Shown one piece after another: positions 1-64,000 of a DNA stretch of 64,000 nt. A program made the translations under genes and the position numbers. Below the pieces are notes generated by a model. It saw only the letters and a program-made list of their open reading frames with translations, was not told the DNA's origin and did no database searches. Every line of letters starts with the position of its first letter. Within the stretch, counting starts at the first letter, position 1. Source of the stretch: Methanococcoides alaskense. Its GTDB lineage: Archaea > Halobacteriota > Methanosarcinia > Methanosarcinales > Methanosarcinaceae. The stretch is taken from the NCBI RefSeq assembly GCF_027594145.1, contig NZ_JAQFFK010000001.1:372001-436000 (forward strand), in the 5' to 3' direction.

Positions 1-1
1 G

Positions 2-715
2 ATTATCCGCCAAACAATAGAACCCAGACTTTCTGATCTTATCGCTAAGATAAATATGATCATTGCAAATATCGAAGGTCAGGAAAATAAGAAAGTCCTT
101 GTCCTAATCGATGATTTGGATAAACCTCGTTTGGAAGAAGCAGAAACAATTTTTTACGATAACCAGACGGCAATAACCCAGCCGTTATGCTATATCGTCT
201 ATACGGTACCTATTGCCATATTCTTCTCCCAGAAGTCTGTAGCGGTAAGGGATACCAATTTCTGCCTCCCTAATATCAAGTTACATTATAAAAATAAGAG
301 AGATGAACTGTATGATTCTGGTTATGAACTGATGAAAAAGTTTGTTCATAAAAGAATGAACGAAGATCTAATCGAACTCGATGCACTGGAACTTGCCATT
401 AAAACAGGTGCAGGTGTGTTTAGAGAAACTGCACGTGTAATGCAGATTGCAATTGATAGTGCAATAGAAAATGGCAGAACCATTATAAAAACAGAAGATG
501 TGGAAAGGGCTGCCAGTGAAATAAGAAGTGATTTTAAACGTATTCTTGAATCAAAAGACTACTACACACTCAAAGAAATATACAAGAATAACGATCTTCA
601 AGGAATAGAAAAAATAGCTCACCTATTGCATAATCTTAGCGTCCTTGAATATGTGAATGGTGAAAACTGGTGTGATGTACACCCCACACTCGAAGAGATT
701 CTATTGCATGACTGA
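2..715 (+). CDS. P-loop (AAA/KAP-like) ATPase, 5' truncated
   Basis: The frame is open from base 2, so the N-terminus and Walker A lie outside the window; the visible part is about 237 residues. A Walker B-like strand reads VLVLIDDLDK, followed by helices and a basic C-terminal region that looks like a winged-helix or lid domain. The stop overlaps the start of the next gene by 8 bases, so the two are translationally coupled and probably one functional unit (ATPase plus TPR partner). The family call rests on Walker B and general layout only; it could be an Orc/Cdc6-like, KAP or STAND-type NTPase. Partner and substrate are unknown. Confidence 0.6.
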   Translation: MIRQTIEPRLSDLIAKINMIIANIEGQENKKVLVLIDDLDKPRLEEAETIFYDNQTAITQPLCYIVYTVPIAIFFSQKSVAVRDTNFCLPNIKLHYKNKRDELYDSGYELMKKFVHKRMNEDLIELDALELAIKTGAGVFRETARVMQIAIDSAIENGRTIIKTEDVERAASEIRSDFKRILESKDYYTLKEIYKNNDLQGIEKIAHLLHNLSVLEYVNGENWCDVHPTLEEILLHD

Positions 716-1946
716 ATCAGAAGACACCCGGATCTTACGGCTCTGCAATTATCTTGGTCGTTCACATAAGTATAACAAAGCTTCGATTCTTTTTGCACTG
801 TATCTGAGTGAATTTTTGCGTGATGATGTAGAGGAATCTATTAAAAGAATACTGAAAGAACAGGGCCTTAATGTTGTCATCGTTGATGCGGGAGAAAATA
901 AGGACCTACCTTTATATTTTTCATTAACTGACTCCAAAAACATTATTTTTTTCGTACACAACCTCGAAAAGGGATTTCCTGAAACCATCCAGTACCTGAA
1001 CTTTAAACGGGAAGAACTTGTCGAGCACCATGTCAAAGTTGTGTTCTGGACAACCGAAGAAGAGCTCTCACGCATCAGTGTTGAAGCACCAGACTTCTTC
1101 GCATTCAGAAATCGCGTGGTGGAGTTCATGGAAGTGCCTGAAGAAAGAAAGTTCAGACCTGGTCTCGTTGAATTTGCATTGGAAACCGAGTATCGGTCCT
1201 TGGATGAGATTAAACACAACATCCAGCTAAAAGAATCACTTCTGTCTGATCTCTCCACAGATACAGAAATAAGCGGGTATTTATTCGCTTCACTTGGAAC
1301 CTTGTACAATCAGATTGGAGATTATAAGAAATCCATTGATTGCAGTGAAAAGGCATTGAAGATATCTAAAGAAATGGAAAACAAACATGGGGAGGCTGCT
1401 AATCTCGGAAACCTCGGTATCGCTTACAGTGATCTTGGGCAGGTTGAGAAAGCGATTGAGTACCATGAGCAGGCACTTGTGATTTCACGTGAGATCGGGG
1501 ACAGATCCGGGGAAGGTGCTGATCTCGGAAACCTCGGTATCGCTTACCATGCTCTTGGTCAGGTTGAGAAAGCGATTGAGTACCATGAGCAGGCACTTGT
1601 GATTTCACGTGAGATCGGAGACCGGCGCGAGGAAGGCATTTGGATTGGAAACCTCGGTATCGCTTACAGTGATCTTGGGCAGGTTGAGAAAGCGATTGAG
1701 TACTATGAGCAGGCACTTGTGATTTCACGTGAGACCGGAAACCGGAGCGGTGAAGGTAATAATCTCGGAAATCTCGGGCTCGCTTACAGTAATCTTGGTA
1801 AGGTTGAGAAAGCCATTGAGTATCTTGAAAAAGCACTTGAGATAGGCACAGAAATAAAAGAACCACGAATAACTAATTTTTGTGAACAACTACTAAATTC
1901 GCTGAAAATTTTAGATGATTTAAACTCGATTGAAAGAAAGTCATAA
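708..1946 (+). CDS. TPR-repeat protein with STAND-associated N-terminal region
   Basis: This is a 412-residue protein starting at the ATG that overlaps the upstream stop. No Shine-Dalgarno site is visible, which fits translational coupling. Residues 1 to about 170 form an alpha/beta region containing VVFWTTEEELSRIS and EAPDFFAFRNRV. This resembles the 'APDFW..R' segment that I recall between NTPase and TPR parts in bacterial STAND-like proteins (memory, not a search). Residues about 190-400 are tetratricopeptide repeats of the form LGNLGIAYSDLGQVEKAIEY; four are almost identical and 40 residues apart. TPRs serve protein-protein binding. Together with the upstream ATPase it looks like a NTPase with its sensor or effector scaffold on a separate chain. 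The biological role is unknown. Confidence 0.65.
   Translation: MTESEDTRILRLCNYLGRSHKYNKASILFALYLSEFLRDDVEESIKRILKEQGLNVVIVDAGENKDLPLYFSLTDSKNIIFFVHNLEKGFPETIQYLNFKREELVEHHVKVVFWTTEEELSRISVEAPDFFAFRNRVVEFMEVPEERKFRPGLVEFALETEYRSLDEIKHNIQLKESLLSDLSTDTEISGYLFASLGTLYNQIGDYKKSIDCSEKALKISKEMENKHGEAANLGNLGIAYSDLGQVEKAIEYHEQALVISREIGDRSGEGADLGNLGIAYHALGQVEKAIEYHEQALVISREIGDRREEGIWIGNLGIAYSDLGQVEKAIEYYEQALVISRETGNRSGEGNNLGNLGLAYSNLGKVEKAIEYLEKALEIGTEIKEPRITNFCEQLLNSLKILDDLNSIERKS
1402..1860 (+). repeat. Near-identical 120-bp coding tandem repeats (TPR units)
   Basis: Four copies start near 1402, 1522, 1642 and 1762 with a strict 120-bp period. The first three share long identical stretches at DNA level (for example the segment encoding GQVEKAIEY and ALVISREIG), while the last copy diverges toward its end. 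Near-identity at synonymous positions indicates recent duplication or gene conversion rather than old TPR divergence. Confidence 0.85.
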
Positions 1947-2098
1947 AGAATTATATGGAATGGCCAGATTAAACTTGTTAAATCAAGTAGCATCAAACAC
2001 TTCTATTTTTGAGCAAAAGAAAATAAAGGAAATATTAAAGCATTTGATATCCCTGTAGAGAAAATACATATTCTACAGGGTATCATCATGCTTGATGA

Positions 2099-2800
2099 TT
2101 ATGATCTCATCCAGTCATTCCAGGTTCCTGCCTTCATTTCCAGTATATTAGTAATGTCCTCAAGCTGTTCTTCAGGAATACCGATAACCATCTCATCGTC
2201 CTTGAGTCCTGCATTCTTGGCAGCGCCATCACAACCAATAGAGATGTTGACCTCTCCGGTGGTGTATGGTGAACCGGTAGCATCGGCACATGTGGACTGG
2301 ATTCCTGCAAAGTTTGCAGTCATACGACCACCACGTCTATAGATCACTGAATGTGCGATCCTTCTGGCTACAAGGGTGTTTCCGATCACGATAATAACAT
2401 CAGGTCTTGTTGGTGTATTGTCCAGAGGAGCAACGATCGTTGCAACGGTCGATCCGGGGGCAGGTCTTGGCATGTTGTCTACAACACGCTTAGCAACACT
2501 CAGGGATATTTCCTTTCCAAGTTTATCGAAATACAATTCCCCACTTTTGATCTTGTCAGGGTAGTCCTGTAATCCTATGGCTGCAGCACCACCTTTGCAG
2601 GCATGCTCATCCATGGTAGCAAAAGTGACTTTATCATCGAACCTGGCATCCTGAAGCATCTGGCAGTATCTTCTTGGGATCTCTATCTTTTGTAGGTCAT
2701 CCGGAATATCGATTTCCCTTTTTAATAATGATATTGCTACTGGTTTCCCTTTAAGCTCCAGTGTCTCAATAAGCTTCTCACTAATTTTTGTATAATCCAT
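2099..2800 (-). CDS. DUF169 family protein
   Basis: This is a 233-residue protein of the DUF169 family, recognised from the overall sequence, including GKPVAISL near the N-terminus, conserved cysteines (RRYCQML, EHACKGG, STCADATGSPY) and a C-terminal SIGCDGAA. The family is common in methanogens and has no settled biochemistry; the cysteines suggest metal or Fe-S binding. I chose the start at 2800 because GAGGTAATAACATG gives a good ribosome site; a longer frame to 2860 lacks one. It is divergent from the NifX/FsrII cluster and shares its promoter region, which suggests co-regulation. Confidence 0.75.
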   Translation of the reverse strand: MDYTKISEKLIETLELKGKPVAISLLKREIDIPDDLQKIEIPRRYCQMLQDARFDDKVTFATMDEHACKGGAAAIGLQDYPDKIKSGELYFDKLGKEISLSVAKRVVDNMPRPAPGSTVATIVAPLDNTPTRPDVIIVIGNTLVARRIAHSVIYRRGGRMTANFAGIQSTCADATGSPYTTGEVNISIGCDGAAKNAGLKDDEMVIGIPEEQLEDITNILEMKAGTWNDWMRS

Positions 2801-2978
2801 GTTATTACCTCTGGAATTTGTACCTGTATTGGGGATGAAAGTTAATTTATCTCTGTTCATTGCATATCCCCTAATATCTCATATGGGAGTAAATATATAA
2901 GCATTGTGAGAAACTTTTATATACATCCCCTCATGTGAGTATTATATAATAACAAATAACTATGAATGAGGGAATTAT
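2801..2978. promoter_or_regulatory. Divergent promoter region of the DUF169 and NifX/FsrII cluster
   Basis: TATA-like boxes are visible in both directions: TTTATATA at 2916-2923 for the rightward cluster and, on the minus strand, a box at about 2892-2900 for DUF169. Two related dyads lie next to them, CTCATATGGGAG at 2878-2889 and CTCATGTGAG at 2930-2939, and ATGAGGGA at 2966-2973 repeats the half-site. Their placement beside both TATA boxes suggests operators for one shared regulator. This is sequence inference only. Confidence 0.4.
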
Positions 2979-3440
2979 ATGAAGATATGTGTAACAGCCA
3001 CAGATAAAAATATTAGTGCAGCAGTGGATCTACGTTTTGGAAGATGCCCCTACTTTATCCTCGTAGATTCGGAAACTATGGAATTCAAAGCAGTTGACAA
3101 CCCGGCAGCTTCAGCGTCAGGCGGAGCAGGTATACAGGCTGCTCAGAACATTTCTGACAAAGGGATCGATATCCTCCTTACCGGTAGCATCGGTCCTAAC
3201 GCCTTCCCGATCCTTTCTGCAGCCGGAATTCGGGTAATGACAGGAGCCAGTGGTTCAGTTACAGATGCGATCAGTCAGTACAAAGAAGGTCAATTGCAGG
3301 AAACTGGTGGCCCAACAGCACAGGCACATGCATCCATAGCTCCACCTGGCAGAGGAGTGGGTGGACGCAGATCAGGCGGCTCCGGCAGAGGCATGGGAGG
3401 CGGCGGTGGAGCTGGCAGAGGCGGAGGAATGAATCGTTAA
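2979..3440 (+). CDS. NifX/NifB-family (dinitrogenase Fe-Mo cofactor biosynthesis) protein, Gly-rich tail
   Basis: This 153-residue protein starts after GAGGGAATTAT. Residues 1 to about 110 form the RNase H-like NifX/NafY fold typical of small metal-cluster carriers (VDLRFGRCPYFILVD at the start, then GAGIQAAQ and LLTGSIGPNAF). Residues about 118-153 are a Gly/Arg-rich low-complexity tail. Similar tails occur in ORP-like family members of anaerobes. The family carries or shields Fe-S/Mo clusters; since no nitrogenase genes are present here, a role in another metal cluster is more likely. It is first in a same-strand cluster with a second NifX protein and the sulfite reductase. Confidence 0.8.
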   Translation: MKICVTATDKNISAAVDLRFGRCPYFILVDSETMEFKAVDNPAASASGGAGIQAAQNISDKGIDILLTGSIGPNAFPILSAAGIRVMTGASGSVTDAISQYKEGQLQETGGPTAQAHASIAPPGRGVGGRRSGGSGRGMGGGGGAGRGGGMNR

Positions 3441-3463
3441 ATTCAGGACTATGGGGTGATAAG

Positions 3464-3835
3464 ATGAAAATATGTGTACCTTCAAGTAGTAAAGGCGGAC
3501 TCGATGATCTCGTTGGCCAGCATTTTGGCAGGGTCCCGACCTACACCATAAAAGACACTGAAACGAATGAGATTAGAACGATTGAAAATAAAAGTGAACA
3601 TATGGGAGGAGTGGGCCTTCCTCCAGAACTCCTGTCACAGGAAGGAATTGATGTCATGCTTTGTGGGGGACTTGGGGACAAGGCTGTACAGCAGTTCGAA
3701 CAGTTTGGTATACAAGTATATGTTGGTGCCAAAGGAACAGTTGAAGAGACTATAATGGAATGGGAAGCCGGCAAGCTCCCAAAGGCCACGAGTGAAAATG
3801 CCTGCCAGACCCACGAACACCATCACCAACACTGA
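3464..3835 (+). CDS. NifX-family protein with His-rich C-terminus
   Basis: This 123-residue protein begins 23 bases after its paralogue, behind a GGGGTGATAAG ribosome site. It has the same fold signature (VGQHFGRVPTYTIKD, LLSQEGIDVMLCGGLGDKA). It ends in a metal-binding tail with one Cys and several His (CQTHEHHHQH), in place of the Gly-rich tail of the upstream protein. I infer that it binds or delivers a metal (Cu, Zn, Ni or a mixed cluster) for the neighbouring Fe-S enzymes. The two distinct tails suggest a division of labour. Confidence 0.8.
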   Translation: MKICVPSSSKGGLDDLVGQHFGRVPTYTIKDTETNEIRTIENKSEHMGGVGLPPELLSQEGIDVMLCGGLGDKAVQQFEQFGIQVYVGAKGTVEETIMEWEAGKLPKATSENACQTHEHHHQH

Positions 3836-3861
3836 AAATAACCCGTAAAAACTAAAACGAG

Positions 3862-5790
3862 ATGAGACCAATGTCAGAAGAATATAAATGGTTCTTAAAA
3901 GATGCAGTTGTCGATACCGGAATGTGTACCTTATGCGGTGCCTGCGCTGCGGTTTGCCCCTATGAGATAATCGAATTCGATGAGAACGGACCAAAATTAA
4001 AGGAAGAATGCTACAGGAACGGAGAAGGCGCCTGTAAGGATGTTTGCCAGCGCGTTATGACAGATGCAGCCCGTATCTCAATGAACGTGTTCAATTTCAA
4101 GTCATTGCCTCCGACATCTATCGGTCAGTACCAGAAGATAGTTTCTGCAAGGGCTACAGCTCCGTCAATAGCTGAAAATGGCCAGGATGGCGGAGCGGTG
4201 ACCGCGCTTCTGGGATACTGCTTTGACAATGGTCTCATCGATGGTGCTGTTACCACTGCAGGTTTTACAAAACCGGATTCCTGCATTATTACAAGCAAAG
4301 AAGAACTTATGGACACCCAAGGTGCCAAATATTCAGCAGTTCCTGTGATGGCTGCACTACGCCAGAGCAAAGATGAACTGAAAAATGTTGCAATGGTAGG
4401 TGTTCCATGCCAGACATACGGAACCAGAAGGACACAGTTCTTCACAGGTCTGAACGTCCACCCGATGGAAGTCGGAATGAATGGTGAAAAAGCTGACATT
4501 CCAAATATACCATATACGATCGGTCTGTTCTGCATGGAGAACTTTAACTACGAAAAGTTATCCGAGCACATGAAAAGTATAGGTATCGATCTGGACAAGA
4601 TCAAAAAATATGCTATCAGACTTGATGTGATGATCGTAACTACCGATGACGGGGAAATTGAGATCTCCCTGAAGGACATCGCTGATTGTGTATGGGATGG
4701 ATGCCGTATCTGCAGGGATGCTGTTTCCAAAGTTGCAGATATATCAGCAGGACATGTTGGCTCATCTACCGGATGGACCACTTTAATAGCCCGCAATGAT
4801 AAGGGCCTGGAACTTCTTGAAGCAGCAGAAAAAGCTGGATACATAGAGACCGTCGATGATGTCGATATCAGTATGATAGAGGACTTTGCAGCTATCAAGA
4901 TGAGAAAGTTCAACAAAGAGCTTGCTAAGCGTCTTGATGATGGAAAGAAGGTGAACTTCTACTGGGTACGCGATTATCCGGGTGTAAGACCAGAGGCAAA
5001 TGGTACGAATTTCGTGAAGATAAAAACGAACTCCGGTATCGTACAGCATGATTACATTGCCAGGGTTGCTGAACTTGCAGAGAAGTACGGTGACGGTAGC
5101 CTTGAGCTTACCTCCAGAAAGAGCGTTGAGATACAGGGTATCAAAGGCGAAAATGTCGATAGCCTGATGGCCGATGTCTATGGCAGTGGTCTCAAGACCA
5201 TTGGAATGGGTTATGCTAATGCCTGTCCGGGAATGGATTACTGTCCTGAGGGACTCGTTACTACTAAGGATCTTGCAAATGAACTCACAATGCAGTTCGC
5301 CCAAAAGCTCACACCCCACAAGATGAAGATCGGTGTGGCCGGATGTCCGAACAGCTGTGTAAGAGCAGAGAGCAATGACATTGGTATTGTAGGTCAGCTC
5401 CGTCCGAAGATCGATACGGAGAAATGTACAGGATGCGGAAGATGCAGTGAATTGTGCAAACTAAATGCTATCTCTGTGATCTCAGGAAAAGCTGTCATCG
5501 ACAGGGACCTCTGCATCAACTGTGGATGGTGTGTCCGTGGTTGTCCACATGAAGCAGCTGTTGAAGACGAGAGAGGTTATTCTTTATGGATCGGCGGTAA
5601 CGATGCAAGAAGACCAACAAATGGTGTTCTTCTGAAGGCATTCTGCACAAAAGAGGAGATCCCTGCCCTGATAGATAAGGTTGGTAAGACCTTTGTCAAA
5701 TACCGAACCAAACCTGGAAAAGAAAGACTTGGTAACATCATTGCACTGGTAGGGGAAGGTCAGTTCATCAGTGAAGTTCTGAAAGAATAA
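3862..5790 (+). CDS. fsr: F420H2-dependent sulfite reductase-like fusion (Fsr group II type)
   Basis: This 642-residue cytoplasmic fusion has an N-terminal 4Fe-4S ferredoxin motif (C22, C25, C28, C32) and a FrhB/FpoF-type F420H2-oxidising domain to about residue 350. A siroheme sulfite/nitrite reductase half follows, with the paired motif C455-x5-C461 and C495-x3-C499 that binds the coupled siroheme-4Fe4S centre. Two further clusters (C522/525/528/532 and C551/554/557/561) sit in an inserted ferredoxin domain. It resembles Methanocaldococcus Fsr (sulfite to sulfide with F420H2). Group II homologues of Methanosarcinales and ANME are thought to prefer other substrates such as nitrite, so the in vivo substrate is open. 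A second ATG at 3871 is a possible start. A hairpin terminator follows the gene. Confidence 0.85.
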   Translation: MRPMSEEYKWFLKDAVVDTGMCTLCGACAAVCPYEIIEFDENGPKLKEECYRNGEGACKDVCQRVMTDAARISMNVFNFKSLPPTSIGQYQKIVSARATAPSIAENGQDGGAVTALLGYCFDNGLIDGAVTTAGFTKPDSCIITSKEELMDTQGAKYSAVPVMAALRQSKDELKNVAMVGVPCQTYGTRRTQFFTGLNVHPMEVGMNGEKADIPNIPYTIGLFCMENFNYEKLSEHMKSIGIDLDKIKKYAIRLDVMIVTTDDGEIEISLKDIADCVWDGCRICRDAVSKVADISAGHVGSSTGWTTLIARNDKGLELLEAAEKAGYIETVDDVDISMIEDFAAIKMRKFNKELAKRLDDGKKVNFYWVRDYPGVRPEANGTNFVKIKTNSGIVQHDYIARVAELAEKYGDGSLELTSRKSVEIQGIKGENVDSLMADVYGSGLKTIGMGYANACPGMDYCPEGLVTTKDLANELTMQFAQKLTPHKMKIGVAGCPNSCVRAESNDIGIVGQLRPKIDTEKCTGCGRCSELCKLNAISVISGKAVIDRDLCINCGWCVRGCPHEAAVEDERGYSLWIGGNDARRPTNGVLLKAFCTKEEIPALIDKVGKTFVKYRTKPGKERLGNIIALVGEGQFISEVLKE

Positions 5791-5800
5791 GTGGAATGAA

Positions 5801-5827
5801 AGACCCCCTATGGGGGATCTTTTTTTC
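5801..5827 (+). terminator. Hairpin with U-run after fsr
   Basis: Arms AGACCCCC and GGGGGATCT pair around TAT with one bulged A, immediately followed by seven T. It lies between the fsr stop and the CDF gene, so it probably ends the NifX-NifX-Fsr transcript or attenuates read-through into the downstream genes. Confidence 0.65.
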
Positions 5828-5856
5828 TTGCTTGTTTATTATTAGGTGAACCAAAT

Positions 5857-7092
5857 ATGGCTGTAAAAGAAAAACTCCGATTGGGTGTGAAGGCTTCAAA
5901 GAACTCTACCATTGCACTGGTTTTTCTTGCAGCAATAAAAGGTACGGTAGGGTTTTATTCAGGAAGCTCTTCTCTGATCGCAGATGCTATCCATACATCA
6001 ATGGATATCTTTACATCTCTTGCAGTGTGGATAGGGCTAAAGCTAAGCTTGAAAAGTAGCGGGGAACAGTTCCATTATGGTTACTACAAAGCAGAGAACC
6101 TTGTGGCTCTTTTTGTCTCAGTACTTATTTTATTATCCGGGGTTGAACTTGTCCGTGGGGCCCTGAAAAGTATAAAGGACCCTATTGAGCTGGAACATCA
6201 GGGACTGGCGCTTGGAGCGGCGGTGTTCTCTGTAATTACTATCTATGCCCTTTCACAGTATAAGTTCAAAATAGGAAGACAGATAGGTTCACAGGCATTG
6301 ATCGCAGATGCTACTCATTCGTATACAGATGTATTTAGTTCCATTATCGTTGTTGTTGCTATTACCGGTTCGATGTTTGGCATACACTGGCTTGACGGTG
6401 TCGGGGTTCTTGTTATATCGTTGATTATCTTCAAGCTTGGGATCACAACAGCAAAGGAATCCGCACTGACCCTGATGGATGCATGGCTAGACAATGATTC
6501 TCTCGAACGTATCCGACGTTCAGTGAACCATATTCCCGGTGTTAACAAGGTAGATGAGATCAGGCTCCGAAGATCAGGCCTTGTGGTATTTGGGGAGATG
6601 CAGGTAGAAAGTGCAGGAGAATACGACCTAAAGATCGTGGAAATGCTTTCCGTTGAGATAGAAGAAGCGGTTAAAAGTGAGATCCCAAATCTGGAACATA
6701 TTTCAGTCGATGTAAAACCCGGAAAAATATCCGTGCTCAAAGTTGCGATTCCTGTAATGATACCGGAGGGATTGCAGTCGAAGCTATCCAGACATATCGG
6801 AAAAGCTCCCTATTATATTTTCATCGAGCTGAAAAACAACAAAATAATGAGCTGGGATATTGGTGAGAACCCTGCTGCTGATCTTGAGCGAAAAAGAGGT
6901 GTAAAGACAGCGGAGTACCTGGAAGAACAGGGTGTTAATATTGTCATCGTAAAAGATATCGGGGAAGGTCCATTCCACAAATTCCATGACAGCTTTATCA
7001 AACTATTAGAGATGCCGGATGATGTGGAGGATGTTGAAACACTTATTGGGAAGATCCCTGAGCTGAGAGTGATCACCGCTCCTACAGAGTAA
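5857..7092 (+). CDS. Cation diffusion facilitator fused to a C-terminal NifX-like domain
   Basis: This 411-residue membrane protein has a CDF transporter at residues 1 to about 200. Its metal-site motifs SSSLIADAIHTSMD and ADATHSYTD lie on helices 2 and 5. The cytoplasmic CDF dimerisation domain spans about 205-285. From about residue 289 a NifX-family domain begins (KISVLKVAIPVM, SRHIGKAPYYIFIE, EYLEEQGVNIVIV). CDF proteins export Zn, Fe, Mn, Co or Ni in exchange for protons. The NifX domain could sense or pass on the metal or cluster. It lies between fsr and two MinD/ferredoxin ATPases on the same strand. The fusion shows that transport and the NifX chemistry belong together. Confidence 0.85.
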   Translation: MAVKEKLRLGVKASKNSTIALVFLAAIKGTVGFYSGSSSLIADAIHTSMDIFTSLAVWIGLKLSLKSSGEQFHYGYYKAENLVALFVSVLILLSGVELVRGALKSIKDPIELEHQGLALGAAVFSVITIYALSQYKFKIGRQIGSQALIADATHSYTDVFSSIIVVVAITGSMFGIHWLDGVGVLVISLIIFKLGITTAKESALTLMDAWLDNDSLERIRRSVNHIPGVNKVDEIRLRRSGLVVFGEMQVESAGEYDLKIVEMLSVEIEEAVKSEIPNLEHISVDVKPGKISVLKVAIPVMIPEGLQSKLSRHIGKAPYYIFIELKNNKIMSWDIGENPAADLERKRGVKTAEYLEEQGVNIVIVKDIGEGPFHKFHDSFIKLLEMPDDVEDVETLIGKIPELRVITAPTE

Positions 7093-7120
7093 TATAATTT
7101 GAGAATTGGAGAACATGAAA

Positions 7121-7975
7121 ATGAAAATTGCGATAGCAAGCGGAAAAGGTGGAACAGGCAAGACAACAGTTGCAGTAAATCTTGCACTTTCCCTAAAGAA
7201 TGCACAACTGTTCGACTGTGATGTGGAAGAACCTAACTGCAATCTGTTCCTTGGGTATGATCTTGAGAAAGTCGAGGATGTAAATGTTCCGACACCTGTT
7301 GTTGATAAGAATAAGTGTGACCTTTGCGGCAAATGTTCTGAGTTTTGCCAGTTCAATGCCCTTGCCGTTTTGCCTGAAGATGTAATGATCTTCCCAACAC
7401 TCTGCCATGGATGTGGTGGATGCACTATTGTATGTCCGAATGAAGCTATCAGCGAGGTGGACAGGAAAGTCGGAGTCATCGAAGGTTCGGTAAATGAAGA
7501 ACTCGTGTTCTATAGGGGACTGTTGGATATAGGGGAACCCATGACATCACTTGTGATCAAGGCCCTGCAGGAGCATATCGATAAGAATGCGACTGCCATC
7601 ATCGATGCACCTCCAGGTACTGCCTGCCCGGTCATTGCTTCAGTGAAAAATGTCGATTACTGCATCCTTGTGACCGAATCGACACCCTTTGGGTTCCATG
7701 ACCTGAAGCTTGCTCTTGATGTTATGAAGATACTGGGAATACCTTTCGGCGTGGTGATAAATCGATGCGATATCGGTGACAACAGGGTGGAAGATCACTG
7801 TATTAAAGAGGGGATCCCGATCTTGATGAAGATCCCTTATGATAGGGAGATAGCAAAGTTGTATTCGCAGGGCATTCCCTTTGTTAATGAGATGCCGGAG
7901 TGGAAGGACAAATTTCTCAGGCTTTTCCGGGATGTTACTTTACTCTCTAAAATGAAGGATCGTCCTGAACAATGA
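7121..7975 (+). CDS. MinD/NBP35-type P-loop ATPase with inserted double ferredoxin domain
   Basis: This is a 284-residue protein. A deviant Walker A (SGKGGTGKTT) lies at the N-terminus. Two 4Fe-4S motifs are inserted at about residues 65-110 (CDLCGKCSEFC and CHGCGGCTIVC). Later motifs are IIDAPPGTACPV (Walker B/switch II) and a typical MinD C-terminus. The family is found beside NifX/ORP proteins in anaerobes and is thought to assemble or insert metal clusters. I take the start as ATG 7121, 9 bases after GGAG; ATG 7115 and TTG 7106 are alternatives. A close paralogue lies at 8362. Confidence 0.85.
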   Translation: MKIAIASGKGGTGKTTVAVNLALSLKNAQLFDCDVEEPNCNLFLGYDLEKVEDVNVPTPVVDKNKCDLCGKCSEFCQFNALAVLPEDVMIFPTLCHGCGGCTIVCPNEAISEVDRKVGVIEGSVNEELVFYRGLLDIGEPMTSLVIKALQEHIDKNATAIIDAPPGTACPVIASVKNVDYCILVTESTPFGFHDLKLALDVMKILGIPFGVVINRCDIGDNRVEDHCIKEGIPILMKIPYDREIAKLYSQGIPFVNEMPEWKDKFLRLFRDVTLLSKMKDRPEQ

Positions 7976-7993
7976 TCAAAGGAGTTGATATTA

Positions 7994-8326
7994 ATGGTAA
8001 AGATCGGATTAGTAAGATGTGAAATGGCCTCCAGGTCCTGTCCGGGTACTTCCTGTTTTAAGGCGATAAAGAATGGGACAGGTACACTTGAAGAGTTCAA
8101 GGATGAGGTGATCGACATCATTGGCATGGTCACATGCGGAGGATGTCCGGGAAGAGATTCGATTAGACAGATCAGGGAAATGATAAGGAGGGGAGCTGAA
8201 GTGATATTCCTTTGCACCTGTATGATAAAACCGATCCCTAACCCGCCTAAGTGCCCTTATGCTGAAGAAATTGCAGAAGCGATCAGGGATATGTGTGATG
8301 TCAGGGTCATCATGGGAACACACTGA
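7994..8326 (+). CDS. CGGC-domain protein (putative metal-binding)
   Basis: This 110-residue protein carries the signature VTCGGCPGRD and further cysteines (RCEM, SCPGTSC, CTCM, PPKCPY), matching the CGGC domain family of unknown function. The high Cys content fits metal or cluster binding. ATG 7994 follows GGAG by 9 bases; a TTG at 7985 would be too close. It is sandwiched between the two MinD/ferredoxin ATPases and probably co-transcribed, so it is a likely client or partner of them. Confidence 0.75.
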   Translation: MVKIGLVRCEMASRSCPGTSCFKAIKNGTGTLEEFKDEVIDIIGMVTCGGCPGRDSIRQIREMIRRGAEVIFLCTCMIKPIPNPPKCPYAEEIAEAIRDMCDVRVIMGTH

Positions 8327-8361
8327 TGTTTCCCGAAATATTTTGAGATTGGAGAAATAAC

Positions 8362-9234
8362 ATGAAACAGCTTACTATAATAAGCGGAAAAGGTGGCACA
8401 GGAAAGACTACTATTGCAGCAGCGTTTGCTTCGCTTGCAGAAAATGCTGTGATAGCTGATTGTGATGTGGATGCAGCCGATATGCACCTGATATTGAATC
8501 CGGAGATAATTGAAACAATAGACTTCTATGGTCTGAAGGAAGCCTATATTGATAGCTCCCTATGCATTCAATGTGGACTGTGCAAAGAGAATTGCAGGTT
8601 CGATGCAATTACTGATGATATCAAGGTCGATAGCTTCGAATGTGAGGGCTGTGGAGTATGTGCTCACATCTGTCCTGAAGGAGCTATAACGTTGGTCGAA
8701 AGAAAAGCAGGAGAAGCCTATCTTTCTGAAACCAGATTCGGACCGATGGCACATGCAAAGCTCAGTGTAGGAGAGGAAGCAAGTGGTAAACTGGTAGCGT
8801 TTGTAAGGGAAAAGGCCAGAGACCTTGCTGATAGATATGACAAAGAACTGATAATCATCGATGGTCCTCCTGGAACAGGGTGCTCTGTTATTGCTTCCAT
8901 TACCGGTGTTGATATGGTTGCAGTCGTAACCGAACCCAGCGTATCAGGAATTCATGATCTCGAACGGGTTCTGAGCGTAGCCGGCCACTTTAATATTCCG
9001 GCTGTGGTCTGCATAAACAGGTACGATATAAATGAAGAGAACACTCGCTTCATTGAAGATTATTGCAGGGATAACGGGATCGATGTTGTAGGAAAAATTC
9101 CTTTTAGCCGAATTCCGACCGAGGCAATGATCCAGGAAAAAACGGTGATGGAATATTCAGGTAATGAATTGTCAGGCGAGTTTTCAGAAAAACTAAATGA
9201 TATTTGGGAAAGCGTTATGAAAAGCCTGAACTGA
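8362..9234 (+). CDS. Second MinD-type ATPase with inserted double ferredoxin domain
   Basis: This 290-residue paralogue of the 7121 gene starts after GGAGAAATAAC. Walker A is SGKGGTGKTT. Two 4Fe-4S motifs (CIQCGLCKENC, CEGCGVCAHIC) lie at about residues 68-110, and IIDGPPGTGCSV follows. Tandem pairs of such ATPases are characteristic of ORP-type loci, where they may form a heterodimer. It is last in the rightward cluster; the convergent nadA follows. Confidence 0.85.
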   Translation: MKQLTIISGKGGTGKTTIAAAFASLAENAVIADCDVDAADMHLILNPEIIETIDFYGLKEAYIDSSLCIQCGLCKENCRFDAITDDIKVDSFECEGCGVCAHICPEGAITLVERKAGEAYLSETRFGPMAHAKLSVGEEASGKLVAFVREKARDLADRYDKELIIIDGPPGTGCSVIASITGVDMVAVVTEPSVSGIHDLERVLSVAGHFNIPAVVCINRYDINEENTRFIEDYCRDNGIDVVGKIPFSRIPTEAMIQEKTVMEYSGNELSGEFSEKLNDIWESVMKSLN

Positions 9235-9254
9235 AACATTTCCATGCTTCAGGC
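9224..9254. terminator. Inverted repeat between convergent genes
   Basis: GCCTGAA (9224-9230) and TTCAGGC (9248-9254) are perfect 7-bp arms spanning the stop of the MinD-type ATPase gene. The position between convergent genes suggests a terminator, but there is no strong T-run. Confidence 0.35.
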
Positions 9255-9271
9255 CATGCTTTCATATAATT

Positions 9272-10192
9272 TCACATAGTGCGTTTGACTGCAAGCATCC
9301 TGTCAAGCGCTTTCTTTGCTTTAAGCCTTGTATCTTCAGGTACAGTGATAACATACTGCATGTTCTCAAGAGCATCGAGGACGGATTCAAGAGTTGTTAT
9401 CTTCATGTTCGTACAGATGGTGAACTCGGAGACATAATAGAACTTCTTTTCCGGATTCTCTTTACTCAGCCTGTGAAGGAGTCCGTTCTCCGTACCTATG
9501 ATGAATTCCTTTGCATCGGACTTCTTTGCATAGTTCAACATACCGGTTGTGCTCAACACCTCATCAGCAAGGTCCAGAACTTCTGTGCGACATTCGGGGT
9601 GTGCCAGGAACAGTGCATCAGGATGTCCCTCTTTTGCTTTAATTACGTCATGGGCACGCATCTGGTGATGTGTGGGACAGAACCCATCCCATGCGTAGAT
9701 CTTCTTGTCCGTGAAACCTGCAACATAGTTTCCGAGGTTCTTGTCCGGGACAAAGATCACCTCATCTTCCTCAAGAGAGTTCACCACATCGATGGCATTG
9801 GCTGAGGTGCAGCAAATATCACTCTGTGCTTTTATCAGTGCAGATGAGTTCACATAGCACACAACAGCAGCATCAGGGTGTTTCTTCTTTTCATCATCAA
9901 GGGATATGACATCGACCATCTCAGCCATGGGGCACCCTGCTTCCTTTTCAGGAAGGAGCACTGTCTTTTCCGGACTGAGGATGGCCGCACTCTCCCCCAT
10001 GAAATCAACACCACAGAATACGATCACATCTGCATCCGAATTGACCACCTGCTGGCTCAATCCCAGGGAATCGCCTGTAAAATCTGCAATGTCCTGCACT
10101 TCGGGACGTTGATAGTTATGAGCAAGAATAACTGCATTAAGTTCTGTTTTTAATTTATTGATCCTTTCAATGATCTCTTTCATGTCCTGCAT
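9272..10192 (-). CDS. nadA: Quinolinate synthase NadA
   Basis: This 306-residue enzyme condenses iminoaspartate with dihydroxyacetone phosphate to quinolinate in NAD synthesis. It uses a 4Fe-4S cluster bound by three conserved cysteines. Family motifs are visible: [49 protein letters not shown] and a late TICTNMK. The start at 10192 follows GGTGAG; a longer frame to 10216 is less likely. No nadB/nadC neighbour is present. It is convergent with the MinD cluster and divergent from the copper chaperone gene. Confidence 0.93.
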
Positions 10193-10307
10193 ATTCTCAC
10201 CATGTAAATATCGCATATTGAGCTATATCAATCTTACCTAAATTTTATATAATTTATTTAATTTTATCGTCGTAGTCTATTTAGATCAAATAAGCGATAA
10301 TACGTTA

Positions 10308-10324
10308 TGTTAACACTGTTAACA
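10308..10324. promoter_or_regulatory. Perfect 17-bp dyad, candidate operator between nadA and copZ-like gene
   Basis: TGTTAACA and TGTTAACA flank a single C; the arms are exact reverse complements. It sits in the 234-bp divergent intergenic region. A closely matching dyad (TTAACAATGTTAACA) lies upstream of the peroxiredoxin gene at 29736-29750. Confidence 0.4.
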
Positions 10325-10426
10325 GACGATTGTAGATATTTGTTACTTTAAGTAATTAACGGCAGCATAAAATATTGCATAAGTATAAATTATTGTAAAA
10401 CCCTCTTAATTTTGGGAGTGAAATAA

Positions 10427-10630
10427 ATGGTAGAGACCAAAATAAAAGTTGAAGGCATGTCATGTGGACATTGCAAGATGCATGTTACAGAAGCAATATC
10501 TGGGGTTGCAGGAGTTTCATCCGTAGATGTCGATCTCGACAAAGGTGAAGCTAAAGTCTCCTATGATGAAAATGCAACGGACATCGATGCTATTAAAAAA
10601 GCTGTGAACGATTCCGGATACAAGGCTTAA
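10427..10630 (+). CDS. Heavy-metal-associated domain protein (copper chaperone, CopZ-like)
   Basis: This 67-residue single HMA domain has the metal motif GMSCGHC near residue 11 and the usual ferredoxin-like beta-alpha-beta pattern ending in NDSGYKA. It would carry Cu(I) to the CopA ATPase encoded just downstream. GGGAGTG precedes the ATG. A terminator hairpin directly after it suggests partly independent, higher expression than copA. Confidence 0.9.
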   Translation: MVETKIKVEGMSCGHCKMHVTEAISGVAGVSSVDVDLDKGEAKVSYDENATDIDAIKKAVNDSGYKA

Positions 10631-10661
10631 GGCCTTATCTTTTTATTATTTTTTTATGCTG
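10622..10661 (+). terminator. Hairpin plus T-rich tract after copper chaperone
   Basis: AAGGC (10622-10626) pairs with GCCTT (10632-10636) and is followed by a T-rich tract to about 10656. The hairpin overlaps the stop codon. Confidence 0.55.
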
Positions 10662-10714
10662 CACGATAAGCAGTATTTCAGACAGAAATATCCTATTAAC
10701 AATGGTGCAACAAC

Positions 10715-13543
10715 ATGGAAGCTAAGATAGATGTTCTTGGAATGACATGTATGCATTGTCATGAGAGGGTTACAAAAGCCATCTCCTCGCTTGAAGGCGT
10801 GGAAAGTGTCGATGTAAGTCTTGAAGAGAACAATGCGACCGTCATTTTCGATCCTGAAAAGGTCAGCCTTGAAGAGATCAAACAGGCAATTCTCGGTTTA
10901 GGTTATGAGGTAGGGAAGAATGATAATTCTGGAATCCCGGATGATCTGGCAGAGGACACAGAAAAGAGCGAAATGGGGGACACGGTCGATGCAGAGGGTA
11001 AAAGCACGGTACATTCAGCACCCGTTGAGCTTCTTAAGAAGAATGATGAGAAAGCAACTGAGGCAGCAGCTAAGAAGCCTGTGGAAACTACGTTGAAAGT
11101 TACAGGCATGACCTGTGCTGCCTGTGCTATTCGCATAGAAGATGCCCTGAAGAAACAACCCGGTGTGCTATCTGCAACGGTCAACCTTCCTCTTGAGAAA
11201 GCTTCTGTCACTTATGATCCACAGCTATTCACAACGGACAAGCTGGAAAAAACAGTTGAAGATACCGGGTATGGGATACTTAAAGATGAGATGGCCTTTG
11301 ATGTTGGGGGTATGACATGTGCTGCCTGTGCCACAAATATTGAACGTGCCCTCAAGAAGCTTGATGGCGTAAGCGATGCAAGTGTGAACTTCCCCATGTC
11401 CACTGCACGTGCCAAATATGATCCCGACAAGGTTTCAGCAGCAGATATGCTCAAAGCCATTGAAGAAATAGGTTATACCGCATCTGTGAAAACGGAAGGA
11501 AGTCCTCTTGATCGCGAAAGAGCTGCAAGGGACACGAAGATGACACATCAGAGGAGCAATCTGATCATTGCCGTTCTGCTTACCATCCCGATCGCCCTTG
11601 GAGGAATGAGTGCAGGATTTCCACAATATCTCTATTTTGTCCCACCCATATTTGCCGACAGGATGGTACTTTTCATCCTTACGACCATCGTAATGGCCTT
11701 CCCTGGACGCCAGTACTTCGTTGGTGCCTATAAGGGTCTGAGACATGGTTCTGCTGATATGAACCTGCTGATAGCCACCGGTACCGGTGCTGCATATACT
11801 ATCAGCGTGGTTACCAGCTTCATTGATCTTGGACCAGGATACCAGCACACTTTCTTTGAGACGGCTGCCATGCTGATCACTTTCATAACGTTCGGCCGCT
11901 ACCTTGAAGCAAAGGCAAGGGGCAGGACATCCGAAGCTATCAGGAAGCTCATAGGGTTGCAGGCAAGGACTGCACGTGTGATAAGGAACGATGAAGAGAT
12001 CGAAGTGGCTGTGGAGGATGTTGTTGCAGGTGACATCGTAGTTGTCAGGCCTGGTGAAAAACTTCCAGTAGATGGTGTCGTTGTGGAAGGAACATCTTCA
12101 ATAGATGAATCCATGATAACCGGTGAAAGCATCCCTGTGGAGAAGAATGCCGGAGATACTGTAATAGGTGCAACGGTCAATGCCACGGGTTCCTTTAAGT
12201 TCAAGGCTACCAAGGTGGGCGCTGATACAGCACTTGCACAGATAATCAAGCTTGTGGAAGATGCCCAGACATCAAAAGCACCCATTCAGAGAGTAGCGGA
12301 CTTTGTGGCTGGAAGGTTCATCGTTGCCGTAATTACGATCGCTGTCCTCTCATTCCTGTTCTGGTTCTTTATCGGGTACGGTCTATATGATGTTGGCCAG
12401 TATTCAGTGATATCCAGTCCGTTCCTGTTCTCACTTCTTATCGGTATAACAGTTCTTGTGATATCCTGTCCCTGTGCTGTAGGGCTTGCGACACCTGTGG
12501 CTATCATGGTAGGTACCGGTAAAGGCGCTGAGAACGGTATTCTCATCAAAGGCGGCGAAGCGCTTGAGGTAACCCGGAAGATAGGCACCATAGTGTTCGA
12601 TAAGACCGGCACCCTCACCGAAGGAAAGCCGGTGCTCACAGACGTGATGACATTTGGTGATCACTCAAGAGATGATGTCCTCTCTCTTGCAGCAACGGCT
12701 GAGAAGGGTTCGGAACATCCACTTGGTGAGGCTATCGTAAATGGGGCTGTGGATGGGAATGTTGATATACTGGATACCACCGAATTCGATTCAATTCCGG
12801 GTCACGGAGTCACTGCTACCATCGATGGACGGAAAGTACTTCTTGGCACCCGCAAGCTCATGGCCGATAACAATGTCAATGTATCCGGCATGAGTGACGA
12901 TCTTGAAGAGCTTGAACATCAGGGCAAGACCGCCATGCTGGTCTCAGCCGATGGTGATGCTATTGGTATCGTTGCAGTTGCCGATACCCTGAAAGAGAAC
13001 TCAGTTCAAGCTGTTTCCAAACTCAGGGATATGGGAATTGAGGTCGTGATGATGACCGGTGATAACAGCAGGACAGCATCTGCCATAGCTTCGGAAGCTG
13101 GTATCGACCGTGTTCTTTCCGAAGTGTTGCCTGAAGACAAAGCGGCTGAGGTGAAGAAGCTTCAGAAAGAGAACAAGATCGTTGCAATGGTCGGTGACGG
13201 CATCAACGATGCTCCTGCACTCACGCAGGCAGACGTTGGTATTGCCATGGGTGCCGGAACAGATGTGGCCATGGAATCCGCACAGATAGTGCTTATCAGG
13301 AACGATCTCCTTGATGTTGTGGCCTCACTGAAGTTAAGCCGGCTTACCATGAGGAAGATCAAGCAGAACCTGTTCTGGGCTTTCGGATACAATAGTCTTG
13401 GTATTCCAATAGCTGCAGGAATTCTATATCCTGTGTTCCATCAGGTACTTGTCACTCCGGCAATGGCAGCAGCGTTCATGGCTATGAGCTCTGTCTCGGT
13501 TGTGACGAACTCCCTGCTGATGAAGAGAAGCAGAATAAAATAA
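10715..13543 (+). CDS. copA: Cu(+)-exporting P1B-type ATPase with three N-terminal HMA domains
   Basis: This 942-residue membrane ATPase has three HMA domains with CxxC pairs at C12/C15, C134/C137 and C202/C205. An unusual acidic/Lys/Ala-rich linker (about residues 70-120) separates the first from the second. The transport motif is CPC (C585-C587), the phosphorylated Asp is D629 in DKTGT, TGES marks the actuator domain and GDGINDAP the hinge. It exports Cu(I). It sits 84 bp after the chaperone gene, forming a copper-homeostasis pair. Three HMA domains is more than the one or two usual in prokaryotic CopA. Confidence 0.94.
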
Positions 13544-13554
13544 TTTCCTTTTAA

Positions 13555-13602
13555 GAAGAGGCATTCGCAGCAATATTTTTGTTGTTGTAGAAATGCCTCT
13601 TC
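13555..13602 (+). terminator. 11-bp inverted repeat downstream of copA
   Basis: GAAGAGGCATT (13555-13565) and AATGCCTCTTC (13592-13602) are perfectly complementary with a 26-base T-rich loop. It probably marks the 3' end of the copA transcript; there is no T-run directly after the stem. Confidence 0.45.
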
Positions 13603-13644
13603 ATGCCATTATTTAATGTTTGGTCTTTCCGGGATGTATCGGTT

Positions 13645-14127
13645 TCACATAATTTCTATATATACCACGCATACACTTTCCGTTGAGACACTGTCGATCT
13701 TGTTTTGAGATACATCGTATAGATATATCCTTAACATCAACTCATTCCCATCTTCTGAATACACATCCCAGCCTGATCCCAAGTCATCTGAGATAGACAA
13801 GACCTGATCGTCTACAAAATCACCGTTCCTGGAAACCTCCAGCCACACCTTTTTGCCCTCAACATCGATCTGCCTTGGAATGAGATTATAATTATCCGGC
13901 AGTTTGAATGTCTCACCAGTACTTAGAACGTATCTATCGGAGAAGGAGAATGTCTGCTCCCCAAATACCTCATGTGGGAAGGTCTCTTCCACATGCTGTT
14001 CCGAAAAATCCTTCAAATATTTTGACGGGATAAAGTTTGCTGAAAGTATCAGTGATGAAATGAATATAACGATGAGAATAGATGTTAGAATAAGTATATT
14101 GCCCATTTTTTTTGAAGTTTTGTCCAT
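13645..14127 (-). CDS. Membrane-anchored protein with S-layer (DUF1608-like) segment
   Basis: This 160-residue protein has one N-terminal membrane segment (about residues 9-30, ILILTSILIVIFISSLIL) and an extracellular remainder. The stretch around residues 75-105 (LIPRQIDVEGKKVWLEVSR, then GDFVDDQVLS) resembles the repeated domain of the Methanosarcinales S-layer tile protein family, recalled rather than searched. It is much shorter than an S-layer protein (600+ residues), so it may be an accessory or degenerate single-domain member. No clear ribosome site is visible. Confidence 0.5.
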   Translation of the reverse strand: MDKTSKKMGNILILTSILIVIFISSLILSANFIPSKYLKDFSEQHVEETFPHEVFGEQTFSFSDRYVLSTGETFKLPDNYNLIPRQIDVEGKKVWLEVSRNGDFVDDQVLSISDDLGSGWDVYSEDGNELMLRIYLYDVSQNKIDSVSTESVCVVYIEIM

Positions 14128-14493
14128 GATTGCAATTGAACCCCCATAAAATATACCTATAAGGTACTTTAAAAAAACATATGCTGTAGTATAAAAATAT
14201 TTTGGAATTAAAATGTGTATTTTGATGCTAAATTTAGATTATGAGTAATGTCGGTAGCAGTGATCATAAAACTCCTCTGGTCGTTTTACTAAGGTCTGGT
14301 AACCGTCTAAAAGTTACTTCCAAGTACCAGTTAAACTGGCTAATGCCCTTTTTTTTCAATTTTGATCAGGTACTTCAAATATTCTGATAACTACGGATTG
14401 ATTCGAAGTTTAGACAATTCTTTAATAAGTGTAGCTCCTATTGGAACATGTCGAAAGACGCTCACCATCATCAAATCATAAAGGAGAATCGAT
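14128..14493. other. 366-bp intergenic stretch
   Basis: No coding frame is supported. It contains the perfect dyad CCAGTT-A-AACTGG at 14327-14339 followed nine bases later by eight T, which could be a short terminator or an operator. The Shine-Dalgarno site of the next gene (AAAGGAGAATCG) is at its right end. Confidence 0.4.
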
Positions 14494-15885
14494 ATGAAAA
14501 AATATTTTGCATTTATGTCAATTGGCCTATTGTTGCTCAGTTTGACAGCAATAACAGTTGCCATTGCTGCCCCTGAAACTACAGCAGCAGAACCGGAATT
14601 GTTTGCCGAACCCATGTTAATAGCTGAACCCGTGCTAATATCCGAACCTACACTGATAGCTGAAAAGATCGCTGCAGATGGATATTATCAGGACATGTTA
14701 TATCCTGAAATTGAAAAAGAGATAGTTCCTCTACTTGTTGACCCTGGATATTCCTATCTTAGAATAAAGCCAGGAGAGTCAGATGAAATGACTGTCGTGC
14801 TTTTCAATCATGGTAAAGAGCCACTAACACTTGAGCCTTATATTGCACCAAAGGTATTCAGTGACAACATGCTTGATGAGGACTGGGTTACTATCTCACC
14901 TGCAAAGGCTGAACTGAAGAGCGGGGAAAAGCAGGAGTTCACTATCAAGGTCTCAGTTCCTGAGGATGCTGCACTTGACAATTATGATGCAAACGTTTTC
15001 TTCAGCGATCTCGAAGGGGATGTTGCAGCTTTGTATCCTGGTTATAATGGTGCACTTGAGCTTTCAGTGAACGTCTGGTTGCCACCAAATGTACAGATAT
15101 TCAATTCATACATCAATGACCGTGTGGAAGCAGGTTCTGAGTATGAATATGTGATCAAACTCAAGAACGTTGCTGAAAAGGCAATTTCCATCAACCCTGA
15201 ATTCGAGGTAAGTGAGGATGATTGGTATGGATACAATGCACAGGTCTCTCTTGATGAGAAGGACGTGACCATCACAGCACCCTCTGTTATCAAGGCAGGA
15301 GAAAAGACCACTGTGACAGTAAAGGTCAGAGTTCCAGCTGATGCGGAAGGAAATCTCAATGGCAGGATCAACCTGAACATCGATGACAGGACAATGAATG
15401 AATGGAGCCAGAAGGTTAGCATCAACCTCGATGTCTGGCAACAGCCAGAAGACCCGTTCACAACAAGCTTTGTTGCAAGGACAGATGATCCGGTGACCCT
15501 CAAGATAATCTCAAGGGATTATAATTATGGTGGCAGCAGTACATCTTCTACAGCACCTTCTTTCGATGTCGTGTTGAAGAACGCTGATGGTCAGGTAAAG
15601 TCGGTCCTTATCAGTACAGGCCACAGTAGCACTGTCAGTCTTTCACAGCAATCTCCTATCTATTATGGAATTGCAATGGATGAGGCAAGGGATAGAGCTA
15701 TGAGCGAGATGCCTGTTTCAAGCGATGATCAGGATGATGAGCAATTCAATGTTTATCAGCAGGGATCAACAACATATACAGAAGTCTATCTTGCTGATGG
15801 TGCTGTTGGAGAATGGACACTTGAGATAATGCCTCACAACACCGAGAATTTTGAATATTCTGTCAACATCGGTCCTGTTGATTGA
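14494..15885 (+). CDS. Secreted surface protein with Ig/NEW3-like domains
   Basis: This 463-residue protein has a signal peptide (MKKYFAFMSIGLLLLSLTA, cleavage near residues 25-30). A short spacer contains four hexapeptide repeats (LFAEPM, LIAEPV, LISEPT, LIAEKI). Beta-rich domains follow, of the type found in archaeal S-layer-associated proteins (LKSGEKQEFTIKVSVPEDA and IKAGEKTTVTVKVRVPADA mark two related units). There is no C-terminal membrane helix, so it is either released or held by other surface proteins. Function is unknown. A hairpin terminator follows. Confidence 0.6.
   Translation: MKKYFAFMSIGLLLLSLTAITVAIAAPETTAAEPELFAEPMLIAEPVLISEPTLIAEKIAADGYYQDMLYPEIEKEIVPLLVDPGYSYLRIKPGESDEMTVVLFNHGKEPLTLEPYIAPKVFSDNMLDEDWVTISPAKAELKSGEKQEFTIKVSVPEDAALDNYDANVFFSDLEGDVAALYPGYNGALELSVNVWLPPNVQIFNSYINDRVEAGSEYEYVIKLKNVAEKAISINPEFEVSEDDWYGYNAQVSLDEKDVTITAPSVIKAGEKTTVTVKVRVPADAEGNLNGRINLNIDDRTMNEWSQKVSINLDVWQQPEDPFTTSFVARTDDPVTLKIISRDYNYGGSSTSSTAPSFDVVLKNADGQVKSVLISTGHSSTVSLSQQSPIYYGIAMDEARDRAMSEMPVSSDDQDDEQFNVYQQGSTTYTEVYLADGAVGEWTLEIMPHNTENFEYSVNIGPVD
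14599..14670 (+). repeat. Four 18-bp repeats encoding a hexapeptide spacer
   Basis: The repeats encode L-[FI]-[AS]-E-[PK]-x four times just after the signal peptide, giving a regular Glu/Pro rod that may project the protein from the surface or be a repeat-expansion hot spot. Confidence 0.75.
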
Positions 15886-15898
15886 ATATATTTTCATT

Positions 15899-15937
15899 GT
15901 GTCATGTGCTAACATGGCACTCAATACCTTTTTTTAC
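15899..15937 (+). terminator. Hairpin with T-run after the secreted protein
   Basis: GTGTCATG (15899-15906) pairs with CATGGCAC (15913-15920), with one wobble pair, followed by a T-run at about 15929-15936. Confidence 0.6.
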
Positions 15938-16059
15938 TTCTTCTTTTAACATCACAGCAGATAATGATATAATATATCAATGCTGAAAGTTCAGTGCCTA
16001 TATTAAAAGAATTGTCGTCTTGCAAGCATTTTTTGTAACGGCTCTAATAAGTTGATAAC

Positions 16060-16614
16060 ATGCAGGAAAAAATAATCGAAATCGCATCACGTCTATCCGA
16101 ATTGCGCGAATTATCCGACATAGGTTTTGAGGCCATGGCTGAGAAGCTCGATATCTCTGTGGATACTTACAAACACTATGATTCCGGGGAATCTGATATT
16201 CCTGCAAGCATGCTGTTTGAGATTTCACAGATACTCAATGTGGATCTGGGACTTCTTCTTACGGGAGAGGAACCGCGCATGCATATCTTTGCGGTCAACC
16301 GAAAAGGCAAAGGTACTGAAGTGGAAAGAAGGGCGGATTACAATTACCAGAACCTTGCCTCGAACTTTGTTCATAAAAAGGCAGAACCTTTCATTGTCAG
16401 TGTAGATCCGCGTTCAGATGCTAATACTCCTTCCATGAACTCTCATCCTGGACAGGAATTTGATTATGTGATAAGCGGCAAGCTCAAGGTCTGGATACAT
16501 GACAATGAGATCCTCCTTGAGGAAGGCGATTCAATTTATTTCGATTCCAGCTTCGTTCATGCAATGGAAGCGGTTGGAGATGAACCAGCAAAGTTCCTTG
16601 CAATGGTTCTCTGA
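16060..16614 (+). CDS. XRE-family regulator with C-terminal cupin domain
   Basis: This 184-residue protein has an N-terminal HTH_3 DNA-binding domain (about residues 5-65, [21 protein letters not shown]) and a C-terminal cupin_2 domain (about 110-184) with [14 protein letters not shown] and [17 protein letters not shown]. Such proteins sense a small molecule through the cupin and control adjacent metabolic genes. Only 52 bp separate it from the acyl-CoA synthetase gene, so it probably regulates that gene and the vor operon, possibly in response to a carboxylic acid or CoA ester. Confidence 0.85.
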
Positions 16615-16666
16615 TAGTTTTGCTATCTGAACCTTATTTATTTTTATATAGAAAACGGGTGTAAAT

Positions 16667-18340
16667 ATGTCATCTTTATTGGAAGAATATGTCTCACGTA
16701 CAGATTTCGGATCGTATGAGGATTTTAAAGAAAATTTCAAGATCAACATTCCTGAAAATTTCAATTTCGCATACGATGTCGTCGACAGATATGCAATGGA
16801 ACAGCCTGATAAAAGAGCACTTGTCTGGTGTGATGATAACGGCAATGAACTGGTCTATACCTTCAAGGACCTGAAACACTATAGTGACAAAGCTGCCAAT
16901 CTGTTCAAAAAATACGGCATCGAAAAAGGTGATGTTGTTATGCTGACCCTTAAAGGCCGATATGAGTTCTGGATATGTATCCTCGCTCTGCATAAGATCG
17001 GTGCGATCACCCTTCCTGCAACGCATATGCTGACCACCAAAGATGTCACATACCGTATCGAAATTTCCAATATAAAGATGGTAGTCAGTGCAGATGATGA
17101 AGGGTTGATGGGATATATCGATGAAGGTCACAAAGGCTATGAGGACATCCTGCTCCACAAGGCATCTCTGAGCGGAGGACGTGAAGGCTGGCTGGATTTC
17201 ACAAAGGAACTTGAGGAAGCTTCTGATGAGTTTACACGTCCGGAAGGAGATGCTGCTACAAAGAACGAGGATATTGCATTGCTTTATTTCTCCTCAGGTA
17301 CCACAGGATTGCCAAAAATGGTGCAGCACGATTTTGCATATCCTCTCGGACATATCATCACTGCGAAGTACTGGCAGAACGTCCAAGATGATGGTCTGCA
17401 CCTTACCGTTGCTGATTCCGGCTGGGCAAAGTGTGTATGGGGTAAGCTCTACGGGCAGTGGTTAAGCGGAACTGCGGTCTTTGTATATGATTATGAGCGC
17501 TTTGATGCTAAGAACATGCTTAACTTTGCAAGCAAGTATGGAGTAACGACCTTCTGTGCACCTCCGACGATCTATCGTTTCCTGATCAAGGAAGACCTTT
17601 CACAATATGATTTCAGCAGTCTCGAATATTGTGTTGTGGCAGGCGAGCCTCTTAATCCTGAAGTTTATGAGAGGTTCCTGGAGTTCACCGGACTTAAGCT
17701 TATGGAAGGCTTCGGTCAGACCGAGAGCATTGTAAGCATTGCTACTTATCCGTGGATGGAACCTAAACCCGGTTCAATGGGCAAGCCTTCTCCTGAATAC
17801 GATATCGAGCTTTTGAACTTTGATGGTGAGGTATGTGATTTCGGAGAAGAGGGCGAGATCGTTATCAATACCTCAAAAGGAAAGCCAGTAGGTTTGTTTG
17901 CTGGATATCGTTCTGATGAAAAGAAGACTAACGAGGTCTGGCATGATGGTTATTACCATACCGGAGATATGGCCTGGAAGGACGAGGATGGTTATTTCTG
18001 GTTCGTTGGCAGGTCCGATGATATTATAAAGAGCTCCGGTTACAAGATCGGACCTTTCGAGGTCGAGAGCGCTTTGATAGAACATCCAGCTGTACTTGAA
18101 TGTGCCATAACAGGTGTACCTGATGACACAAGAGGGCAGATCGTCAAAGCTACAATAGTTCTTACAAAAGGCTATGAAGCAAGCGAGGTATTGAAGAAAG
18201 AACTTCAGGACCACGTCAAGAAGGCTACTGCACCTTACAAGTATCCACGTGCTGTGGACTTCGTTGATGAGCTTCCCAAGACCATCAGCGGCAAGATCAG
18301 GCGTGTTGAGATACGCGATCATGATGAAGGAAAGAACTGA
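16667..18340 (+). CDS. Acyl-CoA synthetase (AMP-forming, medium/branched-chain type)
   Basis: This 557-residue member of the ANL adenylate-forming superfamily activates a carboxylic acid to acyl-AMP, then acyl-CoA. The ATP-binding P-loop motif is [12 protein letters not shown], the adenylate motif is GFGQTES, the hinge is [16 protein letters not shown], and the catalytic Lys lies in [10 protein letters not shown] near the C-terminus. It resembles the Methanosarcina acyl-CoA synthetase reported to prefer 2-methylbutyrate-type substrates. Placed between an XRE-cupin regulator and vorCBA, it probably feeds isobutyryl-, 2-methylbutyryl- or isovaleryl-CoA to the oxidoreductase. Confidence 0.85.
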
Positions 18341-18355
18341 TTAAGAGCATAGAAC

Positions 18356-18393
18356 GTTTCAGGACTATAATAGTTCCTGAAACATATTTAAAT
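18356..18393. promoter_or_regulatory. Dyad next to the vor TATA box
   Basis: GTTTCAGGA (18356-18364) and TCCTGAAAC (18375-18383) are exact 9-bp arms, directly followed by a TATA-like ATATTTAAATA. The dyad could be a repressor/activator site for vorCBA or the terminator of the synthetase gene. The same half-site (TTTCAGG/CCTGAAA) recurs upstream of the nitroreductase at 45551-45577. Confidence 0.45.
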
Positions 18394-18458
18394 ACTCGAA
18401 TGATCCAATGGATAAATCTTTTATTTACAGTTTATCTATTTACCCAGAGGTTGATATC

Positions 18459-18701
18459 ATGTCTGAAAATAGTGAAAATATGAAACCTTATCCACAACTT
18501 AACAATCTTGAATGTAAAGGCTGTGAAAGATGCATTCCCGCATGTCCAAAAAGTGTTCTGTTCATGAGTGAACAGATCAATGAACGCGGTTATCGTTATG
18601 TTGAATACAAGGGAGAAGGCTGTATAGGATGTGGAAATTGCTACTACACCTGTCCTGAAACGCTGGCTATTGAAGTGCATATCCCTATTAAGGAAGAATA
18701 A
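18459..18701 (+). CDS. vorC: 2-oxoacid:ferredoxin oxidoreductase ferredoxin subunit (VorC)
   Basis: This 80-residue 2x[4Fe-4S] ferredoxin has motifs [11 protein letters not shown] and [11 protein letters not shown]. It passes electrons from the TPP centre of VorA/VorB to external ferredoxin. The start at 18459 follows GAGGTTGATATC; a longer frame from 18408 lacks a ribosome site. It is first of three tightly spaced genes in the order C-B-A known from Methanothermobacter ketoisovalerate oxidoreductase. Confidence 0.85.
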
Positions 18702-18723
18702 GCCCGGAAAGTGAGGTAAAATT

Positions 18724-19785
18724 ATGGCTACACAATTGATCAAAGGTAACTCAGCTGTCATTATTGGCGCTTTATATGCCGGATGCGACTGTTATTTCGG
18801 TTATCCGATAACTCCGGCAAGTGAGATCCTTCATGAAGCTTCCCAGACATTCCCGAAGCTTGGAAGGAAATTCGTACAGGCGGAATCAGAGGAAGCCGCT
18901 ATTAATATGGTCTATGGAGCGGCATCTGCAGGTCATAGGGTGATGACTGCATCATCAGGTCCTGGTATGAGCTTGAAACAGGAAGGTATCTCATATCTTG
19001 CAGGAGCTGAACTGCCCAGTGTCATCGTTGACATTATGAGAGCAGGTCCGGGTCTTGGCAATATCGGTCCGGAACAGGCCGATTATGCTCAGGTAGTAAA
19101 AGGCGGAGGACATGGAAACTATCGCACTATCGTACTTGCACCTAATTCAGTTCAGGAAATGTGCGATCATACAATAAAGGCCTTCGAGCTGGCAAGCAAA
19201 TATCGCAACCCTGTTGTAGTTCTTGCTGATGGTGTGCTCGGACAGATGATAGAGCCCCTTCATTTCCCTGACGAGGCTATAACACCTGTCATAGATGAGT
19301 CCTGGGCTGTATGTGGTACGAAGGAGACAAAGGAGAACCTTGTCACGTCTATATTCCTGGATTTCGACAAACTTGAGGATTTCAACTATCAACTTCAGGA
19401 GAAGTATGAGACGATCAAGGAGAACGAGACCGTCCATGAAGAATACATGACAGAGGATGCTTCTATTGTTCTTGTTGCGTATGGTATCAGCAGCAGAATA
19501 TGTCATTCAGCTGTAGAGGTTGCAAGACGGGAAGGTTTCAAGGTAGGATTGTTCCGTCCTATTACATTGTTCCCATTCCCTGAAAAGGAGCTTAAAGGCA
19601 TTGCTGATTCGTATGACTGTACTTTTATCGCAGTTGAAATGAGCAACGGTCAGATGATGGAAGATGTAAAACTTGCTATCGAGTGTAGCAGACCTGTTGA
19701 ACTGGTCAATCGCTTGGGTGGAAATTTAATAACACTGGATCAGGTCATGGAAAAGATCAGAGAAGTTGCTTCAAGGGAGGCATAA
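18724..19785 (+). CDS. vorB: 2-oxoacid (ketoisovalerate):ferredoxin oxidoreductase alpha subunit (VorB)
   Basis: This 353-residue protein has the pyrimidine-binding POR_N domain with [31 protein letters not shown] and [13 protein letters not shown], then a POR domain II. It matches the length and order of methanogen VorB. The enzyme oxidatively decarboxylates branched 2-oxoacids to acyl-CoA, or runs in reverse to carboxylate acyl-CoA for amino acid synthesis. GAGGTAAAATT precedes its start. A close Kor (2-oxoglutarate) paralogue cannot be ruled out without a tree. Confidence 0.82.
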
Positions 19786-19787
19786 AA

Positions 19788-21215
19788 ATGGCAGAGAAGA
19801 TCATTGGAAGACCGGCAGCGATCTATGAAGAGTTCTCAAGAAAGGGAGGAGCTGCGCCAACTGCAACCCACTATTGCCCGGGATGTGGGCATGGTATCAT
19901 CCACAAGCTCATCGGTGAGGCTATGGACGACCTTGGAATTCAGGATAGGTCTGTGATGATAAGCCCTGTTGGTTGTGCGGTATTTGCTTATTATTACTTT
20001 GATTGCGGAAACCTTCAGGTAGCACATGGACGTGCACCTGCTGTGGGTACAGGTATGTCAAGGGCACAGGACAACGCGGTGGTCATCTCATATCAGGGCG
20101 ATGGCGATCTTGCTTCAATTGGTCTTAATGAGACTATGCAGGCTGCGAACCGTGGTGAGAAGATGGCAGTATTCTTCGTGAACAATACTGTTTACGGAAT
20201 GACCGGCGGTCAGATGGCGCCAACCACACTTATCGGTGAGAAGACCGTCACGTGTCCGGATGGAAGGGACCCAAGGTTTGCCGGATATCCGCTTCACATG
20301 TGCGAGATCCTTGAGAATCTGAAAGCACCTGTGTTCATCGAGCGTGTATCTATTTCCGATATATCACATATCAGGAAGGCAAGAAAGGCTATTAGAAGAG
20401 CTCTTGAGGTGCAGAGGGACGGAAAAGGATATGCATTTGTTGAAGTGCTTTCCACATGTCCTACAAACCTCAAGCAGAATGCACAGCAGAGCACCGATTT
20501 CGTGAATAACATGATGGAGAAGGAATTCCCACTCCAGAACTTCAGGGACAGGTTCGATGAGGTCGAGCCATTGTGGAGGGATGAAAGCGATTTCTCCAAG
20601 GCTGCCATTGATAAGCTTTATAGCCTTGAGGATAATGCTTCACCCGAGGCAGTACCGGACAAGGATTTCAAGATCGCTTTAGTTAAGATAGCTGGATTCG
20701 GTGGTCAGGGTGTTCTGAGCATGGGACTTACCCTTGCACGTGCAGGTTGCCGTGATCAGCGCTATACTTCCTGGTATCCGTCATACGGTCCTGAACAGCG
20801 TGGTGGAACTTCCAATTGTTCCGTTGTCATTTCAGGAGAATCCATCGGCTCACCTGTTGTATATGAATCAGATGTGCTCATAGCTCTTAATCAGCCATCA
20901 CTTGAGAAGTTCGCAGGCGATGTGAAAAAGGGCGGTGTTATTCTCTATGATGCAACTATCAGTGGTGTCGAAGTTCCTGAAAATGTAAGGTCCATTTCAG
21001 TTCCTGCCATGCAGATCGCAAAGGATGCAGGTTCTGTTAAAGCTGCAAACACCGTTATGCTTGGTGTGATGATGGAACTGGGAGATACGGGTCTTCCTGA
21101 AAAGGTATTCAGGGAAGCTATTGAGGATACTTTTGCAAGCAAACCAAAGCTTATCCCGATGAACCTGACGATCCTTGAAGCCGCTGCAAAATGGGCAAGA
21201 GAGAATATAAAGTAA
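19788..21215 (+). CDS. vorA: 2-oxoacid:ferredoxin oxidoreductase beta-gamma fusion (VorA)
   Basis: This 475-residue subunit joins two domains. Residues 1 to about 285 are the TPP-binding beta domain ([44 protein letters not shown]). Residues about 295-475 are the gamma (POR) domain ([31 protein letters not shown]). Kor/Por enzymes usually encode these parts separately. The fusion and length match VorA of Methanothermobacter, supporting the ketoisovalerate assignment. It begins 3 bases after vorB. Confidence 0.85.
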
Positions 21216-21302
21216 TATCAAAATAGAACCTGATAAGTTCTAAATATAGAAAAAAACCATGTGTCCCGCATTTTGCCGGATACTACCTAATTTTTTATTT
21301 TC

Positions 21303-21920
21303 ATGAAAACAATAAAAAAACTATTTGTTTCTTTTATAGTGTTTGCAATAGTGGGAATCGCTGTTACAGCTATCCTTCAGGACAGGATTTTCTTCTCAGT
21401 CTTTGTTGGTCTCCAGGTAGGCATATTTGCAGGACTTATGACCTTTTTGTACCTTAAATGGAAGAGCAGGGCTGTAGTGTCAAAAATAGATACTGCTTTT
21501 GATAACATAGTTGATTTTCTTCAAAATGAAGTTTCACTCCGCTTTGGTAAAAACAAGATAGAAAAAGATTATCAACAAGATCTGGAAGGTAAATTATCAG
21601 TTCTGACTGAAAGATATGGATATGACATTAAGTACGAATCTGTAAAAGGTAAACATAGGGTTGATTTTATAATTAATGGAAATATAGGAATTGAAATGAA
21701 AGTCCACCGAGGTGGAAATCGGGTCAATAAAGAATTATATAATCAGATCTCAAACTATGCACCATATTGTAATAAGTTGATAGGTTTGGTTGTGAATGAA
21801 ACAAATAATGATACTGAAATTTTACGAATGCAAATTAAAGATGAATTGAAAGGACAACATGCAATTAATGCAAATGATTATGAAATAATTGTTTTAGATG
21901 TAAAAAAGAGATCATATTAA
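21303..21920 (+). CDS. Two-helix membrane protein with PD-(D/E)XK nuclease-like domain
   Basis: This 205-residue protein has two N-terminal membrane helices (about residues 7-25 and 31-52), then a soluble domain. Within that domain, HRVDFIINGNIGIEMKV shows the D...ExK spacing of restriction-endonuclease-fold active sites, followed by a beta/alpha stretch (LIGLVV). I do not recognise a characterised family. It sits alone, before an accessory region, with codon use and AT content that shift compared with the vor genes. A membrane-bound defence or DNA-uptake nuclease is possible. Confidence 0.5.
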   Translation: MKTIKKLFVSFIVFAIVGIAVTAILQDRIFFSVFVGLQVGIFAGLMTFLYLKWKSRAVVSKIDTAFDNIVDFLQNEVSLRFGKNKIEKDYQQDLEGKLSVLTERYGYDIKYESVKGKHRVDFIINGNIGIEMKVHRGGNRVNKELYNQISNYAPYCNKLIGLVVNETNNDTEILRMQIKDELKGQHAINANDYEIIVLDVKKRSY

Positions 21921-22100
21921 TTGATCGAGGCTATCCCAAAAACGCCTTAACTTATACAAAATGAGTTTTGATGATTTGAGATAAGTCCCATTATTTCACC
22001 TTTTCTCGCAAAATAATCAAATTATTCGAGAAGTTCGGTTCTTTCTATTTTCATACAAAATAAATGTGTACCTGCCGAAAGTATTTTTAAATACATTAAA

Positions 22101-22388
22101 TTACTTCGCCGGTCTATATGATCTCACTTCTATTTCCCCTTCGGTTAGATCTGCTAATTTAGGAACGATCTTCATAAAGTGTTCCGCTTTATTATGAAGG
22201 TCGATCGCCTCCATATCTTCCCAGGATTCAATAAACGTCAGAGTGTACGGATCAGCTATATCCTCATACAGATCATAAGAAATGCAACCTTCTTCATTTT
22301 GGCTTTTCTGTATGAGTTCTTCGGTAATTTTTAAAAATTCTTGTTTTTTATTTTCTCTTACCTTGGTTTTCGCTACTATCGTGATCAT
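22101..22388 (-). CDS. ABM-domain protein (YgiN-like putative quinol monooxygenase)
   Basis: This 95-residue ferredoxin-like alpha/beta protein of the antibiotic-biosynthesis-monooxygenase family has typical motifs EEGCISYDLYED and TFIESWEDMEAIDLH. A strong AGGAGG precedes the start. The family acts as small dimeric oxygenases or stress proteins; the substrate is unknown. Confidence 0.8.
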   Translation of the reverse strand: MITIVAKTKVRENKKQEFLKITEELIQKSQNEEGCISYDLYEDIADPYTLTFIESWEDMEAIDLHNKAEHFMKIVPKLADLTEGEIEVRSYRPAK

Positions 22389-22514
22389 TGTCTCTTCCTC
22401 CTGATCATTTGTTCATTATAACATTGCAGTTTGAAGTATTTAATGTTGTATGATGTAGTATGTGGAACATTTTGAGCATAATTATCCAAAGAAATATTTA
22501 ATATTTTGGATAAC

Positions 22515-22985
22515 TGAATATGGGGCATACTTTAGAAATGGGCTAAGAGAAACACCTTCCAGATCTAAACATTGGATTATCAATAAATGCTGGCATACCA
22601 AAGGAACAAGAAAATAGGTATTTTCAGCAACAAAAAAACCCTTATACTAACAAAAAATACTCAGTTGCACGTAAATTCGATCAAGGTGCTAAAATGCCAT
22701 CAGAAAAGTTTAAGAAAATATGGGAGAACCAAAAAGGTAAATGTCCGTTTTGTGATCAACCGATGGACATTAGTGCTGATGCAGAAGAAAGACATCTCCA
22801 TCACATAAATGGAGATCATAAAGATAACAAAATCTCAAATTTAGTCTATGCGCATGTACACTGTCATAAGCAATATCATGCTAATTATCCTAAATCTAAA
22901 AGAATAATAACTGTCATCTGAAAAGGTTAATGGATGCTTGAGCTGTAAAAAGTGCAAAAAAGGAAAACGAGAGTTAATCCCGATC
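22515..22985 (+). mobile_element. Decayed group II intron 3' remnant (RT/HNH fragment and domain V-VI relic)
   Basis: From about 22515 the sequence aligns with the intact intron at about 28170-28700. It contains the stretch after the RT X-domain, with an internal deletion of roughly 60 bases and several frame breaks, then a still-open HNH domain at 22694-22921 (CPFCDQPMDIS, LHHINGDHKDNK, HVHCHKQYH). It ends with a degenerate domain V region starting GAGCTGTAAAAAG. The 5' part of the intron and the RT core are missing. It is an older copy of the element at 26358-28710. Confidence 0.75.
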
Positions 22986-23004
22986 AGATATTATTTATTT
23001 CTGG

Positions 23005-23289
23005 TCAGAATGATACGTCTTCGATCTTGTCCAAGTAGAATATATCCGGTTTGGTGATAACACCTAATTCTTCCATTTTCTTTTTCAGTTCATCAGATTC
23101 GGTGAACTTGCGTGCGTTCTCAATATTATCCCACTCGAGAAGGATCACGAGGCTATTAGGGTTTTCTGAAGTGCGGAAAAGCATTCCCCCTTTGGAACCA
23201 TGCTCCTTTCGTGTGGCTTCGTGGTCGTCAAATCCTACCTTCCATTTAGAAAAATCTTCTACTGTATGTTTTACAAGTAAATATGCCAT
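23005..23289 (-). CDS. Small ABM/dimeric alpha-beta barrel protein
   Basis: This 94-residue protein starts after GGGGGTATAATTA. It has the pattern MAYLLVKHTVEDFSKWK..FDDHEATRKEHG and LLEWDNIENARKF seen in dimeric alpha-beta barrel (ABM/cyclase-like) proteins. No substrate can be named. It lies between the intron remnant and a fragment of the intron's downstream exon. Confidence 0.7.
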   Translation of the reverse strand: MAYLLVKHTVEDFSKWKVGFDDHEATRKEHGSKGGMLFRTSENPNSLVILLEWDNIENARKFTESDELKKKMEELGVITKPDIFYLDKIEDVSF

Positions 23290-23781
23290 TAATTATACCC
23301 CCTTATCAATCTGGCTTACCTGTATTTATTATTTTTTAATTAGACCAAATTTATAATGTTCAAAATATTTTATTTTATTGCTAACTAATTTTAAATACTT
23401 TTTTTTAGAAAATAGTGCTCTTTAGAAGTCTTCAAAGGTACATTGCATTAAATGAAGCAGAAAGTTAGATTCGAAAGTTATTTGCTTCGAATGTAGATGT
23501 GGATGGAACACTAAGTGGAAAATTATTCGTATCCAATTATCGTTTCAAATGTTAATTGCCATGAAAATATTGAGATCATTAAGTTTTAGTATGAACTATA
23601 GGAATTGATGGACAAACAGATTTATATAGGATACCTTCATTATTAAGATTGCTTTTAAAGGCAAAAACTACTTTAATAAATTATAGGTCTAGATGGTATT
23701 TCCTTAACTGTATTTACTATTCTTACGTATGTTTACGAGTTGGTTATAATCTTTTCAAGCACTTTAAAGGAAGTGAAATAT
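23290..23781 (+). other. 492-bp gap with exon relic and TRAM leader
   Basis: At 23431-23469 the reading FKGTLH-stop-MKQK matches the 3' exon beside the intact intron at 28715-28755, so a decayed copy of that host gene's end lies here. The rest (about 23470-23781) holds no supported gene. It is AT-rich and ends in the leader of the TRAM gene. Confidence 0.55.
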
Positions 23782-23985
23782 TTGTTCAACAACATGGAAT
23801 CAACTGCACCAGTAGAAGCTGGCGAGACATACGACGTAACAATTGAAGACATCGCAAGGGAAGGAGACGGCATCGCAAGAGTAAGCGGTTTTGTAGTCTT
23901 TGTACCTAACGCATCAGTCGGTGACGAAGTAACAATCAAAGTTACCAAAGTCATGAGCAAATTCGCATTTGGCGAATTAGTTTAA
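23782..23985 (+). CDS. TRAM-domain protein (RNA-binding, cold-responsive type)
   Basis: This 67-residue single TRAM domain (VEAGETYDVTIEDIAREGDG, FVVFVPNASVGDEVTIKV) binds RNA. Methanogen homologues act as RNA chaperones induced by cold. I chose the TTG start at 23782 because GGAAGTGA lies 5 bases upstream and family members begin with a similar FNN; ATG 23794 would cut into that. It stands alone with a long untranslated upstream region. Confidence 0.85.
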   Translation: MFNNMESTAPVEAGETYDVTIEDIAREGDGIARVSGFVVFVPNASVGDEVTIKVTKVMSKFAFGELV

Positions 23986-24217
23986 TTATTATAATTAATT
24001 AAACACTTTATTGGAAGATCAATGTTTTGATTTTCCATTCTTATTTTCTTATTTTTTTCATAATTTTATATCAGATATTGTTTTTTATCTTGAACCATAA
24101 TGTCAAGAATTATAATCCATCTACATTCAATGCTATGTGATGGAGAGTTTAGATAATTGAAATGATGAAATTTCTGTGAAGAGATGAGAAATTAAATGAA
24201 CTCGATCTGAGTTCCGA

Positions 24218-24625
24218 TCAATCTTTGCTAGTAGCGCTTTCATCCATGTGAAATATTGCCCAAATATGTCCATCAGGATCTTCAAAGCTGCGTCCGTACA
24301 TCCACCCATAATCCTGTGGCTCTCCTTCTTCTAAACCACCTGCTTTTTTGGCTTTGTTTACCAGTTCATCTACTCTTTCCCTGCTTTCAGCAGATAGGGA
24401 TACCGCCATCTCGGTGCTTTTCTTAGCATCACATATCTGTTTTGTAGTAAAAATTTTGAAAAAACTTTCAGTTAATAACATTACAAAACTCTCTTTGTTC
24501 ACGATCATACAGGTGCCTTTCTCGTCAGATAACTGTGGATCAAATTCGAAATCAAGCTTAGTAAAGAATTCAATTGATCGATTCAGGTCTTTCACAGGTA
24601 AGTTCACAAACATTTGAGTAGTCAT
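24218..24625 (-). CDS. VOC-superfamily (glyoxalase-like) protein
   Basis: This 135-residue protein begins MTTQMFVNLPVKDLNRSIEF and ends with the FEDPDGHIWAIFHMD segment, both typical of the VOC family often annotated as lactoylglutathione lyase-like. The fold binds a divalent metal at the strand ends; the substrate is unknown. It stands alone among accessory genes. Confidence 0.75.
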   Translation of the reverse strand: MTTQMFVNLPVKDLNRSIEFFTKLDFEFDPQLSDEKGTCMIVNKESFVMLLTESFFKIFTTKQICDAKKSTEMAVSLSAESRERVDELVNKAKKAGGLEEGEPQDYGWMYGRSFEDPDGHIWAIFHMDESATSKD

Positions 24626-24730
24626 AATAGTAAGATAGCTTTAACTTATTATAAATTCTTCTAAATCCGATATATAGGTGACAAGCTGTTTCCTCTCAAT
24701 GTTCATGCGATGAGCTGTAATGAATCAATT

Positions 24731-25393
24731 TCAGGATATAATTTCGGCTAGTGCAGATGAATTGAAGCCTTTAACAATAAGCCATATCGCTAGAACCATT
24801 TCATTCAAGGCTAATGGAAAAGCTAAAAATATCCCGATCGTTGAGAATGGATCAAGGCCGAACATATCTAACACGCCTGCTGCTAACATCAATGGGACTC
24901 CAATAAGACCCCAGACTGATATAGATTGTGGAAAGAGTTTTGATCGATATAATGAATAATTCAAGATCAAAGCAGTCAGGCTAAAAACAATCATTGATCC
25001 AATCAAATTGGTCCAATCATGTACTGCTAGTAATAAAGTTCCTAAAGGTAGAAAATAGGGATCATATGGAGCTCCTACCTTTACAAATTCCTGACTTAAT
25101 GTCAATAGGGATAGGAGGCTGATCACACCAACAACAAACGGCACAGCCTCACAGATCCTGGCTACAACATACCCAAGAGCTATACGTTCATTATGTTTTT
25201 TCAAGATTGGAAAGATCATAACTGCAATACCAAGAAATGCACCGGCACAAATCAACTCAAGGAGCGCCCCTATTATCACCTGGTTTTCATTTGCAGAAAA
25301 ATTAGTAAGATAATCTGGAGCATTTAGCATAGGTTCTAAAAAAGCAACACTTAGAACTCCCGCAACTGTCGAAAGTAGAAATAATACTCCCAC
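24731..25393 (-). CDS. DUF4386 membrane protein, start region frameshifted
   Basis: This protein of about 220 residues has six predicted membrane helices and the DUF4386 pattern (GVLFLLSTVAGVLSVAFLEP near the start). The open frame begins at GTG 25393. However, an ATG at 25422 in another frame is followed by a run of seven A (25403-25409); adding one A would give the family-typical MNSNKKNARIVGVLF. The gene is therefore probably frameshifted by one base at that tract (mutation, phase variation or sequencing error). Its neighbour at 25473 is a paralogue. Function is unknown. Confidence 0.65.
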   Translation of the reverse strand: MGVLFLLSTVAGVLSVAFLEPMLNAPDYLTNFSANENQVIIGALLELICAGAFLGIAVMIFPILKKHNERIALGYVVARICEAVPFVVGVISLLSLLTLSQEFVKVGAPYDPYFLPLGTLLLAVHDWTNLIGSMIVFSLTALILNYSLYRSKLFPQSISVWGLIGVPLMLAAGVLDMFGLDPFSTIGIFLAFPLALNEMVLAIWLIVKGFNSSALAEIIS

Positions 25394-25472
25394 AATTCTT
25401 GCGTTTTTTTGTTTGAATTCATTTTGTTCGCCTGAATGATCGTTTCACGCTTTGATCTTTCTGATGCCAAAT

Positions 25473-26171
25473 TTACTTTGTTTCTGAACCATCCCTTATG
25501 CCTTTGAACATCAACCATATTCCGATAGCCATTTCATACGGCAAACTTGGAAGGAATACATACATTGGAACAGCAAAATCAAAGAACTCAAGCAAGGTTC
25601 CAATAAATGCCACAGAGGTTAGAATAATTCCAAAAAGGGGGAATGCTATTGGAATATACCTGGATCTAAGGAATAAGTAGTAAAATAGTAAGCCTCCTAA
25701 AGCCCAAAATAGTCCATGTAAATCATAACCAAATTGCGCTGATTCGTAAAATAAACTGCCAAGAGTTTGGAAATAGGAAGGATCCGGTGACCCAGCTTTT
25801 ATAAATTCTTGACTTAAATTTAAGAGAGAAAAAGCACTTATTCTACTGACAGCAAGAGTTGCTGCTTCTATTATCCATAAGCCAAATGCCCAACGAGCAA
25901 TAATTTGATTTTGTCCTTTCAGGGTGGTATAAAGTAATACCGCTAAGAGTACAATTCCAATGGATGTAATGAACTCACCTACGATGCTCATCTGCATCTT
26001 AATTGGGTCTTCTGAAATGTTGATTATGGTTGCGGATATATTATCAGGTTCAATTAATGATAATAACAGAAATCCACTGAGTGCGCTTGCAATTGCTACA
26101 ATAAAAAAAGTTGCACCTAAAAGTCTTGGAGTTAATTTATCTGAATTTATTTGTTCATCCTTTTCTTCCAT
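25473..26171 (-). CDS. DUF4386 membrane protein
   Basis: This 232-residue paralogue of the 24731 gene has six membrane helices. Shared features include LLNLSQEFIKAGSPDPSYF, compared with LLTLSQEFVKVGAPYDPYF in the neighbour. ATG 26171 follows GGGGAGAAGG; an upstream ATG at 26189 overlaps that site and is unlikely. The family has no assigned biochemical role. The two genes are tandem on the minus strand and probably arose by duplication. Confidence 0.75.
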   Translation of the reverse strand: MEEKDEQINSDKLTPRLLGATFFIVAIASALSGFLLLSLIEPDNISATIINISEDPIKMQMSIVGEFITSIGIVLLAVLLYTTLKGQNQIIARWAFGLWIIEAATLAVSRISAFSLLNLSQEFIKAGSPDPSYFQTLGSLFYESAQFGYDLHGLFWALGGLLFYYLFLRSRYIPIAFPLFGIILTSVAFIGTLLEFFDFAVPMYVFLPSLPYEMAIGIWLMFKGIRDGSETK

Positions 26172-26903
26172 CGAATACCTTCTCCCCATTATAAAATGGG
26201 GATATATAACTATTTAACATTTTTGGATGTGTCCAGCTTTGCAGAAATCTAGGGAGAAAAAAGATTGAATTTAGTAAGCCTGTTTATGTAGAAAAAAGAG
26301 ATGATACCGATTTTCTGAGAAAGATGATCATTGACACGTCTTATGCTGAATGGAAGAGTGCGACAAGAAAGTTATACCATGAATTGCGGAAACGCTGTCC
26401 CTTCCATTTGGGATAATCCTACTATGACATGCGTTGATGGTAACGTCAGGGTGTGAAGCTCATAGGACAATATGGAGAAGTTTGGGAATCTAACTTAAAC
26501 AATCTGTTAGGATAAGAATACTATGAAGAAACGAAAGTTGAACCATTGTAAGAACCGTAATCAGTAACAAGCGAAAAAATAGATTGACACGCTTGAACCA
26601 AAAGGTATAGAATCAGACCATTATGGCTTTTTCCACATAATGGGAAATGGACGAATGGTTCTCGGTTTATAGATGGCTTCTAAGGTATTCACAATTATTC
26701 ATGTTATAGAACTTGGTAAGCCCTATATGTTCCCTTCGGGGTAGGAATTCCGTAAGGAAGGACAATGACATAGAGAGTAAAGGAAAGGAGTAGAAAGCGA
26801 ATGACAGACTGTAATGGTATGTATAGGGGTTCAGAATTTGCCCTGATTCGAAAGGATGCAGACTTACTCTATGGTATCGAAACGTAAGAATGAAGGTATA
26901 ACT

Positions 26904-28626
26904 ATGAATGTAAGTCATTCAAATACACCAAATAATGAAGCAGCAGCCCTTAGTGGTTATGCCGAATTAAATGATGAGAACCTTACAGACATGTCCAACT
27001 GGAACAACATTGATTGGAATACTGTTGAATCACATGTTAATAGAATACAAGTCAGGATTACGAAAGCGGTTATTAAAGGAAATTGGAATTTAGTTAAAAG
27101 ACTAAGTTATTTGCTAACCCATTCTCACTACGCTAAACTGTTAGCTGTCAGAAAGGTAATTCAGAATAAGGGTAAAAGAACAGCAGGAATCGATGGAGAA
27201 TTGTGGAATACACCTGTCTCTAAGATGAAAGCTGTACTTGGATTAACTGATAAGAAATACAAGGCAAAACCATTAAAAAGAGTATTTATTGAGAAATATG
27301 GGAAAGATAAGAAACGACCTTTAGGAATTCCAACCATGCATGACAGAGCTATGCAGTCACTTTATGCCTTGGCATTAAACCCAATTGCAGAAGAAACAGC
27401 AGACATACGTTCTTTTGGATTTAGAAAATCCAGAAGTACTCATGATGCATGTGGACAAATCTTCGGATGCACATGTCGAAATAATTCTGCTCAATGGATA
27501 CTGGAAGGAGACATTAAAGGTTGTTTTGACAACATTAGTCATCAATGGTTACTTGACAACATCCTAATGGATAAATCAATTCTTAAACAATTCCTTAAAG
27601 CAGGATTCATTTATAAAAATTCTCTATTTCCAACAAAAGCAGGAACACCACAAGGAGGTATTATATCACCAATATTGGCTAACATGACCTTAGATGGAAT
27701 TGAAAGTTTATTGGTTGATAAATACCATCGAGGTAAAAGTGGAAGAATGACAGCACATCAAAGCAATAAACACAAAGTAAATTTTGTGAGATATGCGGAT
27801 GATTTCATTGTTACTGCAAATACAAAGGAAATAGCAGAAGAAGTTAAAGGATTGATTGAAAAATTTCCTAACAAATAAAGGTCTGGAACTGTCTGATGAA
27901 AAGACTTTAATTACTCATATTGATAATGGTTTTGACTTTTTAGGCTGGAATTTTAGAAAATACAAAGGGAAACTTCTTATAAAACCGTCTAAGAAAAACA
28001 TTCAGAAAGTAACTGAGAAAATCAGTAATACTATCAAAGATGGAAAATCTTGGACACAAGAAGTTTTAATAGACACCCTTAACCCAATCATTACTGGATG
28101 GTCAAATTACCATCAAGGAGTGGTTTCCAAAGAAACATTCCACTTAATAGATTACAAATTATGGAACATACTTTGGAAATGGGCTAAGAGAAGACACCCC
28201 ATGAAATCAAGAACTTGGATCGTTGACAAATATTGGCATACCAAAGGAACGAGGAAATGGGTATTTTCAACAACAAGAAACCAACTTAAATTATTATCAG
28301 ACAAAAGGATAGTTAGACATACAAAATTATCTCTGGATAAAAACCCTTATACTGACAAAGAATACTTTGTTGAACGCAAGTTCAATCAAGGTGCTAGTAA
28401 ATTATCTGGAATGTTTAAGAAAGTTTGGATTAATCAAAAAGGCAAATGCCACATTTGTAATCTACCAATTGACATTAGTGCTGATGCAGAAGAAAGACCT
28501 CTACATCACAAGAATGGAAATCATAAAGATTACATTGTGTCAAACTTAGCTTACGTGCATGTTCACTGTCATAGACAACATCATGCTACTAATCCAAAAA
28601 CAATAACTGTTGCCTGTAAAGGTTAA
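26904..28626 (+). pseudogene. ltrA-like: Group II intron reverse transcriptase/maturase with HNH domain, frameshifted
   Basis: The frame starts at ATG 26904 after GAAGGTATAACT. RT motifs are GKDKKRPLGIPTMHDRAMQ, GDIKGCFDNI, AGTPQGGIISP and the catalytic YADD, then the X (maturase) domain (GWSNYHQGVV) and a C-terminal HNH endonuclease (CHICNLPIDIS, LHHKNGNHKD, HVHCHRQHH). At the five-A run 27859-27863 the frame shifts: one A fewer would join the two halves (26904-27878 and 27856-28626) into a protein of about 570 residues. It is therefore inactive, or made by frameshifting. All catalytic motifs remain intact, so the lesion is recent. Confidence 0.85.
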
Positions 28627-28635
28627 GAGATGCTT

Positions 28636-28669
28636 GAGCTGTATGAGGTGAAAGTCTCATGTACAGTTC
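28636..28669 (+). ncRNA. Group II intron domain V
   Basis: A 34-nt hairpin, GAGCTGTATGAGG-TGAAAG-TCTCATGTACAGTTC in outline, has the conserved form of domain V (AGC-type triad region, GAAA-like loop and asymmetric bulge). Domain V is the catalytic core of the ribozyme and lies 10 bases after the maturase stop. Confidence 0.85.
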
Positions 28670-28971
28670 TTAGGCGAGAAAGAGGGAGTAATCCTTCTGA
28701 CTTAGCCGACAGATGGGATTCTTTAAGGGTACACTTCATTACATGAAGCAGAACGCTAGAGCTGATGAGCCATTTACTCTCAATGCTCATTTTAGAGAGA
28801 GGTTGGAGAAGTTGAAACAAGAATGAGCATAAATTATTTTGTGAGTGTCAAAAATAGTATCTTTTAACATTTCTCTCTTCTTAGAGATATCCGTGTAATT
28901 TTATTTTCAAATGAAAAAAGAATTGAAGCCATCAATAAATAATGGCTACGTGGATCTATACTTAGTTCAAT

Positions 28972-29658
28972 TCAGGAGTCTTTTTTGAGACACATAAACC
29001 AGTCCAGACAATATTTACCTTCTTCTTCTGATTCAACTCTTTCTTTTGCAGCTCCACATGATCCAGGTGGTGGGATTATAACGTCATCGCCCGGATTCCA
29101 ATTTGCAGGAGTGGCAATATTTTCTTTATCTGATTTTTGCATTGCAATGACCATTCTTTTAATTTCATCCATGTTCCTTCCGTTAGACAATGGATAATAA
29201 AGAATTGCTCTTACTTTTGCTTCAGGATCCATTATGAATACAGCTCTTACTGCCTGATCATCAGAAGCGTTTGGTTGAACCATTCCAAACATTTTAGCAA
29301 CTTCCATTTTGATATCTGCAATTACAGGGAATAAAACTTCAACATTCTTCATACCCTTGTACTCAATCTTCTCTTTTATTGTCCTTAGCCATGCAATATG
29401 TGCATATTTACTATCAATGGATAAACCTATCAGTTCAGTATTAAGTTCACGGAATTCTTCTTGCATACTTGCAAATGTCATGAATTCTGTAGTGCATACG
29501 GGAGTAAAGTCTGCAGGATGACTGAATAATATTACCCACTTTCCTTTATAGTCTTCTGGAAAACTAATCTCTCCCATAGTGGTATCTACTTTGAAATTCG
29601 GTGCAACATCGCCTATTAATGGCATGGTAACTCGTTCTGTATTTTCAGTTTCACTCAT
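28972..29658 (-). CDS. Peroxiredoxin (Prx6/archaeal thioredoxin peroxidase type)
   Basis: This 228-residue cytoplasmic enzyme reduces H2O2 and alkyl peroxides. The peroxidatic Cys is in SHPADFTPVCTTEF, and the catalytic Arg region is in VRAVFIMDPEAKVRAIL. A C-terminal arm carries two or three more Cys (PPGSCGAAK, KYCLDWFMCLKK), matching the long-armed archaeal Prx6 group in which these act as resolving residues. A dyad (TTAACAATGTTAA) lies about 80 bp upstream and may be its operator. Confidence 0.92.
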   Translation of the reverse strand: MSETENTERVTMPLIGDVAPNFKVDTTMGEISFPEDYKGKWVILFSHPADFTPVCTTEFMTFASMQEEFRELNTELIGLSIDSKYAHIAWLRTIKEKIEYKGMKNVEVLFPVIADIKMEVAKMFGMVQPNASDDQAVRAVFIMDPEAKVRAILYYPLSNGRNMDEIKRMVIAMQKSDKENIATPANWNPGDDVIIPPPGSCGAAKERVESEEEGKYCLDWFMCLKKDS

Positions 29659-29735
29659 CGTTAATTACTCCAGTATAGATCTGTAAGGAATATGTAAAAA
29701 GTTCATATATTACTATAAATAACTTCCTGACATAA

Positions 29736-29750
29736 TTAACAATGTTAACA
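29736..29750. promoter_or_regulatory. Dyad upstream of peroxiredoxin, matching the nadA/copZ site
   Basis: TTAACA-A-TGTTAA (29736-29748, then CA) is a perfect 6-1-6 dyad. The 15 bases TTAACAnTGTTAACA also occur at 10310-10324 in the nadA/copper chaperone intergenic region. A shared redox- or metal-responsive regulator would explain this. Confidence 0.35.
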
Positions 29751-29846
29751 CTCGCACTAATTTCATTCAATATCTGTAAAAAATTCCCAACCCATTACTT
29801 TTAGGGATGAATAAACGAAAAAGAATTGTTTTAAATAATAAGAAAT

Positions 29847-30263
29847 ATGAAATTTCATGCTATGAAAACTTTGGATAATCTTTCACTTATTGCTCCTTGT
29901 GGGATGAACTGCGGAATTTGTATAGCTTACCTGAGATACATAAATAAATGCCCTGGTTGTAGGGGATTAGATGTTACTCACTCCAAATGTAAACAGATCA
30001 AGCACTGTCCTACTTTTGAAAATGGTAGGGCACAATTTTGTTTTGAGTGTGAAACATTTCCCTGCAGCAGATTGAAAAAATTAGATGAAAGGTATCAAAC
30101 CAAATACAATATGAGTATGATCGAAAATCTCGAAAATATCAAAAAATTTGGTTTAAATGAATTTGTTGCAAATGAAAAGATACGATGGAAATGTCCTGAA
30201 TGTGGGGGCACTATTTGTGTGCACAAAGGATATTGCCATAGTTGTGGTAAGAAGAAAGAGTAA
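29847..30263 (+). CDS. DUF3795 Cys-rich zinc-binding-like protein
   Basis: This 138-residue protein begins with the DUF3795 signature IAPCGMNCGICIAYLRY, then NKCPGCRG, CKQIKHC, FCFECETFPC and a C-terminal zinc ribbon (CPECGGTICVHKGYCHSCGKK). Fourteen or so cysteines suggest two or three zinc sites. The family is frequent in methanogens and clostridia with unknown function. It stands alone. Confidence 0.75.
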   Translation: MKFHAMKTLDNLSLIAPCGMNCGICIAYLRYINKCPGCRGLDVTHSKCKQIKHCPTFENGRAQFCFECETFPCSRLKKLDERYQTKYNMSMIENLENIKKFGLNEFVANEKIRWKCPECGGTICVHKGYCHSCGKKKE

Positions 30264-30740
30264 AATCTATGAATAATTCTTTTTTTAATACCAGATATAT
30301 TATAAGCTAAAGAACTTCGTAATCTAATCAGAGAAGTTCGGTTTTTTAGACTTAACTATATCCCGAAGTATTGTGCGGGGATATATACGACGTATAAAAA
30401 GTGTACGCTATCAAAAAGCACTTAGATTATTTATTATTTATTACCCTAATTTGACAGTTTATAAAAATTAATGCTAATTTTGGTGGTTTTTTGCTTATTT
30501 TCCATCAATATTTGCCCAATCTGCAACTAAAATAAGAACATATCACAAATTATAGTTTTTACATAACATTAGTTAACATAAATCTTTAATTTAGTAACAA
30601 CTGTCAAATTCTAAAAGGTTAAAAAATAGAACTGTCAAACTTGGGTTATTACTTCAAAGATTCCAAAGTCCCATAATAGAGGAAGTGTTCTTTGCTAAAG
30701 AGGATATGAATTAAATATTTCCAGATCATTCAGTATCAAT
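30264..30740. other. 477-bp intergenic stretch
   Basis: No gene or tRNA is visible. A T-run at about 30281 may end the DUF3795 transcript. The phrase GAGAAGTTCGGTT at about 30332 also occurs at about 22029, downstream of the nuclease-like gene, hinting at a small dispersed repeat or terminator relic. The rest is AT-rich. Confidence 0.4.
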
Positions 30741-31031
30741 ATGACAAAAAGAAAGAAAGATACGAGTGAATACGAATTACCCGATATTCAAAAAAACGCC
30801 TTGGATAATTGGATAACGTTAAATATACTCCCACAAAAAATATCAAATAAAAATTACACCAGTTATGCGCTTAAACTTCTTTTTGAACAAACACCAGATG
30901 GTTTCTTCATCACAAATAAGCAGTTTAAAGAAGGGATGGTCAGATGTGATTTCTCACCTGTAAATAAAAATAAATTAAATTGGGATTTTCGAGTTTCTCT
31001 AAAATCTCCAGAGTTGAAATCATCTAAATGA
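30741..31031 (+). CDS. Small conserved-type hypothetical protein
   Basis: This 96-residue soluble protein (start MTKRKKDTSEYELPDIQKNA) has a mid-region with TPDGFFITNKQFKEGM and the end LNWDFRVSLKSP. It reminds me of small proteins on bacterial mobile elements, but I cannot name a family. There is no clear Shine-Dalgarno sequence. The position inside the accessory region fits horizontal origin. Confidence 0.5.
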   Translation: MTKRKKDTSEYELPDIQKNALDNWITLNILPQKISNKNYTSYALKLLFEQTPDGFFITNKQFKEGMVRCDFSPVNKNKLNWDFRVSLKSPELKSSK

Positions 31032-31370
31032 GGTTATAAACCTAACATATATTAAAAAAGCTTATCCTATTTTCCATAATAAAGGAAAACAGGTACGATC
31101 AATTCAACGTAACTCCCTTTATGCAACAAAATCCTGAGTTTCCTCCTGAAATTCTTGGAAATCTGATGAGTGCCTACTATGGAGTTGTGGTATGAAGCAG
31201 GCTATCACTTTGAGTTATAAAAAGCAAAGTTGAAAGCAAAGTTTTCTACAAATATCTAATACTTTACTAATTATCTTTTGTTTAATTTCACACATCACTA
31301 CATTTTTTATATCTGTTCTCCACATAATTAGTATATTCAATATGTATGGTCAGATTGGGAGAAAGAATGG
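31032..31370. other. 339-bp intergenic stretch
   Basis: No coding frame or RNA is supported. It contains AT-rich sequence and the ribosome site (GGGAG) for the following membrane protein. Confidence 0.4.
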
Positions 31371-31985
31371 ATGAATATAATAAACAGATTCTGGGAGGAA
31401 CCCTTGGAGGTATCTCTTTTCTTCATTGGGTGGTTTTGGCTAGGATTTTCAATAATAGGGATGACTTTAGCCAACATGTACTTGCCTGATTCCATTTTAG
31501 ATATTTATCACCTAATCGTAGGTGTTATCTATCTGCTTCCAATGTTTGTGATCGTGCTTAAGGTATTTAAGGGTAGGAATGTTGCTGGTCTGCCTTTGAT
31601 GATCTGTTCTGGCATAATTGGAGTTTATGCGATCGTCATGCACATGAAGCTGAATCTAGGAGTTGACTATTTGGGACCGCTAAGCGAGATATTAAAGATA
31701 GTATTATTGCTAGTGTTGCTAGTAGCCGTACTGGTAAGTTTCTACATTTATGCTCGTTCAGTCGGATGCGACAACACTAAAAATTTGAAGATTATTTTGT
31801 TGATTTCTGCAATAAATGGTTTAGTAATTGTTTACAATGTGTTATTTGGAGGCTATGGTATACGGAGCGAATCCGTTGCTATTATGACGATTTTGTTCTT
31901 GTTCGTGTTAGAACCATTACTAGGGGGGATGTATGCCCGGGAAATTGTGGAAAGGGAAAACTGGGGGAGGAGTTTGAGGAAATAA
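31371..31985 (+). CDS. Six-helix integral membrane protein, unknown family
   Basis: This 204-residue protein is almost wholly hydrophobic, with six membrane helices (about residues 10-35, 45-65, 72-92, 103-130, 140-160 and 170-190) and short loops. A basic C-terminus (RENWGRSLRK) suggests a cytoplasmic end. I recognise no family. It follows GGGAGAAAG. It is next to the integrase-like remnant and tRNA-Val, so it may be cargo of an integrated element. Confidence 0.55.
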   Translation: MNIINRFWEEPLEVSLFFIGWFWLGFSIIGMTLANMYLPDSILDIYHLIVGVIYLLPMFVIVLKVFKGRNVAGLPLMICSGIIGVYAIVMHMKLNLGVDYLGPLSEILKIVLLLVLLVAVLVSFYIYARSVGCDNTKNLKIILLISAINGLVIVYNVLFGGYGIRSESVAIMTILFLFVLEPLLGGMYAREIVERENWGRSLRK

Positions 31986-32001
31986 AATCACAAAAATGTG
32001 A

Positions 32002-32139
32002 GCTCTCGAAACCAGACTAGCTTCACTGGAACAAAGGATCATTGAATTAGAAAAACCGCCATGCAGCGAATCAGAAAAACCAGATGGGCCCGGGGAGATT
32101 CGAACACCCGACCTCTGCCGTGTGAAGGCAACGTCATAA
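32002..32139 (+). pseudogene. Possible integrase C-terminal remnant running into tRNA-Val
   Basis: The 45-codon frame after a TGA reads ALETRLASLEQRIIELEKP and continues through the antisense of the tRNA gene (GPGEIRTPDL) to a stop. A coiled-coil end followed by tRNA-encoded residues is the usual appearance of archaeal tyrosine-recombinase ends at a tRNA attachment site. No recombinase domain remains, so the call is tentative. Confidence 0.35.
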
Positions 32140-32158
32140 CCAGCTAGACCACGAGCCC
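32085..32158 (-). tRNA. tRNA-Val (CAC)
   Basis: The minus strand folds as a cloverleaf. The acceptor GGGCTCG pairs with CGGGCCC (one G-U). The anticodon stem TTGCC/GGCAG has loop TTCACAC and anticodon CAC. The T-arm carries GTTCGAATC, and the discriminator is A. CCA is not encoded. Such tRNA genes are common integration sites, and an integrase-like remnant overlaps its 3' end. Confidence 0.95.
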
Positions 32159-32716
32159 ATATTGAATTATAATAGTACCTGAGAAACTATAAGTCGATTA
32201 TCAGGTGCTACAGAGCTTAAATAGAGTTGATGGGCTATAAGTTTAACGGGGGTTACGGGAGTTTTATGTGGGTGAAGTTATTATTAAAACAATATATAAA
32301 TGAACCTGTCGATTCATAGAAACGTTTAAGTATTATTCATGTGTTTAGAGAATTGTACATCGGACGAGAACTTTGGGCAGTTTCTTGAAAAACGGATAAG
32401 TTACTACCCCTTGAACCACACACAAACCACCATACTCCCCTTCCAGCTCAAAGTTCTTGACTGGTGTACATTTAACTCCTCCTTCGTGTATCGAGGTAGG
32501 GTGAGAACTCTGCCTTGAACTCCTCCTTTTCAATTTGATACTGATGCTTAATTATCAGTCTGATCTTTCGAGCGATATTGAAGATCGGCTTTAAGATCTG
32601 AGCAAGATCGGATTGTGGAATTTGAAAAAATGGTATGATATTGCATGCTATAATATGAAATTAGATCAAATGGGATTAAAGGACAGGAGTTTTTGGAAAG
32701 AATAAAGTGAGGGACT
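32159..32716. other. 558-bp stretch without a supported gene
   Basis: It contains the presumed tRNA-Val promoter on the right side of the tRNA. A 62-codon minus-strand frame (32345-32533) shows no recognisable domain or ribosome site. The remainder is AT-rich with no visible repeats. Confidence 0.4.
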
Positions 32717-33181
32717 TTATCTTTCAAGGGCCAATCGTTTTCGCATCTTTGGAGAATCGATCCACATGCCTTTAAGTTCTCTTTCTCCGTCCTTCTCTAT
32801 GAATATCAATCGGAAAATAGCACCTTCCGGCTCATTTTCAAATACTACATTATAGACAACGGCCGAATGTCTTTCAGTAACAGTTATCTCGGCAAGTTCC
32901 TTGGAAGTATAATTCCCAACCTCGTCATGAACAATGTCCGTAAGTTCCAGGAACAGGTCTTCAGGAATGGCCTTTTTCATCGTTGGGTTGAAATTAGCAG
33001 AGAACTTGGTATAGTTCTTCTCATTAAGTCCCTGAAGGGTATTTTCTGCTATCGGCTCAGCATATTCTTCAATGTCTCCATCCTCCACGCTCACTCCTTC
33101 AAGTTCAATGGAGGTGCATCCGCTGCAAATGATCGCCACTAAAACGACAAAGGCCATCAATAATGCTGTTCTTACTTTCAT
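32717..33181 (-). CDS. Lipoprotein with DUF3887-like domain
   Basis: This 154-residue protein has a signal peptide and lipobox-like VAIICSGC, so it is a membrane-anchored lipoprotein with an extracellular domain (TLQGLNEKNYTKFSANFNP, AVVYNVVFENEPEGAIFRL) like the DUF3887 fold. The start at 33181 is 9 bases after the kinase gene ends. Being last of a response regulator-kinase-lipoprotein operon, it may be an accessory to sensing. Confidence 0.75.
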   Translation of the reverse strand: MKVRTALLMAFVVLVAIICSGCTSIELEGVSVEDGDIEEYAEPIAENTLQGLNEKNYTKFSANFNPTMKKAIPEDLFLELTDIVHDEVGNYTSKELAEITVTERHSAVVYNVVFENEPEGAIFRLIFIEKDGERELKGMWIDSPKMRKRLALER

Positions 33182-33190
33182 GTTCCTCAC

Positions 33191-34969
33191 TTAAGCTCCC
33201 TCTATCTCGGTGAAATCGTCCTCTTTCAGCTCTTTCGGTAATCTGAAAGTGAATGTGCTGCCCTTGCCTGTCTCGCTCTCAAGGTAAATGTTCCCGCCCT
33301 GTCCATCGATGATGCCCTTAATGATCGCAAGCCCAAGCCCCGTGCCACCTGCCTTTCTTGTGGCAGTGCTGTCCACCTGATAGAACTTATCGAATATCTT
33401 ATCACGTTTTTCCCTGGAGATACCTATGCCATTATCCTTTATACTTGTCTGCAAATGATTATCATGATCTTCCACGATGATACTCACTTCTCCCTCTTCG
33501 GGGGTGAACTTGATCGCATTTGTCAGCAGGTTCACGAAGACCCTTATGAGCTTGTCCTTATCCGTCCTGATCACCGGCACATCTTCGGGGCAGTTCACCA
33601 TGATCTTTATGCTCTTATCATTGGCATATTTTTGTACATTATGAAGGGCGATCTCGATTATCTCTTTGATGTTCACATCCTCGGGTATGAACTTCATCTT
33701 TCCTGATTCTATGCGGGAAATATCCAGCAGGTCATCGACCATTCTCGCCTGTCTGTCAATGTTCCTTATAATAAGGTCCAGCATCTCTTCCTTGATCTCC
33801 CTGCTGCATTCGCTTTCCCTCAAGAACTCGCTGGAGGTCTTCATGGCTGTCAGAGGTGTCTTTAGCTCATGGGAGACCATTGAAACAAAATCATTCTTCA
33901 GACGGTCAAGTTCCTTTAATTTCTTGTTAGCGTTCTGGAGATAATCGTTCGACCTTTCCAGCTCCGATGTCTTGCTTTTCACCTCATCCTCAAGGGTCTT
34001 GTTCCAGGAGAACAGGATCAGGGCGATAAATGCACTGATGAAGAGGATGAATGCGATGGAGATCATTGCAAAAATGCCCTGCTTGACATAGACCGACTGG
34101 ATAAGTGATCCAACATACCACAAGGGAGTAACAACGCCCACGGACCATTGCTGGTTATACCAGTTCACAGGCACATAAGAGATTATCTTCTCTTCGAGGA
34201 AACCATTCTTGTTCCTTTCGGAAAACTGTCCGCTACCTGAAAGTCCTTCTGTCTGCATACCGATGATATCAAGACGCCTGTGGTCAGGCTCGTTTATGAT
34301 ATTGAAATAATTATTTCCTACCAGGTGATCATCGGAACTATCGTAAAGCAGCTTTGCATTATCATCGATGAGATAAACATATCCCGATTCATATTCCGTT
34401 TTTATGGTCTGCTTCGTGATCTCATCCATCTCGATTATAGCAACTATCGCCCCTTCGAAACTGCCATCATCAAGATAAAGGGGTATCCAAACATAGAGCG
34501 CAAGTTCACCCTCTAAAGTAGTGAGTGGATTGGTGATGTAGGTCTCATCTGTGTCTTTTATTTTTTCAAAAGCAGCAGCCTTATCATTCTCATAAAGATC
34601 GTATCCAATGGGCACATTCTCTTCAGGATATCCCGAGACTATTATGCCTGTACTGTTTACGTATTCGATGGCATGGAAGCCTTCAGACTCATTATACACT
34701 ATCGAAAAAATGGTATTGAAATTATCATCGGGGATATTATAATGGTTCCTTGAGATAATCTCAAGCATTGTGACCTTTTCGTTCAGGAATGTAGTGATGC
34801 CGGTCGATATCTGTTGTGCCTGGCTGGTCTGTTCCCGGGTGAACATCTCAACAAAAAGGTCTTCTACCTCTGTATTTGCCCTGATGCCCAGAAAAAGGAT
34901 GGAAGAAATGAAAAGCATCGTTATCATTACAACAATGATAACGTTCCATCTGCTTTTTGTGGCGAACAT
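33191..34969 (-). CDS. Sensor histidine kinase with extracellular dCache-like domain
   Basis: This 592-residue protein has a membrane helix at about 8-28, an extracellular double-Cache/PDC-like sensor at about 40-290 (VYNESEGFHAIEYVN, AIVAIIEMDEITKQTIK), and a second helix at about 300-325. A coiled coil, HisKA with the phospho-His in VSHELKTPLTA, and HATPase_c (NLLTNAIKFTPEEG, DNGIGIS, GTGLGLAI) follow. It should phosphorylate the response regulator encoded 32 bp upstream. The ligand is unknown. Confidence 0.92.
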   Translation of the reverse strand: MFATKSRWNVIIVVMITMLFISSILFLGIRANTEVEDLFVEMFTREQTSQAQQISTGITTFLNEKVTMLEIISRNHYNIPDDNFNTIFSIVYNESEGFHAIEYVNSTGIIVSGYPEENVPIGYDLYENDKAAAFEKIKDTDETYITNPLTTLEGELALYVWIPLYLDDGSFEGAIVAIIEMDEITKQTIKTEYESGYVYLIDDNAKLLYDSSDDHLVGNNYFNIINEPDHRRLDIIGMQTEGLSGSGQFSERNKNGFLEEKIISYVPVNWYNQQWSVGVVTPLWYVGSLIQSVYVKQGIFAMISIAFILFISAFIALILFSWNKTLEDEVKSKTSELERSNDYLQNANKKLKELDRLKNDFVSMVSHELKTPLTAMKTSSEFLRESECSREIKEEMLDLIIRNIDRQARMVDDLLDISRIESGKMKFIPEDVNIKEIIEIALHNVQKYANDKSIKIMVNCPEDVPVIRTDKDKLIRVFVNLLTNAIKFTPEEGEVSIIVEDHDNHLQTSIKDNGIGISREKRDKIFDKFYQVDSTATRKAGGTGLGLAIIKGIIDGQGGNIYLESETGKGSTFTFRLPKELKEDDFTEIEGA

Positions 34970-35001
34970 ATGAGGTCAGCACGAAAAGTGCGTTAAAATA
35001 G

Positions 35002-35514
35002 TTAGTCCTGTGTTCTTCTCAACACAGTCTTTATTCTTGCCTTCAGCTCTTTCAGATTGAATGGCTTGGTCATGTAATCATCAGCGCCAATATCCAGACC
35101 CTCAACCTTGTCATTGATCTCTCCCTTTGCTGTGAGCATGATCACAGGTATGTTCTCATAGAGAGGTTCTTCTTTCAATCTTCTGCATACTTCAAAGCCG
35201 TCCATATCAGGCATCATAACGTCAAGAAGGATCACATCGGGTATATCGGACTTAAGCACATCAAAGACCATGGCTCCGTTGTTTGCTTCAATGACATTGT
35301 ATCCGTCTGCTTCGAGGGCTCTCTTGGTAGCAATGACAGCATCTGGTTCATCATCTACAATAAGGACCTTCTGTCTTGTATCCGACAGGCTCTCAATGGT
35401 CTTGGCCACTATGTCCTCAGAAACAGAAAGTTGATCTGCTATGTCCTTTGCATTGATCTCAGGCTGCTGTTCGAGAAGTCCCAGTATGTCTTTTTCAAGC
35501 GTTTCTTTTTCCAT
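35002..35514 (-). CDS. Response regulator with N-terminal winged-helix and C-terminal receiver
   Basis: This 170-residue protein has a small helix-turn-helix-like segment at residues 1-45 (ILGLLEQQPEINAKDIADQL) joined to a complete receiver at about 47-168 (LIVDDEPDAV, phospho-Asp in ILLDVMMPDMDG, Lys in DYMTKPF). In bacterial regulators the output domain follows the receiver; here the order is reversed. The start at 35514 follows GTGGTATAT. It is first in the operon with the kinase and lipoprotein. Direct DNA binding is possible but the HTH is minimal. Confidence 0.85.
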   Translation of the reverse strand: MEKETLEKDILGLLEQQPEINAKDIADQLSVSEDIVAKTIESLSDTRQKVLIVDDEPDAVIATKRALEADGYNVIEANNGAMVFDVLKSDIPDVILLDVMMPDMDGFEVCRRLKEEPLYENIPVIMLTAKGEINDKVEGLDIGADDYMTKPFNLKELKARIKTVLRRTQD

Positions 35515-35664
35515 ATATACCACTACTTTCAAATGTATTTAAACATAAATGGATGATATTATTAAAGCCTTTCTAAATATGATAAGGTCTATTTATATAT
35601 TGTACTAATAGCCAATTATGAGAAAGCCTTATAAATTATTATCGTATATTTAAGGGTGATGTCA

Positions 35665-35946
35665 ATGGACGCTCTTGAGAAAATATTTGGAAAGACTGCA
35701 CAGATAACAGTTCTAAAGAACCTAATTCAGCATAAAGGGGAATCTACTTATCTCTCCGGTATTGCGGAAGAGACCGGTCTGTCCCACTCAAGTGTTGCCA
35801 GGGTGATCGAACCCCTTCTCAAAGCCAACATCGTCATTGAAAAGCGTCTTGGGAAACAGATCCGCACCTTCAGTCTGAATCTTGACAGTGAACTTACCAA
35901 TCATATCCTTGATTTCTACGGACGGCTCGAAAAGATGAAACTCTGA
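35665..35946 (+). CDS. Winged-helix transcriptional regulator
   Basis: This 93-residue protein has an HTH at about 30-50 (LSGIAEETGLSHSSVARVI) and a wing (KRLGKQIRTFSLN). It resembles small MarR/ArsR-type archaeal regulators. The start at 35665 follows GGGTGATG. It lies divergent from the two-component operon and convergent with the ABC operon; a local regulatory role is plausible. Confidence 0.75.
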   Translation: MDALEKIFGKTAQITVLKNLIQHKGESTYLSGIAEETGLSHSSVARVIEPLLKANIVIEKRLGKQIRTFSLNLDSELTNHILDFYGRLEKMKL

Positions 35947-35979
35947 TCATTTCGTTTCTATTTTTCAACTCAACGTTCA

Positions 35980-36759
35980 TTATTCCCGTTGAATACCGAT
36001 GTCGTATTCTTCGATATATTCTGCATCCACGGTTTCGACCTTCTCGATGGATCCTACAGTTTCTTCTTCATCCAGTTCGATATCGTCAAAACTGGTGTAA
36101 TCGTTTTCATTGGTCATATATGAATTTGCATTTCCAAGCAGGTTCTTTGCAAGAATTCCTGAAAGTTTTGCCATCCAATTCATAAAATGCAGTGAAATTA
36201 TCCCAAAGATCATCCCAAAGAACATCATCATCAAAGCACTAGCAAAAGAATCGATGACGAACGTGCTGGTCCCAATACTGTAACCGATGTCGGTAAGCTT
36301 GTAGGCAAAGGGTGTTGCAATAAAAGCAAGAGTGATGCCTATCAATGTGAAGGAAACTATCAATGTAAATATGCCCAATGGGAACTTAATGAAAAGGAAC
36401 ACAAGTCCCTTCCATGTCACAGGGTTTAGGATATAGCTCTTTATCTTCTCCAAGCTCTTCTGTTTTCCTACACAACGATTCTCCATGGGTGGTATGTCCA
36501 CTCCCAGAAGCCAGATCGCAAGTTGCCTTTCAAAAGCGGCAAGTTCCCACCATGCAACGAGCATCAAAAGCAGGATGGGAAGTCCGATAAGGGTTATAGA
36601 AAGACCTAAACCCATGGAAAGTCCGGTAACAAGGAATATGAAATAGGCTGTTCCGAGGGGGAATGTGAACAAAAGGTACGTCAGATTCAGATAGGTCTGT
36701 TTTTTAGTGACCACTCCGAAGAGATCACGTATCCATTTTGTTATATCATTTAGACCCAT
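35980..36759 (-). CDS. Membrane 'putative sensor' domain protein
   Basis: This 259-residue protein has a duplicated pair of membrane-helix hairpins (YLNLTYLLFTFPLGTAYFIF, and later LVFLFIKFPLGIFTLIVSFT) typical of the Sensor (PF13796-like) family found with histidine kinases or transporters. The acidic C-terminal tail (about 215-259) is cytoplasmic. ATG 36759 is about 10 bases after GGAGA. It is last gene of the ABC operon. Confidence 0.75.
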   Translation of the reverse strand: MGLNDITKWIRDLFGVVTKKQTYLNLTYLLFTFPLGTAYFIFLVTGLSMGLGLSITLIGLPILLLMLVAWWELAAFERQLAIWLLGVDIPPMENRCVGKQKSLEKIKSYILNPVTWKGLVFLFIKFPLGIFTLIVSFTLIGITLAFIATPFAYKLTDIGYSIGTSTFVIDSFASALMMMFFGMIFGIISLHFMNWMAKLSGILAKNLLGNANSYMTNENDYTSFDDIELDEEETVGSIEKVETVDAEYIEEYDIGIQRE

Positions 36760-36794
36760 GTGGAACATTCTCCTTTATACCGATAATATTCGTA

Positions 36795-37043
36795 TCATAC
36801 ATCCGCTGCATCAGAAACCGCATTGCGCTTTGTTCTTCTGAATATGAAATATATCAGTGCACCTAATAATTGTGCGAATACTATAATAATAACCCATAAA
36901 AGTTTATCATTTCCATGCGATGGCTCGTTCATAATACAATCGATAAGCATCCATATCCAGAAAATGGTACTTCCTATCGCAATCCCTGCAAATAGCAGGA
37001 ACAACAAAATATGTACCGGGAAGAATATCCAGCTATCGATCAT
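36795..37043 (-). CDS. Two-helix PLDc_N-type membrane protein
   Basis: This 82-residue protein has two membrane helices and the pattern WIWMLIDCIMNEP..GNDKLLWVIIIVF plus GALIYFIFRR, matching the phospholipase D N-terminal (PLDc_N) domain seen alone in many small membrane proteins. Its role is unknown; it lies in the ABC transporter operon. Confidence 0.8.
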   Translation of the reverse strand: MIDSWIFFPVHILLFLLFAGIAIGSTIFWIWMLIDCIMNEPSHGNDKLLWVIIIVFAQLLGALIYFIFRRTKRNAVSDAADV

Positions 37044-37079
37044 ATTATCTTCACCTTAGCATTTTATAGTTTCGTTCTT

Positions 37080-38294
37080 TCAATCATGTCTCAATGCATC
37101 GACCGGCTTCATCTTAGCAGCCTTGTTCGCAGGATATGCTCCGGCTATCAGACCTACGAATATGGATACAACAAAACCTGCGAATATCTTTGATGCAGGA
37201 AGCACCACTGGCAGGTTCATGAACGTTGCAGCTCCATAAGCTCCAGCACAACCAAGTATCACGCCAAGGACACCACCTATAGTTCCCACGACCGCTGATT
37301 CAACGATGAACATCGTAAGGACATCGAAGTTGGAATACCCTATAGCTTTCATTAAACCTATCTCCGATGTACGTTCGGTAACTGTGACCAGCATAATGTT
37401 CATGATCCCGATGGAACCAACAACAAGGGAAATAAATGCAACTGCAGTCAGAAGTCCGGAAAGGGCACTTGAAAGGGCGCCTGCATTCTCAAGCAACTCC
37501 TGCTGGTCCACAATGAAATACGGCTTGATGTCATCTTCCTCCATATCCCTTGATGAGATTCCCAGATATCTTCCGAGTCTCTTATCTATCTCCTCGGATG
37601 TTTCGGAAACCTTCTCGATCGATTCCCCTTCGGCGAAGATGGTGGAATAATCATTGACCGAGAGGATCTCGTTCATGGTCGATATTGGAATGAATATCCT
37701 TTTGTCGGGAACCATTCCTCCTGATATGAAGCTTGGTTCTGATTCTTGGACAATACCTTTGACCTGGAACGTCTGTGTTATCTCTCCCCCATCACGTGTT
37801 CGGAATGTAATATCTATCGAATTCTTATTCGATAACTTCCGGTCAAAAGTACCATCAGATACCTCATAACCTATCACAGCCACATACTGATCATTGTCTT
37901 TGATAAAGTTCCCTTCACTAAGTCCAATGTTGGCGACCTCATCATAGTCGCCTGTGACTCCCGTTATTGACACTCTCCGCGAATCTGACATATAAGTGAC
38001 TTCAGCTACCTGTTCATTGATGGGAGAAGCTCTCAGAACTCCCGGGGTTTTCCTGACAACTTCCAGTTCGTTATCAAAGAACGTGTTTGGCTCATTTGCA
38101 CCCACATAGATGAAATTAGAACCGATAGTTCCTATCTCTTCATCAAAATATTGGTTAAAGCTCGCACCTAAGGAAACATTGGCGATGACAGCAGCTACTC
38201 CTATCACGATCCCCAGAGTTGTAAGCGTGGAACGAAGCTTGGAGCTAAAAATGCTTCCCAATGCGATTTCAAGTGACTGCTTCAGATCGACCAT
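37080..38294 (-). CDS. MacB/FtsX-type ABC transporter permease
   Basis: This 404-residue permease has an N-terminal helix (SKLRSTLTTLGIVIGVAAVI), a large extracellular MacB_PCD domain (about 45-260), then three membrane helices of the FtsX domain (VTERTSEIGLMKAIGYS loop) ending in AYPANKAAKMKPVDALRHD. It should pair with the ATPase encoded at 39576-40301. The family moves peptides, lipids or signals mechanically across the envelope. Confidence 0.9.
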   Translation of the reverse strand: MVDLKQSLEIALGSIFSSKLRSTLTTLGIVIGVAAVIANVSLGASFNQYFDEEIGTIGSNFIYVGANEPNTFFDNELEVVRKTPGVLRASPINEQVAEVTYMSDSRRVSITGVTGDYDEVANIGLSEGNFIKDNDQYVAVIGYEVSDGTFDRKLSNKNSIDITFRTRDGGEITQTFQVKGIVQESEPSFISGGMVPDKRIFIPISTMNEILSVNDYSTIFAEGESIEKVSETSEEIDKRLGRYLGISSRDMEEDDIKPYFIVDQQELLENAGALSSALSGLLTAVAFISLVVGSIGIMNIMLVTVTERTSEIGLMKAIGYSNFDVLTMFIVESAVVGTIGGVLGVILGCAGAYGAATFMNLPVVLPASKIFAGFVVSIFVGLIAGAYPANKAAKMKPVDALRHD

Positions 38295-38330
38295 TATATT
38301 ATCTCCTTTTGATAGTGCATCTGACTTCGT

Positions 38331-39566
38331 TTAATCCTGTTTCCTTTTCTTGTAAATGAAAATCCCTGCTGCTGCCACTATCAAAAGTACGAAAGCAATA
38401 GTTGTACTGCCAGTGCTGGTATCTGTCTTTTCTTCAACTACCTCAAGGTTGCCCACATTGGCAGAAGTTGTGTGATCGTTAAACCCGTTCCTGTATTCTG
38501 CTTCAAGGGTAAGCGAAGATCGTTCTCTTTCCTCTTCCACAACAGCGGTAAATTCAATTGTAAAAAGCTCATCCGGTTTCATCGAGCCGATAAAATACTC
38601 TGCAGGGGAGAATTTTACCCCTTCAGCTACTGGTCTGACACTCACTGAAGAGATGGTGTTCTGGTGAAGGTTCGCAACATCGAACTGTACCTTCCCTTCA
38701 CTGTTAGTTAATATCATGGACTTTGAGGGTATCATCTTGATGGATGAACTGTCAATGGTGACAGGTACTCTCCAGATGTTGTTATAAGAATATGAATTAC
38801 CAATGATTGCAAGGTCAAGGTAGTATGTCCCTTCCTGGACATCTTCCGGAACCTCTACATTGAATGTAAGGGTGACCGAGTTACCTGGTCCGATTATCCC
38901 GGCTTCTTGAACACCGCTGGTGACCTTGATACTGTCAGTACCTGCAAGACTTGCTGACTGGATACGTGCATTAGTGTCGTAATCCTCTCCCTCGAAATTA
39001 ATCGTACTCTCTGATGCTGTATTTGTCAATTTAAAACTTATCGTACCTTTATCTCCGGGGCTGAACATATCTGGGGTGGATGTGGTCTCAGTAAGCTCAA
39101 TAGTACCTTTACTATCAAATGTGGTGGATCCTACCTTTATTTTAAAAGTGTCCTTTATCCAGGGACTGTTGTCCATGCCTCTGTAATACACATCAAAAGA
39201 AGCTGTCCCGGGTTTTGCATTCTCATCTACATACAGGCGGAACTCCTGCACAGATGCACTATCTGGTGAAAGTATGCCGATATTATTCTCAGCATTTTTT
39301 TCAGAATCAAGGGACAAAGGATATTCAGGAACAAGTTTTATTGTCACGTCATCGGACTGTCCTGACCTAAAGTTCTCCACCTTCACCCACACATCCACAT
39401 ATTGACCTATCTCTGCCGGAAATGGCTCGTATTTCTGAACGCTGATATCCAGGCTTGTTACACTGCTCTCCTGTGCAGATGCGGAAGGCATTACCATAAT
39501 CAAAAGGACCATCATAACTGCAAAGGCCGTTATTTCCTTCGTTATTCTCGAATTATCATTTCCCAT
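38331..39566 (-). CDS. Surface protein with NEW3/CARDB-like domains and C-terminal anchor (COG1361 type)
   Basis: This 411-residue protein has a signal peptide (about 12-31), three beta-sandwich domains (KYEPFPAEIGQYVDVWVKVEN and related units), and a C-terminal membrane helix (TIAFVLLIVAAAGIFIYKK). This type of protein often sits between the ATPase and the permease of archaeal MacB-like operons and may act as the outside partner, equivalent to a periplasmic adaptor. It starts 10 bases after the ATPase gene. Confidence 0.8.
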   Translation of the reverse strand: MGNDNSRITKEITAFAVMMVLLIMVMPSASAQESSVTSLDISVQKYEPFPAEIGQYVDVWVKVENFRSGQSDDVTIKLVPEYPLSLDSEKNAENNIGILSPDSASVQEFRLYVDENAKPGTASFDVYYRGMDNSPWIKDTFKIKVGSTTFDSKGTIELTETTSTPDMFSPGDKGTISFKLTNTASESTINFEGEDYDTNARIQSASLAGTDSIKVTSGVQEAGIIGPGNSVTLTFNVEVPEDVQEGTYYLDLAIIGNSYSYNNIWRVPVTIDSSSIKMIPSKSMILTNSEGKVQFDVANLHQNTISSVSVRPVAEGVKFSPAEYFIGSMKPDELFTIEFTAVVEEERERSSLTLEAEYRNGFNDHTTSANVGNLEVVEEKTDTSTGSTTIAFVLLIVAAAGIFIYKKRKQD

Positions 39567-39575
39567 GTCATCACC

Positions 39576-40301
39576 TTAATTATTCTCAATATAGCCGTCT
39601 TTCACATGGATGGTCCTGTCAGCATATGCCGATGTCTCAGGATCGTGTGTTATCATTATTATCGTGCTTCCATTCCTGTGAAGCTCGGAAAAGAGTTCCA
39701 TTATCTCGACACTTGTCTTCGAGTCAAGGTTCCCCGTAGGTTCATCTGCCAGAATGATGGCAGGCTCGTTGATGAGGGCTCTTGCGATAGCGACCCTCTG
39801 TGATTGTCCACCTGAAAGCTCAGTAGGTCTGTGTTCCATACGGTCATCCAGTCCTACCAGTCCCAGAAGATGTTTCGCACGTTGGTTCACGTTGACATCA
39901 ATTCTGCGGTTTGCGTGTGTTGGTAAAAGGACATTCTGTAAAGCTGTAAGTCTTGAAACAAGGTTGAAGTTCTGAAAAACAAAACCGATCTCTAATCCCC
40001 GAAGCTTTGCAAGTTCACTCTCGGAGATACTGTTTATGTCCTTGCCCATGACAAGGACCTATCCTTCACTTGGTCTGTCAAGACATCCAAGCAGGTTCAT
40101 AAGAGTGCTTTTGCCAGAACCCGATGGTCCCATGATCGCAATGAACTCTCCTTTTTTCACAGTGATGTTGATATCATGAAGGATCGGTACTTCCATGTCG
40201 GACAGATAATAGCTTTTTTTCAGGCCAATGGTTTCCATGACCTTATCGGGTATGTCTTTCATTTTTTGTTCGGTCTGGTTGTTCAATACCTGTTCTTCCA
40301 T
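39576..40301 (-). CDS. ABC transporter ATPase (LolD/MacB type) with in-frame TAG (possible pyrrolysine)
   Basis: One continuous frame of 241 codons is broken only by TAG at 40059-40061 (codon 81). Before it come the Walker A (GPSGSGKST) and GCLDRPSEG; after it [13 protein letters not shown]-loop FVFQNFN, signature LSGGQSQR, Walker [12 protein letters not shown] and the H-loop ITHD. Family members usually have a Lys or Glu at the TAG position, and AAG to TAG is one change. Methanosarcinaceae insert pyrrolysine at TAG, so a full-length protein is likely; a nonsense mutation is the alternative. No other gene in the window ends in TAG. All catalytic motifs are intact, arguing against decay. Confidence 0.8.
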
Positions 40302-40472
40302 GTGATGCACAGTCCTGTCTATTTATCGACAAGATTTTCTATGCACATGTTTCTATATATACTTTCCGACATTTTGACAAATGGGTCCTATAAAATTAGC
40401 AATAGTTCAAAAAAAGAAAGTATAAAGGTCTTAAATAATAGTAATTGAAAAAAAGAAAGAGCTACAGAATGA

Positions 40473-41762
40473 TCAATTGTCTTTCTGTCTGCTCTCTTCA
40501 AGTGCACTCTTGACTATCTTCATGGCACAGAGTTCACCGCACATGGAGCACGCATCAGTGCCTGTATTTCGGCTTTCCCTGATCTTGCGTGCTTTTTCAC
40601 TGTCAATGGCAACTTCGTATTGGGTTTCCCAATCGAGTTCAGCACGTGCATGTGCCATCCTGTCATCCAGCTCACGTGCCTTTTCTTTCTGTCCCTCGCG
40701 GGTAAGATCGGCAGCGTGTGCAGCGATATTTGTGACAATAGCGCCTTCTCGTATGTCATCTATGGTTGGTAATGCAAGATGTTCTGCCGGTGTTGTCATA
40801 CAAAGGAAATCCGCTCCGTACATTCCTGCCAGTGTGCCTCCGATAGCTCCGGTTATATGGTCATAACCTGGTGCAATATCGGTCACAAGAGGACCAAGCA
40901 GATAAAGGGGTGCACCGTGGCACAATTCTTTCATTGCCTTTACGCTAAGCTCAACTTCGTTTAAAGGTACATGTCCGGGACCTTCCACGAAGGTCTGAAC
41001 ATCAGATTCCCTTGCTTTGCTGACAAGTTCTCCGAGTGTTATGAACTCCATGAACTTTGGTGCATCGGATGCGTCATGGATACAGCCCGGTCTCATACCA
41101 TCGCCAAGACTTATGGTCAGATCGTATTCCTTAGCAATCTCCACAAGGTAGTCATATTCGGAATAGAACGGATTTTCCTGTTCATTGTGTATCATCCAAG
41201 CAATGGTGAAAGAGCCGCCACGACTGACAACATTTGTAATCCTGTCACCCTTTTTGAGCCTTTCCAATGCATTGTAGTTGACACCTGAATGGATAGTGAC
41301 AAAATCGACCCCATCTTCAGCATGTTTGCGAACAGCATTGAACATGTCATCAGATGTCATATCGACCACAGTCTTATGGGATGCTGCTGCCTGGTATATT
41401 GGCACTGTACCAATAGGCACATCCACAGCATCCATTATCCTTGAACGTATAAGGTCGAGGTCGCCTCCGGTGGACAGGTCCATAATGGTATCTGCTCCGT
41501 ATTCAACCGCTGTTTTTGCTTTATCGACCTCTTCATCGATATTCACGAAATCCCTTGAGGTTCCGATATTGGCGTTTACCTTAACGCTCATGTATTTCCC
41601 GATACCGAATGCACGGGATTTACCTTTTATGTTCTTCGGGATGGTCACAAGTCCCTTTGCAACACAGGACCTTACAAGGTCCGCATCTATCCCTTCAACT
41701 TCGGCCACACTTCTAATCTCAGGGGTGATCAGTCCCTTCCTTGCATCTTCCATTAATGTCAT
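40473..41762 (-). CDS. thiC: Phosphomethylpyrimidine synthase ThiC
   Basis: This 429-residue radical-SAM enzyme converts aminoimidazole ribotide to hydroxymethylpyrimidine phosphate in thiamine synthesis. Its 4Fe-4S cluster binds the C-terminal CSMCGELC motif. Other family motifs are [30 protein letters not shown] and [17 protein letters not shown] precedes the start. It is a single gene, divergent from the stress protein; I see no TPP riboswitch upstream. Confidence 0.95.
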
Positions 41763-41975
41763 AGTTACTCCGGCAAAATGGTCTGTACCTTAAGATATTA
41801 TGATTTCAAGTCTCGTTTGTAGTTGCAATACAGCACAGGTGCATATATATGTTTCATATTCCTGTGGCTGAACTTTCTCAGGACATTTTAGTAAATATAA
41901 TATACTATTAAAAAGTATATTTTACTTGGGTGAATGTCTTTTCAAAGAGCACCTATGTTATACTGGGGGTATTAC

Positions 41976-42422
41976 ATGGCAGGTAAAAGTTATAATAAAA
42001 TATTGATAGCTACCGACGGTTCTGATAATGCAAAGAATGCTATTTTTTCAGGAATGAACCTGGCAGGGCTACTTGGAGCAAAGATCTATGCAGTTTGTGT
42101 CCTTCCGACACATCCCGCCTCTTCCATGCCTATCGGCTCAAGGATGATGCGATGGGAAGTACCATTTGATATAATGAAGGAAGAGGGTACAAAGGCAGTT
42201 AATGAGGTTGTCGAACTCGCCAAAATAAATGGTGTGGATGCAGAACCTGTTCTGCTTGAAGGTCATCCTTCTGAAGAGATCCTCAGATATGCACAGGATA
42301 ATGATATCGACCTGATCGTAATGGGAACTCTCGGTAAGACCGGTCTGACAAGATTGCTTCTTGGAAGTGTGGCGGAAAATGTATTACGTCATTCTCCTGT
42401 GGAAGTTCTGGTAGTAAGGTGA
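41976..42422 (+). CDS. Universal stress protein (UspA family)
   Basis: This 148-residue protein has the Usp fold: KILIATDGSDNAKNAI at the start and the ATP-binding GTLGKTGLTRLLLGSVAENVL motif (G-2x-G-9x-G-S/T) near the end. The start at 41976 follows GGGGGTATTAC. It probably binds ATP and acts in stress adaptation. A strong hairpin terminator overlaps its stop. Confidence 0.92.
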   Translation: MAGKSYNKILIATDGSDNAKNAIFSGMNLAGLLGAKIYAVCVLPTHPASSMPIGSRMMRWEVPFDIMKEEGTKAVNEVVELAKINGVDAEPVLLEGHPSEEILRYAQDNDIDLIVMGTLGKTGLTRLLLGSVAENVLRHSPVEVLVVR

Positions 42423-42445
42423 ACCTTTTGTTCACCTCGATTTTT
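42417..42445 (+). terminator. Hairpin terminator after universal stress protein
   Basis: AGGTGAAC (42417-42424) pairs exactly with GTTCACCT (42430-42437); the tract CGATTTTT follows. The stem overlaps the stop codon. Confidence 0.75.
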
Positions 42446-42572
42446 ATTTGGTTTCTATAATTTCATCATTTTTAGTATCAGATAACTTTAATGTAGTGTT
42501 AGCGCTATGTGTGGGCATACCTTTTTTATGAATAGTATCGCTATTTGAACTACTTTATTCACCCAATTATCC

Positions 42573-44915
42573 ATGACCACAGTTGTATTCACCGAGAAGA
42601 ACAAGGCCGCTGCACAGATATCTACTATCCTGTCCGGAGGTTCAGCGAAAAGAAGCATCGTGGATGGTGTTTCTGTGTATGAGTTCCAGAGGGATGGTTC
42701 TCTCTGGAAGATCATGGGACTTGCAGGTCATATCATGGGCTATGATTATCCTGAAGAGTTCAGCAATTGGAGGGATGTTGACCCTGCTGCTCTGTTGGAT
42801 ACCGATCCTGTGAAGAAGATTAACAAAGCATCGTTTGGCAGTGCTATCCTGAAGATCTCCAAAGGTGCAGATCTTCTTGTGCTTGCTTGCGATTTTGATC
42901 GGGAAGGGGAGAATATAGGGTTCGAGGCGAAGTCCATTGCAGAGAAAGTGTGCAATTCAACAGTTAAACGTGCACGTTTTTCCTCTCTTTCCAAAAGTGA
43001 GATCGAAAAGGCTTTTAATGAACTTGTGGAGCCTGATGAGAACATGGCGATGTCCGCAGAGGCGAGACAGATCCTTGATCTCAAGATGGGTGCATCCTTT
43101 ACTCGATTTGTGACCCTTTCGGTGCGGGAAAGGGCAAGGACCAAGGGTGTTCTTTCTATAGGACCATGTCAGACGCCTACCTGTGGTTTTGTTTATGAAC
43201 GTGAACTTGCTATTCGTAAGTTCGATTCCCGGGATTTCTGGAAGATAGAGGGAGTGTTCACTGGAAAGGGTGCTGATATTACAGGTGTGCATCGCGGTGG
43301 TCACATCTATGATAAAGAAAAAGCGGATGTGATCTTTAAGAAACTGAAAGGTTGCAAGACTGCGGTCATTTCTAAAAAGACAGTAAAGGAGATGAATACA
43401 AATCCTCCTTTCCCGCTCAACACCAATGAGTTCTTAAAGCGTGCATCGAAATTCCTGGACGTGAGTCCTGATAAGGCTCTGGAGATCGCTGAACAGCTCT
43501 ATCTTTCAGGCTTTACCAGCTATCCGAGGACAGAGACGAACATGTATGCTGATGACATGGATTTTGCCAGCATACTCAAAGGCTTTACTAAAGGTGATTA
43601 TCAGGATTTTGCATTGTTGTTACTCTCACAAAAGGCCATTGTTCCTCGTAATGGCAAAAAGGACGGTCATGACCACCCGCCTATTCATCCCATCAAGGCA
43701 GGTTCACGCATGGAGATCGAAAGAGCTGTCAAGATGCCGCGTGCATGGGATGTATATGATCTTATTGTAAGACATTTCATTGCGAACTTACTTCCACCGG
43801 CAATATTTGAAAAGACACGTTTCGAGATCACCATGGAGGGTGAACTGTTTGATTCTACAGGTTCCATACAGAAGAACGCCGGATGGCTTGCTGTTTATCC
43901 TTTTGAGAAACCACAGGACAAGATATTACCGGAACTCGATCTGAATGAGATTCTCGCTGTCAAGAAGATCACTAATATAAAGTCACAGACCACACCGCCG
44001 AAAAGGCTCACTGAGGCCGAACTTCTTACGCTTATGGATAAGCATGGAATCGGTACCAAAGCAACTGCTCCAAGCCATATAGAGACCAACAAGAAACGTG
44101 GTTATTTCGAGGTCAAGGGAAAGACCATTGCCATACTGGACACTGGTTTTACTTTGATGGATGCGCTGAACAGTTCCGTCCCCATCCTTGTCAAACCTGA
44201 TATTCGTTCAAGTATAGAATCTCTCATACAGGATGTTGAAGATGGCAACAAGAAGTTCGAGCTGGCCCTTGAAGAAGGCACTTCGCTTATCAAGGAGATG
44301 TATTCCCAGCTCTTGAGCAATCGTGATCTTATGGTCACTCGTATAGCAGGGACCATTACAGATGAAGCGGTCGAGGCGGATAAGAAGAACCATGTTGGTA
44401 AATGCAGTGAATGTGAACGGGTGCTTCGTATAGTCAGTACGGACAAAGGTCGGTTTGTAGGTTGTACAGGTTATCCGCAGTGCAAGAACACTTTCCCTTT
44501 GCCTAAAACAGGTGCTTTGGCCGTGCAGAGGTCACGGACGTGCAAGAAAGGCGGAGCGGCTGTTTTGAAGGTGGGAAGCAAATATTTCTGGGCTGTGGGC
44601 ATAGGTCCGTGCTTTTCATGCGATATGGAAAAGGAATGTTATCCACCGGAAATTGTGGGTGCGTGTCCTGCCTGCGATGGTCAGACATTTTTGATCACCA
44701 CCAAGGACTCACGTTTCCTTGGGTGCACAAAACGTTGTGGTCATACTCAGTCTGTTCCAAAGAACGGCAGGCTAACCATCACCGATAAGGTATGTGAAGG
44801 ATGTGGATGGCGATTATTGCGCGTCAAAGAGCAGGGCAAGGATGCGAAGGAATATTGTGCCAATCGTAAATGTGAAGTCGCAGCACAGATGCGAAGCAGT
44901 TACAGGAAAAAATAA
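42573..44915 (+). CDS. topA: DNA topoisomerase I (type IA, archaeal)
   Basis: This 780-residue protein has a Toprim domain at the N-terminus (acidic ACDFDREGENIG), central topoisomerase domains with the active-site Tyr about Y317 in SYPRTETN, then TEAELLTLMDKHGIGTKATAP. Cys-rich zinc-ribbon modules follow (CSECERVLRI, CTGYPQC, CPACDG, CEGCGWRL). It relaxes negative supercoils. The length is typical of euryarchaeal TopA. It is a single gene. Confidence 0.95.
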   Translation: MTTVVFTEKNKAAAQISTILSGGSAKRSIVDGVSVYEFQRDGSLWKIMGLAGHIMGYDYPEEFSNWRDVDPAALLDTDPVKKINKASFGSAILKISKGADLLVLACDFDREGENIGFEAKSIAEKVCNSTVKRARFSSLSKSEIEKAFNELVEPDENMAMSAEARQILDLKMGASFTRFVTLSVRERARTKGVLSIGPCQTPTCGFVYERELAIRKFDSRDFWKIEGVFTGKGADITGVHRGGHIYDKEKADVIFKKLKGCKTAVISKKTVKEMNTNPPFPLNTNEFLKRASKFLDVSPDKALEIAEQLYLSGFTSYPRTETNMYADDMDFASILKGFTKGDYQDFALLLLSQKAIVPRNGKKDGHDHPPIHPIKAGSRMEIERAVKMPRAWDVYDLIVRHFIANLLPPAIFEKTRFEITMEGELFDSTGSIQKNAGWLAVYPFEKPQDKILPELDLNEILAVKKITNIKSQTTPPKRLTEAELLTLMDKHGIGTKATAPSHIETNKKRGYFEVKGKTIAILDTGFTLMDALNSSVPILVKPDIRSSIESLIQDVEDGNKKFELALEEGTSLIKEMYSQLLSNRDLMVTRIAGTITDEAVEADKKNHVGKCSECERVLRIVSTDKGRFVGCTGYPQCKNTFPLPKTGALAVQRSRTCKKGGAAVLKVGSKYFWAVGIGPCFSCDMEKECYPPEIVGACPACDGQTFLITTKDSRFLGCTKRCGHTQSVPKNGRLTITDKVCEGCGWRLLRVKEQGKDAKEYCANRKCEVAAQMRSSYRKK

Positions 44916-44995
44916 GCTGGCAACTATTGTTGCTTGATATTCCCATCATTGATGTTCTTTATTTATGTATGGACGTGAAGATATCGGTGGAGGGT

Positions 44996-45529
44996 TCAGT
45001 TCGAACCTATCCACTTCTTGCTGAATTTGTTTTCGAAAGTAAGCTCAGCAATACTTTTCCTGCTGGACGTTCTTTCCTTTTCCACAGGTTTTCCAATAGC
45101 TATCAATGCCATAAACTCATAACTTTCCGGGACCTCAAGAACAGAATTTACCTTTTCTGCCTGTTTGAGGATCTCACCAAGCCATACTGAGCCAAGTCCA
45201 AGTTCGACACAGGTAAGCAATATGTTCTGTATTGATGCTCCGATGGCCATTACATCTTTGTCATGGTGGTACATTTCGGCATTGTCAAGATAAACTGCGA
45301 TCAATACTTTTGATCCTAGTACAATGCTTGAGTAATGTGTGCATTGTGCCAGGTTATTGATGGTGTTCTCATCTTGTATGACAATGAATTTCCAGGGCTG
45401 GTTGTTAAGACCCGATGGTGCCCATCTGGCACAGTCAAGGATTGTATTGATATCCTTTTCACTGACGGGTTCATCGGTGTATTCCCTGACACTTCGTCGG
45501 TTAAGAATGGTTTCTATTGTAGTTGACAT
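44996..45529 (-). CDS. Nitroreductase family FMN protein
   Basis: This 177-residue protein has the family start TIETILNRRSVREYTDEPV, ARWAPSGLNNQPWKFIVIQ and MALIAIGKP. It binds FMN and reduces nitro- or quinone-type substrates with NAD(P)H. I take ATG 45529 as the start. An inverted repeat (45551-45577) lies in its promoter, and the IS605 element is inserted just upstream. Confidence 0.88.
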   Translation of the reverse strand: MSTTIETILNRRSVREYTDEPVSEKDINTILDCARWAPSGLNNQPWKFIVIQDENTINNLAQCTHYSSIVLGSKVLIAVYLDNAEMYHHDKDVMAIGASIQNILLTCVELGLGSVWLGEILKQAEKVNSVLEVPESYEFMALIAIGKPVEKERTSSRKSIAELTFENKFSKKWIGSN

Positions 45530-45550
45530 AAGGATCACATAAAAAGAAGG

Positions 45551-45577
45551 TTTTTCAGGACATGATGCCCTGAAAAA
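45551..45577. promoter_or_regulatory. Dyad upstream of nitroreductase
   Basis: TTTTTCAGG and CCTGAAAAA flank a 9-base centre; the arms are exact complements. The TTTCAGGA/CCTGAAA half-sites match the dyad in front of the vor TATA box. It could be an operator, or a read-through block at the element's edge. Confidence 0.35.
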
Positions 45578-45617
45578 GTATTTAGTTTATCGGATATAAG
45601 CAAGAAGACCACCGGTT

Positions 45618-46040
45618 TCAATTAGTGGATGAATTGCGTACACTTTTCTGGTTCTTCGTTCCGTCAATGTATTGCTCAATCGTTTCCGCTGATGCTTTAC
45701 CAGCAGTACCTACATAATAACTTGGAGACCATAACTTGTTCCCCCAATATTTTCGTTTTTTCAATTCGGGGAACTTTTCAAATGTTCTTTTTGCAGATAC
45801 GCCTTTCAAGATTTTAACGATATCTGTCGGTGCAATGAACGGTGGAGCTGATATGAACATGTGTATATGTTCCGGCATGACCTCAAGCTCGATGACTTCC
45901 CATTCTTTAGAATCAGCGATCGTCCTTAACTGGTCGTCTAAAAATTGTTTCAGTTCACCGGTGAGCACCTGTTTTCGATATTTAGTACACCAAACTATAT
46001 GATAGTTAATTTCGTATACGGCTGAACTTGTAGACCCCAT
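45618..46040 (-). CDS. tnpA: IS200/IS605 Y1 transposase TnpA
   Basis: This 140-residue HUH single-strand transposase has the two His in MPEHIHMFISAPP and the catalytic Tyr in the helix near WSPSYYVGTAGKAS. It cuts and joins the element ends as single-stranded DNA. Length and motifs are complete, so it is probably active and could also mobilise the tnpB-only copy. Confidence 0.95.
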   Translation of the reverse strand: MGSTSSAVYEINYHIVWCTKYRKQVLTGELKQFLDDQLRTIADSKEWEVIELEVMPEHIHMFISAPPFIAPTDIVKILKGVSAKRTFEKFPELKKRKYWGNKLWSPSYYVGTAGKASAETIEQYIDGTKNQKSVRNSSTN

Positions 46041-46092
46041 TTGTACCTATAGGTTCATAACGCATATATATCTTGTTGACATATAGGTGCAT

Positions 46093-47232
46093 ATGGGGAA
46101 ATCCTACAAATTCCGTCTGTACCCGACCAGAGAACAGGAGCTCGTTCTGGTCAAAACTCTGGATGTGTGCAGATACATCTATAACGAGTTTCTTGCGGAC
46201 AGAAGGAATGCGTATGACAGATGCAACCAGGGATTAACGACATTTGACCAAATCACTCAGGTCAAGTATCTTGAATTCAATACCGAAGTATTTTCACAGA
46301 TCAAACAGGATGTATTGCGAAGACTTGGAAAATCATTCGATGCTTTTTTCAGAAGGTGCAAAACAGGTGAAACACCAGGGTACCCACGGTTCAAAGGAAA
46401 GGACAGGTATAACAGTTTCACGTATCCTCAATCGGGTTTCAAGATAGAAGGAACTAAATTGAAACTTTCCAAGATTGGAACGATTAAGATCAAACAGCAC
46501 CGAGAGGTAGAGGGCAAGATCAAGACATGTTCCATCAAACGTGAAGTGGGTCAATGGTATGCAGTCTTTTCTGTTGACATGGGTGCAAGTCCTGAAAAGA
46601 TCGATCCGGCTACATCCATAGGGATCGATGTCGGTCTTAACTCATGTGTCACATTGAGCAATGGAGAGCAGTACGATTCTCCTACATATTACCGCAAGTC
46701 TGAGAGATCCCTTGCAGTTCAACAAAAAAGACTGAGCAAGAAGAAGAAAGGTTCAGTGAATAGGCTCAAGCAAAAAACTAAAGTTGTTAAGGTTCACAGA
46801 AAGATACGTAATCAAAGACTTGATTTTAACCATAAGCTGAGTAGGATTCTTGTCAACCGGTTTGACAGGATAGTGTTCGAGGATCTGAGCATCAAGGACA
46901 TGGTCAAAAATCATCATCTCGCAAAATCAATACATGATGTTGCATGGAGTCAACTGATCCAGATGGCAAAAAGCAAAGCGGAAGAGGCTGGCAAGTATGT
47001 CGAATTGGTTAATCCATACAACACATCACAAAAATGCAGTAGCTGTGGGAACATTGTCAAGAAAGGTCTATCGGTCAGGGTGCACAAATGTCCGGAGTGT
47101 GGACTTGAGCTTGATAGGGATATTAATGCTGCGATCAATATTTTGAATTTAAGCACCGTAGGAACTATGGGAAGAGCCTGTGGAGTCACGGACGTTGGTC
47201 TGGGCTATGAAGCAGGAAGCCACCTATTTTAA
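46093..47232 (+). CDS. tnpB: RNA-guided nuclease TnpB (IS605 OrfB)
   Basis: This protein of about 379 residues has an N-terminal HTH/OrfB region (SYKFRLYPTREQELVLVKTL), RuvC-like catalytic residues (GIDVGLNSCVT Asp, FEDLSIKDM Glu, ELDRDINAA Asp) and a zinc ribbon (CSSCGN, CPECGLE). TnpB proteins are guided by an omega-RNA from the element's right end to cut DNA next to the TAM, here presumably TTTAT. The start is ATG 46093 after AGGTGC. Confidence 0.93.
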   Translation: MGKSYKFRLYPTREQELVLVKTLDVCRYIYNEFLADRRNAYDRCNQGLTTFDQITQVKYLEFNTEVFSQIKQDVLRRLGKSFDAFFRRCKTGETPGYPRFKGKDRYNSFTYPQSGFKIEGTKLKLSKIGTIKIKQHREVEGKIKTCSIKREVGQWYAVFSVDMGASPEKIDPATSIGIDVGLNSCVTLSNGEQYDSPTYYRKSERSLAVQQKRLSKKKKGSVNRLKQKTKVVKVHRKIRNQRLDFNHKLSRILVNRFDRIVFEDLSIKDMVKNHHLAKSIHDVAWSQLIQMAKSKAEEAGKYVELVNPYNTSQKCSSCGNIVKKGLSVRVHKCPECGLELDRDINAAINILNLSTVGTMGRACGVTDVGLGYEAGSHLF

Positions 47233-47251
47233 TAGGTGGCAGTTCACAAGC

Positions 47252-48259
47252 TTACTCTTCGTTGAGTTCGCTGTTAAGCCATGGCATCATTGCCCTGAGC
47301 TTCTTACCAACGACCTCGACAGGGTGTTCCCTTTCAAGGCGCTCCATTGAGGTCAGTACAGCATGGTTTGTCTGTCCTTCAAGGACGAACTCACGTGCAA
47401 ACTCACCGTTCTGGATCCTCTCGAGTGCAACGTACATTGCTTCACGGGACTCTTCGTTGATGATCTGTGGGCCTACTGTAAGACCGCCATATTCTGCGGT
47501 GTTGGATACTGAATACCACATCTTCTCAAGACCGCCCTCGTGGATGAGGTCAACAATGAGCTTGAGCTCGTGTAGTGTCTCGAAGTATGCCATTTCCGGC
47601 TGGTATCCTGCTTCGACAAGAACTTCAAAGGATGTCTTGATAAGACTTGCGACACCGCCACAAAGGTCGACCTGCTCTCCGAAAAGATCGGTCTCGGTCT
47701 CTTCACGGAATGTTGTCTCGATGACACCGGCTCTTGTACATCCTACACCCTTTGCGTGTGCGAGTGCCATTTCACGTGCATTTCCGCTTGCATCCTGATA
47801 GATTGCGATAAGACCTGGTACGCCAGCTCCTTCCTTGTATGTCCTTCTTACAAGGTGACCTGGGCTCTTTGGTGCTACCATGTAAACATCAAGGTCCTTT
47901 GATGGTACGATCTGGTTGTAGTGGATGTTGAATCCGTGTGAGAACACAAGGGAATTTCCTGCTTCAAGTCCTGGCTCGATCTCTGAATAATATACTTTTG
48001 ACTGGATCTCGTCAGGAAGGAGGATCTGGACAACATCTGCAGCTTTTGCAGCGTCTGCTACGGTCATGACCTTAAGACCATCGTCTTCTGCCTGTTTCCA
48101 GCGGCGGCTTCCTTCTCTGAGGCCGATAACGACATCAAGGCCGGAGTCGTGAAGGTTCTGTGCCTGAGCATGACCCTGGCTACCATAGCCCATTACAGCA
48201 ATTGTTTTACCTTTAAGTGCGCCAAGATCGGCGTCTTTGTCATAGAACATTTCTACCAT
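47252..48259 (-). CDS. ilvC: Ketol-acid reductoisomerase
   Basis: This 335-residue class I enzyme converts acetolactate or acetohydroxybutyrate to the dihydroxy acid using NADPH and Mg2+. Motifs: [25 protein letters not shown] and [14 protein letters not shown] (metal site). It is last of the cimA-ilvB-ilvN-ilvC run, in the pathway for valine and isoleucine. The IS605 right end lies only 5 bp from its stop. Confidence 0.96.
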
Positions 48260-48303
48260 GTTTATTTCTCCTTATTCTGAAAATATTAAATATGAATGAT
48301 CGA

Positions 48304-48789
48304 TTATGGGCTCTTTGAGCCTCTGTTAAGAGCTACTATTCCGGTTCTTGCCATCTCTTTGATACCGAATGGCTTAAGCAAGGTCTGAATTGCCTTTATC
48401 TTTTCAACGTCACCGGTAACTTCGATGGTCACTGACTTTGAGGCAACATCGATTATCCTTGCCCTGAAGATATCGACTATCTGTATTATCTCTGCACGAT
48501 TGCTGGCATCGGCATTAACTTTAATGAGGGCCAGTTCTCTCTCAACGAACTCTTCTGAACTGAGGTCTATCACACGAATGACATCGATGAGCTTGTTAAG
48601 CTGTTTCATGACCTGTTCAAGCACGTGATCATCACCGCTAACAATGATGGTCATCCTTGAAGTCGTAGGGTCTTCAGTGATCCCTACTGCAAGGCTGTCA
48701 ATATTGAAACCACGGCGCGAAAAGAGCCCGGAGACCCTTGCCAGTACTCCGTATTTGTTCTCTACCAGGACTGCAAGTGTGTGTCTCAT
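48304..48789 (-). CDS. ilvN: Acetolactate synthase small (regulatory) subunit
   Basis: This 161-residue protein has an N-terminal ACT domain ([21 protein letters not shown]) and a C-terminal ALS_ss_C domain. It binds valine and tunes the catalytic subunit. It overlaps the large-subunit gene by 4 bases (ATGA), which fits equimolar synthesis. Confidence 0.95.
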
Positions 48790-50477
48790 TGTATGTCCTC
48801 CAGATCGAGTATCTCGTTTATTGCAGCACCTGCCGGGACCATAGGGGATACATTCTCCTCACGTTCGATGACGAAATCGATAAGTACAGGCCCATTGGCC
48901 TCAACTGCTTTTTCGATTGCAGCTTTCACTTCGGATGGCTTTGTTACGCGTATTCCCATTGCACCGTATGCTTCTGCCAGCTTGACGAAGTCAACACTGT
49001 TCTCAATGGTGGTGTGTGAATACCGGTGCTCGAAGAACAATGCCTGCCATTGTCTGACCATTCCAAGATAACCATTGTTGAAAATTGCAATGATTATGGG
49101 GATGTTGTTCTGGACAATGGTTGCCATTTCCTGTGAGTTCATCTGGAACGAACCGTCACCGGAAACATCGACAACGATCTTGTCGGGTCTGCCGAGCTTG
49201 GCACCGATGGCTGCCGGGAAACCATAGCCCATTGTTCCGAGTCCGCCTGAGGATATGAATGTACGAGGTTCTTTGTAGTTGAAATACTGGGCAGCCCACA
49301 TCTGGTGCTGTCCGACCTCAGTGACAATTATCGCATCAGGGCATACCTCGCTTATCTGTTCGAGGATGTACTGGGGCTTGATGACATCATTCCTGTTGAC
49401 ATAGAACAACGGGAAATCCCTCTTCCATGTGGCAATTTTGTTGAGCCAGTCTTTGGTATCGCATTCGGAAACATGTTCAAGCAGTGCACCCAGGATCTGC
49501 TTTGCATCGCCGACTATCGGGACATCTACTTTTATGATCTTTGAGATTTCCGCAGGGTCGATATCAATGTGGATAACCTTTGCATTCGGTGCGAAAGATG
49601 TTGTCTTTCCGGTTACTCTGTCATCGAAACGTACGCCTACTGCTATGAGAACATCGCTTTCCTGAATTGCATAGTTCGCATATTTCGTGCCGTGCATTCC
49701 AGGCATTCCGAGATAAAGTTCATTATCGTTCGGGAATCCTCCGATACCGGTAAGTGTCGTCGTAACAGGTGCTTTGAGCTTCTCGGCAAATGCCAGCAGT
49801 TCTTTGCTTGCTTCCGATCCTATCACACCGCCGCCTGCATAGATCACGGGTCTTTTCGCACCTTTAATGACAGATGCAGCTCTCTTTACCTGCTGTGCAT
49901 TGCCTTTGAATGTTGGTTTGTATCCACGCAGTTCGACCGTGTCAGGATATACAAAATCAAGCTCGTCTGTTGTAATGTCCTTTGGAATGTCGACAAGTAC
50001 TGGTCCGGGTCTGCCTGTGGAAGCAATATGAAATGCTTCCTTGATGATCCTTGGCAGGTCCTTTACATCCTGTACGAGATAATTGTGTTTTGTGATGGGC
50101 ATCGTAATGCCTGTGATGTCAGCTTCCTGAAAGGCGTCATTGCCTAACATTGAGCTTGGTACCTGTCCGGTGAAAGCTACCATTGGAATTGAATCCATGT
50201 ATGCGTTCGCAATACCTGTGACAAGATTAGTTGCTCCCGGGCCTGATGTTGCGAGGCATACACCGACTTTACCTGTAGCTCTTGCGTATCCTTCTGCTGC
50301 ATGGACTGCTGCCTGCTCGTGTCTGACGAGCAGATGGTGCAGGTGTGCATCATAAAGTTCATCATAGATAGGGAGCAGCACGCCTCCCGGATATCCGAAA
50401 ATTATTTCGACGTTTTCCCGATACAGGCACTCGACGAATGCTCTTGCGCCTGTCATTCTTTCTGCTTTTCCGGTCAT
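48786..50477 (-). CDS. ilvB: Acetolactate synthase large subunit
   Basis: This 563-residue TPP and FAD enzyme makes acetolactate from pyruvate. Motifs: the catalytic Glu near [34 protein letters not shown], and the TPP site [24 protein letters not shown] box lies about 73 bp upstream (near 50551) between it and cimA, so it can be transcribed separately. Co-located with ilvN, ilvC and cimA. Confidence 0.96.
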
Positions 50478-50594
50478 GCTATCTTTTCCTTTGTTGATCG
50501 GTAAGATATTATCGATATGTGTTTGTTGATATCTATACTGACCATCAAACTATATATCGACATCTTTCAATTATTGTTCATAAATTACTTGTTC

Positions 50595-52073
50595 TTAATC
50601 CTGTATAAGCTGGTTGATACCGTTTATCACTGCTTCTACAGATGCCATAATTATGTCTGTTCGTGCGCCTCGTGAGGTGACCATCTTTCCATCCTTTGAA
50701 AGTTTTACCAGTACCTCCACAAGTGCATCTGTACCGCCTGTAATGGAATCTACGTGATATTCCTCAAGACGTATATCAGCAACACCGGATACAGCTTTGC
50801 GAATTCCCTCAAAGGCAGCATCCACAGGTCCGTCTCCGATAGCCGCTTCAACGACCTCTTTTCCATCGACTGTCAACCTTACAGAAGCGGTTGGAGTTAC
50901 TCTGTTCCCTGATACGACAGTGAAATCCTCTAACTTGACCTTTGATTCCTGGTATATGTCAAGCACAGTTTCTGCAATTGTCTGAAGATCAGCATCGGTA
51001 ACACGCTTTCCGTGGTCGCCTAGTTCTTTCACACGTGAGACGATCTCATTGAGCTGTGACTTATTCACATCCAATCCCTGTTCTTTCAGTGCAAGTGTAA
51101 CGGAACTCTTTCCTGCATGTTTTCCAAGGACGATCTGTCTTTCACGTCCGATACTTTCCGGGCTTATTGGTTCATAGGTGGAAGTGTCCGCGAGCAATCC
51201 GTGAACATGGATGCCTGCCTCATGGGTAAATGCATTTCCGCCTACAAGTGATTTATTCGGTGCAACAGCGAGGCCTGTGAGACGACTGACAAGCCTTGAG
51301 ACCTTGTAAAGTTCATTGGTCTGAATGCCAGTATCACGCTTGTAGAGCCATTCAAGGACCATGACAACCTCTTCAAGGGCTGCGTTCCCTGCTCTTTCTC
51401 CTATGCCGTTCACTGTCATATGTGCTTCTCTTGCACCGGCATTGAGGGCTGCTACTGTATTCGATACTGCAAGTCCGAAGTCGTTGTGGCAGTGGACAGC
51501 CACCGGCACGTCAATGGATGATGATAGCTCTTTAAATATCTCGGTTGTTCTTTCAGGCACAAGCAGTCCCACAGTATCACAGAAACACACTCTGTCAGCA
51601 CCTACTTCCACACCGGACTTGTACAGGTCCTTCAGGAAGTCTAAATCTGCTCTCGAAGCATCCTCTCCGCTAAGCTCCACTATAAGACCATGGTCCTTTG
51701 CATATTCCACGGCACTTAATGCCATTTCCTTCAATGCTGCCCTGTCTTTTTTCAGCTTCACACTAATATGTAGGTCAGATACCGGTGCCACAAGGTGAAT
51801 TGAATCCACATCACATTCTAATGCGAAATCCACGTCTTGCTGCATAATGCGGCAATAGCTGCAGATCTCTGCGTCTAACCCTTCTGCTGATACGGCACGA
51901 ATTGCCTCACGCTCCCCTTCGGAAGTGATAGCTGAGCCTGCTTCGATAATGTCCACTCCCAGCTCATCAAGCTTACGTGCTATCCAGACCTTCTCTTCTG
52001 TTTTCAGTGCGACACCAGGTGTTTGTTCACCGTCTCTCAATGTTGTGTCCAAAAACCGGATATTTTCAAACAA
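50595..52073 (-). CDS. cimA: (R)-citramalate synthase
   Basis: This 492-residue protein matches the length and sequence style of MJ1392 CimA ([54 protein letters not shown], ending GGTDALVEV and VINGINQL). It condenses pyruvate with acetyl-CoA to citramalate, starting isoleucine synthesis from 2-oxobutyrate without threonine. The adjacent ilv genes support this over isopropylmalate or homocitrate synthase. Confidence 0.88.
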
Positions 52074-52378
52074 TGCAATCCCTCAGTTTATTTTTTAGTT
52101 TTTCAGTTTTAATGATCTATCCTTTCTCATCAGCGATCTATATATTTATCACTAATAATAAAGATATTATTTATAGATGCATGCCGCTGACTATAACAGC
52201 CAAAATAATACTCCTATTGTTTTTAGTCTTTTTGGTGTGGGTAGATCTGTATATGCGATATAGTCGCCTGTATATCGTTATGATTAGAAAATTCGATGAT
52301 GCATTGGCGTACGTCAATTCTAAAGAAATACAAAACAAATTATTTTTTAAAAAAGAAAAAAGTATTCTGATATGTTTA
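52074..52378. other. 305-bp gap with cimA promoter
   Basis: An AT-rich sequence with a minus-strand TATA-like box near 52140-52150 is the likely cimA promoter. An overlapping plus-strand frame (51977-52432) has no supporting motif or ribosome site and overlaps both neighbours, so I do not call it a gene. Confidence 0.4.
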
Positions 52379-53431
52379 TCAGAAATACTTGTCGATGTTC
52401 TGAACAGCCTTTGCTATGAGGTTGGCACATGATCTTAGATCCTCAAGGGATAGTACCTCAACTGGTGAGTGGATGTATCTTGTAGGTACACTAATTGTGC
52501 TTGACGGGATACCTTCTCTTGTGAGGTGTATCGCGGTCGCATCGGTAGTTCCGCCGCCACCGACATTGAGCTGGTAGGGTATTTCATTCTCTTCAGCGGT
52601 CTCTTTTAACCATTTTACTACTGTCCTGTCAGCAATAAGTCCTCTGCCGGAAGCATCAACGACTGTGATAACGGCACCTTTTCCCATTTCAAGTGCAGAA
52701 TCGTTCTTGCTTATTCCGGGGTGGTCTCCGGGGAATGTGACATCTACTGCAATGGCGACATCCGGGTTAAGTCCGAAGGCAGATGTGCGTGCACCTTTGA
52801 GCCCAACCTCTTCCTGAACTGTCCCTACGGCATATATGGTTGCATTTATTTTTGTTTCGGATATCTGCTTCATGGCATCAATGAGCATTGCTACTCCTGC
52901 CCTGTTGTCGAATGCTTTACATGTGACCAGACCGTTGGCGAGGGTTGCAAAATCCCTGTCCATGGATATGGCGGTTCCTACGTCCACTCCCATCTTCATG
53001 GCATCTTCTTTGTCCTTTGCTCCGATATCAATGAACATGTCCTCTGCCTTGACCGGTTTCTTTCTGTCTTCCTCTTTCATAACATGCGGGGGTTTTGAGC
53101 CGATAACGCCTGTTAGCTGTCCATTGGTTCCGTGGACTGCAACCCTTTGGCTGTGGAGTGTCTGGTCGAACCAGCCGCCGATCGTCACAAAATGCAGGAA
53201 GCCATTGTCATCAATGTATTGCACCATCAGGCCTATCTCGTCCATGTGTGCTGCCAGCATGATAGTAGGTCCATCACCTTTTTTAGTGGCGATGAGATTT
53301 CCCATCTTGTCCGTTCTGGTCTCATCAACGTATGGCGTGATCTCGTCTTCCATTATCTGTTTGACGTTGTTTTCATGCCCTGATATTCCATGTGCATTAG
53401 ATAATTTTTCAAGTAGCTTCTCAAGTTCCAT
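52379..53431 (-). CDS. M42 family aminopeptidase
   Basis: This 350-residue dinuclear metallopeptidase has LAAHMDEIGLMVQYID (first His-Asp), TCKAFDNRAGVAMLIDAM (bridging Asp), GTVQEEVGLKGAR (catalytic and ligand Glu), AVDVTFPGDHPG and IPSSTISVPTRYIHSPVEV. These are the metal ligands of TET-type peptidases. It probably forms a TET complex trimming peptides. The start is at 53431 (MELEKLLEKL); a long upstream extension to 53605 lacks homology. Confidence 0.92.
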   Translation of the reverse strand: MELEKLLEKLSNAHGISGHENNVKQIMEDEITPYVDETRTDKMGNLIATKKGDGPTIMLAAHMDEIGLMVQYIDDNGFLHFVTIGGWFDQTLHSQRVAVHGTNGQLTGVIGSKPPHVMKEEDRKKPVKAEDMFIDIGAKDKEDAMKMGVDVGTAISMDRDFATLANGLVTCKAFDNRAGVAMLIDAMKQISETKINATIYAVGTVQEEVGLKGARTSAFGLNPDVAIAVDVTFPGDHPGISKNDSALEMGKGAVITVVDASGRGLIADRTVVKWLKETAEENEIPYQLNVGGGGTTDATAIHLTREGIPSSTISVPTRYIHSPVEVLSLEDLRSCANLIAKAVQNIDKYF

Positions 53432-53564
53432 ATCTGATCGCTGGTAGATTGGCTTTCGAGGATATAAAGGTTTGAGTAGGGCCGATGAATGGTGTAGAAT
53501 TAGGGAATGTATTCTGGGGTTGTGTGAATTAAAGAAAAAAAGAAAGTATATAAGAAGAGTTGAA

Positions 53565-54095
53565 TTACTCTTCTTTGCGGCGCTGAAGGAAGAATGCCAG
53601 ACCAATAATTGCTGCTACTGGGAGTGCGATTGTTGGGAATTCTGGTACTTCGACTGAGTCGCTTGCTGATGCAAAATCATGTCCAGCATCGACGGACCAG
53701 ACGTTTCCTTCATTGTCATATACGGTTATTGAACCTGCTTCTGTACCTTTCAATTCAAGAGTGAATGGATATGTGTTAGTTGCGGTAGCAGTGTATGTTA
53801 AGCTTGTAGCTCTAGCTGTGTTCGTCCATCCTGTATCTACACCATTTCCAACAACTCTTGCCTGAAGGTTAGGGTTGTCTGTTTGAACTGTAATAACACG
53901 ACTGTGGTTTCCCAGTAATGGATAGTCTATATCATAGACCAATACAGTTGCTGTTTTGACTGTTGTTCCATCAGGTATGATTGCAATATCTGCTGGGGTG
54001 ATGTCTATCTCAGCAGGCATTGCTGCTGCGGTTCCTGCCATTCCTGCCATAGCCACAATGGCTATTAATAAGTATATTATTATTTTTCCATTCAT
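53565..54095 (-). CDS. PEF-CTERM surface protein
   Basis: This 176-residue protein has a signal peptide (MNGKIIIYLLIAIVAMAGM) and a beta-rich extracellular part. Its C-terminal signal is VPEFPTIALPVAAI, then hydrophobic, ending LQRRKEE. This is the PEF-CTERM tripartite tag (motif, helix, basic end) cut by archaeosortase C. The start is at 54095 after GGTGGTACACAT. The cognate archaeosortase is at 59194-60027. Confidence 0.92.
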   Translation of the reverse strand: MNGKIIIYLLIAIVAMAGMAGTAAAMPAEIDITPADIAIIPDGTTVKTATVLVYDIDYPLLGNHSRVITVQTDNPNLQARVVGNGVDTGWTNTARATSLTYTATATNTYPFTLELKGTEAGSITVYDNEGNVWSVDAGHDFASASDSVEVPEFPTIALPVAAIIGLAFFLQRRKEE

Positions 54096-54329
54096 ATGTG
54101 TACCACCGTATTTAATTAACGACTTAATCTTACATTGTATCATATTATATATAAACATTATGAATAATTGTAAGAAGTCATCATCGTACTCATTATGATA
54201 GATTTGTTTGAGATAACTTCCAGTAATTGTGTGACTGCATTTTCAAAAATAAACTTTAAAACCATTCTGCATGTGTCAAAAAAATCAATATGTTGACATG
54301 ATTACTGTCAACACCATCGTTTGTCACGA

Positions 54330-56648
54330 TCAATTGCGATTAATAATAAAGTCACCATTTATCGTCAATTTTTCAGAGCCTACTGTGTAAACAGTAACAT
54401 AAACATAAGCTTTACCATCGCTTATGGAGCTATTGATATTGGTCTGGTATGTGTAAGTATTATCCTTTATTTCAGGTCCAGATAGCAGGATGTACTTGCC
54501 ATTTCTTACTACTTCGATGGTCGGATCATTTTTTAGACCAACTGATGAGGTAATCTTAATTTTCACATCGTTAGCAGTTTCTTTTTCAGAGATCTCCAGT
54601 ATCAGATCTTCGAGTGATGTATCAACAATAAGGTTATCTATGGCTGTTGTTTGATGATAAGCAAGATCTGTTGCCGTAACTTCCAACGTGTAGGTATTGT
54701 CATTACTTGCTACGAAATAGCCTGACCAGATGTATGAATCATCTGAGGTCATTTTCACTTTCGACCTCTGGTTCTGGAAGTCATTAGTTGTGACCAGGCA
54801 CTCAACTCCTGCCAGTGGTTCTTCTGATCTCACAATGATCAAGGTTGGACCATTTGATGGATTTGGCGATATCTCCAGCTCAAATTCCGGTCCAGTAAGG
54901 TCAATGGTGGTATTCGTATCTGGGTTTTCATGGGCAATCTCCCAGTTACCTGCTCCATCTATTGCCTGTGTTCGGAAATAATAGCTATTTCCTTCAATAC
55001 CTGTGAATGTTGCGGAAGTTCCCTTTGATTCGGATAACCATGTCTGCCAGTTTGTTCCATTACTACTATATTCAACAAGATAGTGGTCGATACCGCTTCC
55101 AATATCTGTACCATTCCATTGGACTTCAAAATCAGTTGTATTTACGCGTATTGGCAATGGCAACATTTCTGATCGTGGAAGGTCGAATTCGAGAAGTCCG
55201 TTCTCTGAGACGTAAGGTGAAAATTCCGAGATTGGAAGTATTATTACTTCATCCCATAATATTTCTACTGGATGGACATCAGTGTTGCCTTTCTGCATCG
55301 ATCTTAATGTTATGAGATTGTTTCCATCGTTCAATATTATTGGCAAATAGACGTGTTGCCAATCATCATTCCCTCCGATCCCATTCTCCCATACCAAAAT
55401 ATTGTTGATAAGTATTTGTTTGAGCTGCGTCTCTGCACCATTTCCAATGGATTGGGTATATGTATCCTTCACAAACAGTGAAAGCACAACAGTTCCCTTT
55501 TGATCTGACCTGATGTTCTGAGAAATATCATAATATTGGTCATTGTAGAATGGTAATTTTCTTTCGTATGGAAGCTTGAATACAAATGCCTGGGAATCAA
55601 ATATTCCTTTTCCTTCAACGTATGTCCCATTGACGTTCGTATCGGTGGTCTCAAAGCTCCAGCCGGTGTTTTGCTCCATGTCATAATTCTCAAGCACCTG
55701 AAGAATGTCTGGTGATTCTTTTTCCTCTTCTTCTGCCAGTTCTTGCAAATATTCGGCCGAGTAATCATGTGTGATCCACAGATGCACCGATCGATATGGA
55801 TTGGATAATACTTCTTCTTTGAAAAGAGCATATTCAAGCTTTGATCTGCCAATACGTATCTGTTCGGGCTGGTATGTCAGGTCATCTTCCCATTTTTCTT
55901 CATCAGATAATGTAACGTTCACCGTTTGAATAACTTCGCCATCAAGCCGCATTTGAAGTATGTAGTTCACATCCTGCTTCTCATAGTTCTCTACTCCAAC
56001 AGTAACTGTAATGGGATCATCAAGGGATGCATTAGTTGGGTAGTTCTCAGCCATCCCTTCAGATCCGAGTATATATAATGCGGTGAACTGTTCCTCTTCC
56101 TGTGTAACCTTTGCGTAGGCGAGCATCCCTGCGGCTATTATAATGGATCCTACAAGAGCTATTATCAGTGCTTTCTCTATCTCGGGAGGGATGCGGTCCT
56201 TTTTCGGAATATTCTCATCATCTGACCGGATGGACTCTATGAATTCGTGAACTGAAAATGTGAATTGGTCTTCTTCCAGATGTCTTCGTCTGGCAATATA
56301 TGTAAGTGCGGCAAAAATGATCGTTAACAGAAGTAATGATATTGATATTGAGTTTGGTCGGAAGAGCCATTGTGTAAGGCTCACTGCGAAACCATCAAAG
56401 ACAGTAATAGCAATACTGAATCCAACACTCAATGTAAAACGTTCGATGTTACTGATATCTCCCCTTTTGGGGAACATCATGGCGATAAATACATAACCTG
56501 GTATGAAAAATATCAAGGGCAGGGCAAAGACTATTCTCAGTGGAGTTTCATTTAGAGGTGGGACAAGGATGAAGATCACTGCAAGCATTGCAAAGGCAAT
56601 AGCTGCTATGAGATCTTGCATATAAATACATTTATCCGATTTGAACAT
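54330..56648 (-). CDS. DUF1616-domain membrane protein with Ig/FN3-like extracellular region
   Basis: This 772-residue protein has an N-terminal DUF1616 domain with about five helices (ALPLIFFIPGYVFIAMMFP, SVGFSIAITVFDG, then a further helix near 165-185). A very long extracellular part follows, with carbohydrate-binding-like (residues about 320-480) and FN3-like (about 490-575, YLVEYSSNGTNWQTWLSES) domains and Ig-like units. It likely assembles or recognises surface glycans or proteins. Its position between PEF-CTERM and ArtC fits a surface-maturation role. Function unproven. Confidence 0.75.
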   Translation of the reverse strand: MFKSDKCIYMQDLIAAIAFAMLAVIFILVPPLNETPLRIVFALPLIFFIPGYVFIAMMFPKRGDISNIERFTLSVGFSIAITVFDGFAVSLTQWLFRPNSISISLLLLTIIFAALTYIARRRHLEEDQFTFSVHEFIESIRSDDENIPKKDRIPPEIEKALIIALVGSIIIAAGMLAYAKVTQEEEQFTALYILGSEGMAENYPTNASLDDPITVTVGVENYEKQDVNYILQMRLDGEVIQTVNVTLSDEEKWEDDLTYQPEQIRIGRSKLEYALFKEEVLSNPYRSVHLWITHDYSAEYLQELAEEEEKESPDILQVLENYDMEQNTGWSFETTDTNVNGTYVEGKGIFDSQAFVFKLPYERKLPFYNDQYYDISQNIRSDQKGTVVLSLFVKDTYTQSIGNGAETQLKQILINNILVWENGIGGNDDWQHVYLPIILNDGNNLITLRSMQKGNTDVHPVEILWDEVIILPISEFSPYVSENGLLEFDLPRSEMLPLPIRVNTTDFEVQWNGTDIGSGIDHYLVEYSSNGTNWQTWLSESKGTSATFTGIEGNSYYFRTQAIDGAGNWEIAHENPDTNTTIDLTGPEFELEISPNPSNGPTLIIVRSEEPLAGVECLVTTNDFQNQRSKVKMTSDDSYIWSGYFVASNDNTYTLEVTATDLAYHQTTAIDNLIVDTSLEDLILEISEKETANDVKIKITSSVGLKNDPTIEVVRNGKYILLSGPEIKDNTYTYQTNINSSISDGKAYVYVTVYTVGSEKLTINGDFIINRN

Positions 56649-56695
56649 CTGTGGACACTATTCTTTTAAATGATATAACTGTTTTCTATATTTAT

Positions 56696-58052
56696 TGGAT
56701 ATAAGCAAGAAGACCACCGGTTTCAATCTCGAATTAAATCGAAGATTTAATGGGAGTTTCATTTCATAGAAAACATCCAGATCAATCTGGATGTCTTGCA
56801 GTGTAACTGCAAGATGAAACAGGTGGATGAATTGCGTAAACAGTTATTTGCTCTTGTTTCTGATATATATTAGTAGTATCAAAACGTATGTTGCAATATG
56901 CGGAAATCCTACAAATTCCGTCTGTACCCGACCAAAGAACAGGAGATAGTTCTGGTCCAAACTCTGGATGTGTGCAGATACATCTATAACGAGTTTCTTG
57001 CAGACAGAAGGAATGCGTATGACAGATGCAACCAGGGATTAACGACATTTGACCAGATCACTCAGGTCAAGTATCTTGAATTCAATACCGAAGTATTTTC
57101 ACAGATCAAACAGGATGTATTGCGAAGACTTGGAAAATCATTCGATGCTTTTTTCAGAAGGTGCAAAACAGGTGAAACACCAGGGTACCCAAGGTTCAAA
57201 GGAAAGGACAGGTATAACAGTTTCACGTACCATCAATCGGGTTTCAAGATAGAAGGAACGAAATTGAAACTTTCCAAGATTGGAAATATTAAGATCAAAC
57301 AGCACCGAGAAGTAGAGGGCAAGATCAAGACATGTTCCATCAAACGTGAAGTGGATCAATGGTATGCAGTCTTTTCTGTTGACATGGGTGCAAGTCCTGA
57401 AAAGATCGATCCGGCTACATCCATGGGGATCGATGTTGGACTTAACTCATGTGTCACGTTGAGCAATGGGGAACAGTACGATTCTCCTGCATATTACCGC
57501 AAGTCGGAAAGATCCCTTGCAGTTCAACAAAAGAGACTGAGTAAGAAGAAGAATGGTTCAGTGAATAGGCTCAAGCAAAAAACTAAAGTTGTTAAGGTTC
57601 ACAGAAAGATACGTAATCAAAGACTTGATTTTAACCATAAGTTGAGCAGGATTCTTGTCAACCGGTTTGACAGGATAGTGTTCGAGGATCTGAGTATCAA
57701 GGACATGGTCAAGAATCATCATCTCGCAAAATCAATACATGATGTTGCATGGGGTCAACTGATCCAGATGGCAAAAAGCAAAGTGGAAGAGGCTGGCAAG
57801 TATGTCGAATTGGTTAATCCCTACAACACATCACAAAAATGCAGTAGCTGTGGGAACATTGTCAAGAAAGGTCTATCGGTCAGGGTACACAAATGTCCTG
57901 AGTGTGGACTTGAGCTTGATAGGGATATTAATGCTGCGATCAATATTTTGAATTTAAGCACCGTAGGGACTATGGGAAGAGCCTGTGGAGTCACGGACGT
58001 TGGTCTGGGCTATGAAGCAGGAAGCCACCTATTTTAATAGGTGGTAGTTCAC
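56696..58052. mobile_element. tnpB-only IS605-type element (copy 2)
   Basis: It has the same left end (GGATATAAGCAAGAAGACC...) after TTTAT and the same right-end hairpin as the copy at 45591-47247, but no tnpA. In its place, about 56735-56825 holds hairpins (CATCCAGAT..ATCTGGATG and TCTTGCAGT..ACTGCAAGA), with TTTCA/TGAAA flanks that pair across them. Terminal parts and tnpB are nearly identical, so it is recent and mobilisable by TnpA in trans. Confidence 0.88.
56898..58037 (+). CDS. tnpB: TnpB RNA-guided nuclease (copy 2, no tnpA)
   Basis: This 379-residue protein is nearly identical to the copy at 46093; the few changes (for example PTREQELVLVKTL to PTKEQEIVLVQTL at the N-terminus) do not touch the RuvC Asp/Glu/Asp or the zinc ribbon. 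The gene is intact, so guide-directed cutting at TTTAT-adjacent sites is possible and would maintain the element. It starts at 56898. Confidence 0.92.
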   Translation: MRKSYKFRLYPTKEQEIVLVQTLDVCRYIYNEFLADRRNAYDRCNQGLTTFDQITQVKYLEFNTEVFSQIKQDVLRRLGKSFDAFFRRCKTGETPGYPRFKGKDRYNSFTYHQSGFKIEGTKLKLSKIGNIKIKQHREVEGKIKTCSIKREVDQWYAVFSVDMGASPEKIDPATSMGIDVGLNSCVTLSNGEQYDSPAYYRKSERSLAVQQKRLSKKKNGSVNRLKQKTKVVKVHRKIRNQRLDFNHKLSRILVNRFDRIVFEDLSIKDMVKNHHLAKSIHDVAWGQLIQMAKSKVEEAGKYVELVNPYNTSQKCSSCGNIVKKGLSVRVHKCPECGLELDRDINAAINILNLSTVGTMGRACGVTDVGLGYEAGSHLF

Positions 58053-58133
58053 TAGAAACTTTTTAAACCATGTGATACTTTATGGATATCGCATTTAGCA
58101 TAGCTGCAGTGAGGGATATTCATTAAAAACAAG

Positions 58134-58949
58134 TTGAAGATAATCTTTCTTTTTGCATTGATCTGTATTCCTGCTCCTGTAGTGGCGTTTTTGTTCTTAG
58201 GCCCTATCGGTTTTGGAAGTGTGCTTCTTCTCTTTATACTTCTAAGTTATGGTCTATACCGATATAGTGGTAAAATATTGCTTAAATGGTACAAAGCCGA
58301 AAAGGTAGGTACGTTGGAAAACCTTGCAAAAAAGGCTGGTGTCCCTTCTCTGGATATGTATATGTTCAATCATCATCATCCAATTATCTTCACAGTGGGA
58401 ACCAGGGGGAACTTCGATATTGCTGTATCCAGTGGTGCTATGGGGTTGTTCGATGCTTCCGAACTTGAAGTTATGCTTGCACGCGAGTTCGGCCATGTCC
58501 TGAACGATGATGTTCCTATGAATACGATAGTTGCTCTATTTGCAGGTTCACTTGCATCTGTGTCCACTCTTGCACTATGGGGTGCTTTGTTGGGTGGATT
58601 TGGACAGGACTTCGACCCAGCACCGAGATTTATTCGATTTCTTGGCATGGGGCTGGTTGCAGTTCCTTCATCTTTGATAGCCCAGCTTACACTATCTCCT
58701 TCAAGGGAACTATTGGCGGATGCTGTTTCGGTGGAACTAACGAATGAACCTCAATTGCTTGCTGAGACGTTGGAACATGTGCAGGAATATATCAAGCACT
58801 ACCCTATACCTCTAAATCCGGGGCATGTGCATATGTTTCCATTGAATTTGTTGTCTCTGGAAGAATTCTATGATATACACCTGTCCCTTTTTAATACTCA
58901 TCCTGATATGGATATAAGGGTCAGAAATATTTTGGGTAAGGTGAATTAA
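58134..58949 (+). CDS. M48/HtpX-like membrane protein with altered HExxH
   Basis: This 271-residue protein has two N-terminal helices (FLFALICIPAPVVAFLFLG, FGSVLLLFILLSYGLYRYS), then an M48-like domain (VGTRGNFDIAVSSGAMGLF). Where HtpX has HELGH this protein reads REFGH (CGC instead of CAC): the first zinc-binding His is Arg. The later SRELLADAVS (third ligand Glu) and helices remain. It is therefore probably a pseudo-peptidase, unless Arg is tolerated. The frame opens at TTG 58134; an ATT at 58122 with GTGAGG upstream is also possible. Located in the archaeosortase region. Confidence 0.72.
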   Translation: MKIIFLFALICIPAPVVAFLFLGPIGFGSVLLLFILLSYGLYRYSGKILLKWYKAEKVGTLENLAKKAGVPSLDMYMFNHHHPIIFTVGTRGNFDIAVSSGAMGLFDASELEVMLAREFGHVLNDDVPMNTIVALFAGSLASVSTLALWGALLGGFGQDFDPAPRFIRFLGMGLVAVPSSLIAQLTLSPSRELLADAVSVELTNEPQLLAETLEHVQEYIKHYPIPLNPGHVHMFPLNLLSLEEFYDIHLSLFNTHPDMDIRVRNILGKVN

Positions 58950-58950
58950 G

Positions 58951-59184
58951 ATGATAGAAACGATCTTAATGAAAAAGTTCAGCAGCTGGAAGTTATCACT
59001 TTTTTTCAGTTTTATCGCTTATTCGGCTGTACTTTTCTTCATTATTGTAGTCGATGTCTTTGGAAGGCGGGATTTTGATCCTTTGGAGGTAGGGCTGATC
59101 ACTGTTGGTTACATGGGTGCTGTAATGACAATGTTAGCTATCGGATTCATCGTCTTCAAAAAAAGAATGAATAGCAGGATCTGA
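58951..59184 (+). CDS. Two-helix small membrane protein
   Basis: This 77-residue protein with two hydrophobic helices (about 15-37 and 47-68) starts one base after the M48-like stop, so it is co-translated with it. I do not recognise a family. A regulatory or assembly partner of the M48-like protein is possible. Confidence 0.65.
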   Translation: MIETILMKKFSSWKLSLFFSFIAYSAVLFFIIVVDVFGRRDFDPLEVGLITVGYMGAVMTMLAIGFIVFKKRMNSRI

Positions 59185-59193
59185 GCTTTCACC

Positions 59194-60027
59194 TCAACGT
59201 CTGCTTTTCAGGTCCATTATGTACATTATCATGCCTGCTACGAATGCGAAGATTATCCAGCCAAGGTGGGTGTGGACAATTCTCATGGCTTCCAACCCAT
59301 AGTAATATGCTGCAAGGTAGAGAATTACAACACGTACAAGATTTGATACATATGCTACAATTATTGCAAATCCAAGTAGATTGAGTGTTTGATCTAATTT
59401 CATTTTTTCTATTCGGCTGTAACCAGCAACGATCCCAATTAGAAGGAACATAGAATAGAGCCCTGAGCATGGACCTCCAATGATTATCGTAAGATTTTCA
59501 ACTCCTGCGAGGTTGACCGTTTCGATACCTACGACATCAACTGGTATTCCGAACAACTGGATGATCGTTACTGTTGGTACTAATACTAAGTAGTGATCGA
59601 ATAAGTGGAGAAATCCAATGTTCAACATTCCGAACAATGAATAGAATACTAAGTAGAGTGCGGTGAACACGCCTGATATATAAGCACCAAATTCTCCAAG
59701 GTGTCGAAGTTGTGGTCTGTCTGTACCATATGCTATTAGTGATGCTCCAAAGAAAAATGTCATTGAATCGAGGGTGCCGAGGGAACTGGTAGCTCTGAAG
59801 TTGTAGAATAGGGTTGCAAAGACTATCAATGCACCAATTGATATGTAAATTTTAGAGACTCGAATATCTTTTCTTTCTGACAATCTAATCTGTGTGATCG
59901 CAGCGACAGCAGCCAGAAGCAATATTACACCTATGGTCGTTGAACCTTCACTAAGCTCTATGGTCGCACCTATGAAGAGCGCAAGGGTCATAAGAATGAA
60001 TAGTAGGGTTTTATCGCTTTTTATCAT
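59194..60027 (-). CDS. artC: Archaeosortase C (PEF-CTERM processing)
   Basis: This 277-residue multi-pass protein carries the exosortase/archaeosortase catalytic set: Cys in IIGGPCSGLYSMF, Arg in YVSNLVRVVILYLA and His in RIVHTHLGWIIF. It cleaves the PEF-CTERM tag at the membrane, probably transferring the protein to a lipid. A PEF-CTERM protein is encoded 5 kb away (53565-54095). GTGAGATTT precedes ATG 60027. Confidence 0.9.
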   Translation of the reverse strand: MIKSDKTLLFILMTLALFIGATIELSEGSTTIGVILLLAAVAAITQIRLSERKDIRVSKIYISIGALIVFATLFYNFRATSSLGTLDSMTFFFGASLIAYGTDRPQLRHLGEFGAYISGVFTALYLVFYSLFGMLNIGFLHLFDHYLVLVPTVTIIQLFGIPVDVVGIETVNLAGVENLTIIIGGPCSGLYSMFLLIGIVAGYSRIEKMKLDQTLNLLGFAIIVAYVSNLVRVVILYLAAYYYGLEAMRIVHTHLGWIIFAFVAGMIMYIMDLKSRR

Positions 60028-60297
60028 AAATCTCACATATTATTTTTAGATTCAAACTGTATGAAATATTCAAAAAGTGAATTAATCCTCACATATTATA
60101 TTTTTTGATGAATACTCTGTCAAAGTATGTGCTGTTCAATCTATTTCTAGTTTGTGCATAATATACTAATATTCACTTTATAATATCATTAATATATGAG
60201 TCATATATTATATATGTGATAAGAATAAACTATGTCTCTGAAATAACTTACATTCGTTGATCATAAATCGTTATGTTTACAATTCTGGTGGTGGAAA

Positions 60298-61095
60298 ATG
60301 GGTCGTGATTTTACTTTATCCAAATACAGGGAACTTCTTGAAACTATAGTCGAAACAGACTATAATCCAATTCCTGTACTGGATCATTTTAGTTCTGATG
60401 TGGTTGAAAACTGTATTATTTTAAGACATGATGTGGATAGGGCTGTACAGAGATCTCTGGATATGGCCCAACTCGAAAATGAGTATGGTATTCGTTCTAC
60501 CTATTATTTCCGGCATACAGACGATGTATTCAAGCCGGAGTTCATGCACAAAATAGCAGACCTTGGCCACGAGATAGGTTTTCATTATGAAGTTATGGAC
60601 AAGGCTAAGGGTGACACTTCTGCAGCGATCAAGATATTTGAAACAGAACTTAGTGATCTAAGAGCCGTAAAACCAATAATGACCGCATGCATGCATGGAA
60701 ATCCACTGGCGCCGTGGTCAAATCGCGATCTTTGGGCAGATCACGACATAAGAGATTTCGGGATCGTGGCGGAACCTTATCTATCCATCGATTATAGCAA
60801 GGTTCTCTATCTTACGGATACCGGAAGAACCTGGGCGGATAGAAATGTCAGGGTGAAGGATGTTCTGGACAATGCTTCCAATGCTCTTTCATATTCTGGT
60901 GGTACTATTGCTACAACAGATGATGTGATCGATCTTGTCAGAAAAGAAGAAATACCTCAGATGTGTATACTCGCACATCCAAATCGTTGGTGTGATGAGA
61001 GTATTGGCTGGACGAAGGAATTGTTCATGCAAAATCTGAAAAATGTCGGAAAGGCCGGTATTGTCTGGTATAGAGGACGAGGATCCGATAGCTGA
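60298..61095 (+). CDS. Polysaccharide deacetylase-like protein
   Basis: This 265-residue NodB-like protein has the catalytic/metal motif RHDVDRA (general-base Asp and ligand Asp), then GHEIGFHYEVMD and a late LAHPNRWC. It would remove acetyl groups from cell-surface sugars. It starts after GGTGGTGGAAA. It heads a four-gene surface-glycan run with two FemAB-like proteins and a DUF354 glycosyltransferase. Confidence 0.82.
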   Translation: MGRDFTLSKYRELLETIVETDYNPIPVLDHFSSDVVENCIILRHDVDRAVQRSLDMAQLENEYGIRSTYYFRHTDDVFKPEFMHKIADLGHEIGFHYEVMDKAKGDTSAAIKIFETELSDLRAVKPIMTACMHGNPLAPWSNRDLWADHDIRDFGIVAEPYLSIDYSKVLYLTDTGRTWADRNVRVKDVLDNASNALSYSGGTIATTDDVIDLVRKEEIPQMCILAHPNRWCDESIGWTKELFMQNLKNVGKAGIVWYRGRGSDS

Positions 61096-61110
61096 CCGTG
61101 GTATGATTTT

Positions 61111-62112
61111 ATGATAGAGATAACTGATTCACTTGACCCTAAATTATGGGATAAATTCGTCTATGAGCATCCTTATGGTAATATATTCCAGACAGCTTCC
61201 ATGGCCAATGTTTATCGTCAGGCTAAGAGCTATGTGCCATTCTCATTGGCTGCAATTGATCCTGATGATGGAGAGGTCCTGGCCATTTTACAGGCATCCA
61301 TTATCAGTGAGATGAGTGGTGTTGCAGGAAGCTTTACAGGCAGGGGTGTAATAATGGGTGGTCCCCTTGTGAAGGAAGGGGAAAGGGGAAAGGAAGCCTT
61401 GTCTCTTTTACTAAAAGAGTACGGTAGTTCTGTCAAAAGTAAAGTGGTCTATTCACAGATGAGGAATATAAGGGATACATCTGACATCAAAGAAACGATC
61501 TTGTCATACGGTTATGAGTATGACCAACATCTGGATTTCCTTATCGATCTGGACCGGGATGAAGCGGAGATCTGGTCAGACATAAGCAAATCCCGCAGAA
61601 AAGGTGTTAATCGTGCGGAAAAGTCCGGTATCATGATAAAAAAAGTAGAAAATGATGCCGAACTGAAGGCTTCTTATGATCTGATACATCAAACGTATTT
61701 AAATGTAAAAATGCCGGTTGCTGATTTTTCACTTTTCAAAGCTATTTATGCTGAGTTTGTGCCAAAGGATATGGCAGATTTCTTTATTGCGTTACAGGAC
61801 GATGTTCCGGTAGGTGCACGTATAACTCTTAATTACAAAGACCTCGTGTATGATTGGTATGCAGGCTCATTAGCAGATGTCCCTTATGTGGACGAGGCTC
61901 TTGTCTGGAATATCTTGAACTCGAATGCCGGTAAGTATAAAGTGTTCGATTTCGGTGGTGCCGGTCATCCTGACAAACCGTATGGTGTCAGGGAATTTAA
62001 GAGACGCTTTGGTGGACAACAGGTCAATTTTGGAAGGTATAAGAAGGTGCATGGGAAGTTGAGGAATAGGATGGCTGAAGTTGGGTATGGGGTTTATAGG
62101 AGATTGAAGTGA
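61111..62112 (+). CDS. FemAB/GNAT-type acyltransferase (peptide-bridge ligase-like)
   Basis: This 333-residue protein has the FemAB double-GNAT layout with the family motif IWSDISKSRRKGVNRAEKSG and ending YGVREFKRRFGGQ. FemAB enzymes transfer aminoacyl groups from tRNA to cell-wall precursors; in an archaeon without murein, it may modify surface glycans or lipids with an amino acid. A paralogue lies at 63186. Confidence 0.85.
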   Translation: MIEITDSLDPKLWDKFVYEHPYGNIFQTASMANVYRQAKSYVPFSLAAIDPDDGEVLAILQASIISEMSGVAGSFTGRGVIMGGPLVKEGERGKEALSLLLKEYGSSVKSKVVYSQMRNIRDTSDIKETILSYGYEYDQHLDFLIDLDRDEAEIWSDISKSRRKGVNRAEKSGIMIKKVENDAELKASYDLIHQTYLNVKMPVADFSLFKAIYAEFVPKDMADFFIALQDDVPVGARITLNYKDLVYDWYAGSLADVPYVDEALVWNILNSNAGKYKVFDFGGAGHPDKPYGVREFKRRFGGQQVNFGRYKKVHGKLRNRMAEVGYGVYRRLK

Positions 62113-62149
62113 GCTTTATTTATGGTTACGAGAGTACGGTGGTGCTAAT

Positions 62150-63184
62150 ATGAGAATTATGCTTGATATCGGTCATCCTAAAGACGTTAATGTCTTTAAG
62201 AATGTCATTCTCTCTCTACAGGAAATGGGCCATACGGTAAAGATCTTTGTTCGTGCAAAAGAAAGCACTAAAAGAATGCTTGATGATGCAGGTTTTGAGT
62301 ATGAGGTCTGTCCTTACTATAAGAGTATGGCTGGAAAAGCTTTTGGCATTCTTGCGAACGATCTTCGCCTTTATATGATTGCCAGAAAGTTCAAACCGGA
62401 TGTGTTTGTTAGTCCAGGTTCTCCATATTCCGCACATGTAAGCAGTTTGATGAGAAAGCCCCATCTGGCATTTTCTGATACTGAGATTGCCGGTCTTGTC
62501 ACCATGTTGACATTACCTTTTACGGATAAAATATACACTTCAACATCATTTTATCTTGACCTTGGTCCTAAACAGGAACGCTTTAAGGGTTATTACGAAT
62601 TGGCTTATCTTCATCCAAAATATTTCAAACCGAACAAAAGTGTCTTAGATAAATATGGTCTGGAAGAAGGCTATATTCTATTGAGATTATCTGCATTATC
62701 TTCTCATCATGATCTTCATGCAAGTGGATTTGATTTTGAGACCGAGGATGAATTAAGGGACTATATCTCTTCTTTAGAAAAATATGGTAGAGTCATTATC
62801 TCGTCTGAAAAGTTGGATTGGGATACAATAAAAGAATATCAGTTAGATCTGGATCCCGATGATCTGCATGATATTATTAATTATGCATCTATATGTTTAA
62901 GCGAAGGCGCTACAATGGCCTCAGAAGCTGCAGTTTTAGGTATTCCTTCCATTTATGTTTCAAATACGGAAAGGGGCTATTTGAATGAGTTGGAAACTGA
63001 ATATGATCTGGTTTACAACATTCCTGATAGGGGAGAAGCTTTGGAAAAAACCATTTCGTTTTTGCAAAATAAAAATACGAAAGATGAATGGCAATCAAAA
63101 AAAGTTGTTATGCTAAATCATAATATTGATGTTTGTAATTTTATTATTGATCGTATAATTAATATTGATAAGAGAGGACTTTGA
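62150..63184 (+). CDS. DUF354 glycosyltransferase-like protein
   Basis: This 344-residue protein of the DUF354 family has a GT-B-like layout, beginning MRIMLDIGHPKDVNVFKNVI and with SEGATMASEAAVLGIPSIYVS near the C-terminus (nucleotide-sugar-binding region). It is probably a surface-glycan glycosyltransferase. GGTGGTGCTAAT precedes the ATG. It lies between the FemAB paralogues. Confidence 0.8.
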   Translation: MRIMLDIGHPKDVNVFKNVILSLQEMGHTVKIFVRAKESTKRMLDDAGFEYEVCPYYKSMAGKAFGILANDLRLYMIARKFKPDVFVSPGSPYSAHVSSLMRKPHLAFSDTEIAGLVTMLTLPFTDKIYTSTSFYLDLGPKQERFKGYYELAYLHPKYFKPNKSVLDKYGLEEGYILLRLSALSSHHDLHASGFDFETEDELRDYISSLEKYGRVIISSEKLDWDTIKEYQLDLDPDDLHDIINYASICLSEGATMASEAAVLGIPSIYVSNTERGYLNELETEYDLVYNIPDRGEALEKTISFLQNKNTKDEWQSKKVVMLNHNIDVCNFIIDRIINIDKRGL

Positions 63185-63185
63185 G

Positions 63186-64000
63186 ATGCACTTTAGTATT
63201 GTGGAACCAGATAGGGTTAAACTGAATGATTTTGCCATTAAAAATGAATATGGAACAATTTTTCAATCAGGCCATATACTCGACGTTTATCAGGATGTTC
63301 CTAATTGTTATGCATCTTCTTTAGCTGTGATCGATGAATCTGATAATATAATTGCATCTATAGTAAGTGTAAAATTTGTTGAAAAAAAGAAACTTGGGTA
63401 TTTCTCATCTCATTCAACAATTAGGGGAGGTCCTCTCTGGGAGGATTCTGAAAGAGGCGAAAAAGCAGTTTTATTATTGCTGAATGAGTATAACAATATT
63501 TCTAAAAAGAAATCACTTTATTCTCGTATTTATCCTAATTTTAATCCCCATATGCGTGACATTTTGACTACATGTGGATTTGAATTCGAAGATGATCTGA
63601 ATATTTTCATTGATCTAACTCTCTCTGAAGATGAACTATGGGCCAATTTACATAAGAATCGACGTACTGGTGTCAGGAAAGCGAAAAAGAATGGTGTCAT
63701 AATAAAAGAAGTCGAATCAATGGTAGAAATTGATGATTTTTATAATATGCTTGTTGAAACTTCGAATGTAAATCATATATCAGTTAGGGATCTAAAGTTA
63801 TTCCATAATATATATTCACATCTTGTTCCTGAAGGTCTGGCAAAAATTTATCTTGCACTGTATGATGAAAAACCTATTGCAGGATTATTATCACTTAATT
63901 ACAAAGATACTCTTTATGATTGGTATGCCTGTTCTACAAAAAATAGGGATTATTTACGATTAAATCCTAATGAATATCTTGTTTGGAATACTCTTTATTG
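63186..64000 (+). CDS. Second FemAB-type acyltransferase, 3' truncated by window end
   Basis: The ATG is one base after the upstream stop, and the frame is open to the window end (271 codons visible). The motif LWANLHKNRRTGVRKAKKNG and LYDWYACSTKNRDYLR match the 61111 paralogue. Two copies around a glycosyltransferase suggest two successive aminoacyl additions to a surface polymer. Confidence 0.85.
   Translation, partial: MHFSIVEPDRVKLNDFAIKNEYGTIFQSGHILDVYQDVPNCYASSLAVIDESDNIIASIVSVKFVEKKKLGYFSSHSTIRGGPLWEDSERGEKAVLLLLNEYNNISKKKSLYSRIYPNFNPHMRDILTTCGFEFEDDLNIFIDLTLSEDELWANLHKNRRTGVRKAKKNGVIIKEVESMVEIDDFYNMLVETSNVNHISVRDLKLFHNIYSHLVPEGLAKIYLALYDEKPIAGLLSLNYKDTLYDWYACSTKNRDYLRLNPNEYLVWNTLY

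Follow-up and report, generated by a model that had tools for sequence, protein, structure and literature searches.

MinD-type proteins, Orp3 and Orp4, are encoded at the ORP locus of Desulfovibrio. In PMC6345978 this locus (Orp3/Orp4/Orp8/MrpORP) is described with three features that recur in the Methanococcoides cluster analysed here: a pair of related proteins that each bear two 4Fe-4S motifs, NifX-fold proteins of small size, and a divergent layout. The likeness pointed out by the first-pass annotation, a NifX protein accompanied by a pair of ATPases that have two 4Fe-4S motifs each, thus holds. However, the ORP locus includes MrpORP, an Mrp-NifX fusion that the Methanococcoides cluster lacks, whereas the latter adds a cation diffusion facilitator (CDF), a CGGC protein, DUF169, and FsrII. 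In Desulfovibrio desulfuricans, Ddes_1864-1867 (NifX, MinD-like, ferredoxin, and NifX) are reported to be strongly repressed on nitrate relative to sulfate (log2 -3.6 to -5.4; PMC5701242), which runs counter to a nitrite-defence role for the NifX/MinD part.

Glycine-rich basic tails on NifX-fold proteins are reported in PMC5524996 both for IssA and for the mesophilic clade IssX, as yet uncharacterised; the same source classes MTH1175 as IssA-type. The IssA homologues of M. voltae go up on pyrite (PMC8516115, PMC9431491).

As for FsrII, siroheme, flavin, and about four [4Fe-4S] clusters account for the cofactors of the purified ANME-2c enzyme, which according to PMC9295563 reduces nitrite and hydroxylamine with F420H2 but does not reduce sulfite or thiosulfate with this donor. 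M. burtonii possesses FsrII, yet sulfite inhibits its growth (PMC9295563, PMC6286981). Both observations speak against sulfite, which had been suggested as a substrate. FsrII has been detected in ANME metaproteomes (PMC6286981). The main text of PMC9295563 nowhere uses the words operon, neighborhood, or flanking, and in the mostly open-access literature no paper was found that pairs FsrII with the gene set below, so the combination with a siroheme reductase does appear to be undescribed.

Gene content of the Methanococcoides locus

The cluster occupies positions 2099-9234 of the window, the whole 64 kb stretch analysed (NZ_JAQFFK010000001.1, positions 372,001-436,000), in the incomplete genome of Methanococcoides alaskense (GCF_027594145.1). 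All eight genes proposed for it are present as open reading frames at the claimed coordinates and strands, and each family is backed by Pfam: DUF169; Nitro_FeMo-Co, twice (PF02579, which we take to be the same as IPR003731); FrhB_N/FrhB_C with NIR_SIR; Cation_efflux and ZT_dimer with a C-terminal Nitro_FeMo-Co; MinD/ParA-type ATPase, twice; and CGGC. The divergent layout is likewise borne out, as DUF169 faces away from the other seven genes, within which gaps are 9-66 bp.

2099-2860, minus strand: DUF169 protein (PF02596), 253 aa (Pfam, relatives)
2870-2960, no strand: divergent promoter region (comparison of Methanococcoides loci)
2979-3440, plus strand: NifXa, NifX-fold (PF02579) with a basic, Gly/Arg-rich tail of 45 residues that begins at about 3303 (Pfam, tail composition)
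3464-3835, plus strand: NifXb, NifX-fold with a Cys/His tail (Pfam, tail composition)
3862-5790, plus strand: FsrII, F420H2-oxidising FrhB-like half fused to a siroheme reductase half (Pfam, alignment)
5798-5826, plus strand: stem-loop and T-tract, terminator- or attenuator-like, in the gap between fsrII and the CDF gene (folding against shuffles, relatives)
5857-7092, plus strand: CDF transporter with a C-terminal NifX domain, NifXc (Pfam, NCBIfam, alignment)
7106-7975, plus strand: MinD1, an ATPase of the MinD type into which two 4Fe-4S motifs (C71, C100) are inserted (Pfam, motifs)
7985-8326, plus strand: CGGC-domain protein (PF08821) (Pfam)
8362-9234, plus strand: MinD2, a second ATPase of the MinD type, also carrying two 4Fe-4S motifs (C68, C94) (Pfam, motifs)

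Judged from the reading frames of relatives, the true start codons of DUF169, MinD1, and CGGC are probably slightly downstream of those listed. DUF169 probably starts at M21 (about 2800), giving 233 aa as in most Methanococcoides relatives, and MinD1 probably a few codons 3' of the listed TTG. A search for PDB relatives of DUF169 gave none (best E 0.4), and its AlphaFold model (mean pLDDT 36) is unusable; a fold search with the model of the CGGC protein (mean pLDDT 76.6) returned nothing at 0.001 (best E 0.012).

The two NifX proteins carry unlike tails, as had been proposed: NifXa a Gly/Arg-rich one and NifXb a short Cys/His one. With the cut that we chose, the NifXa tail comprises 45 residues, 42% Gly and 13% Arg, has a pI of 12.0, and contains no F, W, or Y. 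Every one of the 10 Methanococcoides copies of the locus has such a Gly/Arg-rich tail, and basic Gly-rich tails recur in several genera, whether or not FsrII is there. The best solved relative of NifXa is MTH1175 (1eo1; 7.7e-21, 78.1 bits), followed at a near-equal score by ORP (2wfb; 2.1e-20, 76.7 bits), to which NifXb is also homologous. In an NCBIfam search (E up to 0.001), MrpORP was the sole match for NifX, partial and far under its cut-off. NifXa shares with IssA and IssX the N-terminal NifX-fold domain and the Gly-rich basic C-terminal tail and is thus a candidate IssA/IssX-like iron-sulfur (thioferrate) storage protein. It differs from IssA in the aromatic residues of the tail (14 of 70 residues in P. 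furiosus IssA), and its setting is distinct in that one operon also holds ferredoxin-ATPases, a CDF-NifX fusion, and FsrII.

FsrII has the full-length architecture, an FrhB/FpoF-like N-terminal half joined to a siroheme [4Fe-4S] reductase C-terminal half. K386 and G450 replace the oxyanion-site Arg pair of FsrI (Arg356 and Arg424 in M. infernus numbering, taken by hand from 9tn7, presumably the M. infernus enzyme). Since the HMMER alignment gaps at Arg424, G450 was placed by counting back from the shared ACPG. Changes of the Arg356Lys/Arg424Gly kind are cited as FsrII-type (PMC13381448, PMC9295563). By this architecture and these substitutions, both shared with ANME-2c FsrII/FNiR, the Methanococcoides protein is of the FsrII type and putatively an F420H2-dependent nitrite reductase, as shown for the ANME-2c homologue.

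In the CDF protein, the NifXc domain spans residues 307-393 and the metal site consists of HxxxD in TM2 (46/50) and HxxxD in TM5 (154/158). This site rules out a Mn-type CDF and does not tell Zn from Fe; a His at the TM2 position occurs in Zn-CDF and some Fe/Zn-CDF (PMC1868760). MamM, MamB, and FieF were the top scorers among specific NCBIfam models, each under its own cut-off. The protein shares the CDF fold and the C-terminal dimerisation domain with the FieF/MamM type, but FieF has Asp at the TM2 site and lacks the extra NifX domain.

The promoter region of 10 Methanococcoides loci, one of them without FsrII, has an invariant AT-rich, TATA-like stretch facing each side. The sequence CTCATNTGNG occurs there at 2878 and 2930; because relatives mostly hold variants of it and the 64 kb window contains three further matches, it is only a weak operator candidate. 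The stem-loop at 5798-5826 has five C-G core pairs followed by a T-tract (z -3.05, with 2 of 200 shuffles equally good). Stem and T-tract follow fsrII in all nine FsrII-bearing Methanococcoides loci, conserved across relatives with little covariation, and their position argues against a single uniform transcript.

Modularity of the locus across genomes

Of the 38 genomes having both FsrII and MinD1, 16 have the two no more than 10 kb apart. This exceeds chance, for which our arithmetic gives an expectation of well under one genome, although the genomes are related; the linkage of FsrII, NifX, and MinD is conserved outside the genus too. Among the nine Methanococcoides FsrII loci (this one included), DUF169, NifXa, and CDF-NifX are present in all, MinD1/MinD2 in seven (one split by a contig break), NifXb in five, and CGGC between the MinD genes in five (one partial). 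The complete eight-gene set is found in three. The shared synteny predicted by the first-pass annotation therefore exists and the genes are not scattered, but the synteny is modular and the composition of the eight-gene set is not constant even among Methanococcoides loci.

Of the 38 Fsr copies examined (the listing has 50 rows), 26 have one or more module genes no further than 6.5 kb away, a count that includes three copies with only weak or broken NifX neighbours (L049, L096, L098). The other 12 have no module gene nearby; they include the five of families f3/f4 and two of g25, some are on short contigs, and one is FsrI-type. Conversely, the NifX/MinD module is present without FsrII in many genomes. 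In the order Methanosarcinales it usually stands without Fsr and often near a stand-alone Mrp/NBP35 carrier. An Mrp/NBP35 NTPase is often found in the mapped stretch of the FsrII-less module, and five copies scanned cover the whole of PF10609. Mrp is thus linked to the module in relatives and unlinked at the Methanococcoides locus; the one full-length Mrp found in this incomplete genome is a 308-aa frame about 295 kb from the cluster. The locus is made up of two separable units, a widespread NifX/NifX/(CDF-)NifX/MinD-ferredoxin pair module of Methanosarcinales and FsrII. The view of one dedicated system is not supported, given the many modules without FsrII and the terminator-like hairpin that parts fsrII from the CDF gene.

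In groups g1, g3, and g8, FsrII occupies a slot flanked by the NifX genes on one side and CDF-NifXc/MinD1 on the other; in family f2 it is found in the same region. The modules concerned are of different types (UROD-flanked for g8, CDF type for both g1 and g3, and f2). Members of a single genus can differ in whether this slot is filled. FsrII is missing from the otherwise similar operons of Methanococcoides SMBSF15 (G002, L076), where NifXb is missing too, and of G110/G115 (L099, L100). On the MinD1 tree, the FsrII label needs seven changes (a count without a shuffle control) when the four loci that contig ends truncate (L082, L115, L116, L117) are unlabelled, and nine when these are scored as FsrII-lacking. 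A tree that groups all f1 FsrII, g3 among them, is rejected (p-AU 0.0023), which is suggestive of a move of f2-type FsrII into a g3 module. The transfer falls short of proof, as grouping g3 MinD1 (p-AU 0.097), or MinD1 and MinD2 together (p-AU 0.080), with f2 is not rejected. It seems that FsrII was taken into the module more than once. Hcp, found in 179 of 185 genomes, is near universal and yields no co-occurrence signal.

Possible functions of the locus

We tentatively favour, at somewhat under an even chance, a module of the IssA/ORP kind that stores and delivers iron-sulfur (metal sulfide) and has recruited an F420H2-dependent nitrite or oxyanion reductase. Upon the observed gene, domain, and motif content, modularity, and repeated FsrII slot, we infer the following chemistry and rationale for coupling. 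By analogy with IssA, NifXa would gather Fe and sulfide on its NifX domain as an anionic polymer held by the cationic tail, while NifXb and NifXc may be carrier or sensor domains. MinD1 and MinD2 would spend ATP and electrons on moving Fe-S units, which they would pass to carriers of the Mrp/NBP35 type, and the CDF would export excess Fe2+ or Zn2+ with the NifX domain fused to it as its gate. FsrII, as shown for the ANME-2c homologue, would pass F420H2 electrons to nitrite and hydroxylamine, clearing an agent that damages Fe-S enzymes as well as methyl-coenzyme M reductase, and would itself be a heavy consumer of Fe-S clusters.

FsrII could also be a passenger that shares the divergent promoter through one common signal (sulfide, iron, or an oxidant) with no biochemical coupling. 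The FsrII-free operons of SMBSF15 and G110/G115, the hairpin 3' of fsrII, and the f3/f4 copies that stand alone all fit this view, but reuse of one slot across module lineages does not, and we regard it as rather unlikely. Alternatively, FsrII might act on the store itself, by F420H2-driven mobilisation of Fe(III)-sulfide (thioferrate) or by converting oxidised sulfur species to sulfide for the store. We know of no precedent for such a role. It would suit the adjacency of fsrII to the NifX genes, and the literature found does not establish the natural substrate of Methanococcoides FsrII; moreover, thioferrate is ferric, is released in vitro by DTT, and is proposed to undergo reductive activation (PMC5524996). 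Set against this is the demonstrated activity towards nitrite and hydroxylamine rather than sulfite or thiosulfate (PMC9295563), which leaves the idea improbable. Equally doubtful is a broader version, in which FsrII and NifX/MinD would form one F420H2- and ATP-powered Fe-S machine, with FsrII electrons mobilising or rebuilding the ferric sulfide of NifXa, nitrite activity secondary or a trigger, and CDF-NifX a valve sensing the metal-sulfide load.

The first-pass annotation had envisaged an ORP-like heterometallic (Mo-Cu-S) cluster, built by NifX carriers and MinD ATPases, that the siroheme reductase would use or be protected by. Homology of NifXa and NifXb to ORP and the pairing of ferredoxin-motif proteins as in orp operons (PMC6345978) are in its favour. 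Nevertheless, siroheme, flavin, and [4Fe-4S] explain the characterised FsrII (PMC9295563), 12 of 38 Fsr copies are without the module and modules exist without FsrII, and the cluster has no MrpORP fusion, the NCBIfam matches being partial and far under cut-off. On cofactor content and this independence we reject it as very improbable. A proposal from an ANME-2a protein network (PMC12622379) would have NifX shuttle F430 to methyl-coenzyme M reductase, with the CDF as a nickel transporter. In one family f2 genome (G036), mcrA does share a contig with the CDF match, at a distance of about 3.5 kb, but in three single-contig genomes it is remote from FsrII: 1.91 Mb in G005 (or, were the contig circular, about 0.67 Mb in the other direction), 553 kb in G010, and 342 kb in G017. 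An mcr neighbourhood is therefore not a common feature, and F430 delivery, to which we give scarcely any credence, is rejected.

The recurrent linkage joins FsrII to archaeal IssA-like proteins and offers a lead on the role of both. Under the favoured storage-and-reductase reading, nitrite defence and Fe-S storage or repair are predicted to cooperate in the order Methanosarcinales. Because close relatives differ in the presence of FsrII at the operon, the coupling hypothesis is testable in cultured methanogens. If true, it would bear on how ANME and methanogens survive shifts in nitrite or sulfide.

The cluster in Methanococcoides

The position and family of all eight genes claimed by the first-pass annotation were confirmed in the window, whose source assembly is 1.97 Mb and 76.6% complete. 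The seven plus-strand genes are spaced 9–66 bp apart, and DUF169 is divergent from them. The CDF-NifX protein is 90–97% identical to named Methanococcoides records. The region between DUF169 and NifXa carries an AT-rich TATA-like stretch facing each side, kept in ten Methanococcoides loci (one without FsrII). It also holds two copies of CTCATNTGNG; three further matches to the pattern lie elsewhere in the window, and the intergenic regions of relatives mostly hold variants of it. Common control of the divergent genes by this region is plausible.

FsrII is present in eight of the ten other genomes of the genus. DUF169, NifXa, and CDF-NifX accompany it in all nine Methanococcoides FsrII loci (the window's own included), the MinD pair in seven (one split by a contig break), NifXb in five, and CGGC between the MinD genes also in five (one partial). 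The MinD pair is missing at the FsrII locus of genomes G007 and G010, and genome G002 (locus L076) keeps NifXa, CDF-NifX, MinD1, and MinD2 without NifXb and FsrII. Because gene content differs in this way, the proposed eight-gene system is better described as a mosaic: the genes are real and in place, but all eight occur together in only three of the nine FsrII loci.

A stem-loop followed by a T-tract separates fsrII from the CDF gene in 9/9 Methanococcoides FsrII loci (z -3.05 for the window copy). G002 has a weaker stem and T-tract at the corresponding place. In genus g3, a T-tract with predicted pairing occurs in four of four loci inspected. By analogy with T-tract termination, the hairpin and T-tract would likely divide the transcript in two: NifXa-(NifXb)-FsrII and, more weakly transcribed, CDF-MinD.

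MinD2 and NadA are convergent and have an inverted repeat (GCCTGAA...TTCAGGC, window 9224–9254) between them. NadA adjoins the cluster in all ten Methanococcoides loci reaching that far, with a CopA-type P-ATPase next (window 9272–13543). G008 and G002 (locus L034) have a different ATPase (~43% identical) in place of the window's CopA, flanked in L034 by two short pieces 85–95% identical to that CopA. Directly upstream of the window (L059:5219–5899) is another DUF169 gene, 38% identical, and G008 and G009 carry a CGGC-like gene (41%) between the two DUF169 genes. In one set of labelled loci, only the window's own copy of the TPR-repeat protein (657–1946) was marked as its relative. The window's genome, G000, has a second module, NifXa-NifXb-MinD1-MinD2-DUF1847-MBL, UROD-flanked and without FsrII (L058:8291–12414; contig C1, ~20.3–24.4 kb); such modules occur in Methanococcoides loci L058, L072, and L073.

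Predicted functions of the proteins

FsrII aligns over its full length to solved Fsr enzymes (7np8, 1.3e-132; 9tn7, 5.8e-123). For residue numbering, we take 9tn7 to be the M. infernus Fsr. In the alignment to 9tn7, Arg356 corresponds to K386 of the window's FsrII and Arg424 to G450, the latter counted back from the shared ACPG, as the printed alignment is gapped there. FVKIK and TIGMG motifs are found in all 26 module-linked Fsr copies. Changes of the K386/G450 type are those reported for FsrII, and ANME-2c FsrII with F420H2 reduces nitrite (Km 5 µM) and hydroxylamine, not sulfite or thiosulfate (PMC9295563). Growth of M. burtonii is reportedly inhibited by sulfite despite its FsrII (Yu et al. 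2018, PMC6286981).

The top specific NCBIfam models for the CDF domain are MamM, MamB, and FieF, all under cut-off. Its metal site is HxxxD/HxxxD, with the same motifs in relatives wherever the pattern read them; the TM5 search often matched TM2 instead, and the TM5 motif was read in part of the relatives. Zn and Fe are both possible metals, because the TM5 His is described as a mark of Zn- and Fe/Zn-CDFs and the TM2 His occurs in Zn-CDFs and some Fe/Zn-CDFs (PMC1868760). The NifXc domain is unfused at the same place in loci L069 and L071, and this pattern of fusion and splitting suggests that CDF and NifXc work together.

The closest solved protein to NifXa is MTH1175, with ORP almost equal; that of NifXb is 1t3v, presumably a Thermotoga protein. 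The Gly/Arg tail of NifXa is found in 10/10 Methanococcoides copies of this locus, and NifXa of several further genera also has a basic Gly-rich tail, whether or not FsrII is present. NifXa tails of family f2 contain Lys and are mostly near neutral, and the tail is short in some genera. NifXb tails mostly have Cys and then His residues at the end; a few paralogues differ. P. furiosus IssA is reported to combine a NifX domain with a basic Gly/aromatic tail, to store thioferrate, and to donate Fe-S to ferredoxin, and the uncharacterised IssX clade has a high pI and a Gly-rich tail (PMC5524996). IssA homologues are reported from 110 of 132 Methanosarcinales genomes (PMC8351635), and two were raised on pyrite in Methanococcus voltae (PMC8516115, PMC9431491). 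Based on the NifXa tail and relatives and on these IssA/IssX features, iron-sulfur storage is a better guess for the NifX proteins than a Mo-Cu cluster. It stays a guess because the window's NifXa tail, unlike that of IssA, lacks aromatic residues and NifXa matches MTH1175 and ORP almost equally.

Another reading, in print for an ANME-2a (PMC12622379), connects the NifX genes with F430/MCR; mcrA does lie nearby in genome G036, but G005, G010, and G017 have it far from FsrII. Against our own reading counts the bacterial NifX/MinD-like cluster Ddes_1864-1867, reported to be repressed on nitrate (PMC5701242). The individual parts of the cluster are of known kinds. The combination of FsrII with NifX/MinD/CDF had been called undescribed, and no description was found in the literature searched, which covered few subscription papers; nor were expression data for the operon found there.

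Gene order across the order and proposed turnover of FsrII

A search of 185 genomes from the order gave Fsr matches (E up to 1e-100) in 46 and, at E up to 1e-70, MinD1 relatives in 106. FsrII and MinD1 lie within 10 kb in 16 of the 38 genomes holding both; in at least four of the others (G009, G022, G045, G048) the contig ends at or beside FsrII, leaving linkage undecidable. Gene order was mapped in 86 fetched loci (L062 contained no module gene), and the recurrent order is NifXa-NifXb-[FsrII]-[CDF+]NifXc-MinD1-[CGGC]-MinD2-[DUF1847-MBL]. An Mrp/NBP35 NTPase gene is often within the mapped stretch, divergent from NifXa in many loci; five scanned copies match the full extent of PF10609.

Genera g1, g3, and g8 have FsrII after the NifX genes and ahead of NifXc/MinD1. 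In f2 it lies between NifXb and MinD1, with intervening DUF5320, MBL, DUF89, and radical SAM genes. The groups f2, g8, and g5 are putatively ANME-2-like, Methanohalophilus-like, and Methanohalobium-like, respectively. The slot is occupied by FsrII in g8 genomes G111, G114, G113, and G017, while G110 and G115 have NifXa-NifXb-MinD1-MinD2 with no FsrII in it. DUF1847-MBL lies downstream in all six of these g8 loci and a UROD gene upstream in five (not seen in G113).

Of the Fsr copies examined, 26/38 lie no more than 6.5 kb from a module gene, including L049, L096, and L098 with only weak or broken NifX neighbours. The other 12 include the FsrI-type copy in L046 and some on short contigs. The FsrII copies examined from f3, f4, and g25 stand alone, against coupling to the module. 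In G013 (L049:3621–5221), the NifXa-like gene near FsrII is broken by a DDE transposase gene. G014 (L045/L046) has two Fsr enzymes, one FsrII-type (80%) and one FsrI-type (36%); its module adjoins neither of them and lies elsewhere (L074) with a 74% DUF169 and Mrp.

On the MinD1 tree, FsrII-linked copies fall in four groups (g1 CDF type, g3, g8 UROD type, and f2), at least two of which (g1, g8) also hold FsrII-less copies, and FsrII presence needs at least seven changes with truncated loci left unlabelled. On the MinD1+MinD2 tree, the UROD-flanked second Methanococcoides module joins the g8 modules (83/90 support), not the FsrII-bearing Methanococcoides module. The g3 FsrII genes are nested within those of f2, and a single f1 FsrII clade is rejected (p-AU 0.0023). 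The best tree puts the g3 MinD genes with those of f1 modules; the opposite placement survives testing (p-AU 0.097 and 0.080). We read this pattern as suggesting that FsrII was repeatedly gained, lost or replaced at one slot. Although not by itself proof of physical coupling, such turnover is the trace that selection for joint expression would leave.
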